A DNA stretch of 46,293 bases from Pyrinomonadaceae bacterium. GTDB lineage: Bacteria > Acidobacteriota > Blastocatellia > Pyrinomonadales > Pyrinomonadaceae. The stretch's first letter is position 1, and every line of letters starts with the position of its first letter. Shown in pieces: positions 1 through 46,293 of the stretch. The DNA is taken from contig JACCYN010000261.1 of NCBI GenBank assembly GCA_013696465.1, forward strand, positions 1 to 46,293. Direction: 5' to 3'. The translations under genes and the position numbers were made by a program. The notes beneath the pieces were generated by a model. It was given only the letters and a program-made list of their open reading frames with translations, made no database searches and was not told where the DNA came from.

Positions 1-1650
<1,650 letters not shown>

Positions 1651-1765
1651 AAGTTAAAAGGATTCGACATCGGAGATCGCAGATTTGAATTCCAAATTTG
1701 AAATTCTTAAATTCGCAATGTGGAGAACGAATTTACAAAGCGAACTTCTCCGACGAACAAAGCTT

Positions 1766-2563
1766 TCAAGCTTCCTCAATAATCTTGCGCACGCGCTCGT
1801 AATCTTCTCGCGTGTCAACGCCGATTGACGGCGCAGCCGACTCTACCACATGGATCGTCGCGCCGCGCTCCAGCATCCGAAGTTGTTCGAGCGCCTCCGT
1901 GTTTTCGAGCGCGGTCGCCGTCCAACTCGCGTATTCTAACAAAAAGCGGCGACGGTAAACATAAAGCCCGGTGTGTTTACGAAAGTTGTTGAGCAAAGCC
2001 GGTTCACACTCAAGCGCGGCTTCGAGTGTTTTGTGTTGGCGCACCGCGTCGCGCGGAAAGGGCACGGGCGCGCGCGAAAAATAGATAGCGCGCCCCGCCC
2101 CGTTCGTGACGACTTTGACCACGTCAGGACTCAACACTTCGCTCGCGCTCGTCATCGGCTCGCACGTCGTGACAACGTCCGCTTCCTTTCGTTTGATCAT
2201 CTCATTCACGGCGCGTTCAATCGTTTGCGGCGAGATCAAAGGCTCATCGCCTTGAACGTTAACGATGATCTCCGTGTCGCGGAGTCGGGCGGCGACTTCC
2301 GCGAGGCGGTCGCTGCCCGTCGGATGGTCGGGGCGGGTCATCAGGGCTTCGTAACCCGCGTCGCGCACCACCGCGTAGATTCGCTCGTCATCGGTGGCGA
2401 CGATGGCGCGGCTGACCGTTTCGGCGGCGAGCGCGCGTTCGACGACGTGCAGAATCATGGGTCGTCCGGAGATTTCGAGAAGTGGTTTACCGTTAAGGCG
2501 CGTCGAGTTATAACGAGCAGGAATGATCGCAACGGCTAGCGTCGGTGTGCCCGGGTGATTCAC
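1766..2563 (-). CDS. kdsB: 3-deoxy-manno-octulosonate cytidylyltransferase
   Basis: KdsB activates KDO with CTP to CMP-KDO, the donor used by WaaA (also in this window) for lipid A core assembly. The protein shows the nucleotidyltransferase start AIIPARYNSTRLNGKPL, then HPTGSDRLAE and NVQGDEPLI, all characteristic of KdsB. The ORF track starts it at 2668 (300 aa), but the family has only a few residues before AIIPAR. I therefore prefer the GTG at 2563 (about 265 aa); ATGs at 2611 and 2605 are alternatives. None has a clear Shine-Dalgarno. A TTGACA-N18-TATCGT element on this strand (2572-2601) would put the transcript start almost at that GTG. A forward promoter candidate for the cysteine synthase gene (2655-2684) also overlaps the longer start. 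The enzyme call is firm; the start is not. Confidence 0.93.
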   Translation of the reverse strand: MNHPGTPTLAVAIIPARYNSTRLNGKPLLEISGRPMILHVVERALAAETVSRAIVATDDERIYAVVRDAGYEALMTRPDHPTGSDRLAEVAARLRDTEIIVNVQGDEPLISPQTIERAVNEMIKRKEADVVTTCEPMTSASEVLSPDVVKVVTNGAGRAIYFSRAPVPFPRDAVRQHKTLEAALECEPALLNNFRKHTGLYVYRRRFLLEYASWTATALENTEALEQLRMLERGATIHVVESAAPSIGVDTREDYERVRKIIEEA

Positions 2564-2654
2564 GGGATTGGACGATAACGCGGTATACTGCGCGGTGTCA
2601 AACATTCGCATCTCGGACGCTACAGCGTGCGCGGCGACCGAAGTGTTACAGAAT

Positions 2655-2684
2655 TTGACAGCACTCATCGGGGGCGACTACCAT
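2655..2684 (+). promoter_or_regulatory. sigma-70-type promoter candidate for the cysteine synthase gene
   Basis: TTGACA (2655-2660), an 18-base spacer, then TACCAT (2679-2684). The -35 is perfect and the -10 matches 4 of 6. It would give a leader of roughly 70 bases before the ATG at 2760. It overlaps the longest possible kdsB start on the other strand. Confidence 0.45.
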
Positions 2685-2759
2685 GCTAGATTCTGGAGCG
2701 CACCCGCAGACGGTGAGTCCCGCCCCGGATCGCTCGCTAAACCACTTTCGGGGATTTGA

Positions 2760-3683
2760 ATGACCCTCGCAGTTGCTGAAAACATTGTGGAGATCGTCGG
2801 GCACACGCCGATGCTTCGCCTCGCTAGATTCGCCCGCCCGCCGCTCGCCGACATCTACGCGAAGCTTGAATACCTGAATCCCGGCGGCTCCGTGAAAGAT
2901 CGCGCCGCACTGGGGATGATCCTTGAAGCCGAACGCGACGGTCGCCTTCGCCCCGGCGCGACCATCATCGAACCGACGGCCGGGAACACCGGCATCGGGC
3001 TTGCCCTCGTCGGCGTGGCGCGCGGTTACCGCGTGATCCTGTGCGTGCCCGAAGGCTACTCGCGCGAAAAGATGAAGGTGATGGAAGCCTTGGGCGGCGA
3101 GATCGAATACGTCTCGAAGGAGGCGGGGATGAAGGGCGCGATTGAGCGGGCGCGCGAGTTGTGCGATCAGATTCCTGACAGCTTCGTGCCGCAGCAGTTT
3201 GAGAATCCGGCGAATCCGTGTTACCACGAAGAGACGACGGCGAAAGAGATCATCGAGCAGATGGAAGGGCGCATTGACGCGGTGGTGATGGGCGCGGGCA
3301 CGGCTGGAACTTTTACGGGCGTGGCGCGCGCGGTGAAAAAGATTAACCCGCAAGCGTTCTGTGTGCTCGTCGAACCGGAGGGATCGATCTTCGGCGGCGG
3401 AAAGCCGGGATCGCACAAGGTTGAAGGCATCGGGCAGTCGCAATTCATTCCACCCGTCTACGATTGTCGCGTGGTGGACGAAGTGATGATGATCACCGAC
3501 GCGGAAGCTTATGCAGTGGTGCGCAAACTCGCGCAGACGGAAGGCGTTTTGTGCGGCGGCTCTTCAGGAGCGGCCGCGGCCGGGGCGCGCCGCATCGCCG
3601 AACGTCTCGGCGCGGGCAAGCGCGTCGTCACGCTTCTGCCCGACGGCGCCGAACGCTACATGAGTCAGGGAATTTTTGATTAG
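2760..3683 (+). CDS. cysK: cysteine synthase / cystathionine beta-synthase-type PLP enzyme
   Basis: A 307-residue fold-type II PLP enzyme. GGSVKDRAA carries the PLP lysine (K46), EPTAGNTGIGL is the substrate loop, GAGTAGTFTG is the phosphate-binding glycine loop, and GGSSGAAAAGA lies near the C-terminus. These are O-acetylserine sulfhydrylase / CBS family marks. It makes cysteine from O-acetylserine and sulfide, or cystathionine from a serine derivative and homocysteine. There is no CBS regulatory domain and no N-terminal heme region. The gene directly downstream encodes a cystathionine gamma-synthase/lyase, so the pair may do reverse transsulfuration (MccA/MccB style) rather than plain cysteine synthesis. 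Sequence alone does not separate the two. It is read divergently from kdsB. Confidence 0.9.
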   Translation: MTLAVAENIVEIVGHTPMLRLARFARPPLADIYAKLEYLNPGGSVKDRAALGMILEAERDGRLRPGATIIEPTAGNTGIGLALVGVARGYRVILCVPEGYSREKMKVMEALGGEIEYVSKEAGMKGAIERARELCDQIPDSFVPQQFENPANPCYHEETTAKEIIEQMEGRIDAVVMGAGTAGTFTGVARAVKKINPQAFCVLVEPEGSIFGGGKPGSHKVEGIGQSQFIPPVYDCRVVDEVMMITDAEAYAVVRKLAQTEGVLCGGSSGAAAAGARRIAERLGAGKRVVTLLPDGAERYMSQGIFD

Positions 3684-3757
3684 TAAGCTGTGAGCAGTAA
3701 GCAGTGAAGACAAACCTGCTTTTCCTGCTGCTCACAGCTTACAGCCTACTGCTCGCT
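3682..3757. repeat. heptad-type inverted repeat between the two PLP enzyme genes
   Basis: The left arm reads as heptads TAAGCTG TGAGCAG TAAGCAG. The right arm is the reverse complement type (CTGCTCA CAGCTTA CAGCCTA CTGCTCG). GTAAGCTGTGAGC pairs perfectly with GCTCACAGCTTAC. It begins at the stop codon of the upstream gene and ends about 7 bases before the downstream ATG, leaving no room for a Shine-Dalgarno sequence. It is one of about a dozen such elements in the window. Confidence 0.85.
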
Positions 3758-3764
3758 AACACTT

Positions 3765-4904
3765 ATGGGTTTTTCAACAAAAGCGATTCACGCAGGAAAT
3801 GAACCTGACCCGACGACGGGCGCGGTCACAGTTCCGATTTATCAAACCTCGACTTACGCGCAAGAGGGACTCGGCAAACATAAAGGCTTCGAGTATGCGC
3901 GGACGCAGAACCCGACGCGGCTTGCCTTAGAGCGCAACATCGCCGCGCTTGAAGGAGCGAAGTTCGGCTACGCTTTCGCGTCGGGAATGGCGGCGATTGA
4001 TGCCATCTTGCGTTTGGTGCACGCAGGCGATCACGTTATCGTCTCCGATAACACTTACGGCGGCACGTTCCGCCTTTTCACGCGCATACTTTCAAATTAC
4101 GGAATTGAGTTTAGCTTTGTTGACACTTCGGACGCTTCAAATGTTGAAGCGGCGATCAAAGACAACACGCGGATGGTGTTTCTAGAAACGCCGACGAACC
4201 CCGTGATGATCATCTCGGATTTGCAAGCCGTCTCCGACGTGGCTCACGCGCGCGGCGTCCGCGTCGTCTGCGACAACACGTTTATGTCGCCTTACCTGCA
4301 ACGCCCGATGGAGTTCGGCGTTGACATCGTCGTGCATTCGACGACGAAGTATTTGAACGGCCATTCGGACGGCGTGGGCGGCGTCGCCGTTCTTAACGAT
4401 GAGAAAGATGCCGAGTGGCTTGGCTTTGTGCAAAACGGCGCGGGCGCGATCCTCTCGCCGTTCGATTCGTGGCTTGTGTTGCGCGGCACAAAGACGCTTG
4501 CCGTGCGCATGGAGCAACACGACAAGTCGGGGCGCGCAATCGCGGCGTTTCTGGAAGAGCATCCGAAGGTCGAGAAGATTTACTATCCGGGTTCGCTCTC
4601 ACACCGCCAACACGATCTCGCCAAGCGGCAGCAAAAAGGTTTCGGCGGCATGGTCGCTTTCGATGTCGGCTCGCTTGAGCGGGCGCGCACAGTTCTTGAA
4701 GCGGTGCGATTATGCACGCTGGCCGAAAGCTTAGGCGGGGTGGAGACTTTGATTTCTCATCCGGCGACGATGACGCACGCCTCAGTGCTCGTGGAGACGC
4801 GCCAGCGCATCGGCATCACTGACGGACTTGTGCGCATCTCCGTCGGGCTTGAGGACACGGAGGACATTATCGCCGACCTCGATCAAGCGTTAGATAAGGC
4901 ATAG
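3765..4904 (+). CDS. cystathionine gamma-synthase / gamma-lyase family PLP enzyme
   Basis: A 379-residue member of the Cys/Met-metabolism PLP family (fold type I), full length for the family. It starts STKAIHAGNEPDPTTGAV and has YARTQNPTR. The PLP lysine is K195 in HSTTKYLNGHSD, and VETLISHPATMTH near the C-terminus contacts substrate. Family members either join O-succinyl/acetyl-homoserine to cysteine (MetB) or split cystathionine to cysteine, ammonia and 2-oxobutyrate (CGL/MccB). The pairing with a CysK/CBS-like gene 81 bases upstream favours transsulfuration, in which direction is open. No Shine-Dalgarno is visible; the ATG follows the end of an inverted repeat. Confidence 0.92.
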   Translation: MGFSTKAIHAGNEPDPTTGAVTVPIYQTSTYAQEGLGKHKGFEYARTQNPTRLALERNIAALEGAKFGYAFASGMAAIDAILRLVHAGDHVIVSDNTYGGTFRLFTRILSNYGIEFSFVDTSDASNVEAAIKDNTRMVFLETPTNPVMIISDLQAVSDVAHARGVRVVCDNTFMSPYLQRPMEFGVDIVVHSTTKYLNGHSDGVGGVAVLNDEKDAEWLGFVQNGAGAILSPFDSWLVLRGTKTLAVRMEQHDKSGRAIAAFLEEHPKVEKIYYPGSLSHRQHDLAKRQQKGFGGMVAFDVGSLERARTVLEAVRLCTLAESLGGVETLISHPATMTHASVLVETRQRIGITDGLVRISVGLEDTEDIIADLDQALDKA

Positions 4905-4910
4905 TCGAAA

Positions 4911-4988
4911 AGTAATGGCTGATGCATGATGAGCAATGAGCGAAAAACTTGTTTTTACTCGTCACGCATGACTCATCACTCATCACTC
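4911..4988. repeat. heptad-type inverted repeat before the PP2C gene
   Basis: The left arm has GTAATGG CTGATGC ATGATGAGCA ATGAGCG. The right arm has ACTCGTC ACGCATG ACTCATC ACTCATC. The loop contains AAAAACTTGTTTTT. The right arm is followed by a run of T and then the ATG of the phosphatase gene, with no Shine-Dalgarno. Read as protein, the arm creates a false N-terminal extension (FLLVTHDSSLIT) in the ORF track. Confidence 0.8.
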
Positions 4989-4996
4989 TTTTTTTT

Positions 4997-5941
4997 ATGA
5001 TCGTAGATTTATATGCAAAGACGGACATCGGGCGTGTTCGTCAAGGCAATGAAGATAACTTGCTCGTGCTTGACTTGTCGTCGGCGCGTTCGTGGGCGGG
5101 TACAGACGGGGTGCGCCCGCCGGAAGAGTTGTGCCGCGTTAAAGTCGGAGGCGAAGGCATCGTTTTAGTTGTTTCGGACGGCATGGGCGGCGCGCTCGCG
5201 GGCGACGTAGCGAGCCGCATGGCGGTCGAGACGGTGCGCGATCTGCTCGTCGAAAGCAACGCGGACGAAGCAAACAAAAGAGGTAAAAGTAACGGCGAAG
5301 ATGCGACGCTCATTGATCGTCTGCGTGATGCCACCGTCTACGCTAACCTTGCAATTCACCATCGCGGGCAGGAAGACGCGCGCTATGCCGGGATGGGCGC
5401 GACGTTTACGGGCGCGGCGATCACGAATGGCACGCTCGATCTTCTGCAAGTCGGCGACAGCCGCGCTTACGTCGTTCGCGGCTCCGAGATAAAGCAGGCG
5501 ACGAAAGATCAATCGCTTGTGCAGCAACTCGTTGATGTCGGGCAGATCAGCGAAGAGGAGGCGGAGACGCATATGTTTCGCAACGTGATCCTCCAAGCCC
5601 TCGGCGCGCAAGGCGAACTCGCGCCCGTAACGGTGCGCGTCCGCGTTAGTCAAGGCGATATGCTGCTTCTATGCAGCGACGGTTTATCCGGCAAACTACG
5701 CGCTGAAGATATGCAGATAATTCTTGAAGCGTCTGGCGGCGACATGATTAAAGCCTGCGACAAACTCATTGACGAAGCGAATTCTCGCGGCGGCGAAGAC
5801 AACATCACCGTCCTGCTCGCGCGCTTCACCGGCGACGATATCCCCGCGCCCGACTCCGATCCGATCACGGTCGAACTTCCCTACATGGAAGACGACACAA
5901 CTTTTAGCGGGGACGAAGAAAATGCCACCGCACAGTTATAA
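4997..5941 (+). CDS. PP2C-family Ser/Thr protein phosphatase
   Basis: A 314-residue metal-dependent phosphatase (PPM/PP2C) of the compact bacterial type, with no added domain. The motifs run in order: KTDIGRVRQGNEDN with the first metal Asp region, VSDGMGGALAGDVAS, GMGATFTGA, VGDSRAYV, LLLCSDGLSG and GGEDNITVLLA. All metal-ligand aspartates expected from these motifs are present. The last 35 residues are acidic. It would dephosphorylate Ser/Thr-phosphorylated proteins, and the window also encodes a Ser/Thr kinase at 17.9-19.7 kb, a possible opposing partner though not adjacent. The start at 4997 is preferred to 4949 because the first 16 track residues are translated from the inverted repeat. 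tsaD follows after 80 bases. Confidence 0.93.
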   Translation: MIVDLYAKTDIGRVRQGNEDNLLVLDLSSARSWAGTDGVRPPEELCRVKVGGEGIVLVVSDGMGGALAGDVASRMAVETVRDLLVESNADEANKRGKSNGEDATLIDRLRDATVYANLAIHHRGQEDARYAGMGATFTGAAITNGTLDLLQVGDSRAYVVRGSEIKQATKDQSLVQQLVDVGQISEEEAETHMFRNVILQALGAQGELAPVTVRVRVSQGDMLLLCSDGLSGKLRAEDMQIILEASGGDMIKACDKLIDEANSRGGEDNITVLLARFTGDDIPAPDSDPITVELPYMEDDTTFSGDEENATAQL

Positions 5942-6021
5942 ATCGCAAGCGGTTATAGTCAAGTGCTCCGCCTTCCGTCCCTTCTTGTTTCCCGGCAAGC
6001 TCATACCTTTAGGCTTCCACC

Positions 6022-7098
6022 ATGCTCGTTCTCGGAATAGAAAGTTCATGCGATGAAACGGCCGCTGCAATTGTGCGCGACGGGCGGGAACTCGTCTCCT
6101 CCGTCATCTCTTCGCAAACTAAAACTCACGAACGCTTCGGCGGCGTTGTCCCCGAACTCGCTTCGCGCGAACATCTCGAAAAGATCGTGCCCGTCGTCGA
6201 GGAAGCCTTCGCGCGCGCTGAAGTGGGCAAACAGGAAATTGACGGCGTGGCGGTAACTTCAGGGCCGGGGCTGATCGGTTCGCTGCTCGTCGGGCTTTCC
6301 TTCGCCAAGGGAATGGCTTACGCGCTGGGGCGGCCGCTCGTTGGAGTCAACCACATCGAGGGACACATTTACTCGGTGGTTTTTGAAAACCCTCCGGTCG
6401 AATACCCGGCGCTCGCGCTCATCGTCTCCGGCGGGCACACGAATCTTTTTCTCGTTGAGGAGCCGGGAGTGTACCGGACGCTTGCGCGCACGCGCGACGA
6501 TGCTGCGGGCGAGGCGTTTGACAAAGTGTCGAAGATGCTCGGATTGGGTTATCCGGGCGGCCCCCTGATCGAACGACTTGCGACGGAAGGCGACGCGCGC
6601 GCCGTTCGTTTCAAAGTGCCGCGCATGAGCGACCGAAGTTTGGATTTTAGTTTCAGCGGGCTGAAAACGGCTGTTATGAAACATCTGCGCGAAACGGAGT
6701 TGGTTACGTTTGATGAAGAAGGTGAACCGACGCAAGCGGCGAAGAATTTAGCCGCAAGTTTTCAGAGCGTCGTGGTGCGTTCGCTCGTCACAACTGCCGA
6801 ACATTTCGCCGTCGAATACGAACCGCGCACGTTGATCGTCGCGGGAGGCGTGGCGTGCAACAAATCGCTGAGAGAGGCGGCGGGCGCGGCGGCGGCGCGT
6901 CTCAATATCAACGCCTATTTTCCTTCAGCGCATTTGTCAACCGACAACGCAGCGATGATCGCCGCCGCAGGAACAGTGAAACTTCAGGCGGGCGCGCACG
7001 CGAACCTTGACCTGAACGCCGATGCGTCTCTACGTCTCCTGGATGTTAACGCGGAGCAAGATAAAATCGGACGCGGCAAGGTGCATTACCGCTTGTAA
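6022..7098 (+). CDS. tsaD: tRNA N6-adenosine threonylcarbamoyltransferase
   Basis: TsaD transfers the threonylcarbamoyl group from TC-AMP to A37 of ANN-decoding tRNAs (t6A), together with TsaB and TsaE. The 358-residue protein starts MLVLGIESSCDETAAAIV, the family's ATPase-fold start. It keeps the metal-binding HIEGH (H111, H115), GGHTNLFLV, the FSFSGLKTA motif and IVAGGVACN, and has the usual length. It lies 80 bases after the phosphatase gene on the same strand. tsaB and tsaE are not in the window. A strong hairpin follows the stop codon. Confidence 0.97.
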   Translation: MLVLGIESSCDETAAAIVRDGRELVSSVISSQTKTHERFGGVVPELASREHLEKIVPVVEEAFARAEVGKQEIDGVAVTSGPGLIGSLLVGLSFAKGMAYALGRPLVGVNHIEGHIYSVVFENPPVEYPALALIVSGGHTNLFLVEEPGVYRTLARTRDDAAGEAFDKVSKMLGLGYPGGPLIERLATEGDARAVRFKVPRMSDRSLDFSFSGLKTAVMKHLRETELVTFDEEGEPTQAAKNLAASFQSVVVRSLVTTAEHFAVEYEPRTLIVAGGVACNKSLREAAGAAAARLNINAYFPSAHLSTDNAAMIAAAGTVKLQAGAHANLDLNADASLRLLDVNAEQDKIGRGKVHYRL

Positions 7099-7116
7099 TG
7101 TAGATTCTAAAATTTG

Positions 7117-7151
7117 AAAGCCGCCTTGCTACGAGGTGCAAGGCGGCTTCA
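7117..7151 (+). terminator. hairpin after tsaD
   Basis: AAGCCGCCTTGC (7118-7129) pairs perfectly with GCAAGGCGGCTT (7138-7149) around an 8-base loop. Only a short T stretch follows on the plus strand, but the stem is strong. It sits between convergent tsaD and the 7191 gene and could serve both strands. Confidence 0.7.
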
Positions 7152-7190
7152 AGTGCCGGAGATTTGAGGGACGCTTTTCGCGTCAGCTTT

Positions 7191-7544
7191 CTACCGGCGA
7201 GACCGTGCTATTTGCGAATTGTTAGAAATGGCGATATTTCTTGCAAGTTTCACCGGGCTGTCGGCGTCAAGTTCAACGGTAATAATGTCTCCCTCGCGCA
7301 CGTCTTTCAAAGAAATAGCGCGCCCACTTACAGACACTTTCGTTCCGCTCTCGTTTATTGCGATAACATGTTCAACTCCCGTTTGAGCAATGACAGAGAT
7401 GCGCGCATCGGACACTTCGACAACTTTCGCGTCAACAATGCGTGAATCCGTGTCAGTACTGCCGTCATTTGCGGCAAGCGCGGCGGATGAAAATAAAGTT
7501 AACAGTAATGCTGCACAGATACTCGTGATTTTGTGTTGCTTCAT
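7191..7544 (-). CDS. small exported protein of unknown function
   Basis: 117 residues from the ATG at 7544, which has a good Shine-Dalgarno (GAGGACAAATAGTT before ATG). The ORF track's longer start (7772) would hide an otherwise clear signal peptide: MKQHKITSICAALLLTLFSS, then AALAA before the mature N-terminus. The mature part (about 90 residues) is rich in short beta-like segments (VDAKVVEVSDARISV, GDIITVELD) with two alternating Val/Ile blocks. It resembles small periplasmic beta-barrel or DUF5666-like proteins, but I cannot assign a family. It converges with tsaD, and nothing nearby hints at its job. Confidence 0.7.
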   Translation of the reverse strand: MKQHKITSICAALLLTLFSSAALAANDGSTDTDSRIVDAKVVEVSDARISVIAQTGVEHVIAINESGTKVSVSGRAISLKDVREGDIITVELDADSPVKLARNIAISNNSQIARSRR

Positions 7545-7783
7545 AACTATTTGTCCTCGCTTTGCACTTTCTTCGTTTGGAGAAGAATTCTTATCTGCCA
7601 ACACTTTAGGCAAAGAGTATGCCGAAACAACAATGTTGAATGATAATCGGCATAAACCACTAATTTGATTGCTCTTAAAACGTTTGGTCAATAAATATCC
7701 GGTAATAGGTTTCGTTCTTAAGTAAATCAACCCGCGTACAATGTTGACGCGATTTGTATTGATACCAAACATTCCAAAATAAA
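7545..7783. other. non-coding stretch upstream of the small exported protein
   Basis: AT-richer than its surroundings, with no convincing ORF. It holds a 31-base imperfect palindrome (7621-7651) with GCCGA/TCGGC ends and a short inverted AACA/TGTT core. No promoter with good hexamers and spacing was found here by eye. Confidence 0.5.
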
Positions 7784-7813
7784 CAGGTCGCCTTCCAGAT
7801 TGAGGGCGACCTG
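7784..7813 (-). terminator. rho-independent terminator of the heat-shock operon
   Basis: CAGGTCGCC (7784-7792) pairs with GGCGACCTG (7805-7813) around a 12-base loop. Read on the minus strand, the stem is followed by TTTATTTT, a U-rich tail. It lies 27 bases past the dnaJ stop codon, so it ends the hrcA-grpE-dnaK-dnaJ transcript. Confidence 0.8.
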
Positions 7814-7839
7814 TTCGTGAAGGCGAGTTTTCCGAAGCT

Positions 7840-8973
7840 CTAGCCGAAGATGTTTCGCACTTTATCGATCAACCCTTCGTCTTGAACGTCTTTATCTTCG
7901 ATATCGGCGAGTTGTTCGAGGATGCGGCGCTGTTCGCGCGTGAGCGTCGTCGGGGTAACGACCGTCACGGAAACGAAGAGATCGCCGCGCCCGCGTCCGC
8001 CCAAGATCGGCATCCCCTGATTCTTGAGGCGAAAGACCGTTCCCGTCTGCGTGCCCGCCGGAATCTTCACCCCCTGATCGCTGTCAAGCGTTGCGACCGT
8101 GACCTCCGAGCCGAGCGCGGCTTGCGCGAATGTGACGGGGACGCTCGCGTAAAGATTGCTTCCCTGCCGCTCAAACCGCTCGTGTTCCCCGACGTGGATG
8201 ACAACGTAGAGATCGCCTGCGGGGCCGCCCTGCGCGCCCGCCTCGCCTTCGCCCGCGATGCGCAGACGCGAACCCGTCTCGACGCCCGCCGGAATCCTCA
8301 CCTCCATCGTCCGCTCTCGCTCAACGCGCCCCGCCCCCCGACAAGTTTCGCACGGCGTTTTTGTGATGCGCCCCGTGCCGCGACACGTCGCACAGGTGCG
8401 GGCAACCGAGAAGAAACCTTGCTGATAGCGAACTTGACCGGCGCCGCCGCACGTCGAACAGGTTTCGGGTTGCGTGCCGGGAGCCGCGCCCGTGCCTTCA
8501 CAGGTGTCGCAAGCTTCGAGGCGCGGAATGCGCAAGTTGGCGGTCATGCCGCGCGCGGCGTCTTCGAGCGTAATCTCCAGATCGTAGCGCAGGTCAGAGC
8601 CGCGTTGCGCGGCCGTGCGGCGCGCGCTGCCACCGCCGCCAGCGCGCCCGCCGAACACGTCGCCGAAGCCGAAGAGATCGCCGAGGATGTCTTCGATGCC
8701 GCCGAAACCGGCCGCTCCGCCCCAGTTCGCTCCCGCGCCTGCGCCGGAAACGCCCGCGTGACCAAAGCGATTATAACGCGCGCGCTGATCGCGGTCGGAA
8801 AGCACCGAGTAAGCTTCGGCCGCTTCTTTGAATTTCTCTTCCGCCGCCGCGTCGCCCGGATTTTTATCCGGGTGAAATTGGACGGCGAGTTTACGGTAGG
8901 CGCTTTTTAATTCCACATCGCTCGCGCCGCGCCCGACGCCAAGCACTTCATAATAATCTCGTTTGCTGCTCAT
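7840..8973 (-). CDS. dnaJ: chaperone DnaJ (Hsp40)
   Basis: DnaJ delivers unfolded clients to DnaK and stimulates its ATPase. The 377-residue protein is a full type I DnaJ. It has a J domain (residues 1-70) with HPD at 34-36, then a Gly/Phe/Ala-rich linker. Four CxxCxGxG zinc motifs follow ([32 protein letters not shown]), then the C-terminal beta-sandwich domains. It is the last gene of the hrcA-grpE-dnaK-dnaJ operon, 89 bases after dnaK, and a terminator follows. The spacer before it holds an inverted repeat, and no Shine-Dalgarno is visible next to the ATG. Confidence 0.98.
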
Positions 8974-8985
8974 TTATTAACAGAA

Positions 8986-9060
8986 GAAGTAACAAGCGAC
9001 GGGTCACAAGATAAAAAGTTTGATTCTCACTTGCCGCCCGTCACTCGTCTTTGTTCACTA
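8986..9060. repeat. heptad-type inverted repeat between dnaK and dnaJ
   Basis: On the plus strand the left arm reads AGTAACA AGCGACG GGTCACA AGAT. The right arm, reverse complemented, reads AGTGAAC AAAGACG AGTGACG GGCGGCA AGTGAGA. The arms are less well matched than in other members, but the 7-base period and the placement just upstream of a start codon are the same. Confidence 0.6.
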
Positions 9061-9062
9061 CA

Positions 9063-10919
9063 TTATGTGTCGCTTGATTCGGATGATTGATTTGACGATC
9101 TGCCGTTCGGTTCAGATGGTTGATTTAACATGAGCGTTGTAAGCTGCGCACCAAGTTGTTCGACCGCAGCGGTCGCCCCCCGTATCTCATCAGGGTCGTC
9201 GGATTTTGTTTTCGCTTCCGCTTCCTGCAGCGTACCGCTCGCTGCTTGCCTTTCTTCGCTCGACAGTAAGTTGCCAAACTCCGTGAGCGTGCGTCGCGTG
9301 TTACGCATAAGGCTCTCCAGCTTGTTGCGCAGGCCTACCACCGTTTTAGTTTGACGGTCGGTGTCTGCGGCGTCCGCCGCTTCGAGCATCAAGCGTTCGA
9401 TTTCATCCGGCGACAAACCTGAACTCGGCGTCACGCGCAACTCCTGCTGGCGTCCCGTGTTCTTCTCCTGCGCCGACACAGAAAGAATGCCGCTTGCGTC
9501 AACCTCAAACGTCAACTCGATCTGCGCCGCGCCGCGCGGCCCGGGCGGAATGCCAACAAGCTCAAACTTGCCCAACGAACGATTGCCTTCGGCCACTTCG
9601 CGCTCGCCCTGAAGGATGTGCACCTCAACCGATGATTGATTATCAACGACCGTCGTAAACGTCAGCGTGTTGCGCAAAGGGATCGTTGAATTGCGGTCAA
9701 TGACTTTTGTGAACAACCCGCCGCGCGTCTCGACGCCGAGGCTCAAGGGCAATATGTCTAAGAGCACAATGTCTTTCACGTCGTTCGTCAACACGCCGCC
9801 TTGAATCGCCGCGCCCATCGCCACCACTTCGTCGGGGTTGATCTCCGCCGAAGGCTCGCGCCCGAAGATTTCCTGCACGGTGCGATGGATGATGGGCGAG
9901 CGCGTCTGACCGCCGACGAGCAACACTTTGTCAATGTCGCCCCCCCTGAGTTTCGCGTCCCAGAGAGCTTTCTGGCACGGCTCGATGGTTTGCTCGACGA
10001 GATCGCCGACGAGGTTTTCAAAGCCGTCGCGCGTCAAAGTCTTGATAAAGTGTTTCGGCCCCGAAGCGTCGGCGGCGATGAAGGGCAGGTTGATGTTCGT
10101 TTCCGTGAGCGACGAGAGTTCGCATTTGGCGCGTTCGGCCGCTTCTTTGAGGCGCTGTAAGGCAAGCCGGTCTTGGCGCAAATCAATGTCGGTTTCGTTG
10201 CGAAACTCGTCGATCATCCAGAGGGCGATGCGCTCGTCAAAATCTTCGCCACCGAGAGAAGTGTTGCCGGAAGTTGAGAGAACCTCGAAAACGCCGTCGT
10301 TGATTTCAAGCACGGAAACGTCGAACGTGCCGCCGCCGAGATCGTAGACGATGACGCGCTCGGATTCGCTGCGTCCGAGGCCGTAGGCTAAGGCGGCGGC
10401 GGTCGGCTCGTTGATGATGCGGTCAATCTTGAGTCCGGCGATCTTTCCGGCGTCCTTCGTCGCCTGTCGTTGCGTGTCGTCGAAATACGCGGGCACGGTG
10501 ACGATGGCTTCGGTGACGGACTCGCCGAGAAAATCTTCGGCCGCTGCCTTCAATCGTTGCAGGACAATGCCGGAGATTTCCTGCGGACTGTAGACGCGAT
10601 CCTGCACGCAGAGGCGCGCGTCGCCGTTCTCCGATGCGACGATCTCAAAGGCGGACGTTTCCCGCGCACGCTCAACTTCGGGCGAATCGTATTTACGACC
10701 GATGAGACGTTTGACGGCGTAGACGGTGTTCGCCGCGTTCGTCACCGCCTGCCGCTTGGCCATCTGCCCGACGAGGCGCTCGCCTTTATCGGTGAAGCCG
10801 ACGACGGAAGGCGTCGTGCGCCCGCCTTCTTTGTTCGGGACGATCTGCGTTGCGCCGCCTTCCAAAACCGCGACGCAGCAGTTCGTCGTTCCTAAATCAA
10901 TTCCGATTATTTTACCCAT
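9063..10919 (-). CDS. dnaK: chaperone DnaK (Hsp70)
   Basis: ATP-dependent Hsp70 chaperone. From the ATG at 10919 the protein begins MGKIIGIDLGTTNCCVAVLE, the invariant Hsp70 start. The track's earlier start at 10946 is a TTG giving nine non-family residues. The nucleotide-binding domain shows VPAYFDDTQRQATKDAG, NEPTAAALAYG, VYDLGGGTFDVS and LLVGGQTRSP. The substrate domain shows LLDILPLSLGVETRGG. At 618 residues it is slightly shorter than E. coli DnaK, with a short Ser/Asn-rich tail instead of an EEVKD-type end. It is the third gene of the hrcA operon and follows grpE after about 70 bases. Confidence 0.98.
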   Translation of the reverse strand: MGKIIGIDLGTTNCCVAVLEGGATQIVPNKEGGRTTPSVVGFTDKGERLVGQMAKRQAVTNAANTVYAVKRLIGRKYDSPEVERARETSAFEIVASENGDARLCVQDRVYSPQEISGIVLQRLKAAAEDFLGESVTEAIVTVPAYFDDTQRQATKDAGKIAGLKIDRIINEPTAAALAYGLGRSESERVIVYDLGGGTFDVSVLEINDGVFEVLSTSGNTSLGGEDFDERIALWMIDEFRNETDIDLRQDRLALQRLKEAAERAKCELSSLTETNINLPFIAADASGPKHFIKTLTRDGFENLVGDLVEQTIEPCQKALWDAKLRGGDIDKVLLVGGQTRSPIIHRTVQEIFGREPSAEINPDEVVAMGAAIQGGVLTNDVKDIVLLDILPLSLGVETRGGLFTKVIDRNSTIPLRNTLTFTTVVDNQSSVEVHILQGEREVAEGNRSLGKFELVGIPPGPRGAAQIELTFEVDASGILSVSAQEKNTGRQQELRVTPSSGLSPDEIERLMLEAADAADTDRQTKTVVGLRNKLESLMRNTRRTLTEFGNLLSSEERQAASGTLQEAEAKTKSDDPDEIRGATAAVEQLGAQLTTLMLNQPSEPNGRSSNQSSESSDT

Positions 10920-10988
10920 AAGGCAAATTCGAGCGCCGAGGCGCAAACAAAGGAAAAGATTAAAACTTCAACTTCGGAGGCGTCACCA

Positions 10989-11936
10989 TCAGGTTGCAAC
11001 TTTAACCATCGCTGGGCGCAACAGTTTGTCGCCGAGGCGATAGCCGCGCACGATCTCTTCGATCACCGTGTCCGGCTTATATTCGTTGCTCGGCGCAGTG
11101 GCAATCGCTTCGTGAATGCGCGGATCGAAAGGCTTGCCGACGGTCGGGACAGGCTCAACCCCGTACTTTTGAAGCACATCATTGAGCTGTTTATAAATCA
11201 GTTCAACGCCATCGAGGAAGTGGCGAAACTCATTTGACTCCCCCGCTTTGGCAAACGCTTCCGCGTCCAACGCCCGACGCAGATTATCAACTACGGGCAG
11301 CAGCTTATTCACCACGTCGCCCACGATCCCGTTGTAGGATTCGCTGCGTTCACGTTCGATGCGCTTGCGGTAGTTATCAAACTCGGCTTGCCGTCGCGCA
11401 AGTTGGTCGCGCAAGTCGCCGCGCTCCGTTTCGATCTTTTGTATTTCACCATCCATCCTACGCAACTCGGCGCGCGTCGCAATTAACTCGGCGAGCGCGG
11501 GACCCGAAGCGGCCGCAGACGACAAGTCTTGATCGGACGAAGCGTTGTGGCGGTCGTCCGTCTGTTTAGGATAGGAAGAATCGTCACGTGCCTCAGGGTC
11601 GGTCGGCGTCGTGTCATGCTCGTCGCGGTTTTCGGGCAGATCGGATGGATGTGGAGCGCCGGAGGTGTCTCTGTCATCAGCCTCGCTGCGCCCCGTCTCG
11701 CCTTCTTCGCCGCGATCAATGCGACGTTGCATCTCGGTGGCGTCTTCGTAAGAAGAGGCGCGACCGAGTTCTTCGGGCGTGAGTTCTCCGCCGTCACTCT
11801 CACGGCTCTCGCCGTCTTCGTTTGTATCGGCGGCGTTTCGCTCATCTGCCGACGCCTGTTCTTCGTCCACGAAACGGATCGGAATATGACCCGACGTTGG
11901 CTTGCCTCTAGGCATATTGTTCAATTCCAGATTCAT
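10989..11936 (-). CDS. grpE: nucleotide exchange factor GrpE with a long acidic N-terminus
   Basis: GrpE releases ADP from DnaK. The family part is the C-terminal half: a coiled coil from about residue 150 (LRRMDGEIQKIETERGDL onwards, then RRQAEFDNYRKRIERER). The beta domain follows, with FDPRIHEAIAT and VIEEIVRGYRLGDKLLRPAMVKVA. At 315 residues it is much longer than the usual 180-210, because residues 1-145 are Asp/Glu/Ser/Arg-rich and look disordered. The ATG at 11915 (MPRGKPTSG) is an alternative start. It is the second gene of the operon, between hrcA and dnaK. Confidence 0.96.
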   Translation of the reverse strand: MNLELNNMPRGKPTSGHIPIRFVDEEQASADERNAADTNEDGESRESDGGELTPEELGRASSYEDATEMQRRIDRGEEGETGRSEADDRDTSGAPHPSDLPENRDEHDTTPTDPEARDDSSYPKQTDDRHNASSDQDLSSAAASGPALAELIATRAELRRMDGEIQKIETERGDLRDQLARRQAEFDNYRKRIERERSESYNGIVGDVVNKLLPVVDNLRRALDAEAFAKAGESNEFRHFLDGVELIYKQLNDVLQKYGVEPVPTVGKPFDPRIHEAIATAPSNEYKPDTVIEEIVRGYRLGDKLLRPAMVKVAT

Positions 11937-12006
11937 TTTTTAGCCGGAGTGTAAAATTAAAACGCACGGGCAGAGGCTCAACCGCCAAGATTTACTTCTT
12001 GAACAT

Positions 12007-13128
12007 CTATGCGGCGTTGCGCTCTTCGCGCAGCATCCGCTCGATGAGCCGCGCGACGTGATTGACGACCGCCATCATCCGCGCGTATTCCATGCGCACA
12101 GGGCCGACGACGCCGAGTTTTCCGACCGCTTCTCCGGCGTCGAGCCGGTAGGCAGCCGTAATGAACGTGCAATTCTGCATCGAGGGCAAATAATTCTCGC
12201 GCCCGATCACAACGCGCACATCGCCAAACGCCGAATCGCGCGTCAAGCATTCGTTTAAGATTTCAACGAGGCGCGATTTCTCTTCGAGCGTGCGCATGAT
12301 TTCGCGCATCCGCCGCACGTCCGCAAAGTCGGGCTTTGAAAGAATGTTCGACGCGCCGTCAACGTAAACGTCGCCGGTCGCCGTTTCCTCACCCTCAAGA
12401 CTCCGCTCGCACAACAAAACGGCTGTGCGCAGCAACTTGTCGTAGAGCGCCTTTTCCTCGCGTATCAACTCGATGATCTCGTTGCGAATCGCGGTCAGAC
12501 TTTTGCCCGCGAAGTTGTGGTTTAAGTAGCGCGCCGTTTGTTCAAGCTCGATCTGCGTGAGAGGCTCGTCAATGTGGATCAACTTGTTCTGCACAAGGTT
12601 CGGCGAAAAGACCATCACGACGAGCACACGATTATCCGCGAGTTGCACGAACTCGACGTGCTGCAAAAGATTCTCGGCGAACGGCGGGGCGACGACGATG
12701 CCGACGTTCTCCGAAAGTTCGGAGAGCAGATGAGAAACCTTCTCCATCAAATGCCCCGGCGCGCCGCCCGCTTTATCTCCGGTCGTCGCGTCGTGCAGCA
12801 TCCGGTTGATCAAAGTCGTATCGGCGCGCGAGAGCCTCGTGTCGCCGACGATGATGTGATCAACGTAGAAACGATAACCGGCGTCGGTCGGCACGCGCCC
12901 GGCGCTCGTGTGCGGCTGCTCGACGAGGCCGGATTCTTCCAGCTCCGCCATCACGTTGCGCACCGTCGCCGCGCTCCACCCCGAACTTTCGACGCAGAAA
13001 CGCTCCGACACGGCGCGCGATCCGACGGGTTCGCCCGTCACGAAATGCTCCTTGATGATCGCCGACAGCACGGCTTGCCCGCGCGCGTCGAGTTTGTTAT
13101 CTCCCGCAATTGAATTGCGAATTGCCAT
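12007..13128 (-). CDS. hrcA: heat-inducible transcription repressor HrcA
   Basis: HrcA represses class I heat-shock genes by binding CIRCE operators, and its activity depends on chaperones. The 373-residue protein has the N-terminal winged helix (AVLSAIIKEHFVTGEPVGSR, then WSAATVRNVMAELEESGLV and the wing HTSAGRVPTDAGYRFYVD). The C-terminal domain carries REENYLPSMQNCTFI-type sequence (here GRENYLPSMQ) and VVGPVRMEYARMM. It leads hrcA-grpE-dnaK-dnaJ. A good promoter lies about 80 bases upstream, but I find no TTAGCACTC-N9-GAGTGCTAA element near it, so how it regulates its own operon is unclear. Confidence 0.97.
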   Translation of the reverse strand: MAIRNSIAGDNKLDARGQAVLSAIIKEHFVTGEPVGSRAVSERFCVESSGWSAATVRNVMAELEESGLVEQPHTSAGRVPTDAGYRFYVDHIIVGDTRLSRADTTLINRMLHDATTGDKAGGAPGHLMEKVSHLLSELSENVGIVVAPPFAENLLQHVEFVQLADNRVLVVMVFSPNLVQNKLIHIDEPLTQIELEQTARYLNHNFAGKSLTAIRNEIIELIREEKALYDKLLRTAVLLCERSLEGEETATGDVYVDGASNILSKPDFADVRRMREIMRTLEEKSRLVEILNECLTRDSAFGDVRVVIGRENYLPSMQNCTFITAAYRLDAGEAVGKLGVVGPVRMEYARMMAVVNHVARLIERMLREERNAA

Positions 13129-13206
13129 AGATTTAATTCGTTGATGGAGCGTTCAACCCAAGATTGGCGGAGACGCGAGGCGAGAACTTGCCTCTATTCC
13201 ATAAAC

Positions 13207-13235
13207 TTAATACCTTCCGCTCCGGCTTATGTCAA
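13207..13235 (-). promoter_or_regulatory. sigma-70-type promoter of the hrcA operon
   Basis: On the minus strand, TTGACA (13230-13235), exactly 17 bases, then TATTAA (13207-13212). The transcript would start near 13200, leaving a leader of about 70 bases. That leader contains a small GAGGC/GCCTC hairpin but no CIRCE palindrome. Confidence 0.62.
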
Positions 13236-13529
13236 GAATTCGTTTCCATGAGCCGACGCCTCTCGCCGTGCGTCAAACGCGCACAGCCTGAATTCAGTAT
13301 ACCGGATCGGCTAAAACTCGCGCAAACATACGTTTAAGATTAAAGCTCGGCTGTAAATTCGACAATCAGAACGTGACTGCGCCGAGCGATTCAACTTAAG
13401 AGTGAATCTAAGTTGTTGAGTTCAAATTGTTTATCGTAAAAGATTAACCTATAAAAAATCCATGAGAACGCGGTAGGAGCTGTATTTGCTTGCACATCAA
13501 TAGTTTAACAGCTAGCAGCATGTAACTTA

Positions 13530-13559
13530 TTGACGACCGCCCGGCTGCCCCGTTAATAT
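13530..13559 (+). promoter_or_regulatory. promoter candidate for the SprT-like gene
   Basis: TTGACG (13530-13535), an 18-base GC-rich spacer, then TAATAT (13554-13559). The -35 matches 5 of 6 and the -10 matches 4 of 6. The predicted leader is about 115 bases and includes the hairpin at 13569-13639. Confidence 0.4.
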
Positions 13560-13568
13560 CTCAGGGAA

Positions 13569-13639
13569 GCTTTCATGGACAAAAAGAACTCTCCGAGAAC
13601 CGAGACCGCGATTTGAATTTGCGTCTCCGGTATGAAAGC
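13569..13639 (+). promoter_or_regulatory. folded 5' leader of the SprT-like gene
   Basis: GCTTTCAT (13569-13576) pairs perfectly with ATGAAAGC (13632-13639). Inside it CCGAGACCGC can pair, with small bulges, with GCGTCTCCGG. The structure lies between a promoter candidate and the Shine-Dalgarno of the downstream gene. It matches no riboswitch class I know. Confidence 0.4.
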
Positions 13640-13680
13640 ATAGCTTGCCGCCCGAAGTCGCTCGCTTTAGGAATTTATTT

Positions 13681-14415
13681 ATGTCGGCGCATCAAACACA
13701 TCTCGCGTTGCTTTTCATAGATGCTTTTCGCCACTTTGAATCGAGTCGTCCTGCGCCCGACATTGATGTTCGCTTTTACCCTTACGCCGGGCTTAATCAC
13801 ACGATTCGCTTGCGTTCGGGAAAAATTTATGTGCGCATCGCCGACATTCTAAAAGACGCGCCCTCGCGCGTGCATCGCGCGCTCGCTTTCACTTTGGTCG
13901 CCAAGCTTCTGCGCCGCCCCGTACCGGAAATTCACCTTCGCTCGTACCGTGATTACGCTTGCACGCCCGAAGCTCTACGGCTCTCCGACCTCGCCCGCAA
14001 GCGACGCGGACGCAAAATAGTTTCCGGCGCGCATGGCCGCGCTTACGACCTTGACCGTATATTCAATCGCCTCAACCGACGCTACTTCGACGGCGAGTTG
14101 CCGAAACCTTCGCTCACGTGGTCGCAACGCCGCACGCGCCGCATCCTCGGCCACCACGACGCGGTGCATGATACGATTGTCGTCAGCAAAACCCTCGACG
14201 CGCCGGAAGTGCCCGAATGGTTCGTTGAATTTATCCTCTATCACGAAATGCTTCACATCAAGCATCCGGCGCGCCTTGTGCGCGGTCGCCGCGTCTATCA
14301 CACAAAAGCTTTCCGGCATGACGAACAACGCTTCGCCCGCTACCAAGACGCCCTCGCCTTGCTTGACCGCAACTCCGACGAGCGGCGCGCCACCTCGCGC
14401 GCCCGTGCCGCCTAA
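13681..14415 (+). CDS. SprT-like / DUF45-type zinc metalloprotein
   Basis: A 244-residue protein with the gluzincin motif HEMLH (H188, E189, H192) in FILYHEMLHIKHP, and DLDRIFNRLNRRYFDGELPKP before it. This is the layout of SprT/YgjP-like families, where a YFDG/FF-type helix precedes the HExxH. A likely third zinc ligand, a His downstream (HTKAFRHDE), is present. The first 110 residues are not conserved to my eye. The start at 13681 has AGGAATTTATTT before the ATG; the track start at 13645 is a TTG without a ribosome site. Substrate and role are unknown. It stands alone between two spacers, and a hairpin follows it. Confidence 0.75.
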   Translation: MSAHQTHLALLFIDAFRHFESSRPAPDIDVRFYPYAGLNHTIRLRSGKIYVRIADILKDAPSRVHRALAFTLVAKLLRRPVPEIHLRSYRDYACTPEALRLSDLARKRRGRKIVSGAHGRAYDLDRIFNRLNRRYFDGELPKPSLTWSQRRTRRILGHHDAVHDTIVVSKTLDAPEVPEWFVEFILYHEMLHIKHPARLVRGRRVYHTKAFRHDEQRFARYQDALALLDRNSDERRATSRARAA

Positions 14416-14759
14416 AAATCATTCGACAAGTTTTTTGCAATCTCTCAAGTTTTTGCAACCTTTCGGCGTTTGAAGCGTTTACTGTTTTCAGGACAGGGAC
14501 TCCTCCGGCAGTGAGCGGGCGGGAAGCGTGTTGAAGCAACGGTTTTCTTAACTTATGCTTCGAGCGCTTCACGCCCGCTTTTCCGGCTTCTTAAAATCAC
14601 ATCACACCCCTTAAATTTTCGCGACTCCAAAATCCTGCGCTGGACAAGAAGCCATACGCCTCGTTAAACTATCCGGTTTCAACAGCTACTCTGACGCATG
14701 AGGGATGTTTTCATGCACATTTGTATTCGTAATTTCGTGACGAAGGTAAAAGAAACTTT
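14416..14759. other. 344-base non-coding region before efp
   Basis: No ORF or RNA gene recognised. It contains a terminator-like hairpin (14513-14582) and a short GCATGA/TCATGC inverted repeat at 14696-14716 about 45 bases before the efp start. No promoter with both hexamers was identified. Confidence 0.5.
14513..14582 (+). terminator. terminator-like hairpin after the SprT-like gene
   Basis: The left arm GAGCGGGCGGGAAGCG pairs imperfectly with CGCTTCACGCCCGCTTTT, with TTGAAGC/GCTTCGA pairing at the top. The arm is followed by TTTT on the plus strand. It lies about 100 bases past the stop codon. Confidence 0.5.
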
Positions 14760-15323
14760 ATGGCAATTCCAGCAACTCAGATCAGGCGCGGCATGGTGAT
14801 CGTTTTCGAGGGGCAGCCCTGCAAGGTGGTTGAATTCCGGCATCACACGCCGGGAAATTTGCGCGCGATGGTGCAAACCAAACTTCGCAACGTGCGCACC
14901 GGCGCGTCCTTCGAGCATCGCTTTCGCTCCGCCGACACGGTGGACAAAGCTCAGATGGAGCAGCACGAGATGGAGTATCTCTACTCGGACGGCTCAAGCC
15001 ACCACTTTATGAACACGGAAAATTATGAGCAAACCGCTTTGTCGGAAGAAGATTTAGGCGACATGGCGCAGTGGCTCACGCCGGGGCTTCGTATTCAAGC
15101 CGAATTCTACGAAGGCGCGCCCATCGGCATCGAACTTCCCGCTTCGCTTGAATTCACCGTGACGCGCACCGAGCCGACGATCAAAAGCGCGACCGTCTCG
15201 AACGTCAACAAACCGGCCACACTTGAGAACGGCGTGACGATCCAAGTGCCGCCCTTCGTCAACGAAGGCGACCGCATCCGCGTCTCCCCCGTCGAAAGTC
15301 GCTACATCGAACGAGCGAAATAA
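14760..15323 (+). CDS. efp: elongation factor P
   Basis: EF-P binds between the ribosomal P and E sites and rescues stalling at polyproline runs. The 187-residue protein has the usual three-domain length. It has [38 protein letters not shown] and the C-terminal ending [18 protein letters not shown]. In the domain I loop the sequence is [15 protein letters not shown], so the position aligned with E. coli K34 is Asn (N33). It is therefore neither the lysine nor the arginine used for beta-lysylation or rhamnosylation. No modification genes (epmA/B/C, earP) are in the window. waaA follows across an inverted repeat. Confidence 0.97.
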
Positions 15324-15328
15324 CATAA

Positions 15329-15403
15329 GTAATGAGTGATGAGTAATGAGCGATGAGAAAAAGATGTTGTTCTTACTCGTCACTCATTACTCATCACTCA
15401 TAA
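15329..15403. repeat. heptad-type inverted repeat between efp and waaA (clearest member)
   Basis: The left arm reads TAATGAG TGATGAG TAATGAG CGATGAG. The right arm reads TACTCGT CACTCAT TACTCAT CACTCAT. The arms match at 24 of 26 aligned bases around a loop of about 18 bases. It fills the spacer completely, starting 5 bases after the efp stop codon and ending 2 bases before the waaA ATG, where no Shine-Dalgarno exists. Confidence 0.9.
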
Positions 15404-15405
15404 CT

Positions 15406-16746
15406 ATGTATCTCTTCTACAGCCTTCTGCTTACGCTTGGCTTCCTTCTGCTGCTTCCGCGTTTCCTTTACGATGCGTTGCGGCACGGCAAGTATGCGGC
15501 GGGTTTTCGCCAGCGTTTAGGTGAACTGCCGCAGTTTGACGGGCGCGGGGAAGGACAGATCATCTGGTTGCACTGCGTCTCGGTCGGCGAAACGCAAGGG
15601 GCACGCAGCTTCGCGGAGACGCTTATGAAGCGTTACCCTTCGCACAAAATCGTCGTCTCCACCACCACGCTCACCGGGCAGAGAGTTGCGCGTGATGTCT
15701 TCAAGGAAGTGGCTGCGCTTGTCTTTTATTTTCCTTTCGATTGGGCATGGACGGTGCGACGCGCGCTCGACCGTATCGCTCCATCACTTGTTTTGGTGAT
15801 GGAGACGGAACTGTGGCCACATTTTCTTCGTCAATGCCGGAGTCGCGGCGTTCCAGTCGCAGTGGTCAATGGGCGCATCTCCGAAAAATCGTTTCGCCGC
15901 TACGCGCTCGTCAAGTTTTTTATGCGCAGGGTTTTGAACGACGTAACGCTCGCCGTCATGCAGGCCGAGACGGACGCCGCGCGCATCGAAGCGCTCGGAC
16001 TTCCCCCCGCACGCATCAAGGTTTCGGGCAATTTGAAGTTCGACGCGCAACTTGATAGTGGCGGACACGCTTTACCCGACGAGCTTTCGGCGCGCTTCAA
16101 TTTCAAAGATAAACAACGTCCTCTCATTGTCGCGGCCAGCACGCACGCGCCGGAAGAAAGAATTTTATTAGAAGCGTTTCGTAAAATTCAACTTCAACTT
16201 CGTGCGAACGAATCGAATTTGCTTGAACCCCGATTGCTCGTCGCCCCGCGTCACCCCGAACGCTTCAGTGAAGTCGCAACGCTGATTCAAGCTTCAAATT
16301 TCTCATGGACGCGCCGCACGTATCCGGCATCGCCCAGAGATGCCGATTGCGAAACTATTTTACTCGACACCATCGGTGAACTGCCGCACGTTTACTCGCT
16401 TGCCACGATTGTCTTCGTGGGCGGCAGCCTCGCGCCGTACGGCGGGCACAACATCCTCGAACCGGCCGCCGCCGGAGTCCCCATCGTGACGGGCGCGCAC
16501 ACGCACAACTTCGCTTCCGTTACAAAGACTTTTCTTCAGCGCGAAGCGTTGCTGCAACTGCCCGCAGTCGGAGATGAACAAGCTCCTGACCTGTTAGCGC
16601 GCGTTCTCATAGATTTACTCCAAGATACGGACAAACGCTGTCGCCTCGGCGCAAACGCTTTCCGCGCGCTTGAAGATAATCGCGGCGCATCGAACCGCAC
16701 GCTCGAATTCTTAAAGCCGCTTTTCGAGCAACGAGAAATGCCCTAA
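15406..16746 (+). CDS. waaA: 3-deoxy-D-manno-octulosonic acid transferase
   Basis: WaaA (KdtA) adds KDO from CMP-KDO to lipid IVA at the inner membrane, a GT-B enzyme. From the ATG at 15406 there is an N-terminal membrane anchor (SLLLTLGFLLLLPRFLYD) and then RLGELPQFDGRG. HCVSVGETQGARSF carries the catalytic Glu region, followed by VLVMETELWPHFL and the C-terminal GGHNILEPAAAGVPIVTG with HTHNF. Length is 446, slightly above E. coli's 425. The track start at 15346 translates the inverted repeat (FLLVTHYSSLIT) and is rejected. It is followed by lpxK, and kdsB at 1.8 kb supplies its donor. Confidence 0.95.
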   Translation: MYLFYSLLLTLGFLLLLPRFLYDALRHGKYAAGFRQRLGELPQFDGRGEGQIIWLHCVSVGETQGARSFAETLMKRYPSHKIVVSTTTLTGQRVARDVFKEVAALVFYFPFDWAWTVRRALDRIAPSLVLVMETELWPHFLRQCRSRGVPVAVVNGRISEKSFRRYALVKFFMRRVLNDVTLAVMQAETDAARIEALGLPPARIKVSGNLKFDAQLDSGGHALPDELSARFNFKDKQRPLIVAASTHAPEERILLEAFRKIQLQLRANESNLLEPRLLVAPRHPERFSEVATLIQASNFSWTRRTYPASPRDADCETILLDTIGELPHVYSLATIVFVGGSLAPYGGHNILEPAAAGVPIVTGAHTHNFASVTKTFLQREALLQLPAVGDEQAPDLLARVLIDLLQDTDKRCRLGANAFRALEDNRGASNRTLEFLKPLFEQREMP

Positions 16747-16818
16747 GCTTGCGGCGGAACTTAGATCGTCGGTTCACTCCGCAAGCGGGCACGGATCAAA
16801 CTTCAAAACGGATTCGCA

Positions 16819-17871
16819 ATGTCTCGCTCAACTTTTGCACCCCTTCTCAATCCGCTCGGCGCGCTTTACGGATCAGTCGCGCGCGCGCGCGCGCATCTCT
16901 ACCGATTAAGCATTTTGCGCTCGGAGAAAATCCCCGCGCCTGTCATCAGCGTCGGCAACATCACCGTCGGCGGCACCGGCAAAACTCCGTTGGTTGAATG
17001 GATCGCGCGCCGCATCGCGGAAGATGATCGCCGCGTGTGTATTCTCACGCGGGGCTACGGTCGCGCCAACATCCGTGAGCGCGTCGTTGTCTCCGACGGC
17101 GAACAGCTTTTAGCCGATGCGCGTATTGGCGGCGACGAACCCCGTTTGTTGGCGGAGAAGTTGCTGGGCGTAGCGGCCGTTGTAAGTGACCGTGATCGCG
17201 CAGGCGCGGCGCGGTGGGCGATCAAGAATTTAGGGAGCGACGCTTTTATTCTCGACGACGGCTTTCAACACCTGCGCGTCGAGCGCGATCTCAACATCGT
17301 CACAATTGATGCGAGCGATCCTTGGGGCGGCGGGAGGCTGCTGCCACAGGGACGTTTGCGCGAACCAGTGGGCGCACTTCAGCGCGCGGATTGCATCGTG
17401 ATCACGCGCGCCGAGCAAGCAACGAACATCGGAGAATTAAGCGAGGAAGCGTCTTGCTTGAGCGGCGGCCGTCCGGTGATCTTATCCTGCGTGCGCACAT
17501 CTAACTTACGGCCGCTTTCATCCGCTCACATTGATCAAAATTTTGAGCGTGATCCTTCATGTTATCCGATAGCCGTCTTCTGCGCGCTCGGCAATCCGCA
17601 AGCTTTTGTCAGGCACGTCAGGAATGACAAATTCAATGTAGCGCTCGAAAAAGTTTTCCCCGATCATCATCCTTATACGCAACAGGATGCGGATGAACTT
17701 GTGCGAGCGGCTTCGGAACACAACGCGCGCGTGTTGCTAACGACAGCTAAAGACGCGGTTAAACTCGCTTCGCTCAACTTCTCGCTTCCCTGCTACGTGC
17801 TCGAAGCGAAACTTGAATTTGACGACGAAGCCAAACTGCTTGCGCTGATACGTGAAGTTTTTAAGCGTTAA
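16819..17871 (+). CDS. lpxK: tetraacyldisaccharide 4'-kinase
   Basis: LpxK phosphorylates the 4' position of the lipid A disaccharide to give lipid IVA, the acceptor for WaaA next door. The 350-residue protein has the LpxK hallmark VISVGNITVGGTGKTPLVEW (Walker A GGTGKTP), RGYGR, GGDEPRLLAEKL, DDGFQHLRVERDLNIV and LLPQGRLREP. The C-terminal part has VFPDHHPYTQQD and LTTAKDAVKL. It starts 72 bases after waaA. A 17-base alternating CG run (16878-16894) lies inside the codons for VARARAHL near the N-terminus. Confidence 0.97.
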   Translation: MSRSTFAPLLNPLGALYGSVARARAHLYRLSILRSEKIPAPVISVGNITVGGTGKTPLVEWIARRIAEDDRRVCILTRGYGRANIRERVVVSDGEQLLADARIGGDEPRLLAEKLLGVAAVVSDRDRAGAARWAIKNLGSDAFILDDGFQHLRVERDLNIVTIDASDPWGGGRLLPQGRLREPVGALQRADCIVITRAEQATNIGELSEEASCLSGGRPVILSCVRTSNLRPLSSAHIDQNFERDPSCYPIAVFCALGNPQAFVRHVRNDKFNVALEKVFPDHHPYTQQDADELVRAASEHNARVLLTTAKDAVKLASLNFSLPCYVLEAKLEFDDEAKLLALIREVFKR

Positions 17872-17933
17872 TCATAGCGATGCGCAAATAAAGTAGAGGC
17901 AACTACAAGTGCATTGCCCGATGCGGTAGAAGG

Positions 17934-19730
17934 TCAGGGTAAACTTGGCGGTGGAACGGCGGCGGGCGGTGGTGGCGGCGCGTTAGTTGAGGGTTGTTGT
18001 TGCTGCTGTCTTCTTCTCGCAGGAGGCGGGGATGAAGGCTCATCCTGATCGTCGGCGGGGAGCGGAGTGGCTTGCGTCGGCGGAGCGTTACGCCGTTGAT
18101 TCGTGTTGCGGTTGGACGAAGCGGCAGGGGTCGGCTCCGCATTGCTGTTTTCACCCGCGCTGTTATCGTTTTGTTGTTCCGCGTTGGTGTTTGCGTTGCT
18201 GCTGCTCTCGTTTGCGTTCGCGTCCAAGGGCGTCAGTGGCAATTCCGATGTGCCCTGTGCCTCGTTTCTGTTAGTTGTGCTTGAGGCTGATGCGCCGCCG
18301 CCGGTCGCAGTTGATGCGGCGGGAACGGAGGCGGGAGCGATGTTTCGTTCGCTTTCGCCGGTCGCCGGGGCGGTGGGTTGCACAGGCTGACTGTTAGGGT
18401 CGCTGGCGAGCGGCGCGCTCACGCTGTTCGTCACGGGTTGGCGGCTCGCATCGAGCGTAAAAGCGTAAGCCATGAGACCGGCGAAGGCGAGCAGCGCGAG
18501 GGCTGGAACGGCGATGCGCAAAGGGATGCCGCCCGGCGTTGAAGGCGGCACATCAGCAGCGACACGACGCTCTATAAACTGCGCTTCTGATTGTCCACCC
18601 GTCGGCGCGCCCGGATGAAGAATCGTCGCTTCGTCGTGTTCCGTGTTCGATGTGTGGGCAGCAGATTCGTTGACTCCGGTCGGCACAACAATGCGGTTGG
18701 TGTCCGCGCCCGCTTCTCGTTCTTCGGACGCTTCGGCGGTTGAAGCAGCGATGACAGCAGTCGTCGAAACAGGAATCGCATTTGAAGCGGAAGCTTCGGC
18801 AGCGAAGGACAAAGCTTCGGACAATTCTCCCGCCGACTGAAAACGATCTTCCGGTCGCTTGGCGAGTGCGCGCGTAATCACGCCGCTCACCTCGACGGGC
18901 AAATCTTTTCGTTCTTCCGAGATCGAGGGCGGCGCATTCTGCAAATGCTTCATCATGATCTCGGTCGGCGAATCGGCCGTAAACGGCACGTGCCCCGCAA
19001 GCATCTCGTAGATGATGATGCCGAGCGAGTAGATGTCGGAGCGGTTGTCAATGTTGGACGACTGCGAACACTGCTCCGGCGACATATATTGCGGCGTGCC
19101 GATGACGAGATTCGGGGCGGTTAAAGCGGGATCGTGACTGTCGGATTCCTGAATCTTGGCGATCCCGAAATCGAGCACCTTCGCCCAATCTCCCGCGCCC
19201 AACTCTTCGAGCATGATGTTGTCGCTTTTAAGATCGCGGTGAACGACTCCCTCGGCGTGGGCGGCATCAAGCGCGCCGCACACTTGGCGGATGATCTCGG
19301 CGGCGCGCGCGAGCGGCATCGTCCCCTCTTCGCGGATCACTTCCTTGAGCGTCCGCCCGCGCAGGTATTCCATTACGAGGAAGACCACGCCGTTTTCGGC
19401 TTCGCCGAAGTCGGTGACGTTTAGAGCGTGCGGGTGTGAGATGCGCGAGGCGGCCTTTGCTTCGCGCGTGAAGCGTTGAACGATCTTACCGTCGGCGGCG
19501 AGAGCCGGGTGCAGCACCTTGATCGCAACAGATTTCTCCATCAACACGTGCGTCGCGCGATAGACCGCGCCCATGCCGCCGTTGCTGATGTGCTCTTCGA
19601 TGCGATACTTGCTCGCCAGCGTCTGCCCGACGAGTTCATCGCCGCCCGTCTTTTCGAGCACCGTACCGTCAAGCGGACACAACGTGTTCGTCGTCTCGTA
19701 TTCGTTGCCGCACTTCGGACACTTTTTCAT
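17934..19730 (-). CDS. membrane Ser/Thr protein kinase with N-terminal zinc ribbon
   Basis: 598 residues from the ATG at 19730; the track start is a TTG 13 codons earlier. The N-terminus MKKCPKCGNEY...LCPLDG is a zinc ribbon. The Hanks-type kinase domain runs about 43-305: NGGMGAVYRA glycine loop, VAIK lysine (K71), VVHRDLKSDN (D166), LDFGIAK and GTPQYMSPEQ. A basic/acidic linker follows, then one transmembrane helix (VPALALLAFAGLMAYAFTL). The C-terminal region of about 170 residues is outside the membrane, very rich in Asn, Ser, Thr, Pro and Gln and surely disordered, with no PASTA or other sensor repeat. It lies downstream of atpE but beyond a strong terminator, so it is probably its own unit. 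Target unknown. Confidence 0.92.
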   Translation of the reverse strand: MKKCPKCGNEYETTNTLCPLDGTVLEKTGGDELVGQTLASKYRIEEHISNGGMGAVYRATHVLMEKSVAIKVLHPALAADGKIVQRFTREAKAASRISHPHALNVTDFGEAENGVVFLVMEYLRGRTLKEVIREEGTMPLARAAEIIRQVCGALDAAHAEGVVHRDLKSDNIMLEELGAGDWAKVLDFGIAKIQESDSHDPALTAPNLVIGTPQYMSPEQCSQSSNIDNRSDIYSLGIIIYEMLAGHVPFTADSPTEIMMKHLQNAPPSISEERKDLPVEVSGVITRALAKRPEDRFQSAGELSEALSFAAEASASNAIPVSTTAVIAASTAEASEEREAGADTNRIVVPTGVNESAAHTSNTEHDEATILHPGAPTGGQSEAQFIERRVAADVPPSTPGGIPLRIAVPALALLAFAGLMAYAFTLDASRQPVTNSVSAPLASDPNSQPVQPTAPATGESERNIAPASVPAASTATGGGASASSTTNRNEAQGTSELPLTPLDANANESSSNANTNAEQQNDNSAGENSNAEPTPAASSNRNTNQRRNAPPTQATPLPADDQDEPSSPPPARRRQQQQQPSTNAPPPPPAAVPPPSLP

Positions 19731-19847
19731 CAACTTAACTTCGTCCCGCCCTCTCGTCCTTTGAGGCAAACCGCGTTGTTGAGCGTATCACACCGTTTCC
19801 GAAGCGTGCAATGAATGTGTTTTTGGAAAGACTGCCTTCTTCAATGT

Positions 19848-19886
19848 GAAAGCGGGCGCGGCCATTGCGCGGCCGCGCCCGCTTTC
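19848..19886 (-). terminator. terminator hairpin after atpE
   Basis: GAAAGCGGGCGCGGCC (19848-19863) pairs perfectly over 16 bases with GGCCGCGCCCGCTTTC (19871-19886) around a 7-base loop. It lies 23 bases past the atpE stop. There is no long U tract on the minus strand, but the stem is one of the strongest in the window. Confidence 0.75.
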
Positions 19887-19908
19887 CTGCTCTGTCGTTC
19901 AAAAGAAC

Positions 19909-20244
19909 TTATGCCGGAGGTCTGACGATGGCGAACATGATCACGAGCGTGAAGATCACGAGCGTTTCGATAAACGCCAAACCGATGATCATCAAAATCT
20001 GAATGCGACCCGACGCTCCGGGGTTGCGCGCCGCGCCTTCAGCCGCCGCCGCCGCCACGCGACCCTGACCGAGCGCGCCGAGTCCGGCCGCAATCGCAAA
20101 GCCGATACCAGCCGCAAGCCTTGCGTAACTAGATACGGTGGAAGCATTGTCAGCCGCCACCTCTTGCGCTAACGCGGGCGCGGCGGCCATCAGCGCGCCG
20201 AGCACCGTGTAGAACGCCATCCTTATTCTCATAAATTTATTCAT
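19909..20244 (-). CDS. atpE: ATP synthase F0 subunit c with N-terminal signal peptide
   Basis: 111 residues from the ATG at 20244, chosen because GAGGAGAAATAAG sits just before it. Residues 1-27 look like a cleavable signal peptide (FYTVLGALMAAAPALAQE), an extension known in some c-subunits. Helix 1 contains GLGALGQGR (Q60), the polar loop is AARNPGA, and helix 2 contains LAFIETLVIF with the ion-binding Glu at E93. The pair Q60 with E93-T94 resembles the polar set used by Na+-type rings, but Thr67- and Tyr70-like ligands are absent, so the ion is uncertain. It follows atpB after a long 366-base spacer. atpF, H, A, G, D and C are not in the window. Confidence 0.95.
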   Translation of the reverse strand: MNKFMRIRMAFYTVLGALMAAAPALAQEVAADNASTVSSYARLAAGIGFAIAAGLGALGQGRVAAAAAEGAARNPGASGRIQILMIIGLAFIETLVIFTLVIMFAIVRPPA

Positions 20245-20610
20245 CTTATTTCTCCTCACAAAATTCATGTTCTCAAAAAGCGAAGGAGACTTTTAAGAAG
20301 AACCGTCCAAATGGTCGGCAGCCGTATTATTTCGCTTGCCTCCGGTATTCGCCATCGCATTGGGATGCGACGCGCTCCAGCGATGCCAGCCTCTTCACAA
20401 ACTACATCTTTCAAGTTGTTGACGACCAAGCGTTCGGGCTTCTTCTAATCGTTTCCATCCCATTTCTTGAGACGCTTGTTTTAATTGCGCTTCAACGTGC
20501 GCTGGCACGTGTTGCCCGCGTCGTTTATAAGCGCGCTTCGGTTCAAAGCAAAAGCGGTCGGCGTGTGATAAAGCAAACGGATGATCGCCGAACTTCTGTT
20601 TGTTTCCAAC
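20245..20610. other. 366-base spacer between atpB and atpE
   Basis: Unusually long for neighbouring F0 genes. The minus strand has a 71-codon stretch (20395-20610) in the atpB frame right after its TAA, with no usable start codon. The rest shows no ORF, no RNA gene and no obvious promoter. Shine-Dalgarno for atpE is at its left end. Confidence 0.5.
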
Positions 20611-21546
20611 TTACGTCAACACGGGCGCGGCGATCTCATTGCCGTCAACGTGCCCGTGTTCCTGACTGTGATCGCCGTGCGGCGCGTGTGACACTTCGCC
20701 GATGTAGATCATCGAAAGCAAAGTGAAAATAAACGCCTGCATCACCGACGCAAACACGGTCAACGCCATCAGAATCGCGGGCACAACCCAGTAAGTATAA
20801 GGCGCGCCGACCTGCGCGATCTGCCCGCCGACCTGTTCATCGCCAAAAATGTTTCCGAAGAGGCGCATCCCAAGCGACAGAGGGCGCACGGCGTTACTGA
20901 TCAATTCGATGACGAACATCACCGGCCCCATCACGAACAGCATCGCACCCGTGAAGTAGCTCACGCCCGCGAAGTGTCCCAAGTGCCCCATGAGTCCGTT
21001 CTCTTTGACGCCGATGTAATTGTAATAAACGAACGACGCGATGCCTAAAGCGAACGTCACCGAGGTGGAAGCCGACGGCGGCAGCAAACCGGGCACGAGC
21101 GCCATCAAATTTGAGACGAGAATGAGAATCGCAAACGTGGCGACGACGGGAAAGTATTTCAACCCGTGCGGCCCTACGATGTCTTCCAGCAACCCGCGAA
21201 TCGAAAGCACCGAGACTTCCAAAACCTGCTGCCCGCCTCCCGGCTCGCCCTCCGACATGCGCCCGCGCATAATCCAGATCACCGCGACCGTGATAATGCA
21301 CGCCGCAATGAACATCACCGTGTACCAAGGCACGGCGTTTTCAGGAGTATAAACTCCGAACACCGATTCGGCGGTTGTCCCGAACCTTGCGAAGATTTGA
21401 TCCCAGACGGGCTTCGTGTATTGAAGTTGAAAATGGTGCACGGGTTCGCCGATGTAATGATTAACCAACTCGACGAGCGCCGGAGTGCTGTGTCCTCCTC
21501 CGTGCGCGCCTTCGGCTTCTTCCACCGCAGCTAAAAACATGAACAT
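20611..21546 (-). CDS. atpB: ATP synthase F0 subunit a
   Basis: Subunit a forms the ion half-channels beside the c-ring. The 311-residue protein has five to six membrane segments. The key helix contains NAVRPLSLGMRLFGNIFGDE, with the essential arginine in SLGMRLFGN. Earlier segments include AILILVSNLMALVPG, typical of the family. A soluble N-terminal stretch of about 75 residues and a His-rich tail (HAPHGDHSQEHGH) add length over E. coli's 271. It follows the atpI-like gene with only a few bases between, and atpE comes after an odd long spacer. Confidence 0.96.
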   Translation of the reverse strand: MFMFLAAVEEAEGAHGGGHSTPALVELVNHYIGEPVHHFQLQYTKPVWDQIFARFGTTAESVFGVYTPENAVPWYTVMFIAACIITVAVIWIMRGRMSEGEPGGGQQVLEVSVLSIRGLLEDIVGPHGLKYFPVVATFAILILVSNLMALVPGLLPPSASTSVTFALGIASFVYYNYIGVKENGLMGHLGHFAGVSYFTGAMLFVMGPVMFVIELISNAVRPLSLGMRLFGNIFGDEQVGGQIAQVGAPYTYWVVPAILMALTVFASVMQAFIFTLLSMIYIGEVSHAPHGDHSQEHGHVDGNEIAAPVLT

Positions 21547-21549
21547 TAT

Positions 21550-21993
21550 TTATTCCTTCCCGTTTACCAGAGCCTGATAAATTTGCACCAAAGCTTCGAC
21601 GAGCGCGGCGACCACAAACGAACACAGTCCTGCGAGCGTCGCCGTCAGGGAAACAACGTCGAACATCACCGCCGAAGCGATCACGGATGCCGCGACCGCG
21701 TAACGAAAAACGTACCGCGTAATTCCCCAACGAGGACGCGCGCCATCAGCCGCCACCGCAAACGCCGCCGCAACCGACGTTCGCAGCCAATGATGATTAA
21801 GCAACGAAAGCAAACCGCCCAACAGTAACCCCGTCGTCACGCGCCACGGGGCGAATAACAAACTCACCGCGACGACACACGCCACCGTCACACACATCAG
21901 GCGGAAAATCCGGCGCTCCATCCCGACGACGAACGCATCCGGTTCTTCCGTCACAATCGCATTCGTTGCCACACTGTTCATCATTTCACTCAT
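21550..21993 (-). CDS. atpI: ATP synthase subunit I family protein
   Basis: 147 residues from the ATG at 21993. The track's earlier start overlaps the upstream atpZ-like gene and adds non-membrane sequence. Four hydrophobic segments are visible, including LMCVTVACVVAVSLLFA, VTTGLLLGGLLSLLNHHWL and ATLAGLCSFVVAALVEALV. Position directly before atpB and the GLLLGGLLSLLNHHWL stretch fit the AtpI (ATP-synt_I) family, linked to c-ring assembly or Mg2+ supply. Sequence similarity in this family is low, so the call leans on context. Only three bases separate its stop from the atpB start. Confidence 0.8.
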   Translation of the reverse strand: MSEMMNSVATNAIVTEEPDAFVVGMERRIFRLMCVTVACVVAVSLLFAPWRVTTGLLLGGLLSLLNHHWLRTSVAAAFAVAADGARPRWGITRYVFRYAVAASVIASAVMFDVVSLTATLAGLCSFVVAALVEALVQIYQALVNGKE

Positions 21994-22052
21994 CTTCAGA
22001 ACAGACGATTTTACACGCGAGCGCGGCGCGCTGTCGAGCGAGGAAGCTTGCT

Positions 22053-22265
22053 TTAAGTTCTCGACATTAACCTGATGAATTGATAGAAGCCGACGATAGA
22101 ACCAAGCACGATGCCACCGACCAGCATCCAAGGACTCGTCTTCAACCAAGCGTCCAACGCCCACCCGACGAACAACATCGTCAATACTGAGAACAGCAGC
22201 GACAACACAGCGGCATAAACCATTCCGCTTTTTCGCGCGACATCTTTTTCGTTCTTGTCATTCAT
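22053..22265 (-). CDS. AtpZ/AtpI-like small membrane protein
   Basis: 70 residues from the ATG at 22265; the track start at 22397 runs back into the radical SAM gene. Two transmembrane hairpin helices (MVYAAVLSLLFSVLTMLFVGW and WMLVGGIVLGSIVGFYQFIRL) separated by ALDAWLKTSP match the AtpZ family (putative F0F1 ATPase subunit), usually found before atpI-atpB. That is its position here. The radical SAM gene ends 26 bases upstream, so the ATPase genes may be read from that transcript or from an internal promoter I cannot see. Confidence 0.78.
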   Translation of the reverse strand: MNDKNEKDVARKSGMVYAAVLSLLFSVLTMLFVGWALDAWLKTSPWMLVGGIVLGSIVGFYQFIRLMSRT

Positions 22266-22291
22266 CAGCTCACGCACTGCGATCAGATTAT

Positions 22292-23413
22292 TCACCATCT
22301 CCCGCGCAGCGCATAATTCTTCGGCAATCCGGCAAGCAAGGCGCGGCGCGAGTGGCGCATTGAATCGTGGATGAAGCAGACGTGCGTACACCAGCAAGCC
22401 TGTCCGCCGTCAATCGCCGCGCGTTCTTCCGCGCGTTCTTGCTGCGCCCAAAGCTTGCCGAAGTCGAAATTATAATCCCTAAGCGAAGCAAACTTTTCGC
22501 GCAACTCGCAGGCGCGCACGTCGCCGTTGTAGTCAATGACGACGGACGTTTCGCCCGCCGTGCACGGGAAACCCCACGCGGTCGGCTTCTTGAAGTTGGC
22601 GAGTTGCGTCCGGTAGTGCGTCGTGATCGCGCCGACGTAAGCCACATTTTTAACGAAGCGAATTGCCGCGTCGTCCCGTTCAAACATCCGGTCGCCGTAG
22701 CGTTTTGTTAAAGCCGCGACGCGCTTGTACATCTCCGGCAACACTTCGAGCGGCACTTGCTTGATTGCGCTTCCCTGCTTCGTCTCGCCGCGAATGATAT
22801 TGAAGTAATGCCCGTCGAGTTTGAAATTCTCCCACAGAAACGACGAAAGCTTTTCGATCTCACCGTAGTTTTCCGCGCAGACGACGGTGTTGACGTTAAG
22901 CCGAAAGCGGTGCGCGTATTTCTCCTTCAAAGGATAAAGAGCTTCGATGCAAGCAAGCGTCTTTTCCCAATTCCCCTTCACTCCGCGCACGCGGTCGTGC
23001 GTCCGGCCGTAACCGTCGAGGGCGATGTTGAGATAAAGATCAATTCCTTTATTACTGCCGAGCGCGCGGTCAACGATTTCACAGACGCGGCTTTTGATAA
23101 GCGCGTTGGTCGGAATGATCACGCGGCGCACGCCGTTCTCTTCCACAAACAGGTCAATGATGTCTGAAATGTCGCGGCGTAAGGTCGGTTCGCCGCCGGA
23201 GAGCCAGAGGTCTGTTACGGCTGGCATCGTTTGCGAGATGCGCTTGATCTCGTCGAACGTGAGATCGCCGGGGCGGTTGAGTTCGCTCCAGTAGAAACAG
23301 GTTTCGCAGCGTGCGTTGCAGCGCGAAGTGACGAAGAAGATCACCGTGCCGAGTCGCCGCTCGCGTTTCGTCGAACGCAGCAGTTGAATTAACTTTAAGG
23401 CTTTATGAGGCAT
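22292..23413 (-). CDS. radical SAM / SPASM-domain protein
   Basis: A 373-residue radical SAM enzyme. C32-x3-C36-x2-C39 (SRCNARCETCFYW) binds the SAM cluster, and LWLSGGEPTLRRDI is the GGE motif. The C-terminal part has a SPASM-like signature CTAGETSVVIDYNGDVRAC and then CWCTHVC, which would hold an auxiliary [4Fe-4S] cluster. Its substrate cannot be read from sequence. The start overlaps the 3' end of the glycosyltransferase gene by 11 bases, so the two are co-translated, and an AllA-like gene heads the set. It does not look like HpnH. No precursor peptide was seen nearby. Confidence 0.85.
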   Translation of the reverse strand: MPHKALKLIQLLRSTKRERRLGTVIFFVTSRCNARCETCFYWSELNRPGDLTFDEIKRISQTMPAVTDLWLSGGEPTLRRDISDIIDLFVEENGVRRVIIPTNALIKSRVCEIVDRALGSNKGIDLYLNIALDGYGRTHDRVRGVKGNWEKTLACIEALYPLKEKYAHRFRLNVNTVVCAENYGEIEKLSSFLWENFKLDGHYFNIIRGETKQGSAIKQVPLEVLPEMYKRVAALTKRYGDRMFERDDAAIRFVKNVAYVGAITTHYRTQLANFKKPTAWGFPCTAGETSVVIDYNGDVRACELREKFASLRDYNFDFGKLWAQQERAEERAAIDGGQACWCTHVCFIHDSMRHSRRALLAGLPKNYALRGRW

Positions 23414-24722
23414 CCGGCGCTCTTTCGTTCTCCCGTTCCGAACTCCGATTCTCGACGCGCGAGATGATCGCAGTTTCGCGCTCCGATTTCAATTCATAAA
23501 GGATGCCGCGCCATTCGATCCGGCGCGAAAAGAGGGACGCCAGCGCGTTGACGAGATATAAGGTGGAGGCAAACGGCCACAGGCAAAGATGCGCGAGGAT
23601 CGCAACGGCGTTCGCGGTTGACGGTTGGCGGTAAACTCCGAGCGACAAATTTACAGCGCGCAAACGCAAACCCGCCTTCGTCGCTCCGAGCGCGAACATA
23701 GCAAGCAGCAAACTGAGCGGCACGGCGTATGACAACCCGCCCAACGAGCGCGCCGCGACGAGCAGAATTCCGCCGAAGAACATGAATCCGAAAAAGAGAT
23801 TCGACCACAGCACGATCTGCCACAGGCGCGGAGCGTAAACGCGCGTGATCTTCATCTGCCGCGTGGTGAACTCCAAGAGTTGCTGGAATGTGCAATCTTC
23901 ATTTGAAATGACGAGACAACGCGGGACGAAATGAATACCGCGCTGCGCCCGTTGCAGAGTGTTCGTTAAAGCGAAATCGTCCGAGAGCGCGCCGCGCCAC
24001 GCTTCAAGCACGTTCAACTCTTGGAACGTGCTCCGACGAATCGCGGTCGAGCCGCCCCAGCAAAAGTTCCCTCTGCGATTGCCGCCGAGCGCCGAAGCGA
24101 TTGAAGCGTTCCACACGGAGCGCAAATGCGAAGCTGCCCCGCCGCGCGCCGGAACAAACCAGCGATAACCCGTCGTCGCTCCCACCGCATCATCTGCGAG
24201 CGGCGCGACGAGCGAGCGCAACCAACCCGCGTGGGGTCGCGCGTCCGTATCAACGAAAACTAAAACATCGCTCCTCTCATTAGCCGCCCCCACGCCGACC
24301 GTAAGATTGTGAACCTTCTGCCCGCAGCCACTCGCTTGCCCCGCGATCAGGATGCGCGAGGCGGGAACCTCATTGTTGTCAAAACGCGCTTGCAGTTCGC
24401 GCACAACATCAAGCGCTGGATCGCTTTCGTTGTCGAATACGAAAATCAGTTCATAAGATTTGTAATCTTGCTCCCACAACGGAGTGAGGTTCTCGCCCAA
24501 TTCTTGATCAACGCCGCGACACGGCACGATGATTGACACAAACGGCGCATATCCATTCGGCGATTTCGCCAATTCATCCTGCACATATCTGAGGTAACGC
24601 ACGCCGCCAAGCACGGAGACAATTCCCTGCCAGAGAACAAGCGTTGCCAGCGTGTAGAAAACCCACATCGGAGAGCGATTTAATCGTTGTGTGAAGTGTT
24701 CGTTGTCAGAAGTGGATTTCAA
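23403..24722 (-). CDS. family 2 glycosyltransferase, membrane-bound, HpnI/ceramide-glucosyltransferase-like
   Basis: 439 residues: an N-terminal membrane helix (VFYTLATLVLWQGIVSVLGG), then a GT-A domain. This has SIIVPCRGVDQELGENL, VFVDTDARPHAGWL with the DxD-type metal motif, GGSTAIRR and ALSDDFALTNTLQ. A QMKITR sequence sits where family members have QxxRW. Three or four C-terminal membrane helices follow. The layout resembles ceramide glucosyltransferase and hopanoid glycosyltransferase HpnI, so a lipid acceptor is plausible (inference). It overlaps the AllA-like gene by 17 bases upstream and the radical SAM gene by 11 bases downstream. Confidence 0.85.
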   Translation of the reverse strand: MKSTSDNEHFTQRLNRSPMWVFYTLATLVLWQGIVSVLGGVRYLRYVQDELAKSPNGYAPFVSIIVPCRGVDQELGENLTPLWEQDYKSYELIFVFDNESDPALDVVRELQARFDNNEVPASRILIAGQASGCGQKVHNLTVGVGAANERSDVLVFVDTDARPHAGWLRSLVAPLADDAVGATTGYRWFVPARGGAASHLRSVWNASIASALGGNRRGNFCWGGSTAIRRSTFQELNVLEAWRGALSDDFALTNTLQRAQRGIHFVPRCLVISNEDCTFQQLLEFTTRQMKITRVYAPRLWQIVLWSNLFFGFMFFGGILLVAARSLGGLSYAVPLSLLLAMFALGATKAGLRLRAVNLSLGVYRQPSTANAVAILAHLCLWPFASTLYLVNALASLFSRRIEWRGILYELKSERETAIISRVENRSSERENERAPDAS

Positions 24723-25152
24723 ACGTCGCGTTCAGGTCGGCGAGTTCGTAGTCGTCTTCGAGCGTGCCGCTGCGATCAACGACAAGGTATGAAGCCCATT
24801 CGTTGACAGGAAACGGGGGCGTGTGCCAAGTGCCGCGATGATAGGCGAACGGCAGACGACCGTCGGCGAAGAAGGCGCGCACGTCTGCAGCGTCCGGCGC
24901 GTTTCGATTGTTCGGCGGGGCGACGGCGATAATGAGCGGCGAAGAGACAAGCGGCGAAAAGATTTGCATCGTTCTTCGGTGGCGTGCCATAAACTCGAAG
25001 CGGAAGGGTCGCCGCTCCGCCGTCGCCCCCGTCATGCTCGGCACTCCGCCGCCCAGATCAAGTTCTACCGAACCGCGCCGGTCGAGCACCACGCCGTAAG
25101 GCGCGAACCGCTCGCGCGTCAGGGGTTGCATCGAAAGTCGCAAAACGTTCAT
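24706..25152 (-). CDS. ureidoglycolate lyase (AllA) family protein
   Basis: 148 residues matching the AllA cupin family: LTRERFAPYGVVLD at the start, TMQIFSPL, IIAVAPP, DVRAFFADG, then FAYHRGTWHTPPFP and YLVVDRSG. AllA releases urea from ureidoglycolate in allantoin breakdown, but no other purine-catabolism gene is in the window, and the next two genes are a glycosyltransferase and a radical SAM enzyme. It may act on another substrate here. It heads that three-gene set with a promoter (25205-25233) and is divergent from rpmE. Family call good, activity uncertain. Confidence 0.82.
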   Translation of the reverse strand: MNVLRLSMQPLTRERFAPYGVVLDRRGSVELDLGGGVPSMTGATAERRPFRFEFMARHRRTMQIFSPLVSSPLIIAVAPPNNRNAPDAADVRAFFADGRLPFAYHRGTWHTPPFPVNEWASYLVVDRSGTLEDDYELADLNATFEIHF

Positions 25153-25204
25153 CTAAGTCGTTGGCAAATAAAGCGCAAGACGCCGGTTTGGTGAAGGACG
25201 GACG

Positions 25205-25233
25205 CTTGTAACACGCCCCTCGGAGACTGTCAA
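25205..25233 (-). promoter_or_regulatory. sigma-70-type promoter of the AllA-GT2-radical SAM genes
   Basis: On the minus strand TTGACA (25228-25233), 17 bases, then TACAAG (25205-25210). Perfect -35, 4 of 6 at -10. Leader of about 45 bases. It is back to back with the rpmE promoter. Confidence 0.52.
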
Positions 25234-25294
25234 CAAGAGGTCGTTCGAGATGCTTGTTAAAGGCGCGGATTTATCCGTCGAGTCCTTACGAAAC

Positions 25295-25323
25295 TTGACG
25301 CTAATCAAACCGGCGCGTATCAT
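25295..25323 (+). promoter_or_regulatory. sigma-70-type promoter of rpmE
   Basis: TTGACG (25295-25300), exactly 17 bases, then TATCAT (25318-25323). Each hexamer matches 5 of 6. The transcript would start about 45 bases before the rpmE ATG, which has AAGGAG ahead of it. Confidence 0.65.
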
Positions 25324-25375
25324 TATGTGTTTTGTTTTGGCATTAGACAATCGTTTATCAAGGAGCAGTAAAATA

Positions 25376-25627
25376 ATGAAACAAGGAATTCACCCGCAGT
25401 ACGAAGACATTAAAGTGCAGTGCGCGTGCGGCAACTCGTTCTCGACGCGCTCGACGCGCAAAGATGATCTGCACGTCGAAATCTGCTCGAATTGTCATCC
25501 ATTTTTCACCGGAAAACAGAAGTTGGTTGACACCGCCGGTCGCGTTGATCGCTTCAACCGTCGCTACAAAAAGGCTGATGCTGCCGCTGCCGCGCCGGAA
25601 ACCGCCGAAGCCGGTGCCGAAGCTTAA
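25376..25627 (+). CDS. rpmE: 50S ribosomal protein L31, zinc-binding form
   Basis: 83 residues from the ATG at 25376, which follows AAGGAGCAGTAAAATA; the track's upstream start is not real. [22 protein letters not shown] and [24 protein letters not shown] are L31 signatures, with a CxC...CxxC zinc site, the C+ form. The C-terminus has an Ala/Glu-rich tail of about 15 residues ([15 protein letters not shown]). Gene order rpmE-DUF1385-prfA recurs in several phyla. Confidence 0.97.
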
Positions 25628-25701
25628 GTTATCAGTGAAAATTCCTTCGCTTAGAAAAATTAATTTGCCCATTTTCACCGCTTATTAGCAGTTCAAAACT
25701 T

Positions 25702-25738
25702 CAGCCGCCGGATTGAGACTTCAACCTTCCGGCGGCTG
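25702..25738 (+). terminator. hairpin after rpmE
   Basis: CAGCCGCCGGA (25702-25712) pairs perfectly with TCCGGCGGCTG (25728-25738) around a 15-base loop. The tail is C/T-rich rather than a clean T run. It may end or attenuate the rpmE transcript before the DUF1385 gene. Confidence 0.6.
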
Positions 25739-25848
25739 CCTCCGCCCCCTTCTTGAGAGCCGTTCACTTGCGGCTTTTCCGTTTCGGCGAAACGCCGCAC
25801 CGCAATTATTCAAATCGAACTTCTAGGAAACGAGGCATCGTTTTTGGT

Positions 25849-27051
25849 ATGAGCCTTCAGGAGAAAGAGATCGTCGTCGGCGGTCAAGCCGTGATTGAAG
25901 GCGTGATGATGCGCACGCCGAACGCTTACGCCGTCGCCGTGCGTCAACCCGACGGCACAATCGTACACACGGGCGAGCGATTGCCGAAGTGGGGCGAACG
26001 AGTGCCGATGCTTCGCCTGCCCGTGTTGCGCGGCGCGGCCGTGCTGCTGCAATCAATGGCGCTTGGCATCAAAGCTTTGAACTACTCGGCGAGCAAAGCG
26101 TTTCCTGAACGAGAAAAGCGGACGCAGAATGAAGTTGCTTTGTCTTCCGCCGTTGTGAGCGGCGAAAGCGGCGTCGCTGCGATCACAAGCGGAATGCCCG
26201 GACTCGTGACGCTTTCCGCCGAAAAAGATGACGATTCAAAGTCACATCGAAAAGAGCGTGGCGGCGCGGTCGGCTCGATCATCTTCGCGCTTTTTTTCAA
26301 CGCGATGCTCTTCATCGTCTTGCCGCTTCTGATTACAAACGCGATTTTCGTCCTCGCTGGATGGGATGACAGATCGACAACGCAAGTCGTCACAACGAAC
26401 GAAGCGCGACCGGCAGAACAACAAGTCGCCGCGCTAACAGATGCTTCGCACGACGCGGGTGGGGCGTGGTATTCGCGCGCCGTCGCAAAAACGCGCGAGC
26501 TACTCAAACCTGTGCGACCCGGCGTATTGTTCAATTTAATTGACGGCACGATCCGCATGATCTTTTTCCTGCTGATGCTCTTCAGCTTCTCGCTCGTCAA
26601 AGATATCCGCCGCGTCTTTGAATATCACGGCGCGGAACACAAGACGGTCTGGGCGTGGGAAGCGGGTTTGCCGCTCAACGTCGAATCCGCGCGCATTCAA
26701 CCGCGCCAACATCCGCGTTGCGGCACAAGCTTTCTGATGGTCGTGATGCTCGTCTCCGTTCTCGTCTTCTCCGTCGTCAGTTTTAATTCGATCATCCTCA
26801 ACATCCTTGTGCGTATCGCGCTGATCCCGGTGCTCGCCGGAATCTCTTATGAGATTATCCGCCTGTCGGCGAAGAAGGAAGGCGGTTTTATTTTCAAGTT
26901 CATTACGCGGCCGGGCTTGTGGTTGCAACTCGTTACAACGAAAGAACCGGATGATGCGCAACTCGAAGTCGCAATTATCGCTCTGCGTGAATCGCTCAAG
27001 CTTGAGCCACAACCTCAACTCGCGGTCGCCGCCCTCGCGCCGCTTTCATAA
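25849..27051 (+). CDS. DUF1385 (YqhQ-like) membrane protein
   Basis: 400 residues from the ATG at 25849, since family members begin close to [15 protein letters not shown]; the track start at 25753 adds 32 unrelated residues. Conserved DUF1385 motifs are [23 protein letters not shown] and HPRCGTSFL. Four membrane segments are visible ([65 protein letters not shown]). The protein is longer than usual because of extra charged stretches after the first domain and inside the membrane region. Function is unknown in the family. It sits 21 bases before prfA. Confidence 0.9.
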
Positions 27052-27071
27052 CTAACGACGCTTAAAATTTT

Positions 27072-28148
27072 ATGTTAGACAGACTCGAACAAATCGAAAC
27101 GCGCTACGAAGAACTCACCGCCGCCCTTTCTTCGCCGGAGCTTCTCTCGGATCAAGCGGCTTACACGAAAACCGCGAAGCAGCATCGCGGCTTCGGCGAG
27201 ATCGTCTCGAAATACCGCGAACTGAAATCGCTCAAGGGCGAGATTGCAGGGGCGCAGGAGTTGCTCGACCTGAGCGACGACGAAGAGATGCGCGAACTCG
27301 CCAGCCTCGAACTCGAATCTCTGCAAGCGCGCCGCGAAGAATGCGAAGGGACTTTACGCTTGCTTCTGCTTCCCCGCGATCCAAACGACGAGAAGAACAT
27401 TGTGCTTGAGATTCGCGCCGGAACGGGCGGCGACGAGGCGACACTGTTTGCCGCCGAGATGCTCAGGATGTACAGCCGCTACGCCGAGCGTCAACGCTGG
27501 AAGATGGAAATTTTAGACGCTTCCGAGTCCGGCGTCGGCGGGTTGAAGGAAGCGGTTGCGATCATCGAAGGCGATAAGGTTTATTCAAAACTGAAACACG
27601 AATCCGGCGTTCACCGCGTGCAGCGCGTGCCGCAGACCGAAGCTTCGGGGCGCATTCATACGTCTGCGATCACAATCGCCGTGCTGCCGGAAGCCGAAGA
27701 GGTGGACGTAAAAATTGACGCCAAAGATTTACGCATTGACACCTTCTGCTCATCAGGCCCCGGCGGTCAATCCGTCAACACGACTTATTCGGCCGTTCGC
27801 ATCACACACTTGCCGACGAACCTCGTCGTTTCGATGCAGGATGAAAAATCGCAAATCAAGAACCGCGAGAAAGGGATGCGCGTGTTGCGTGCGCGCCTGC
27901 AAGAATTGGAAGAACACAAGCAGCACGAAGCGCAAGCCAGCGAGCGCCGCTCGATGGTCGGAAGCGGCGACCGTTCAGAAAAGATTCGCACCTACAACTT
28001 CAAAGATAACCGCGTCACTGACCACCGCATTGGCTTGACGATCCACCAACTTGATCTCGTGATGGAAGGCGCGCTCGACGAATTCATCGAAGCCCTAACG
28101 TCGCACTACCAAGCTGAGAAGTTGAAGGCTGAAGCGACAGCAGTATAG
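27072..28148 (+). CDS. prfA: peptide chain release factor 1
   Basis: RF1 ends translation at UAA and UAG. The 358-residue protein has the stop-codon recognition tripeptide of the PxT type in [15 protein letters not shown] (PAT in E. coli, PQT here). The catalytic GGQ is in [18 protein letters not shown], and [10 protein letters not shown] lies in the C-terminal domain. RF2's SPF is absent. Length and order are normal. prmC, which methylates the GGQ glutamine and often follows prfA, is not in the window; a repeat-filled spacer and a phosphatase gene follow instead. Confidence 0.97.
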
Positions 28149-28156
28149 AAGCAAAG

Positions 28157-28279
28157 TATGAAGTAGGAGGGATGAAGTCGGAAGTTGGAACAAAGCTAAA
28201 AGCTTTCACTTAAGATTTCAAATCGTAGATTCACGCCTTTAAGCGTCCCTACACTTCATCTGTTCCTACTTCGTCCTTT
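28157..28279. repeat. heptad-type inverted repeat between prfA and the histidine phosphatase gene
   Basis: The left arm carries GAAGTAGGAGGGATGAAGTCGGAAGTTGGAAC-type sequence (GAAGTNG heptads). The right arm, reverse complemented, has GACGAAGTAGGAACAGATGAAGTG. The loop is long (about 55 bases). The right arm ends 5 bases before the next ATG, with no Shine-Dalgarno. Confidence 0.7.
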
Positions 28280-28284
28280 TTGTT

Positions 28285-28920
28285 ATGGATAGCACGCGCG
28301 TTCTTCTTATCCGTCACGGACAATCAGAAGGCAACGCCGCAGGTCGCTTCGGCGGGCACACCGCGACGCCTCTTTCTGCGCACGGACGGCGCGAAGCCGA
28401 AGCCACCGCACGCGCACTGCTCGCGGAAAAAGATTCTATCACCTTCGTTGCTTCAAGCGATCTGTTGCGCGCGTTGGAGACGGCAGAGCCTCTCGCGCGT
28501 AATCTGAAAGCGGATGTCTACCGGACAAGTGCGTTTCGTGAAAGAAGCGTCGGGCAATTAGAAGGTTTGACGTTTGAGGAAGCGGCCGAAGCGCACCCCG
28601 ATGAATACGCCGCGCTGTTGCGGCGCGATTTCGAGCACGTGATGATTGGCGGTGAGAGTTACCGCCAACTGCTTGATCGCGCGGCGGGCGAACTTGACCG
28701 ATTGATCGAAGAGCACAGGGGAGGGACGATTGCCGTGTTTTCCCACACCGGAACGATCTGCATTCTCGCCCTTCACCTAATGGGCGCGCTCGATGCGCCT
28801 GCGCTGCGTCCCGTCTGGATTCACACGAACAACTGCGGCATCACGAGATTTAAGGTTCGCGCTGACGGCTACGTTCGTGTGCAGGCCGTTAACGACACGC
28901 GCCATCTCATCAATCTGTAA
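28285..28920 (+). CDS. histidine phosphatase (phosphoglycerate mutase-like) family protein
   Basis: A 211-residue member of histidine phosphatase branch 1. LLIRHGQSEGN carries the phospho-accepting His, SSDLLRALETAEPLA the second arginine region, and VFSHTGTICIL the second catalytic His. A Glu in FRERSVGQLEG acts as proton donor in relatives. Family members include cofactor-dependent phosphoglycerate mutases, CobC and broad phosphatases; this sequence cannot be narrowed. It follows prfA on the same strand across a 136-base repeat-filled spacer and is the last plus-strand gene of the window. Confidence 0.88.
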   Translation: MDSTRVLLIRHGQSEGNAAGRFGGHTATPLSAHGRREAEATARALLAEKDSITFVASSDLLRALETAEPLARNLKADVYRTSAFRERSVGQLEGLTFEEAAEAHPDEYAALLRRDFEHVMIGGESYRQLLDRAAGELDRLIEEHRGGTIAVFSHTGTICILALHLMGALDAPALRPVWIHTNNCGITRFKVRADGYVRVQAVNDTRHLINL

Positions 28921-28976
28921 ACGCTCTTCTGACTAGACTGTGACGAGATTTTGCAGTTCTATTCCTTGAAAGAAAT

Positions 28977-29249
28977 TTATCGCGTTCTGTCGGTTGAAAT
29001 TTTTTCGGCGGTGAATTGCTCTCCCTCGATTGAGGTGGACGAAGCGCGCAGGGTTTCGCGGCGCGGCGGAGTTTCGATCTCTTCCGCGTCGCCGCCTTCG
29101 CCGACGCCCTTCTTAAATTCTTTGATGCTCTTGCCCAAGCCCTTGGCGAGTTGCGGGAGGCGCGTGCTTCCGAAGAGCAGCAACAGAATGACGAGTATGA
29201 TTATCAATTCGGTCGGGCCGAGATTGCCAAGAAACGCAAAGTTATTCAT
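28977..29249 (-). CDS. tatA: Sec-independent translocase subunit TatA/TatE
   Basis: 90 residues from the ATG at 29249, which has AAGGAAGG ahead of it; the track start adds 19 residues. LGPTELIIILVILLLLFG is the short membrane helix, followed by the amphipathic helix STRLPQLAKGLGKSIKEFKKG with the conserved FG-x2-RLP-xL layout. A charged tail follows. TatA multimers form the pore of the Tat pathway with TatC, which is not in the window. It lies 73 bases downstream of the HNH gene on the same strand. Confidence 0.92.
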   Translation of the reverse strand: MNNFAFLGNLGPTELIIILVILLLLFGSTRLPQLAKGLGKSIKEFKKGVGEGGDAEEIETPPRRETLRASSTSIEGEQFTAEKISTDRTR

Positions 29250-29322
29250 AAAACCTTCCTTGCTTGATAGAGAAGAATCTTGCGCTTCGCCATAGTGCGA
29301 CGGCAAAATCCTCCAAGCTCAT

Positions 29323-29850
29323 TTACTGATCCGCATCCGACTCATAGAAAAGATACTTGCGCCACGATTGATCGGTGCGACCGAGATAGCGAATGATCTG
29401 CCGGTTGACGTGCAGGGAAAATCCGCGCGGCCGCCGTATCAAGTGCATCGCCGCTTCTTCGGGCGTGCGGTTGCCTTTGCGGTGATTGCAGCGTTTGCAA
29501 CAGGCTACAAGATTGTCCCACGTCGAATCGCCGCCGCGCGAACGCGGGTGGATGTGATCGAGCGTGAGATCGGAGGGCGGCAGTTGCTTCGCGCAGTACT
29601 GGCACGTCGAATGATCGCGCAGCAGAATGTTTTTCCGCGACAGCGAGCGGTGCTTAAACGGAATGTGAATGTACTCAGTTAAGCGAATTACGGAGGGAGC
29701 GCGGAGCGCTTGCTTCGCCGAATGCAGCACGTGCCCGTTGTGCTCCTCAACTCGCGCCACACCCTTGAAGATCATCACCACGGCGCGCCGCACCGTGCAC
29801 ACATTGATCGGCTCAAAAGATGCATTGAGGACTAAAACCCGTCCGTTCAT
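29323..29850 (-). CDS. HNH endonuclease family protein
   Basis: 175 residues with the opening [20 protein letters not shown] and an HNH core with a zinc knuckle (CQYC, then [14 protein letters not shown] and [11 protein letters not shown]). This compact form is widespread as a single chromosomal gene in many phyla and is not tied to a restriction system or phage here. Substrate and role are unknown. Neighbours (tatA downstream, pip upstream) give no clue. A weak promoter candidate (TTGCCT-N17-TAATAT) lies just upstream. Confidence 0.88.
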
Positions 29851-29986
29851 ACTTGCTAAAATATATTACGCGAGCGAACAAAATAAGGCAAAAGTAAAAT
29901 GCCACAAACAAGCTCCGTCGCTTTCAGCCGCCCTTAATTCTTGTCCCTTGTTTCATGTGCCGTTGCCGTTCATCATCAGTCATAGC

Positions 29987-30940
29987 TCATTTTACCTTTT
30001 CTCGAAAGCGATCAGTCGCCCCAACGAGCGCGCTCGTGATGCCCGGCTCCAGCGCCGAATGCCCGGCGTCGGGAATAACTTGTAACTCGGCTTCCGACCA
30101 CGCCTCGTGCAAATCCCACGCGCTCATCATCGGGCACACCACGTCGTAACGCCCCTGCACAACGACAGCCGGAATATGTCGAATCTTCCCGACATTTTCG
30201 ATCAACTGATTCTCGCTTTCCAAGAAAATGTTGTTCACGAAATAATGGCATTCGATACGCGCCAGAGAAAGCGCCAACTGCGGTTCGGCGAAATGCTCGA
30301 TCAGGTTCGGATCGGGGAAAAGCTTCGACGTGCTTCCCTCCCAGATGCTCCACGCGCGCGCCGCCTCAAGGCGTTTCGCTTCGTCGTCGCTCGTCAAACG
30401 GCGATAGTAAGCTTGCAGCATGTCGCTCCGTTCATCTTCCGGGATCAAGCGCAAGAATTCTCGCCAAACGTCTGGAAAGATCGCAGACGCGCCTTCTTGA
30501 TAGAACCAATCGATCTCTTTTTTGCGACAGAGGAAGATGCCGCGCAGGATGAGCGCCAGAGCGCGTTCGGGATGCGTCTCCGCGTAAGCGAGCGAAAGCG
30601 TGCTGCCCCACGAACCGCCGAACACAACCCACTTATCAATCTTCAGGTGCTCGCGCAGACGCTCGATGTCGGCGACCAAGTGCCACGTCGTGTTCTCTTT
30701 CAGTTCCGCGTGCGGCGTGCTCTTGCCCGCCCCACGCTGATCGAAAAGCACAATCCGATACGCTGAAGGATCGAAGAACCGGCGATATTCCGGCACGATG
30801 CCGCCGCCGGGGCCGCCATGCAAGAAGACGACGGGATGCCCGTCCGGATTGCCACACTGTTCGTAATAAATCGTGTGTACTTCGGAGACAGGCAACATGC
30901 CGTGCGCGTATGGTTCGATGGGCGGATAAAGGGTTCTCAT
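29987..30940 (-). CDS. pip: proline iminopeptidase
   Basis: An alpha/beta hydrolase of 317 residues, the usual Pip size. HGGPGGG forms the oxyanion region, VFGGSWGSTLSLAYA holds the nucleophile S110, and DQRGAGKSTPHA is a Pip signature. The catalytic His is in VIPDAGHSALEPG and the Asp in VQGRYDVVCP. It removes N-terminal proline from peptides in the cytoplasm. It follows the comF-like gene after about 80 bases on the same strand; no promoter is obvious in that gap. Confidence 0.94.
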   Translation of the reverse strand: MRTLYPPIEPYAHGMLPVSEVHTIYYEQCGNPDGHPVVFLHGGPGGGIVPEYRRFFDPSAYRIVLFDQRGAGKSTPHAELKENTTWHLVADIERLREHLKIDKWVVFGGSWGSTLSLAYAETHPERALALILRGIFLCRKKEIDWFYQEGASAIFPDVWREFLRLIPEDERSDMLQAYYRRLTSDDEAKRLEAARAWSIWEGSTSKLFPDPNLIEHFAEPQLALSLARIECHYFVNNIFLESENQLIENVGKIRHIPAVVVQGRYDVVCPMMSAWDLHEAWSEAELQVIPDAGHSALEPGITSALVGATDRFREKVK

Positions 30941-31021
30941 AGAAACATCTTACGATCAGCGTTTGTAGTTCGGCAATCGCCAGCTCGCCTCCACAATCAA
31001 TCTGTTTGTCGTGATCTCATC

Positions 31022-31798
31022 TCAGTTGCTGCTGACAGCACGCGCCACCGTCAATACATAAACTTCTTGCGCGCCTGCGGCTAAAAGCGCGTCGGCGCAA
31101 GATGAAACGGTCGCGCCCGTCGTCAACACGTCGTCAACGAGGAGAATGCGCTCGCCCTCGATAAGGCGCGGGCGTTGAACGGCGAAAGCATTCTCGACCG
31201 TTTCGCGTCGTCCCTGCCTATCCATTCCGGCGCGGTGATGCGTGGCGTGAATCGCGCGAATTAAACTCCATTCATCGAAGGGCAATTTGCGCCGGGCGGC
31301 GAGCGTGCGTGCCAAAACTGCCGATTGGTTAAAGCCGCGCTCACGTTCGCGTTCCCGCGCAAGGGGGACAGGCAAGATTCGCGTTGCCGAATCGAGCGGG
31401 AATCGCTTGCCAGCTTCAAACAACAACTCGGCGAGTCTGATCGCAACAAAGGGTTCGCGTTTCAATTTGAGCACCGCCGCGCGCAACGCTCCTTCATAAA
31501 CGCCGATTGCCCGCGCCGCTGTGAAACTTTCATTGTCGCAGCGGTGGCAACGCACGCTCATGCGATTCTCTTCCGCCACGTCACCCTTGCCCGGCGCACC
31601 GCATTTCCAGCAGAGCAGTGTTTTAGCCCAGAACAAGCGCGTCTTGCTCCAACACGCGGCGCACGCGGGCGCATCCGCCCTTCGTTCAACGCTCGCGCCG
31701 CACACGGCGCACGCTTGCGGGTAAAGAACCGCGAGCGCGACATCGTACGCTTGGCTTAAATCATTGTGAAGAAACTTAGCGTTAAGCATAACCGGCAC
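31022..31798 (-). CDS. comF: ComF-family phosphoribosyltransferase-like protein
   Basis: 258 residues. The N-terminus has cysteine pairs CAVC, CAAC, CWKC and CHRC, a double zinc ribbon. The C-terminus is a type I phosphoribosyltransferase fold with PRPP loop ILLVDDVLTTGATVSSC, preceded by ERERGFNQSAVLARTLA. ComF is needed for DNA uptake in competent bacteria, where it works with the ComFA helicase, but many non-competent species keep it. No other competence gene is in the window. It lies downstream of the TraR/DksA-like gene, beyond that gene's terminator. Confidence 0.92.
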   Translation of the reverse strand: MPVMLNAKFLHNDLSQAYDVALAVLYPQACAVCGASVERRADAPACAACWSKTRLFWAKTLLCWKCGAPGKGDVAEENRMSVRCHRCDNESFTAARAIGVYEGALRAAVLKLKREPFVAIRLAELLFEAGKRFPLDSATRILPVPLARERERERGFNQSAVLARTLAARRKLPFDEWSLIRAIHATHHRAGMDRQGRRETVENAFAVQRPRLIEGERILLVDDVLTTGATVSSCADALLAAGAQEVYVLTVARAVSSN

Positions 31799-31853
31799 GG
31801 GAGACTTTCGCTTGCAGGTCTTTTGCGAGTCGTCTGACCTTGAAGCTTACACG

Positions 31854-31891
31854 AAAAACCCTTGAGCTTGATACGTTTCAAACTCAAGGGT
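31854..31891 (-). terminator. rho-independent terminator after the DksA/TraR-like gene
   Basis: ACCCTTGAG (31858-31866) pairs with CTCAAGGGT (31883-31891) around a 16-base loop. On the minus strand the stem runs into TTTTTCG. It lies 27 bases past the stop codon, and comF must then start from its own promoter. Confidence 0.82.
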
Positions 31892-31917
31892 CGCCTCTTC
31901 TACTAACCGCACAACTT

Positions 31918-32286
31918 TTAATCTTCGTCTTCGTTCAAAAGCCCGCGCTCCTGCAAATCCTGACAGCGTAGACAATGCCTTGCCCAAGGCACGGCTTCCA
32001 AGCGCTTTTCTTGAACGGGTTCGCCGCAGTGAACGCACAAACCGTAGTCGCCGGATTCGACGCGCGTGAGCGCTTCATCAATCAACCCTAGCAAACGCCG
32101 GTCGTTGGCCGTCATCGAGATCAATAACTCTTTCGCGTAGGAGTTAGCCGCCATATCGGCCGGATCAAACGTCACTTCGGCGTCGCGCTCGCGGCTTGAA
32201 AGTTCCGTCTCCGTTACCTGCTGGAAAAGAGTTTCGCGGCGCGCCAGCATTTTATCTCGATAACTTTTCGTTTTTCTTTTATCCAT
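31918..32286 (-). CDS. TraR/DksA-type zinc finger protein
   Basis: 122 residues from the ATG at 32286, with GGGAGAACAAGA before it; the track start at 32349 adds 21 residues without family support. A coiled-coil region is followed by a C4 zinc finger (CVHCGEPVQEKRLEAVP...CLRC) and an acidic end. DksA binds RNA polymerase in the secondary channel and works with ppGpp. The motif of two Asp residues at the coiled-coil tip (E. coli DxxDxA) may be represented by FDPADMAA here. DksA itself or a relative cannot be told apart. A terminator follows. Confidence 0.87.
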   Translation of the reverse strand: MDKRKTKSYRDKMLARRETLFQQVTETELSSRERDAEVTFDPADMAANSYAKELLISMTANDRRLLGLIDEALTRVESGDYGLCVHCGEPVQEKRLEAVPWARHCLRCQDLQERGLLNEDED

Positions 32287-32366
32287 TCTTGTTCTCCCGT
32301 CCCTTGCTTCCTTATTCTCGTTTAACCGACGATTAAGATTCATTACCATTTACAATGAACGACAAA

Positions 32367-32828
32367 CTATTTCTGATAAGGCAGCCCGCGCGTGATCGTA
32401 TAAGCTCTGTAGATTTGCTCAACCAACACGAGCCGCGCCATCTCGTGCGTAAGAGTCAGACGCGAAAGCGACCAGAGATGAGCGGCACGCCGTTTCACTT
32501 CCGATGAAACGCCGTAATGTCCGCCGATCACAAAAGCGATCTCTTTGAGAGAATTCATCTGCCATCTTTCGATCTCCGCCGCTAGTTCTTCGGAACTCCA
32601 CTGCCGCCCTTCGCGGTCAAGCAAGACGACGAATGAATCTGGTCGCAAAGCCTCGACGATCCGCTTGCCTTCAATTTCAATTACGCTCGCCCGGTCGCCG
32701 TCCGCCGCTTCGCGCAATTCGGTTGTTTCGCAACGCACGAAACGCGCCAGCCTCTTCAGATAATCATCTACGAGCACGCGCAGGTGTTCGTTTCGCGTTC
32801 GCCCCACCCAGATGAGACGCAATTGCAC
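32367..32828 (-). CDS. rlmH: 23S rRNA pseudouridine1915 N3-methyltransferase
   Basis: RlmH (SPOUT fold) methylates pseudouridine 1915 in helix 69 of 23S rRNA. The 153-residue protein shows LIWVGRTRNEHL at the start, FVVLLDREGRQWSSEELA, FVIGGHYGVSSEVKRRA with the SAM-binding GG, and TLTHEMARLVLVEQIYRAYTI before the end RGLPYQK (family consensus ends in PYHK). It lies 6 bases after the sigma-54 activator gene and belongs to the nadD-rsfS-rlmH cluster found widely. Confidence 0.96.
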   Translation of the reverse strand: MQLRLIWVGRTRNEHLRVLVDDYLKRLARFVRCETTELREAADGDRASVIEIEGKRIVEALRPDSFVVLLDREGRQWSSEELAAEIERWQMNSLKEIAFVIGGHYGVSSEVKRRAAHLWSLSRLTLTHEMARLVLVEQIYRAYTITRGLPYQK

Positions 32829-32834
32829 TTCGCT

Positions 32835-33761
32835 TCACACCTCGATCCGGTAGCGCTTGATCTTCTCGTACAAATTCTTGCGACTGATGCCGAGCACACG
32901 CGCCGCTTCCGATTTGTTTCCCCGAACGAACGCGAGAACCTCGGCGATGTAATCGGCTTCGAGTTCGGCGAGCGTCGGACGCCCGTCTCTCGCCTTTAGT
33001 TTCGCGGCGGCGCGCACGTTCTGCGGCAAATCCTTCTCCTCTACTCTATCTCCTTCGGCGAGCACGACTGCCCGCTCCACCGTATTCGCCAACTCGCGCA
33101 CATTACCCGGAAATTCGTACTCTTTGAGGATGGAGAGCGCCTCTGGAGCAAACTTCGATGCAGTTTGCCCGTGCTTCGCTGCAAGCTGACGTAAAAACTC
33201 TTCGGCTAAAAATCCAACATCTTCCCCACGTTCGCGCAAGGGCGGCACACGGATATGCACGACGTTCAGGCGGTAGAAGAGATCAGCTCGAAACGCGCCT
33301 CTGTTTACCGCCGCTTCTAGGTCAACATTCGTCAGGGCGATCAATCGCGCGTCAAGGCGGACGGTACGGCGCGCGCCCAACCGCTCGAATTCTCCGCGCT
33401 CAATCACCCGCAAAAGCTTCGCTTGGCTTTCAATTGGCAGATAAGCGATCTCGTCGAGCACAAGCGTTCCCTTGTGCGCCGCCTCGAAGCGTCCCGGTTT
33501 CGCCGCCACCGCCCCCGTGAAAGCTCCGCGTTCGTAACCGAAAAGTTCGGCTTCGATGAGATCGCTCGGTAACGCCGCGCAATCAATCTCCACGAAAGTG
33601 GCGTTGCGGCGCGCCGAATTGTGATGAACGAAGCGCGCGAGTCTGTTTTTCCCCGTGCCCGACTCTCCCGTAATGAGCACGCCCGCGCTTGTCTCCGCGA
33701 CGCGCCCGGCAAGCCGCAGACACTCGCGCATCGGCTCGGAGACACAGACAAAATCTTTCAC
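32835..33761 (-). CDS. orphan sigma-54 activator (AAA+ and HTH, no receiver domain)
   Basis: 308 residues. Walker A GESGTGKNRLARF (K38), the sigma-54 contact loop GAFTGA (79-84), Walker B LVLDEIAYL, the second-region-of-homology sequence FRADLFYRLNVVHIRVPPLRERGEDV, and a Fis-type helix-turn-helix at the C-terminus (SEAARVLGISRKNLYEKIKRY). The N-terminal receiver, GAF or PAS domain is absent; the AAA+ begins at about residue 10. It overlaps rsfS by four bases (ATGA) and rlmH follows 6 bases on, so it is embedded in a housekeeping cluster. It implies an rpoN elsewhere in the genome. Targets unknown. Confidence 0.92.
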   Translation of the reverse strand: MKDFVCVSEPMRECLRLAGRVAETSAGVLITGESGTGKNRLARFVHHNSARRNATFVEIDCAALPSDLIEAELFGYERGAFTGAVAAKPGRFEAAHKGTLVLDEIAYLPIESQAKLLRVIERGEFERLGARRTVRLDARLIALTNVDLEAAVNRGAFRADLFYRLNVVHIRVPPLRERGEDVGFLAEEFLRQLAAKHGQTASKFAPEALSILKEYEFPGNVRELANTVERAVVLAEGDRVEEKDLPQNVRAAAKLKARDGRPTLAELEADYIAEVLAFVRGNKSEAARVLGISRKNLYEKIKRYRIEV

Positions 33762-34270
33762 CGTTCATCCGTCGAAGTGGTGCGGGGTTCGGCGAACATT
33801 TCGGGTTTGAGTTCGACCCGCGCCGCCTCGCGCCACAATCTTTCGAGATCGTAAAAATGCCGCGCCTTGTCTTCAAAGATATGAACTACGAAATCGCCGT
33901 AATCAACTAAAACCCACTCGGCCGCCGCGTATCCTTCGACGCGCTGCGCCGCGTTTCCCCGGCGCTTCAAACGCTCGACAATTTCATCGGCAATCGCCTG
34001 CACCTGACGAATATTTGCGCCGCTCGTGATCAGAAAAAAGTCGGTGAAATTGGCGATGGGGCGCAAGTCGAGCACCAGCGGGTCAATCGCCTTTTTGTCT
34101 GCTGCGGCTCGAAGGGCGGTGATCATGCGCTCGTCAAGTTCTTGCTCGGTTGCGGCAGCAGTTGTCGCCGTCGCTTCCACGCTTGCGGTCGCAGGCTTTC
34201 GCGCGGGCGTCGTAGTTTTTGAAGCGTTAATGCGCTCGGTGTTTTCCGGCGTCGGTAAATTCTGTTTCAT
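33758..34270 (-). CDS. rsfS: ribosomal silencing factor RsfS
   Basis: RsfS binds L14 and blocks subunit joining in starvation. The conserved part (about residues 44-155) holds MITALRAAADKKAIDPLVLDLR, NFTDFFLITSGANIRQVQAIADEI and AEWVLVDYGDFVVHIFEDKARHFYDLERLW, as expected. The first 43 residues are Thr/Ala-rich and not family sequence. The start at 34270 lies inside nadD (44-base overlap), so an in-frame start nearer M49 is possible. The stop overlaps the sigma-54 activator's ATG. Confidence 0.94.
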   Translation of the reverse strand: MKQNLPTPENTERINASKTTTPARKPATASVEATATTAAATEQELDERMITALRAAADKKAIDPLVLDLRPIANFTDFFLITSGANIRQVQAIADEIVERLKRRGNAAQRVEGYAAAEWVLVDYGDFVVHIFEDKARHFYDLERLWREAARVELKPEMFAEPRTTSTDER

Positions 34271-34943
34271 GCTCGTCTGTGTAAAGCCCGTACTTCTTTA
34301 TGTAGTTCGCCACGGAAGCTGGAACCATCCCGGCGAGGTTCGTTTGTTGGTCACGCGCTGAACGGCGTATTTCGGTTGATGAAACATTTTTCATCACCGC
34401 ATCAGTCCAGAAAACCTTTTCCCCGCCCCCGTCTTCGAGAGCTTGATCAATCTCTTGCTGGCTCGCCCCACGCAGATCAACAATGCGTTCGCGCGCGGCC
34501 GCCGTGATATGCCCGTCGTCAAAATCATAACCGGGGCGTGTGAACACGAGGTGACTGACGCTCATCAGCACCCCCTCCCAATCCTTCCACGTCGTGATGT
34601 CGCGCCAAGAATCCGCGCCCATCACGAAGAACAATTTGGTCGAATTCTTTAGCAGACTTCGGAAATAGCGGAGCGTGTCAATCGTGTAATGAAGTTCGTC
34701 CCCTTCAAGTTCCGCCAGCGAAATTCGGAAACGCTCTTCACCGTCAATCGCCAAAGCGAGCATCGCGTGACGGTGAAAGGGGGATGTCGGCGGAGCGTCG
34801 CGTTTGTGCGGAGCGATGCGCGCAGGGAGAAATAAAACTTCGTCGAGATGGAACAGACGCGCGAGACTCTCCGCCACCGCGAGATGACCGAGATGCACGG
34901 GATCAAAACTTCCACCGTACAAAGCCACCCGACGCCTTTTCAT
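34227..34943 (-). CDS. nadD: nicotinate-nucleotide adenylyltransferase
   Basis: NadD makes nicotinic acid adenine dinucleotide from NaMN and ATP in NAD synthesis. The 238-residue protein has VALYGGSFDPVHLGHLAVAE with the HxGH nucleotidyltransferase motif, FVMGADSWRDITTWKDW and the C-terminal VSSTEIRR (family ISSTxIR). It is the first gene of nadD-rsfS-activator-rlmH and follows obgE after 66 bases, which hold a 17-base palindrome. Confidence 0.96.
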   Translation of the reverse strand: MKRRRVALYGGSFDPVHLGHLAVAESLARLFHLDEVLFLPARIAPHKRDAPPTSPFHRHAMLALAIDGEERFRISLAELEGDELHYTIDTLRYFRSLLKNSTKLFFVMGADSWRDITTWKDWEGVLMSVSHLVFTRPGYDFDDGHITAAARERIVDLRGASQQEIDQALEDGGGEKVFWTDAVMKNVSSTEIRRSARDQQTNLAGMVPASVANYIKKYGLYTDEHETEFTDAGKHRAH

Positions 34944-34973
34944 AGTTCGCGCATCCTCGAATCCTTTTTCCTC

Positions 34974-34990
34974 CTCAGTAACTTACTGAG
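34974..34990. repeat. 17-base palindrome between obgE and nadD
   Basis: CTCAGTAA, C, TTACTGAG: a perfect inverted repeat with a single central base, about 30 bases upstream of the nadD start. It is not GC-rich and has no T tail, so an operator-like site fits better than a terminator, but there is no other evidence. Confidence 0.45.
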
Positions 34991-35009
34991 CAAACTCCGC
35001 CGCTGTAAT

Positions 35010-36062
35010 TCAAATCGTAATTTCGCTTGACTGCGACAAACTTTGTGCGCTCCCGACTTCCGCGTTTATCTCGTCAAGCTTTGCGGCGACCGAACGGATG
35101 AGTTCGCGCACGCCTTCATTCGTCGCTGACGAAATGGCATGAAAAGGTTTACCGTCCTCCTCCGCCCGCCTTCGCAAACTATTCAGTCGCTCCGGCTCGT
35201 CGAGCGCGTCAATTTTTGTCGCCACCACGATCTGCGGTCGAGTTGCCAATTCCGCGTCGTAAGCTTCCAACTCGCGGTTGATAATTTCGTAATCGCTTAC
35301 GGGGTCGCGCCCCTGTGCGGAGGAAACGTCAACAAGATGGAGCAGCAACTTCGTGCGTTCGACGTGACGCAAGAATTTATCTCCGAGTCCCGCGCCCTTG
35401 TGCGCGCCCTCGATGAGTCCGGGAATGTCGGCGACGACGAACGTGCGGAAGTCGCCTAAATCCACGACACCCAAGTTTGGCTCAAGCGGCGTCAACGGGT
35501 TATCGGCGATCTTCGGTTTGGCGGCCGAGATCGTCGAAATCAATGTTGACTTTCCGGCATTCGGGAAACCGACGAGAGCGACATCGGCGAGCAATTTCAG
35601 TTCAAGTTGCAACTCGCGCTCTTCGCCCGCGCTGCCCTGCTGGTGATAGCGCGGGGCGCGATTCGTCGAAGTCGTAAAATGAGAATTGCCGAATCCGCCG
35701 CGCCCGCCGCGTGCCGCCAGCCACTGCATTCCGTCTTGCGACAGATCGCAGAAGAGATCGCCCGTTTCAGCGTCGAACACCTGTGTGCCAAGTGGCACGC
35801 GCACAACCGTGTCTTCACCTTCGCGCCCCGAACGGTTCGCGCCTTCGCCGTGACGACCGCGCTCCGCCGTGTGCTCCGGGTTGTAGCGAAGATGCAAGAG
35901 CGTGTTAAGCGATTGATCAGCTTCAAGCCACACATCACCGCCGCGCCCGCCGTCACCCCCGCTGGGGCCGCCGCGCGGCACAAACTTTTCACGGCGGAAA
36001 GCCGTCACGCCATTGCCGCCGTGTCCGCCGCGTACTTGAATTTTCGCTCGATCAATAAACAA
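35010..36062 (-). CDS. obgE: GTPase ObgE/CgtA
   Basis: Obg GTPase, involved in 50S assembly and stress control. The 350-residue protein has the Gly-rich Obg fold ([34 protein letters not shown]), then the GTPase domain with G1 [11 protein letters not shown]3 [16 protein letters not shown] and G4 TKID. The C-terminal OCT domain is short or absent. The start is TTG at 36062 (then [12 protein letters not shown]), supported by the family N-terminus; no ATG lies upstream in frame. It follows rpmA in the usual rplU-rpmA-obgE order but is separated by a terminator and an inverted repeat. Confidence 0.96.
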
Positions 36063-36079
36063 AGATTTTAGTTGTGAAA

Positions 36080-36142
36080 CCGTCAGCGTTCAGCTATTTG
36101 AACTGTTCTTTGTTTGGGCTGAATGCCGACGGCTGAACGCTT
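36080..36142. repeat. heptad-type inverted repeat upstream of obgE
   Basis: The left arm reads CGTCAGC GTTCAGC. The right arm reads GGCTGAA TGCCGAC GGCTGAA CGCTTAA. GCGTTCAGC pairs perfectly with GCTGAACGC. It lies between the rpmA terminator and the obgE TTG start, which has no Shine-Dalgarno. Confidence 0.75.
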
Positions 36143-36153
36143 AAAATATAACA

Positions 36154-36192
36154 ACGCCCGGCGCTCTGGGTTTCGTCTCCCGGCGCGGGCGT
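36154..36192 (-). terminator. terminator after rpmA
   Basis: ACGCCCGGCGC (36154-36164) pairs with GCGCGGGCGT (36183-36192) with one bulged base around an 18-base loop. On the minus strand a T-rich stretch TTGTTATATTTT follows. It separates rplU-rpmA from obgE. Confidence 0.65.
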
Positions 36193-36227
36193 CGCAAGTG
36201 GGTTATGCAAGTTGTTCGCAAACTTAT

Positions 36228-36524
36228 TTATGCGGCGATTGCTCCGGCGTTTTCTGCTTGCCCGTTTCCGTCAGCCGCGTAGACACTGATGAACTTGCCG
36301 CCGCGCCCTTTATCCTCAAACTTCACCACGCCGTCAATGAGAGCGAACAAGGTGTCGTCCTTGCCGCGCCCGACGTTTTTGCCCGGCTTCCATTTTGTGC
36401 CGCGCTGACGGGCGAGAATGTTTCCACCGCGCACCTGCTCGCCGCCGAACTTCTTTAACCCCAATCGCTGCGCGTTCGAGTCACGACCGTTGCGCGACGA
36501 GCCGACGCCTTTCTTATGTGCCAT
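36228..36524 (-). CDS. rpmA: 50S ribosomal protein L27
   Basis: 98 residues starting [22 protein letters not shown], the L27 N-terminus that reaches the peptidyl transferase centre, then [19 protein letters not shown] and [19 protein letters not shown]. No cleavable N-terminal extension of the Firmicute type is present. It lies 76 bases after rplU and shares its promoter. Confidence 0.98.
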
Positions 36525-36600
36525 TTCCTTAACCCTCCAAAACCTTACTACGACGCCGACGAGCGACTGCCCGATGTGTCGACTGAAGTTTTATCAACAA

Positions 36601-36903
36601 TTAAGCGATGCTATCGATCTTCACCCGCGTGAAATTTTGACGGTGCCCTTGCTTGCGCTTGTATTGCTTACGGCGCTTTTTCTTAAAAACGATGATCTTC
36701 TCGGCGCGCCCGTGCCCGACGATTGTGGCGGCGATGCGCGCGCCGTCAACGAGCGGCGCGCCGATCCGCGAACTGTTTTCATCGCCGACGACCAACGCTT
36801 CCAACTCAATTGCCGCGCCCGCGTCCCCTTTGATCGAAGGAAGCTCTATTGTCGTTCCCTTTTCAACGCGAAATTGCTTTCCGCCGCTTCTGATAATTGC
36901 ATA
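36601..36903 (-). CDS. rplU: 50S ribosomal protein L21
   Basis: 100 residues from the ATG at 36903 with GAAGGAGATTAAAGCG before it; the track's 24 extra residues are leader sequence. [23 protein letters not shown] and the end [28 protein letters not shown] are diagnostic of L21. It is first in rplU-rpmA, behind a strong promoter that lies in the short gap after accC. Confidence 0.98.
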
Positions 36904-36946
36904 CATCGCTTTAATCTCCTTCAACCCGAACCGAAAAAGCCAGAAA

Positions 36947-36976
36947 TTATAACCACCCGTTCGCGGACTAGTCAAA
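36947..36976 (-). promoter_or_regulatory. strong sigma-70-type promoter of rplU-rpmA
   Basis: On the minus strand TTGACT (36971-36976), 18 bases, then a perfect TATAAT (36947-36952). The leader would be about 37 bases and includes the rplU Shine-Dalgarno. The -35 begins 15 bases after the accC stop codon. Confidence 0.68.
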
Positions 36977-36990
36977 TGCCGAAGAACACT

Positions 36991-38385
36991 TCAAACTTTT
37001 GCCAGACTTTTCAAACTCCCGTGCCCGTTGTTTGCGGCAAACTCTTCCATGTATTTCGTCGAAAAATTTCCGCTACGGAACTGCGGATCGTTCATGATTT
37101 TAAGATGAAGCGGGATCGTCGTTTTGATCCCCTCGATCACCATCGCTTCGAGAGCGCGCCGCATCCGCGCAATCGCCAGATCGCGCGTGCGCGCGTGGAC
37201 GATCAATTTAGCGATCATCGAATCGTAATATGGCGGCACGTAATAGCCGGGATAGACGGCCGTATCCACGCGCACGCCGGGGCCGCCCGGAATGTTGCAG
37301 GCCGTGATTCTCCCTGCCGACGGCACAAAAGTCTCCGGGTCTTCAGCGTTGATGCGGCACTCGATGGCGTGCCCGACGATCAGAACATCGTCCTGCGTGT
37401 AGCCCAACTCTTCGCCTTCCGCAATGCGAATTTGATTACGCACAATGTCGGCGAGCGTCACCATCTCCGTTACGGGGTGCTCAACCTGTATGCGCGTGTT
37501 CATCTCCATGAAGTAGAACGAGCCGTCTTCATCAAGCAGAAACTCAATCGTGCCTGCGTTCGAGTAGCCGACGCGCTTGCAGGCTTCAACTGCCGCTCTG
37601 CCCATCCGCTCACGAAGTTCCGTTGAGAGCGCGGGGCTTGGCGCTTCTTCGAGCAGCTTTTGATGACGACGCTGAATGGAGCAATCACGTTCGCCGAGAT
37701 GAATGCAGTTGTTGTATTCATCTGCTAACACTTGAATCTCGATGTGGCGCGGGCGTTCGATGTAGCGTTCGATGTAGATGTCGCCGTTGCGAAAAGCGGC
37801 CGCGGCTTCCGTCGAAGCGGATTCTAACGCCGCGCCCAAATCATTCGCGTCGCGCACAATGCGCATCCCGCGCCCCCCGCCTCCCGCCGCCGCTTTGATG
37901 ATCACGGGAAAACCTATCTCGCGCGCGAGTCGCAGAGCTTCCTCTTCCGACTCCAACGGGTCGGGGCTTCCGGGCAGCACAGGAAGTCCGGCTTCGGTCA
38001 TCGCGCGGCGGGCTTCAACCTTGTCGCCCATAAGTCGGATCACCCTCGCGCGCGGGCCGATAAACTTGATGTTGCACGCTTCGCAGATTTCGGCGAACTG
38101 CGGAGATTCGGCGAGAAAGCCGTAGCCGGGATGAATCGCGTCAACATTTGTGATCTCGGCGGCCGAAATGATCGCGGGGATGTTGAGATAGCTTTGCGCG
38201 GAGGGCGGAGCGCCGATGCAGATTGATTCGTCGGCGAAGCGGACGTGCAACGAATCGCGGTCGGCTTCCGAAAAGACGGAGACGGTTTTTATTCCCATCT
38301 CCTTGCACGTCCAGATTATGCGACACGCGATCTCGCCGCGATTGGCGATCAGAATCTTGCGGAATCTTCTCGTGCCCTGTCGCAT
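36991..38385 (-). CDS. accC: biotin carboxylase subunit of acetyl-CoA carboxylase
   Basis: AccC carboxylates biotin on AccB using ATP and bicarbonate, the first step of fatty acid synthesis. The 464-residue protein has [24 protein letters not shown], the ATP-grasp Gly-rich loop [51 protein letters not shown] and RINAEDP. It is full length and standard. It follows accB after 13 bases, the common accBC operon. Confidence 0.98.
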
Positions 38386-38398
38386 ATCAATTTCACAG

Positions 38399-39088
38399 TT
38401 ACTTTCTCACACCGAAAAGCGGCTGCCCGTATTCAACCGGCTGTGCGTTTTCGACGTAAATCTTTTCGATCACGCCGCTCGTCTCCGCTTGAATCTCGTT
38501 CATCAACTTCATCGCCTCGATAATGCAGACGATTGTTTCCGGCTCGACCGCAACGCCCGCGCGCACGAAAGGTTCGGCCGTCGGCGACGACGCGCGATAG
38601 AAAGTTCCGACGATGGGAGACGTGATCGTGTGCAAATCTTGATCGGTTGACGTTCCCTCCCCCGTTCGCTGGCCTTCGGCGGGCGCACCGGACGGCGGCT
38701 GCGAAGTAGTTGATTGTTGACTGACGGAAGAGACGGGCGCGGCCGCCGTTTGCGCTGGGCTGATGGTTTGTGCCGTTTGGTTCGCTGCGAGTTCGCGGCG
38801 GAGGCGCACGCGGAAGCCTTCGCGCTCAAGTTCAAAATCGGTGAAGCCGTATGCCGCGACGAGTTCAACGAGTTCGCGCAACTCCTCCATGTTCACTGCC
38901 TGCCCGACGTGGCGCTGTTGGGCTGAGTTTTCGCGCCGCGATTGATTTTGAAAGCGCCTGCTGCTGTCGCGCCCTGCATGACGGCCACTACTACCACTGC
39001 TGCTGCGTTCGCTTTGCTGGCTTGCCGTTTGTTGAGATCGTTCGTCGCTTTCCTGATGTTGGGATTGCGGTACATCTTCGCTGCTCAT
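38399..39088 (-). CDS. accB: biotin carboxyl carrier protein with long Gln/Ser-rich N-terminus
   Basis: 229 residues from the ATG at 39088, where GGAGTCTAAAAAG is a good ribosome site; the track start is further upstream without one. The BCCP N-terminal helix pair starts at about residue 66 ([25 protein letters not shown]). A Thr/Ser/Pro/Gln linker follows, then the biotinyl domain with EAMKLMNEI (biotin on K194). The first 65 residues (Ser, Gln, Arg, Glu) are extra compared with the usual 150-165 residue AccB and look disordered. An internal start at that Met would give a standard protein. It heads accB-accC. Confidence 0.94.
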
Positions 39089-39144
39089 CTTTTTAGACTC
39101 CGAGCAATCAAGTTGGAACTTCCGTTTCTCAATTTGTAAAGCGA

Positions 39145-39196
39145 AAGCCCCAGCCCGCCTCTTGTTTGCCACTAAGGGAGCGGTTACGTGGGGCTT
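39145..39196 (-). terminator. possible terminator between rplQ and accB
   Basis: AAGCCCCA (39145-39152) pairs with TGGGGCTT (39189-39196), with partial inner pairing (GGCGG/CCGC). The loop is long and the minus-strand tail TTTCGCTTTAC only partly T-rich, so this is tentative. Confidence 0.35.
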
Positions 39197-39291
39197 CGTG
39201 TTCGGGCGAAAGCGAATCGAAAGAAACGTTTTACTAATTAACCTTGCTTCAAAGCGCTCTTGCTCGTTTTGCTCTTAAAACTTGCTCGCTT

Positions 39292-40008
39292 CTAATCGTT
39301 CGTGTCTTTCTCGGCGGCGGTAGATTCGGTTTTCTTCGCGCGACGCCCCTTCTTCGGTTCGTCAGTTTGCTCGTCGCTCGCTTTGCCGCGCTTCCGGGTC
39401 GTTTCGGGTTTCTCGTAAGTCTTGTCAGCTTTGCGTCCGCCGCGTCGCCCGCCCGCCGCTTCCTTTGATCCGCCCGCGCGCGCCGTCTTCTTTTTACCGG
39501 CCGCGCCCGTTTTACTTTCTTTGCTCGCCGCGCGCTGTTCACGCACGCTGTCAACAAACTCGATGATCGCGAGCTCGGCGTTGTCGCCGTCGCGTCGCCC
39601 CAACTTGATGATGCGCGTGTAACCGCCCGGACGACCCGCGTAGCGTTCGCCGAGTTCGTCGAACAGACGCTTCAAGGCCGCGACGCCGGACGTGCGAGGA
39701 GAGCGCGCCGTCGTGCCGCGTTTGATGTTCGTTACGGCCGCCCCGCGATTGCCCGCGTGAAAAAATCCGGCCGCCTGACGACGCAGGTGAACTCTCTGCG
39801 CTGCCGCATCGTCTCCTTCGATTGCCCGCGCGCGGCGCGAAAGTGTGACGGCACGCTCAATGAACGGGCGCAGTTCCTTCGCTTTCGGAAGCGTCGTAAT
39901 GATTCGTTCGTCGCGCGCATTAATAAGCGAAGTGGCAAGGTTGCGCAACATTGACATCCGATGTTCCGTCGTGCGCCCAAGTTTACGATGTGCTTTTAAG
40001 TGTCGCAT
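39292..40008 (-). CDS. rplQ: 50S ribosomal protein L17 with long basic C-terminal tail
   Basis: 238 residues; bacterial L17 is usually 115-130. The N-terminal part is L17 (MRHLKAHRKLGRTTEHRMSML, RNLATSLI, RITTTLPKAKELRP-type sequence, here RIITTLPKAKELRPFIERAVTL). GGYTRIIKLGRRDGDNAELAIIEFV closes the core at about residue 153. After that come about 85 residues of Lys/Arg/Gly/Ala/Glu low complexity ending AAEKDTND. The tail may be disordered and RNA-binding. It is the last gene of the alpha operon, after rpoA. The spacer before it is filled by an inverted repeat and no Shine-Dalgarno is visible. Confidence 0.95.
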   Translation of the reverse strand: MRHLKAHRKLGRTTEHRMSMLRNLATSLINARDERIITTLPKAKELRPFIERAVTLSRRARAIEGDDAAAQRVHLRRQAAGFFHAGNRGAAVTNIKRGTTARSPRTSGVAALKRLFDELGERYAGRPGGYTRIIKLGRRDGDNAELAIIEFVDSVREQRAASKESKTGAAGKKKTARAGGSKEAAGGRRGGRKADKTYEKPETTRKRGKASDEQTDEPKKGRRAKKTESTAAEKDTND

Positions 40009-40014
40009 GATTGG

Positions 40015-40119
40015 GATTTCTGATTCTTGATTTGCGATTTTTGATTGATCGCGTTGCGAGATTGAATTAACAACCAGAGGTTTTCAAATCGCAAATCGGC
40101 AATCAAAAATCCGAGATTT
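40015..40119. repeat. AT-rich heptad-type inverted repeat between rpoA and rplQ
   Basis: The left arm reads GATTTCT GATTCTT GATTTGC GATTTTT GATTGAT. The right arm has CAAATCG CAAATCG GCAATCA AAAATCC. It occupies nearly the whole 113-base spacer. It shares its GATTTGC/GATTTTT units with the repeats at 42020, 43003 and 44908. Confidence 0.82.
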
Positions 40120-40121
40120 CT

Positions 40122-41177
40122 TTACTCTTCTTCGTCGTCGTCCGCGTAGTCACTGGTGTCGCTGTCGCGCCCGCCGGTGCCCGGAATCGGGTTGCCCTGC
40201 TCGTCAATCTCCATCCCGAAATCGAGACCCATGCCGTGCAGAATGTCTTTTATTTCGTTCAAGGATTTCTTGCCGAAGTTTTTCGTCGCCAGCATCTCGC
40301 GCTCGGAGCGCTGCACGAGTTCGCGGATCGAGCGGATGTTAGCGTTCTTCAAACAGTTGTAAGAGCGCACGGAGAGTTCTAATTCGTCCACCGAGCGATC
40401 AAGTAAGTCGTTTCGCGGCAGGGGCGGACGTTCGACGTTGGAGTAAGCCAAATCGTCCGAATCCTCCTCGAAGTTGATGAAGAGCGTCATGTGATCTTTG
40501 ATCAACTTCGCGGCGCGACCGATGGCGTCTTCGGGACTCACGCTGCCGTCCGTCCACACTTCCATCGTCAGCTTGTCAAACTCGGTGTTCTGACCGAGAC
40601 GCGCCGCTTCGACCGCGTAGTTAACTTTCTTGACGGGCGTGTGAACGGCGTCAACCGGAATGTAGCCAAGCGATAAATCTTCGTCGAAGTTGCGGTCGGC
40701 AGGGACGTAGCCGCGCCCGCGCTTCAGTCGCACTTCGATGTTGAGCGAACCGCCTTCGCTGACGGTTGCGATGTAGATGTTCGGATCGAGCACTTCAACG
40801 TCGGCGTCCGTCTTGATGTCGCCGGAGAGAATTTCGCCCGCGCCGTCTTTCGTGATCGTCAACGTCTTCGCTTCGCTGCTGTGAAGCTTAAACGGAACCT
40901 GCTTGAGGTTGAGAATGACGTCCGTCGCATCTTCGACGACGCCGCTGATCGGCGAAAACTCATGCTCGACGCCTTCGATCTTAACGGCCGTGACGGCCGC
41001 CCCCTCAATCGAAGAGAGCAGCGCGCGGCGTAGAGAGTTGCCGACCGTAGTGCCGAAACCACGCTCGAAAGGTTGCGCCGAGAAACGACCGAAGCGTTCG
41101 GTGAGCGTTTCGTTGTCAACCACGAGACGGCGCGGCATCTGAAACCCAGTCCAAAGATTATTCTGATCTATAGCCAT
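40122..41177 (-). CDS. rpoA: RNA polymerase alpha subunit
   Basis: 351 residues. The N-terminal assembly domain has [25 protein letters not shown] and [14 protein letters not shown]-type sequence. The C-terminal domain (from about 250) has [23 protein letters not shown] and [16 protein letters not shown], the UP-element and activator-binding surface. The end is unusually acidic ([14 protein letters not shown]). It lies in the normal alpha-operon order rpsM-rpsK-rpsD-rpoA-rplQ. Confidence 0.98.
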
Positions 41178-41269
41178 AATATTTATTTGTATTTGTCAAA
41201 AAGCTTCGCGCCCGAAAGAGAGCGCGCCATCGAAAAACGAAAGCGCCTCGCGCAGTTCGCGCGCGGTTT

Positions 41270-41911
41270 CTACTTACTGTAAAGCTCGACGATTAGTTGT
41301 TCGTTGATCGAGCGATCAATATCATCGCGCGTCGGAAGGCTCGCCACACGCACGCTCATGTCGGCGTCCTCGACGGGCGCGATCCAGCTTGGGCGTCCGC
41401 GACCGGCCGCAGTCGCCCACGCGCCTTCGACGTGCGCGTTGCTGCGGCTTCCCTCGCGGATGGTAACCGTGTCGCCGATTTTTACTTGGAAAGAAGGAAT
41501 ATCAACTTTGCGATCATTGACCGCAACGTGCCCGTGGTTGACGAGCTGGCGCGCTTGACGGCGCGAGGTGGCGAACCCGCCGCGATACACCGCGTTATCA
41601 AGGCGACGCTCTAAGAGCGCGAGCAAATTTTCGCCGGTGATGCCCTTTTGACGCGCGGCGCGCTCGAAGTAGTTGCGAAACTGCCCTTCGAGCACAAAGT
41701 AGATACGCTTCACCTTCTGCTTTTCGCGCAACTGCTGACCGTAGCCAACGAGGGCTTTGCCGCGCCGCATCGAGTTTCCGTGTTGACCGGGCGGCTGCGT
41801 GCCGCGTTTTTCAATCGGACATGAGGGCTTGTAACAACGGTCGCCCTTCAAAAATAACTTTGCACCTTCACGGCGGCACAGACGGCACACCGCTTCTCTA
41901 TACCTAGCCAA
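41270..41911 (-). CDS. rpsD: 30S ribosomal protein S4
   Basis: 213 residues. The N-terminus keeps a four-cysteine zinc site ([18 protein letters not shown]...C), the C+ form. Then come [54 protein letters not shown] (S4 RNA-binding domain) and the end [13 protein letters not shown]4 starts 30S assembly at the 5' domain of 16S rRNA. The start codon is TTG at 41911, supported by GGAGG eight bases before it and by the family N-terminus (ARYR). Confidence 0.98.
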
Positions 41912-42019
41912 GTTGTTGCCTCCAGTTTAACTTCTTGAGTTGAACGGAAAAGTTTACAAGCCGGAACACGCAAAGCCTGAAAGCGCGCCCAAGCCCTTCA
42001 TCCTTTAGGCCGATGAATA

Positions 42020-42117
42020 AATTTTAGATTTGCGATTGCTGATCTTTGATTTAACAATTAAAAGGTTAAATCAAAGTCACGACTTTCGTTTCGATCAAAA
42101 ATCTAAAATCAAAGATG
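42020..42117. repeat. AT-rich heptad-type inverted repeat between rpsK and rpsD
   Basis: The left arm reads GATTTGC GATTGCT GATCTTT GATTTAA. The right arm has GATCAAA AATCTAA AATCAAA GATG. TTTTAGATTT pairs with AAATCTAAAA. It begins right after the rpsK stop codon (minus strand) and leaves about 100 bases to rpsD. Confidence 0.78.
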
Positions 42118-42119
42118 TT

Positions 42120-42521
42120 TCAGACTCTGCGACGCTTCGGTGGACGGCATCCGTTGTGCGGGATCGGCGTCGTATCTCTGATCGAAACGATGCGAATGCC
42201 CGCACTGCTGATCGCGCGAACCGCCGATTCACGGCCGCCGCCGGGCCCCTTAACGCGCACTTCCGCTTGGTGCATCCCCGCGTCTTTCGCTTTGTTCGCC
42301 GCTTCATATGCCGCCTGCTGCGCCGCGAACGGAGTTCCTTTACGCGAACCGCGAAATCCACGCGCGCCCGACGATGACTGCGCGATCAGATTGCCCTCCA
42401 AGTCAGTGATTGACACGAGCGTGTTGTTAAACGACGCCGCGATATGCACGATCCCGACCGGGATATTTTTCTTCTCTTTCTTACGAAAGACCTTCTTCTT
42501 ACCGGTTGTTGCTTTAGCCAT
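42120..42521 (-). CDS. rpsK: 30S ribosomal protein S11
   Basis: 133 residues. After a Lys-rich N-terminus: [61 protein letters not shown] and the end [18 protein letters not shown], which is universal in S11. It forms the 30S platform. It lies between rpsM and rpsD. No Shine-Dalgarno is visible before its ATG, where an inverted repeat ends. Confidence 0.98.
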
Positions 42522-42530
42522 AATTGAAAC

Positions 42531-42598
42531 GATGAACGCGGAAGGATGAACGCAGAACTGTTTTCACTTTATCGTTCCGCGTTCATCCTTCATACTTT
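42531..42598. repeat. inverted repeat between rpsM and rpsK
   Basis: The left arm has GATGAACGCGGAAGGATGAACGCAGAAC. The right arm, reverse complemented, has GAAGGATGAACGCGGAAC. GGATGAACGC occurs on both arms, and twice in tandem-like form on the left. It fills the spacer between the two ribosomal genes and ends 9 bases from the rpsK ATG. Confidence 0.78.
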
Positions 42599-42603
42599 AA
42601 GTG

Positions 42604-42987
42604 TTACTTCTTGCCCGGAGCTTTCTTCTTCGCAATCGTTGCGCGGCGCGGCCCCTTGCGGGTGCGCGCGTTGGTGTGCGTGCGTTGCCCGCGCGCGGGA
42701 AGCCCGCGACGGTGACGCAAACCGCGATAGCAACCGATGTCCATCAAACGCTTGATGTCCATCTGCACGCGCTTGCGAAGGTCGCCCTCTGTTTCGCCCT
42801 GCCCATCAATCACGGTGCGGATGCGATTAAGTTGTTCCTCATCTAAATCTCGCACGCGCGTGTTAACATTCACTTGCGCTTCATTTAAGATCGAGGTTGC
42901 GCGCGAACGCCCGATGCCGTAAACATACGTTAAGCCGATTTGGACGCGCTTGTTCTGCGGAATATCAATACCAGCCACACGAGCCAT
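42604..42987 (-). CDS. rpsM: 30S ribosomal protein S13
   Basis: 127 residues starting [26 protein letters not shown], with [28 protein letters not shown], the S13 signature, and a basic tail. It contacts the P-site tRNA and 23S rRNA at bridge B1. GGAAGGG lies about 10 bases before the ATG. It follows rpmJ across a spacer that carries an inverted repeat. Confidence 0.98.
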
Positions 42988-43002
42988 TTCTCTTCAACCC
43001 TT

Positions 43003-43086
43003 CCAGATTTTCGATTTTTAGTCTCCGACACGAAAGCGCAACTTCAAAATCACGGAGCGACTAAATCAAAAATCGCAAATCCAAAA
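43003..43086. repeat. AT-rich inverted repeat between rpmJ and rpsM
   Basis: The left arm is GATTTTCGATTTTTAGTC. The right arm is GACTAAATCAAAAATCGCAAATC. Most of the two arms pair. It is the same GATTTGC/GATTTTT family as at 40015 and 44908. Confidence 0.75.
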
Positions 43087-43092
43087 ATTCCC

Positions 43093-43206
43093 TTATCCTT
43101 GTCGCTGTTTATGTTTCGGGTTTGTGCAGATCACGCGCACCACGCCTTTGCGGTGCACAATCTTGCAGTTGTCGCAAATCTTTTTAACGGAAGCCCGTAC
43201 TTTCAT
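43093..43206 (-). CDS. rpmJ: 50S ribosomal protein L36 (too short for the ORF track)
   Basis: 37 residues read on the minus strand: [20 protein letters not shown], then [17 protein letters not shown] and TAA. This is the standard L36, with the zinc site C11, C14, C27 and H32 (the C+ form). It lies in its usual place before rpsM. infA, normally just upstream, is absent; instead there are a promoter candidate and a small inserted element before map. Confidence 0.97.
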
Positions 43207-43227
43207 TTCAACCACATCCCTCTATTG

Positions 43228-43256
43228 TTTATAAAAACGGAAGACGCTACAGACAA
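43228..43256 (-). promoter_or_regulatory. sigma-70-type promoter candidate for rpmJ-rpsM-rpsK-rpsD-rpoA-rplQ
   Basis: On the minus strand TTGTCT (43251-43256), 17 bases, then TATAAA (43228-43233). The -35 matches 4 of 6, the -10 matches 5 of 6. It lies between the inserted element and rpmJ, with a short leader of about 15 bases to the rpmJ start. Confidence 0.5.
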
Positions 43257-43319
43257 TTAAAACTCTTCGCGCCGACAAACCGTGAATGGTAACACAGCAG
43301 TTCAGATTTGCCAAACCCC

Positions 43320-43406
43320 GGGGAAATCCCTAGTGGTTCAGTCTCAAATTAGAGCGCCGATAAATATTGATTCAGAATTACAAACTGAACTACTAGGGGG
43401 AAATCC
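43320..43406. mobile_element. 67-bp MITE-like insertion with 10-bp direct repeats
   Basis: Core 43330-43396. The left end CTAGTGGTTCAGT and right end ACTGAACTACTAG are inverted repeats of 13 bases with one mismatch. The core is flanked on both sides by a perfect direct repeat GGGGAAATCC (43320-43329 and 43397-43406), as expected of a target-site duplication. The 41-base middle is AT-rich and non-coding. It sits directly after the map stop codon. It could alternatively be a regulatory hairpin, but direct repeats flanking terminal inverted repeats favour a transposed element. Confidence 0.6.
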
Positions 43407-43407
43407 T

Positions 43408-44205
43408 CTATAAACTCGTCGCCAATTCAGCTTGCTTCGTCGTCGCTTCCGCTTCTTCTGCGATGAGCGTCAAGAGTTCAGGCCCCTCTTCCGCCACCGC
43501 GACCGTGTGCTCGACGTGCGCGCTCGGCTGCCCGTCGAGCGTAACGACCGTCCAGCCGTCAGCCAAAACTTTTGTTTCCTGCGTCCCCAAGTTGATCATC
43601 GGCTCGACGGCGAAAACGTATCCGGCTTTGATCTTCTCTTTCGTTCCCGGCTTCCCATAATTCGGAATCTGCGGGTCTTCGTGCATCTTGCGCCCGACGC
43701 CGTGCCCGACGTAATCGCGCACCACGCCATAGCCGTGTCGCTCGGCGTGTTGCTGCACCGCCCAACCAATGTCGCCGACGTGATTCCCGATGCGGCATTG
43801 CTCGATGGCGCGCGCCAAGCATTCTTCGGTGACTTCAATCAGCCGCAGCCACTCAGGACGCACGCGCCCCACGGGAATCGTTTTCGCCGTGTCGCCGACA
43901 AAGCCGTCCAGCGTCACGCCGCAATCAATCGAGATGATGTCGCCGTCTTTCAACTTTCTGGCCGACGGAAAACCGTGCACGACTTCTTCGTTGACGGAAG
44001 CGCAGATCGAAAAGGGAAAGCCGTTGTAGCCTTTGAAAGTCGGCGCGCCGCCCCCATCGCGGATCATGCGCTCGGCCGCCATGTCGAGTTCGAGCGTCAT
44101 CACGCCCGGCACGACCATTCGTTTCAACTCGCGCAAGACTTGCCCGACCAACTGCCCCGAAAGGCGCATCTTCTCCAACTCTTTTTTCGATTTCCCGATG
44201 ATCAT
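43408..44205 (-). CDS. map: methionine aminopeptidase, type I
   Basis: 265 residues. SICASVNEEVVHGFPS carries the substrate His. The metal ligands appear in order: DCGVTLDGFVGDTAKT (two Asp), YVGHGVGRKMHEDP (His), FAVEPMI (Glu) and HVEHTVAV (Glu). It removes initiator Met from new proteins. It has no N-terminal zinc-finger extension, and the C-terminus carries about 15 extra Glu/Ala-rich residues. It follows adk after 12 bases. infA is missing downstream. Confidence 0.97.
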   Translation of the reverse strand: MIIGKSKKELEKMRLSGQLVGQVLRELKRMVVPGVMTLELDMAAERMIRDGGGAPTFKGYNGFPFSICASVNEEVVHGFPSARKLKDGDIISIDCGVTLDGFVGDTAKTIPVGRVRPEWLRLIEVTEECLARAIEQCRIGNHVGDIGWAVQQHAERHGYGVVRDYVGHGVGRKMHEDPQIPNYGKPGTKEKIKAGYVFAVEPMINLGTQETKVLADGWTVVTLDGQPSAHVEHTVAVAEEGPELLTLIAEEAEATTKQAELATSL

Positions 44206-44217
44206 ATTAGCGTCTGA

Positions 44218-44901
44218 TCATTGCTTCGATAATGAACCGGAGCGTTCGCTCTTGTCCGCCAAAAACGCTTCGATCTCTTTGTAAATTGCCTCCAACTCGC
44301 TCGTCCCATCAACGCGATGCAAGCGCTTCGACTCCTTGTAGTAATTAAGTAGCGGGCGCGTCGAATTTTCGTATTCGCCGAGGCGCGTTCTTATCTTTTC
44401 AGGAACGTCGTCGGCGCGCTTCACGAGTTGCGCTTCAAGATGCTTGTCGCACACGCCTTCTTTCTGCGGCCGTTTGAAATAGACGTTATAGATTTCGCCG
44501 CAGACCGGGCAGGTCATGCGCCCTGAGGTGCGTTTCTCTAAAAGCTCAAAGGGCACGTCAACGAAGATGGCGGCGATTTTGTTTCCTTGCTCGACTGCTA
44601 ATTTTTCAAGCATCGCCGCCTGCGCTGTGGTGCGCGGGAAACCGTCGAGGATGTAGCCGTGTCTGCAATCTTCGCGGTTCGTGCGCTCATGCACAACGCG
44701 GATCACGAGATCGTCCGAGATCAACTTTCCTTCCGACTGCACGCGGCGAATGTCTTCGGCAAGCGGCGTTTCGGCTTTCGCAATTTCGCGGAACATATCG
44801 CCCGTTGAAATCTGCGGCCAACCGCGCCGCTCTTGCAACAGGCGCGCCTGCGTTCCCTTGCCTGCGCCCGGCGCGCCCATCATCACAACGATCTGAGACA
44901 T
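44218..44901 (-). CDS. adk: adenylate kinase
   Basis: 227 residues, the long-LID form. P-loop GAPGAGKGTQ, STGDMFRE, DGFPRTTAQA (AMP-binding) and a LID with CPVCGEIYN...CDKH, which can bind zinc through three Cys and a His or Asp. It interconverts AMP, ADP and ATP. It lies in the classic secY-adk-map order. No Shine-Dalgarno is visible; the ATG is preceded by TTCTCCT and the inverted repeat. Confidence 0.98.
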   Translation of the reverse strand: MSQIVVMMGAPGAGKGTQARLLQERRGWPQISTGDMFREIAKAETPLAEDIRRVQSEGKLISDDLVIRVVHERTNREDCRHGYILDGFPRTTAQAAMLEKLAVEQGNKIAAIFVDVPFELLEKRTSGRMTCPVCGEIYNVYFKRPQKEGVCDKHLEAQLVKRADDVPEKIRTRLGEYENSTRPLLNYYKESKRLHRVDGTSELEAIYKEIEAFLADKSERSGSLSKQ

Positions 44902-44907
44902 AGGAGA

Positions 44908-44997
44908 ATTTTGATTTTAGATTTGCGATTTTTGCTTTAACAGAATCTGCGATCTCAAATATGAAATTCAGAGCGCAAATCAAAAATCGCAAATCTT
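44908..44997. repeat. AT-rich heptad-type inverted repeat between secY and adk
   Basis: The left arm reads TTTTGAT TTTAGAT TTGCGAT TTTTGCT. The right arm has GCGCAAATCAAAAATCGCAAATC. It fills the spacer between the two genes to within a few bases on each side. Confidence 0.82.
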
Positions 44998-44998
44998 C

Positions 44999-46293
44999 TC
45001 ATCCTCTTCGCCCGCGCAGGCGGCTGCCGGGGCCGAAGAAGCCTTCGTAGTTGCGCATAACTAATTGCGCCTCGATCTGCGCGACCGTATCCATTGCCAC
45101 GCCGACGAGAATCAAGAGCGACGTGCCGCCGAAGTAAAACTGATAGCCCATGCCGGTGGGAACCCATGACAAACCGGGCGTGCTGCTAAAAAAAGTGTCT
45201 AAGCTTCCGCCGATGAAGGGCAGGCGACCGACGTTGAGTCCGCTCAACATGATCTGTGGCACGAGCGCAACGAACGCGAGATAAAGCGCCCCGACGAACG
45301 TCAGCCGCGTCATGATCTTGTTCAAAAATTCAGCCGTCGCCCTGCCCGGACGGATGCTTGGGATCGACCCGCCGTGCTTGCGCAGGTTGTCCGAAACCTC
45401 TTCGACGTTAAAGACAATCGTGATGTAGAAGAACGTGAAGAAGATGATCAACGCGACGAAGATCAATTCGTAGTAGGGATCGCCGCCGTGAAATTGCTGA
45501 AAGAAGTTATTCACTTGGCTTTGCCACGAATTCGGGTTGGTCGCGTCGTATGGCACAAACTGCAAAATCGTTTGCGGCATCGCCAGCACCGACGACGCGA
45601 AGATGACGGGAATCACGCCGCTCATATTTACTTTGAGCGGCATCGTGGTTTGCTGCCCGCCGACGACCTGACGACCCATCGCACGCCGCGCGTAACTGAT
45701 CGGTATTTTACGCCGACCCGATTCCATAAAGACGATGAACGCGATCAGCGCGACGAAGACGGCGAGCATCACGAGCACGCCGACGGTCGCCATCGTGTCG
45801 CCGCCGCGCACGCGCCCGAAGACTTGCGTCACTCCCTGCGGCAAACCGATGACGATTCCCGCGAAGATCAAAAGCGAAATACCGTTGCCGATGCCGCGCT
45901 CCGTAATCTGCTCGCCGAGCCACATAACGAAGATCGTGCCGGTCGTCAAAGTCAACATCGTCGTCAGCAAAAATCCGTAACCCTGATCACCGACGCCGTT
46001 CGCCTGCAACCAGCGCGAGATGAACGAGCTTTGCACAAGCGCGAGCGCAACCGTCAGGTATCGCGTGTATTGATTGATCTTCTGCCGCCCAACTTCGCCT
46101 TCTTCCTGTAGTTTTTTGAGCGTCGGCCAGACGACGGTCATCAGTTGCAGGATGATCGAGGCGGTAATGTAAGGCATCACGCCGAGCGCGAAGACCGAAA
46201 TGGTTTTGAAGTTTCCGCCCGAAAAGAGATCGAGCACGCCGAGCAAGGTGTTGCTCACGTCGTTCCAGACGCGCGCCAACTGATCCTTGTTGA
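44999..46293 (-). CDS. secY: preprotein translocase subunit SecY (5' end outside the window)
   Basis: SecY is the main channel of the Sec translocon. The frame is open to the right edge; the track's Met at 46279 is an internal TTG, and the codons before it (NKDQ) continue the family sequence. About 430 of 440-460 residues are present. Visible marks are GLFDLFSGG-type sequence near the edge (here GVLDLFSGGNF), FALGVMPYITASIILQL, GIGNGISLLIFAGIV, ISYARRAMGRQVVGG, and IPSIRPGRATAEFLNKI. The tail ends GPGSRLRGRRG. It precedes adk and map as in most bacteria. Confidence 0.97.
   Translation of the reverse strand, partial: NKDQLARVWNDVSNTLLGVLDLFSGGNFKTISVFALGVMPYITASIILQLMTVVWPTLKKLQEEGEVGRQKINQYTRYLTVALALVQSSFISRWLQANGVGDQGYGFLLTTMLTLTTGTIFVMWLGEQITERGIGNGISLLIFAGIVIGLPQGVTQVFGRVRGGDTMATVGVLVMLAVFVALIAFIVFMESGRRKIPISYARRAMGRQVVGGQQTTMPLKVNMSGVIPVIFASSVLAMPQTILQFVPYDATNPNSWQSQVNNFFQQFHGGDPYYELIFVALIIFFTFFYITIVFNVEEVSDNLRKHGGSIPSIRPGRATAEFLNKIMTRLTFVGALYLAFVALVPQIMLSGLNVGRLPFIGGSLDTFFSSTPGLSWVPTGMGYQFYFGGTSLLILVGVAMDTVAQIEAQLVMRNYEGFFGPGSRLRGRRG

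Follow-up and report, generated by a model that had tools for sequence, protein, structure and literature searches.

Heptad hairpins placed at stop codons in the operon junctions of Pyrinomonadaceae, and the Shine-Dalgarno sequences of the genes behind them

Operon junctions of Pyrinomonadaceae, those between ribosomal-protein genes included, recurrently carry hairpins made of 7-nt units (heptads) and placed at stop codons, despite the turnover of their sequence. Such variable heptad hairpins are specific to Pyrinomonadaceae-type Blastocatellia, where they exhibit stop anchoring, operon enrichment, a residual spacing, distance dependence, clade restriction and sequence turnover. They are probably a stop-anchored, REP-like, transposase-independent intercistronic insert, which passively excludes the Shine-Dalgarno (SD) sequence of the next gene in a lineage that is poor in SDs. 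An SD-less start beside a repeat should not be equated with a new initiation mechanism.

The window, that is, the whole stretch of 46,293 nt that was analysed, is contig C70 of a 3.29 Mb assembly of 392 contigs, whose RpoA groups with those of Pyrinomonadaceae / Blastocatellia MAGs (Acidobacteriota). The own-genome sample comprised 1.12 Mb in 121 stretches including the window, and about 20 of its contigs were picked for ATGAGTG heptads, so that its hairpin density is inflated. The rpoA cluster was compared among 80 named Acidobacteriota contigs, and its distances were taken from 52 family genomes; further samples came from family genomes at the PLP/PP2C locus and from one replicate genome (G060), of which 400 kb were used. 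The replicate reproduces the heptads, the mismatch symmetry and the arm polarity described below, while its gene calls (75% coding) are not complete enough to yield distances or numbers of SDs. Genes were called by a home-made order-5 model that ignores the SD and misplaces some starts (rplQ, rpsD), which were corrected by hand within the window. Heptad periodicity of intergenic inverted repeats was counted at a lag-7 self-identity of at least 0.55. A strong SD denotes an anti-SD duplex energy E<=-6 kcal/mol and an SD-like site E<=-4, with the anti-SD assumed to be canonical; the 16S 3' end was not found in the genome sequences searched.

The heptad periodicity is not due to chance. Of the 327 inverted repeats in intergenic DNA, 68 reach the lag-7 identity of 0.55, compared with at most 7 for each of the other lags from 4 to 12. 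Similarly, there are 80 tandem arrays at lag 7 in the own genome versus at most 15 at any other lag, and relatives have 340 versus no more than 33. Strict criteria yield 84 own-genome hairpins that belong to several heptad families, such as AGTGATG, GTAAGCA, GATTTGC, AACGATG/AACGCGG, AAGGCAAAAGTAAA, AGTCAGG and others. The hairpins of the window are as follows, with fold z-scores ranging from -1.6 (PP2C, a degenerate member) to -11.2 (waaA).

3683..3742, + strand: heptad hairpin (GTAAGCA/GTGAGCA) between the stop of the gene at 2760 and the PLP-enzyme start 3765; -1 nt from the stop, 22 nt from the start; 15/15 paired, lag-7 identity 0.75, z -4.1
4903..4987, + strand: heptad hairpin (AGTGATG/ATGAGTG family) between the PLP-enzyme stop (4902-4904), which it overlaps, and the PP2C start; arms 4903-4936 and 4955-4987, ending 9 nt before ATG 4997; 24/33 paired, lag-7 identity 0.60, RNA fold -24.9 kcal/mol
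8980..9068, - strand: degenerate heptad hairpin between the dnaK stop (9063) and the dnaJ start 8973; 22/27 paired, lag-7 identity 0.44, under the strict threshold
15317..15414, + strand: heptad hairpin (AGTGATG/AGTAATG) between the EF-P stop (15323) and the start 15406 of waaA (Kdo transferase), both genes assigned by Pfam; 37/42 paired, -48.3 kcal/mol
28153..28279, + strand: heptad hairpin between the stop (28148) of a peptide-chain-release-factor gene and the His-phosphatase start 28285, both genes assigned by Pfam; 4 nt from the stop, 5 nt from the start; 22/26 paired, lag-7 identity 0.51
36065..36147, - strand: hairpin touching the obgE TTG start 36062; 22/30 paired, lag-7 identity 0.50
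40014..40112, - strand: heptad hairpin (GATTTTT/GATTTGC) between the rpoA stop and the rplQ start 40008; 9 nt from the stop, 5 nt from the start; 23/27 paired, lag-7 identity 0.70, z -4.1
42014..42122, - strand: heptad hairpin at the rpsK stop (42120); -3 nt from the stop; 23/30 paired
42528..42590, - strand: heptad hairpin (AACGATG/AACGCGG) between the rpsM stop and the rpsK start 42521; 20/23 paired, lag-7 identity 0.66, z -4.8
43006..43081, - strand: heptad hairpin between the stop of an rpmJ-like ORF and the rpsM start 42987; 13/14 paired, lag-7 identity 0.79
44919..44996, - strand: heptad hairpin between the secY stop (44999) and the adk start 44901; 2 nt from the stop, 17 nt from the start; 19/20 paired, lag-7 identity 0.73, z -3.7

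The original prediction had placed such a hairpin upstream of nine genes; it is clear at seven of them and weaker at dnaJ (8973, - strand) and obgE (36062, - strand). The span given there for the PP2C hairpin, 4911-4999, is about right.

The prediction also described the hairpins as abutting start codons. Short distances are indeed seen, but the placement is set by the upstream gene's stop codon, not by the start. For 73 co-directional spacers, the hairpin lies at a median of 3 nt from the stop (85% within 15 nt, and 42% overlapping it) and at a median of 17 nt from the start. Where the spacer has more than 30 nt of slack, the hairpin is at the stop in 19 of 29 cases and at the start in 2 of 29. 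In the rpoA cluster of the 52 family genomes, the distance from the stop ranges from -17 to 14 nt (5-95%), while that from the start extends up to 113 nt. The adjacency of hairpins to starts is therefore a consequence of stop anchoring together with short operon spacers. The obgE hairpin, 80 nt from the rpmA stop, is an exception to the anchoring.

Hairpins occur at 55 of 454 co-directional junctions up to 200 nt, versus 7 of 181 above 200 nt (p=0.001) and 6 of 156 convergent stops (p=0.002), the latter amounting to a three-fold operon enrichment; 3 of 82 divergent spacers have one. These counts bear on two alternatives. The first is that the hairpins serve the upstream gene as REP-like elements, slowing terminating ribosomes or shielding the mRNA from 3' exonucleases. 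The closeness of 85% of them to the stop fits this, and in E. coli, ribosomes are stalled by REPs that lie no more than 15 nt from a stop (Liang, 2015, according to PMC12306157). However, hairpins that act at 3' ends should also be present at convergent stops, where they are three times rarer, and the sequence is not conserved, nor is there a G-U bias in the sense strand (see below), which makes such a role quite unlikely. The second is that they serve within operons as intrinsic terminators or as attenuators, as the strong stems and the run of T8 after the PP2C stem might suggest. Nevertheless, at least 7 T within the 11 nt after the stem were found for 12 of 77 hairpins and for 13 of 132 other inverted repeats, and at convergent stops, the place expected of terminators, the hairpins are less frequent; they can hardly be terminators.

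As for the SD, the nine genes that were said to lack one (PLP enzyme at 3765, PP2C at 4997, waaA at 15406, His-phosphatase at 28285, dnaJ, obgE, rplQ, rpsK and adk) have anti-SD duplex energies of -2.9 to +3.7 kcal/mol, that is, no SD. The named exception, rpsM, has its SD (-6.0) inside the 18 nt left free between hairpin and ATG. Clear SDs elsewhere in the window were borne out for rpmE, rplU, tatA and rpsD, and rpmA has one as well; rpoA and hrcA are SD-less as described, and so are map, dnaK and grpE. The stop-anchored layout with the SD retained where there is room is seen at rpsM and also at rpsD (41270-41911, - strand), whose TTG start 41911 lies 102 nt from the hairpin at the rpsK stop and keeps a strong SD (CTGGAGG, energy -9.3).

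SD-less starts are the norm in the Pyrinomonadaceae genome studied: a strong SD is present at 25% of the own-genome ATG starts, against 18% in shuffled leaders. At the called starts of this genome, positions -2 and -1 are enriched in T (0.36 and 0.34) and positions -8 to -4 in A. Non-SD initiation in Bacteroidetes and Cyanobacteria is accompanied by a low SD frequency and by pyrimidines just before the start (PMC3160421, PMC3155529). The genome studied here is similar in its few SDs and T-rich -2/-1 positions, and its start context resembles that of Cyanobacteria; in those phyla, however, non-SD initiation is a genome-wide habit and is not linked to hairpins.

Does the SD frequency then differ between genes with and without an adjacent hairpin, as the original prediction implied? 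For strong SDs in the 1.12 Mb sample it does not, with 10 of 47 near hairpins versus 33 of 138 in matched co-directional spacers of 40-150 nt (p=0.84), whereas a deficit appears for the hairpins that abut the start most closely. A G-poor start-proximal arm makes the mean duplex energy differ between hairpin and matched spacers (p=8e-6). Among unambiguous starts, 1 of 18 near hairpins has a strong SD versus 28% of controls (p=0.047), and 1 of 18 versus 40% has E<=-4 (p=0.004); strong SDs were counted at 2 of 23 starts if the hairpin ends no more than 9 nt away and at 9 of 27 if it ends at least 10 nt away (p=0.046), the marginal p values being indicative only since several data cuts were tried. 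Family-wide, with strata by gene and shared ancestry uncorrected, hairpin-near starts have 9 SD-like sites versus 18.6 expected (z 3.6) and 7 strong SDs versus 11.3 expected (z 2.05), a deficit even by the measure of the long spacers that these genes have where no hairpin occurs. In these subsets and across the family, the SD deficit is real but modest.

Single genes illustrate what accompanies it. Sites with E<=-4 precede rplQ in 7 of 8 short hairpin-free spacers, 2 of 20 hairpin spacers and 6 of 21 long hairpin-free spacers, so that at this gene a longer spacer, with a recognisable hairpin or none, accompanies SD loss. Long hairpin-free spacers of rpoA have such sites in 8 of 37 cases. For rpsD, the SD is kept in 19 of 22 cases with distant hairpins and in 18 of 20 without hairpins. 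If the hairpin is folded out, an SD is recovered at a rate of 0.37 versus 0.31+-0.03 by chance, which is a slight effect.

Across the family, heptad hairpins were found in 109 of 314 rpoA-cluster spacers of Pyrinomonadaceae-type genomes, compared with 2 of 172 in other Acidobacteriota; in P. methylaliphatogenes, the rpoA cluster has none. The junctions rpsM-rpsK, rpsK-rpsD, rpoA-rplQ, secY-adk and PLP-PP2C are recurrently occupied in many genomes, with heptads that vary by genome (GTTTTCA, GTTCCAA, GTTGTCA, AGTAAGC, GAGAGTG, GGATAAA and others). The mean similarity of hairpins at the same locus is 0.16-0.25, versus 0.14 for unrelated hairpins; position and architecture persist at stop codons while the heptads change between genera. 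In the one genome of the same genus, the PLP-PP2C spacer contains no heptad hairpin.

Subtraction of the hairpin from the spacer leaves 12.5 nt at rplQ (5-24 in short hairpin-free spacers), 11 at adk (2-26), 8 at rpsK (6-21) and -10 at map (mostly -4), that is, the residual spacing equals the spacer of hairpin-free relatives. This could be taken as a sign of translational coupling, in which the folded hairpin would be looped out and set the stop about 10-20 nt from the start for SD-less re-initiation, with arms free to vary if they remain paired. The position is operon-specific, the base of the hairpin adjoins both stop and start, the residual spacing matches the one in hairpin-free relatives whose genes are tightly coupled, part of the 5' arm would lie under a terminating ribosome where the stop is overlapped (42%), and pairing is kept while the sequence turns over. 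However, an insertion as such would leave the same residual spacing, the SD is retained more often where room exists, and the arms lack the mismatch bias unexpectedly for a selected mRNA structure: in the sense strand, G-U and A-C mismatches number 81:83 in the own genome, 107:106 in relatives and 54:57 in the replicate. The only control for these ratios, non-heptad repeats (41:37), is uninformative. Coupling is therefore unlikely. In its widest form, a sequence-free but position-conserved operon element that maintains the coupling of SD-less re-initiation to termination over the insert, its letters rewritten between genera, the idea has a small chance of being right.

Since an mRNA stem under selection should be more permissive of G-U, and G-U equals A-C, the arm pairing looks like a property of the DNA level; the sense-strand excess of G-U over A-C expected of a selected mRNA structure is absent in all three data sets. 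For the active role in translation start or coupling that the original prediction considered, no positive evidence was found, given this symmetry and the long hairpin-free spacers that are mostly SD-less. Its other suggestion, a repeat that simply replaced the leader by insertion, is supported by the position at the stop, the residual spacing and the SDs kept where there is room.

The two arms differ in composition. G exceeds C in the 5' arm of 78 of the 84 own-genome hairpins and of 82 versus 19 of those in relatives, and stop triplets and ATGs number 3.0 and 1.0 per 5' arm against 0.57 and 0.12 per 3' arm. The polarity is identical seen from either strand, and thus transcription direction alone is no explanation. 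Could the G-poor 3' arm, with 0.12 ATG against 1.00 in the 5' arm, serve as a leader, S1-type or unstructured, onto which ribosomes load for SD-independent initiation? A few partnerless arrays just before starts (L105, L144, L220, L221, L230, L233) would agree with it, and a similar proposal exists for TAACTGA repeats (PMC4679880). Yet an inverted partner, which would hide the leader, is present for 71 of 80 own-genome arrays and 301 of 340 in relatives, hairpins in convergent spacers with no adjacent start also carry a G-rich 5' arm, and starts in general are not G-poor; this is very unlikely. Lone arrays as leaders are confined to 9 of 80 in the own genome and 39 of 340 in relatives, several of the latter lying far from genes through poor pooled gene calls. 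In some relatives, only heptads of the 3'-arm type (e.g. CACCATTCGCCATTTACTATTCACC) stand just before an ATG at or near the PLP gene, with no partner arm; at L220, L221, L230 and L233 a TTGACA...TACTAT promoter-like sequence or another leader takes the place of the operon junction.

In the passive insertion that we prefer, a hairpin would enter a tight stop/start junction of an operon, after which the spacer would be almost wholly hairpin and the G-poor 3' arm would take up the SD window of the following gene, leaving no SD; with at least 10 nt between arm and start, the SD could be retained. The insertion would precede the SD loss, which would be tolerated where only about one quarter of starts have an SD. 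Because only about that fraction of starts in the lineage has one, the link between hairpins and SD-less starts points to passive exclusion and not to an initiation device. The pairing may be upheld by a DNA-level process, such as slippage or template switching between the arms, rather than by selection on RNA. Against the passive view, there are fewer SD-like sites near hairpins than in long hairpin-free spacers (9 vs. 18.6), the three-fold enrichment in operons over convergent stops exceeds what tolerance alone would give, the arm polarity is unaccounted for, and the obgE hairpin is at a start. Evidence for copying of one arm from the other is weak: in-register identity is 0.83 versus 0.72 after sliding by 7, and the best register after shuffling of the heptad order gives nearly the same identity (0.81 vs. 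0.84); pair counts across species, obtained with a permissive gapped alignment, were set aside.

How do these hairpins relate to known repeats? Heptanucleotide repeats have been reported in a stem-loop of a Nostoc tRNA-Leu intron, and stop-codon anchoring or operon enrichment is not known for cyanobacterial heptanucleotide repeats. Heptad arrays show 7-nt indels between strains of Cyanothece (PMC4679880), and these are alike in being heptad arrays, though in a different phylum. In marine Beggiatoaceae, TAACTGA heptamer repeats adjoin starts, the SD is found in about 10% of repeat regions versus 25% genome-wide, and a putative translational role has been proposed (MacGregor, 2015; PMC4679880). 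Tandem 7-nt units in intergenic DNA are common to both systems, and the SD numbers are very similar; however, TAACTGA is one fixed heptamer in direct repeats near the start in an unrelated lineage, while Pyrinomonadaceae have many heptads per genome, in inverted arms that form a hairpin, anchored at the stop and varying between genera. The REP/BIME elements of E. coli are likewise dispersed palindromes in transcribed spacers, often near stops (PMC12306157), and 260 of 496 REPs have been proposed to stall ribosomes near stops (Liang, 2015, as described in PMC12306157). Unlike them, the hairpins here have no fixed palindrome (e.g. a GTAG/CGTC tag), have heptad arms, are depleted at convergent stops and occur in a genome with no Y1 (RAYT-type) transposase. 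In the open-access papers searched, no variable-heptad, hairpin-forming, stop-anchored repeats were found for this or another lineage. The 7-nt unit and the arm pairing persist without sequence conservation, visible selection on the sense-strand RNA or a Y1 transposase, a puzzle that is now open to testing.

RAYT/REP transposition was rejected, as the own genome, which is 93% complete, has no Y1 transposase (PF01797), and this enzyme is absent from several genomes with PLP/PP2C hairpins (G007, G011, G035, G040, G051, G055). Across the family genomes G000-G059, Y1_Tnp copies range from 0 to 25; the inspected genomes free of Y1_Tnp mostly bear hairpins at the PLP/PP2C junction, and a negative association is possible. 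In the 400 kb of the replicate genome, about 17 of 49 heptad hairpins lie within about 25 kb (G060:C5, about 100-125 kb) that include rpoA, presumably the ribosomal-protein region.

Follow-up and report, generated by a model that had tools for sequence, protein, structure and literature searches.

Intergenic hairpins in the genome of a Pyrinomonadaceae bacterium are real, and their arms, built from degenerate seven-base units, are unit-for-unit inverted copies of each other, beyond being merely two arrays of one word. We propose, with a probability of roughly 40%, that they are dispersed self-renewing palindromes, which would be copied by template switching and persist through tolerance at the 3' ends of genes. 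The window, by which we mean the whole stretch of 46,293 nucleotides that was analysed, corresponds to contig C70 in the draft metagenome genome (3.29 Mb) of this soil bacterium (Acidobacteriota, Blastocatellia). The relatives used for comparison were found by way of WaaA and are Pyrinomonadaceae and Blastocatellia MAGs.

The best example lies between efp, encoding elongation factor P (14760–15323, plus strand; NCBIfam TIGR00038, E 3e-67), and the Kdo transferase gene waaA (15403–16746, plus strand), which matches the NCBIfam PRK05749 family with E-values down to 2.4e-108, yet under the curated cut-offs. About 5 nt after the TAA stop codon of efp, the 5' arm begins (15328–15360, plus strand) and runs through the degenerate heptads AGTAATG AGTGATG AGTAATG AGCGATG, as seen by repeat search, TRF and a shuffle test. 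It is followed by a loop (15361–15372, from the repeat search) and by a 3' arm that repeats the 5' arm in inverted orientation and in register (15373–15405, plus strand; repeat search and RNA fold) and extends into the waaA start codon. More specifically, the repeat search gives arms of 33 nt each, 88% complementary and separated by 12 nt, and TRF reports period-7 and period-14 arrays in each arm. Folding of the 91-nt RNA yields −48.3 kcal/mol, compared with −15.7 ± 3.0 for shuffled sequences (z = −10.9), and in this fold the waaA AUG is paired at the base of the stem with the bases directly after the efp stop. Rfam models gave no gathering-level match in the window.

Inverted repeats had been claimed for eleven spacers of the window from sequence alone, and each of these sites was scored singly for stem and heptad signal against 300 dinucleotide shuffles. 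Stems were significant at nine of the eleven (p 0.003–0.017), and the period-7 signal reached p ≤ 0.05 at ten. The stem falls short of significance at two sites, namely a degenerate TGATGAG-type hairpin 5' of a PP2C phosphatase gene (site 4911; 4920–4985), where the stem is marginal (p 0.06; heptad p 0.003), and the degenerate AGTGACG-type dnaK/dnaJ spacer (site 8986; 8992–9048), which is non-significant on its own (stem p 0.29, heptad p 0.17). A hairpin with perfect 15-nt arms and the unit RTAAGCW/GTGAGCA (3683–3742; stem p 0.003) separates a cysK-like gene from a cystathionine gamma-synthase/lyase-like gene, and a GAAGTAG/GATGAAG hairpin with a 74-nt loop follows prfA on its 3' side (28153–28279; stem p 0.007). 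The GTTCAGC/GCTGAAC hairpin at 36071–36155 is 75% complementary, with a core stem at 36085–36141 (p 0.017). A GATTTTT/GATTTGC hairpin in the rpoA/rplQ spacer has 27-nt arms of 85% complementarity (40014–40112; stem p 0.003), and the same type of unit is found in a divergent spacer holding one or more hairpins (42021–42116; stem p 0.013), at 43006–43081 (stem p 0.003) and at 44919–44996 (arms 20 nt, 95%; stem p 0.003). The remaining site, at 42528–42591, carries an AACGATG/AACGCGG hairpin (stem p 0.003). The arms, described as spanning 20–35 nt, are often shorter, with 10–16 nt at several sites. Two other features of the window were recorded along the way: a perfect 16-bp GC-rich stem with a 7-nt loop (19848–19886), which is ordinary, terminator-like and unlike the heptad hairpins, and an unusually long ribosomal protein L17 (39292–40008; 238 aa) that weakly matches the 'sunset domain variant' model.

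Beyond the window, figures for the genome come from sampled contigs, some of which were picked in the first batch for TGATGAG matches. An unbiased sample of 226 kb from the same genome contained 144 spacers, of which 25 reached a stem score of at least 24, against none of 432 shuffles. Across 469 kb, the best period of the stems was most often lag 7 (41/94), with 15 stems for the next commonest lag. The sequence-only reading was right that the hairpins do not represent copies of a single element and that the two arms track each other; its further statement that every locus has its own unit is wrong. TGATGAG/TAATGAG is common to sites 4911 and 15329, GATTTTT/GATTTGC to 40015, 42020, 43003 and 44908, and both of these, together with AACGATG, recur at many further loci of the genome.

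The internal order of the arms was assessed by comparing them in and out of register. Arm identity was 0.88 in register versus 0.76 after the unit order was shuffled, and higher in all 34 hairpins. Polarity is fixed: in 498 of 498 pairs of hairpins with similar arms, the word stands in the 5' arm. The 5' arms are rich in purines and poor in C (A 36, G 28, T 24, C 11%) and contain AGT in 86 of 132 cases versus ACT in 5, and GGG is absent from nearly all words, with few exceptions such as CTGGGTG in genome G114. Pairs with similar words make up 16% within genomes versus 8% between genomes. Between hairpins of the same word, unit order is slightly more alike than in shuffled controls (0.845 vs 0.806), and loop likeness is not raised overall (0.389 vs 0.374, p = 0.2). 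Individual families go further, as in GTAGGCA, where arms, unit order and loop are common across loci and two species. Independent generation at each locus, as had been suggested, is not supported: words recur over loci and genomes in one polarity, and together with the unit order and even loops shared in some families, this points to shared descent or copying. A candidate conserved apex motif, TAAGAACAAG, was dropped, since it is not strong outside the TGATGAG family of genome G000. Hairpins of like build with nine-base units, resembling AGTTTAGGA / AGTCTGGAA, were observed in efp-waaA spacers (L299 of G047, L311 of G035, L303 of G060 and L291 of G029), so the period in some genera is not always seven.

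A placement census covering 1.13 Mb from eight genomes located heptad hairpins in 80 of 520 co-directional spacers (15%), 24 of 132 convergent spacers (18%) and 9 of 121 divergent ones. The last class is thus depleted (9/121 vs 104/652, p = 0.016), and co-directional and convergent spacers do not differ (p = 0.43); an early excess of co-directional over convergent spacers disappeared in the larger sample, where the divergent depletion alone held. The hairpin starts a median of 2 nt past the stop codon. Once it is subtracted from a co-directional spacer, a median of 9 nt is left, so that the hairpin essentially is the spacer. The residue is at most 20 nt in 57 of 80 cases, and spacers of that size make up 1.8% of hairpin-free spacer DNA.

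To follow the hairpins through related genomes, we compared orthologous spacers. A heptad hairpin occupies the efp-waaA spacer in 36 of 73 genomes of the family, from 16 of the 24 genera sampled, and hairpins are also present in the rpoA-rplQ, dnaK-dnaJ and prfA-flanking spacers of many relatives; many orthologous sites have none. Persistence of a site between genomes has an odds ratio of about 3, dominated by the efp-waaA junction, so the pairs behind it are not independent. Genomes G052 and G053, whose waaA genes are 97% identical, have the same efp-waaA word, whereas G114 has GGTGCTG and G115 has TTCAAAG, though their waaA genes are 92.8% identical. Both G011 and G116, which are further apart, have CGTRAAC, and G051 and G053 (89%) differ in word at three neighbouring junctions of one region. 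Presence and absence also vary between close species, with one spacer of 95 nt in G114 versus 30 nt in G115. In L254 of genome G105, the efp-waaA arms are nested and made of two words, GGCAGGA outside and ATTTTCC inside, with a centre common to G106 and G107; these arms look like a partial replacement. As had been anticipated, hairpin form is kept in related genomes while sequence changes, and the shape of the hairpin seems to outlast its sequence. Compensatory changes, which had been suggested as a test, give an ambiguous picture: two paired changes are visible between G011 and G116 and arguably some in G048/G049, with none in G052/G053. By single linkage, 32 of the 36 efp-waaA words fall into one cluster, and the number of distinct words therefore depends on the threshold. 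Given that words grade into each other and that same-word loops show no significant overall gain in likeness, some of the turnover may have come about by stepwise drift. Heptad hairpins were also found in other Acidobacteriota and in a groundwater Deltaproteobacteria MAG, where one contig (L119, about 3657–9900) has four of them, with the words CTAATTT, AATTACA and GAAGTCA.

Taken together, the uniform polarity, the sharing of words and their replacement in blocks favour copying between loci over separate origins. The hairpins consist of a degenerate heptad array, a short loop and then an in-register inverted copy, and they occupy the whole gap after a stop codon. Replication may stall at such a palindrome, upon which the nascent strand would switch template. 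A switch to the opposite arm would keep the arms matched, and a switch to a heptad palindrome elsewhere in the genome would import a new word as a block, with the AGT core common to the heptads possibly serving as microhomology; slippage by whole units would change array length. Hairpins would be retained at the 3' ends of genes since insertions are tolerated at these places, and in mRNA they would form a stem-loop reaching from one gene's stop codon to the start codon of the next. That the copying proceeds by template switching, and that persistence is due to tolerance more than to strong selection, is our inference. Genome comparisons caught no copying event with clean boundaries, and the proposal leaves the period of seven unexplained. 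Tolerance alone would predict a looser placement than the flush one observed, which could reflect selection or targeting. Loss of SbcCD was considered as an enabling factor and set aside as uninformative: G002 alone passed the SbcD cut-off, with weak partial matches elsewhere, and some hairpin-poor genomes likewise lack SbcD.

Copying could also be the work of a mobile element. It is possible, if less probable than template switching, that the hairpins are MITE-like non-autonomous palindromes, each word being an element family moved in trans by a putative transposase into stop-start junctions. This would fit words common to several loci of one genome, the GTAGGCA family, and the presence or absence of hairpins between close species such as G114 and G115. 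However, loops are generally unshared, and presence/absence alignments inspected by eye showed no target-site duplication or constant ends, at a divergence too high to exclude them. REP and REPIN elements are short extragenic palindromes at gene ends, with conserved sequences and a RAYT gene. The heptad hairpins resemble them in size and position, but Y1_Tnp, the one transposase family searched, has no match in six hairpin-bearing genomes (G000, G007, G011, G053, G114 and G115), and REP/RAYT mobilisation is disfavoured on that account; Y1 is also abundant in several genomes with few or no hairpins seen. Y1-rich genomes hold non-heptad palindromes, CACAGACTTCAGTCTGTG and CCACCTGCGTTAGCGGGTGG (L277 of G120, L258 of G003 and L020 of G009), which may be classical REP. 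Purely local mutation, with slippage generating heptads and quasi-palindrome correction generating arms at each site alone and no exchange between loci, appears improbable. Among longer repeats, heptads are the most frequent class in many bacteria, with polymerase slippage proposed as their cause (PMC4679880, PMC4692102), and the words do form a continuum; yet such a process predicts random polarity, against the uniform orientation of all 498 pairs, and it sits poorly with the same words at several loci and genera and with wholesale word change between close species. We regard as equally improbable a trans-acting system that writes the current word of a genome into existing spacer hairpins in one polarity, by which unlinked hairpins would switch together between close species.

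A different question is whether the hairpins act in the transcript. They may be RNA stem-loops kept by selection on pairing alone, which at the 3' ends of genes would protect or separate messages within operons or bring stop and start codons together for translational coupling. Slightly less probable than the MITE-like reading, this explanation is favoured by a start so close behind the stop codon, a filled spacer, the depletion between divergent genes, the pairing of the waaA AUG in the example, and recurrence at rpoA-rplQ, dnaK-dnaJ and efp-waaA orthologues. Against it, hairpins are missing at many orthologous sites, and mismatches read in the sense of the transcript show no excess of G-U over A-C (67 vs 73, p = 0.67), a weak test, since terminator-like control stems are also unbiased (10 vs 13). 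Intrinsic transcription terminators with unusual stems would likewise lie at gene 3' ends, at the similar co-directional and convergent rates observed, but a T-run follows the stem in only 15 of 83 co-directional hairpins and hairpins occur within operons, for example rpoA-rplQ, making this the least probable reading of all.

Structures of this kind are already known piecemeal, from Xanthomonas, cyanobacteria and Geobacter. The suggestion that no such class had been described was thus mistaken: paired convergent heptamer arrays are on record in Xanthomonas (PMC4692102), and 7-bp STRR hairpins in cyanobacteria (PMC2670836). For the Xanthomonas word GGGAATC, Rehm et al. (2015, PMC4692102) reported 70–75 cases of two convergent degenerate heptamer arrays, one on each strand, usually between the same genes in two species and mostly transcribed, to which the authors assigned no function. 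Those pairs and the hairpins here share degenerate 7-nt arrays, fixed inverted pairing, a position near stop codons and rarity between divergent genes. They differ in that Xanthomonas has one G-rich word per genome, read as G-quadruplexes (PMC4692102), whereas many non-G4 words coexist here; the GGG-tract quadruplex unit is not a trait of these hairpins, whose 5' arms average 28% G. Further differences from Xanthomonas (PMC4692102) are that here the two arms match in register and that closely related species can have different words. Cyanobacterial STRR fold into intergenic hairpins, for example at hupS-hupL and upstream of hoxW, and were described case by case with function unassigned (PMC2670836), and we found neither a polarity rule nor word turnover for them in the open-access literature. 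A hairpin on a plasmid of Nostoc cf. commune SO-36, with 45-nt heptad arms and a 10-nt loop, matches our example over 95% of its length in the same polarity; when plasmids were searched for hairpins of four further words, a single partial match came up, again cyanobacterial. In Geobacter metallireducens, classes 1–3 of 'global regulator binding sites' are paired tandem 7–8 nt repeats on opposite strands at variable distance, with MTYCTGA as the class 3 word and an association of some class 1 sites with insertion sequences; these are few families in one genome, interpreted as regulator sites (PMC2700814). The TAACTGA repeats of Beggiatoaceae are heptads of intergenic regions that lie near start codons, carry stops in every reading frame and are scattered over phyla, and they form direct arrays (169 sets) with one inverted case (PMC4679880). 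For many words coexisting and turning over under one polarity rule at conserved sites, no description was found in the open-access literature.

The scattered reports from Xanthomonas, cyanobacteria, Geobacter and Beggiatoaceae are joined here in one architecture with testable rules, namely heptad arms, in-register inversion, fixed polarity, an AGT core and a position flush with the stop codon. A single spacer common to dozens of species offers a natural system for studying the copying and rewriting of palindromes. Any effect of the hairpins on expression would bear on core operons, rpoA-rplQ and dnaK-dnaJ among them.
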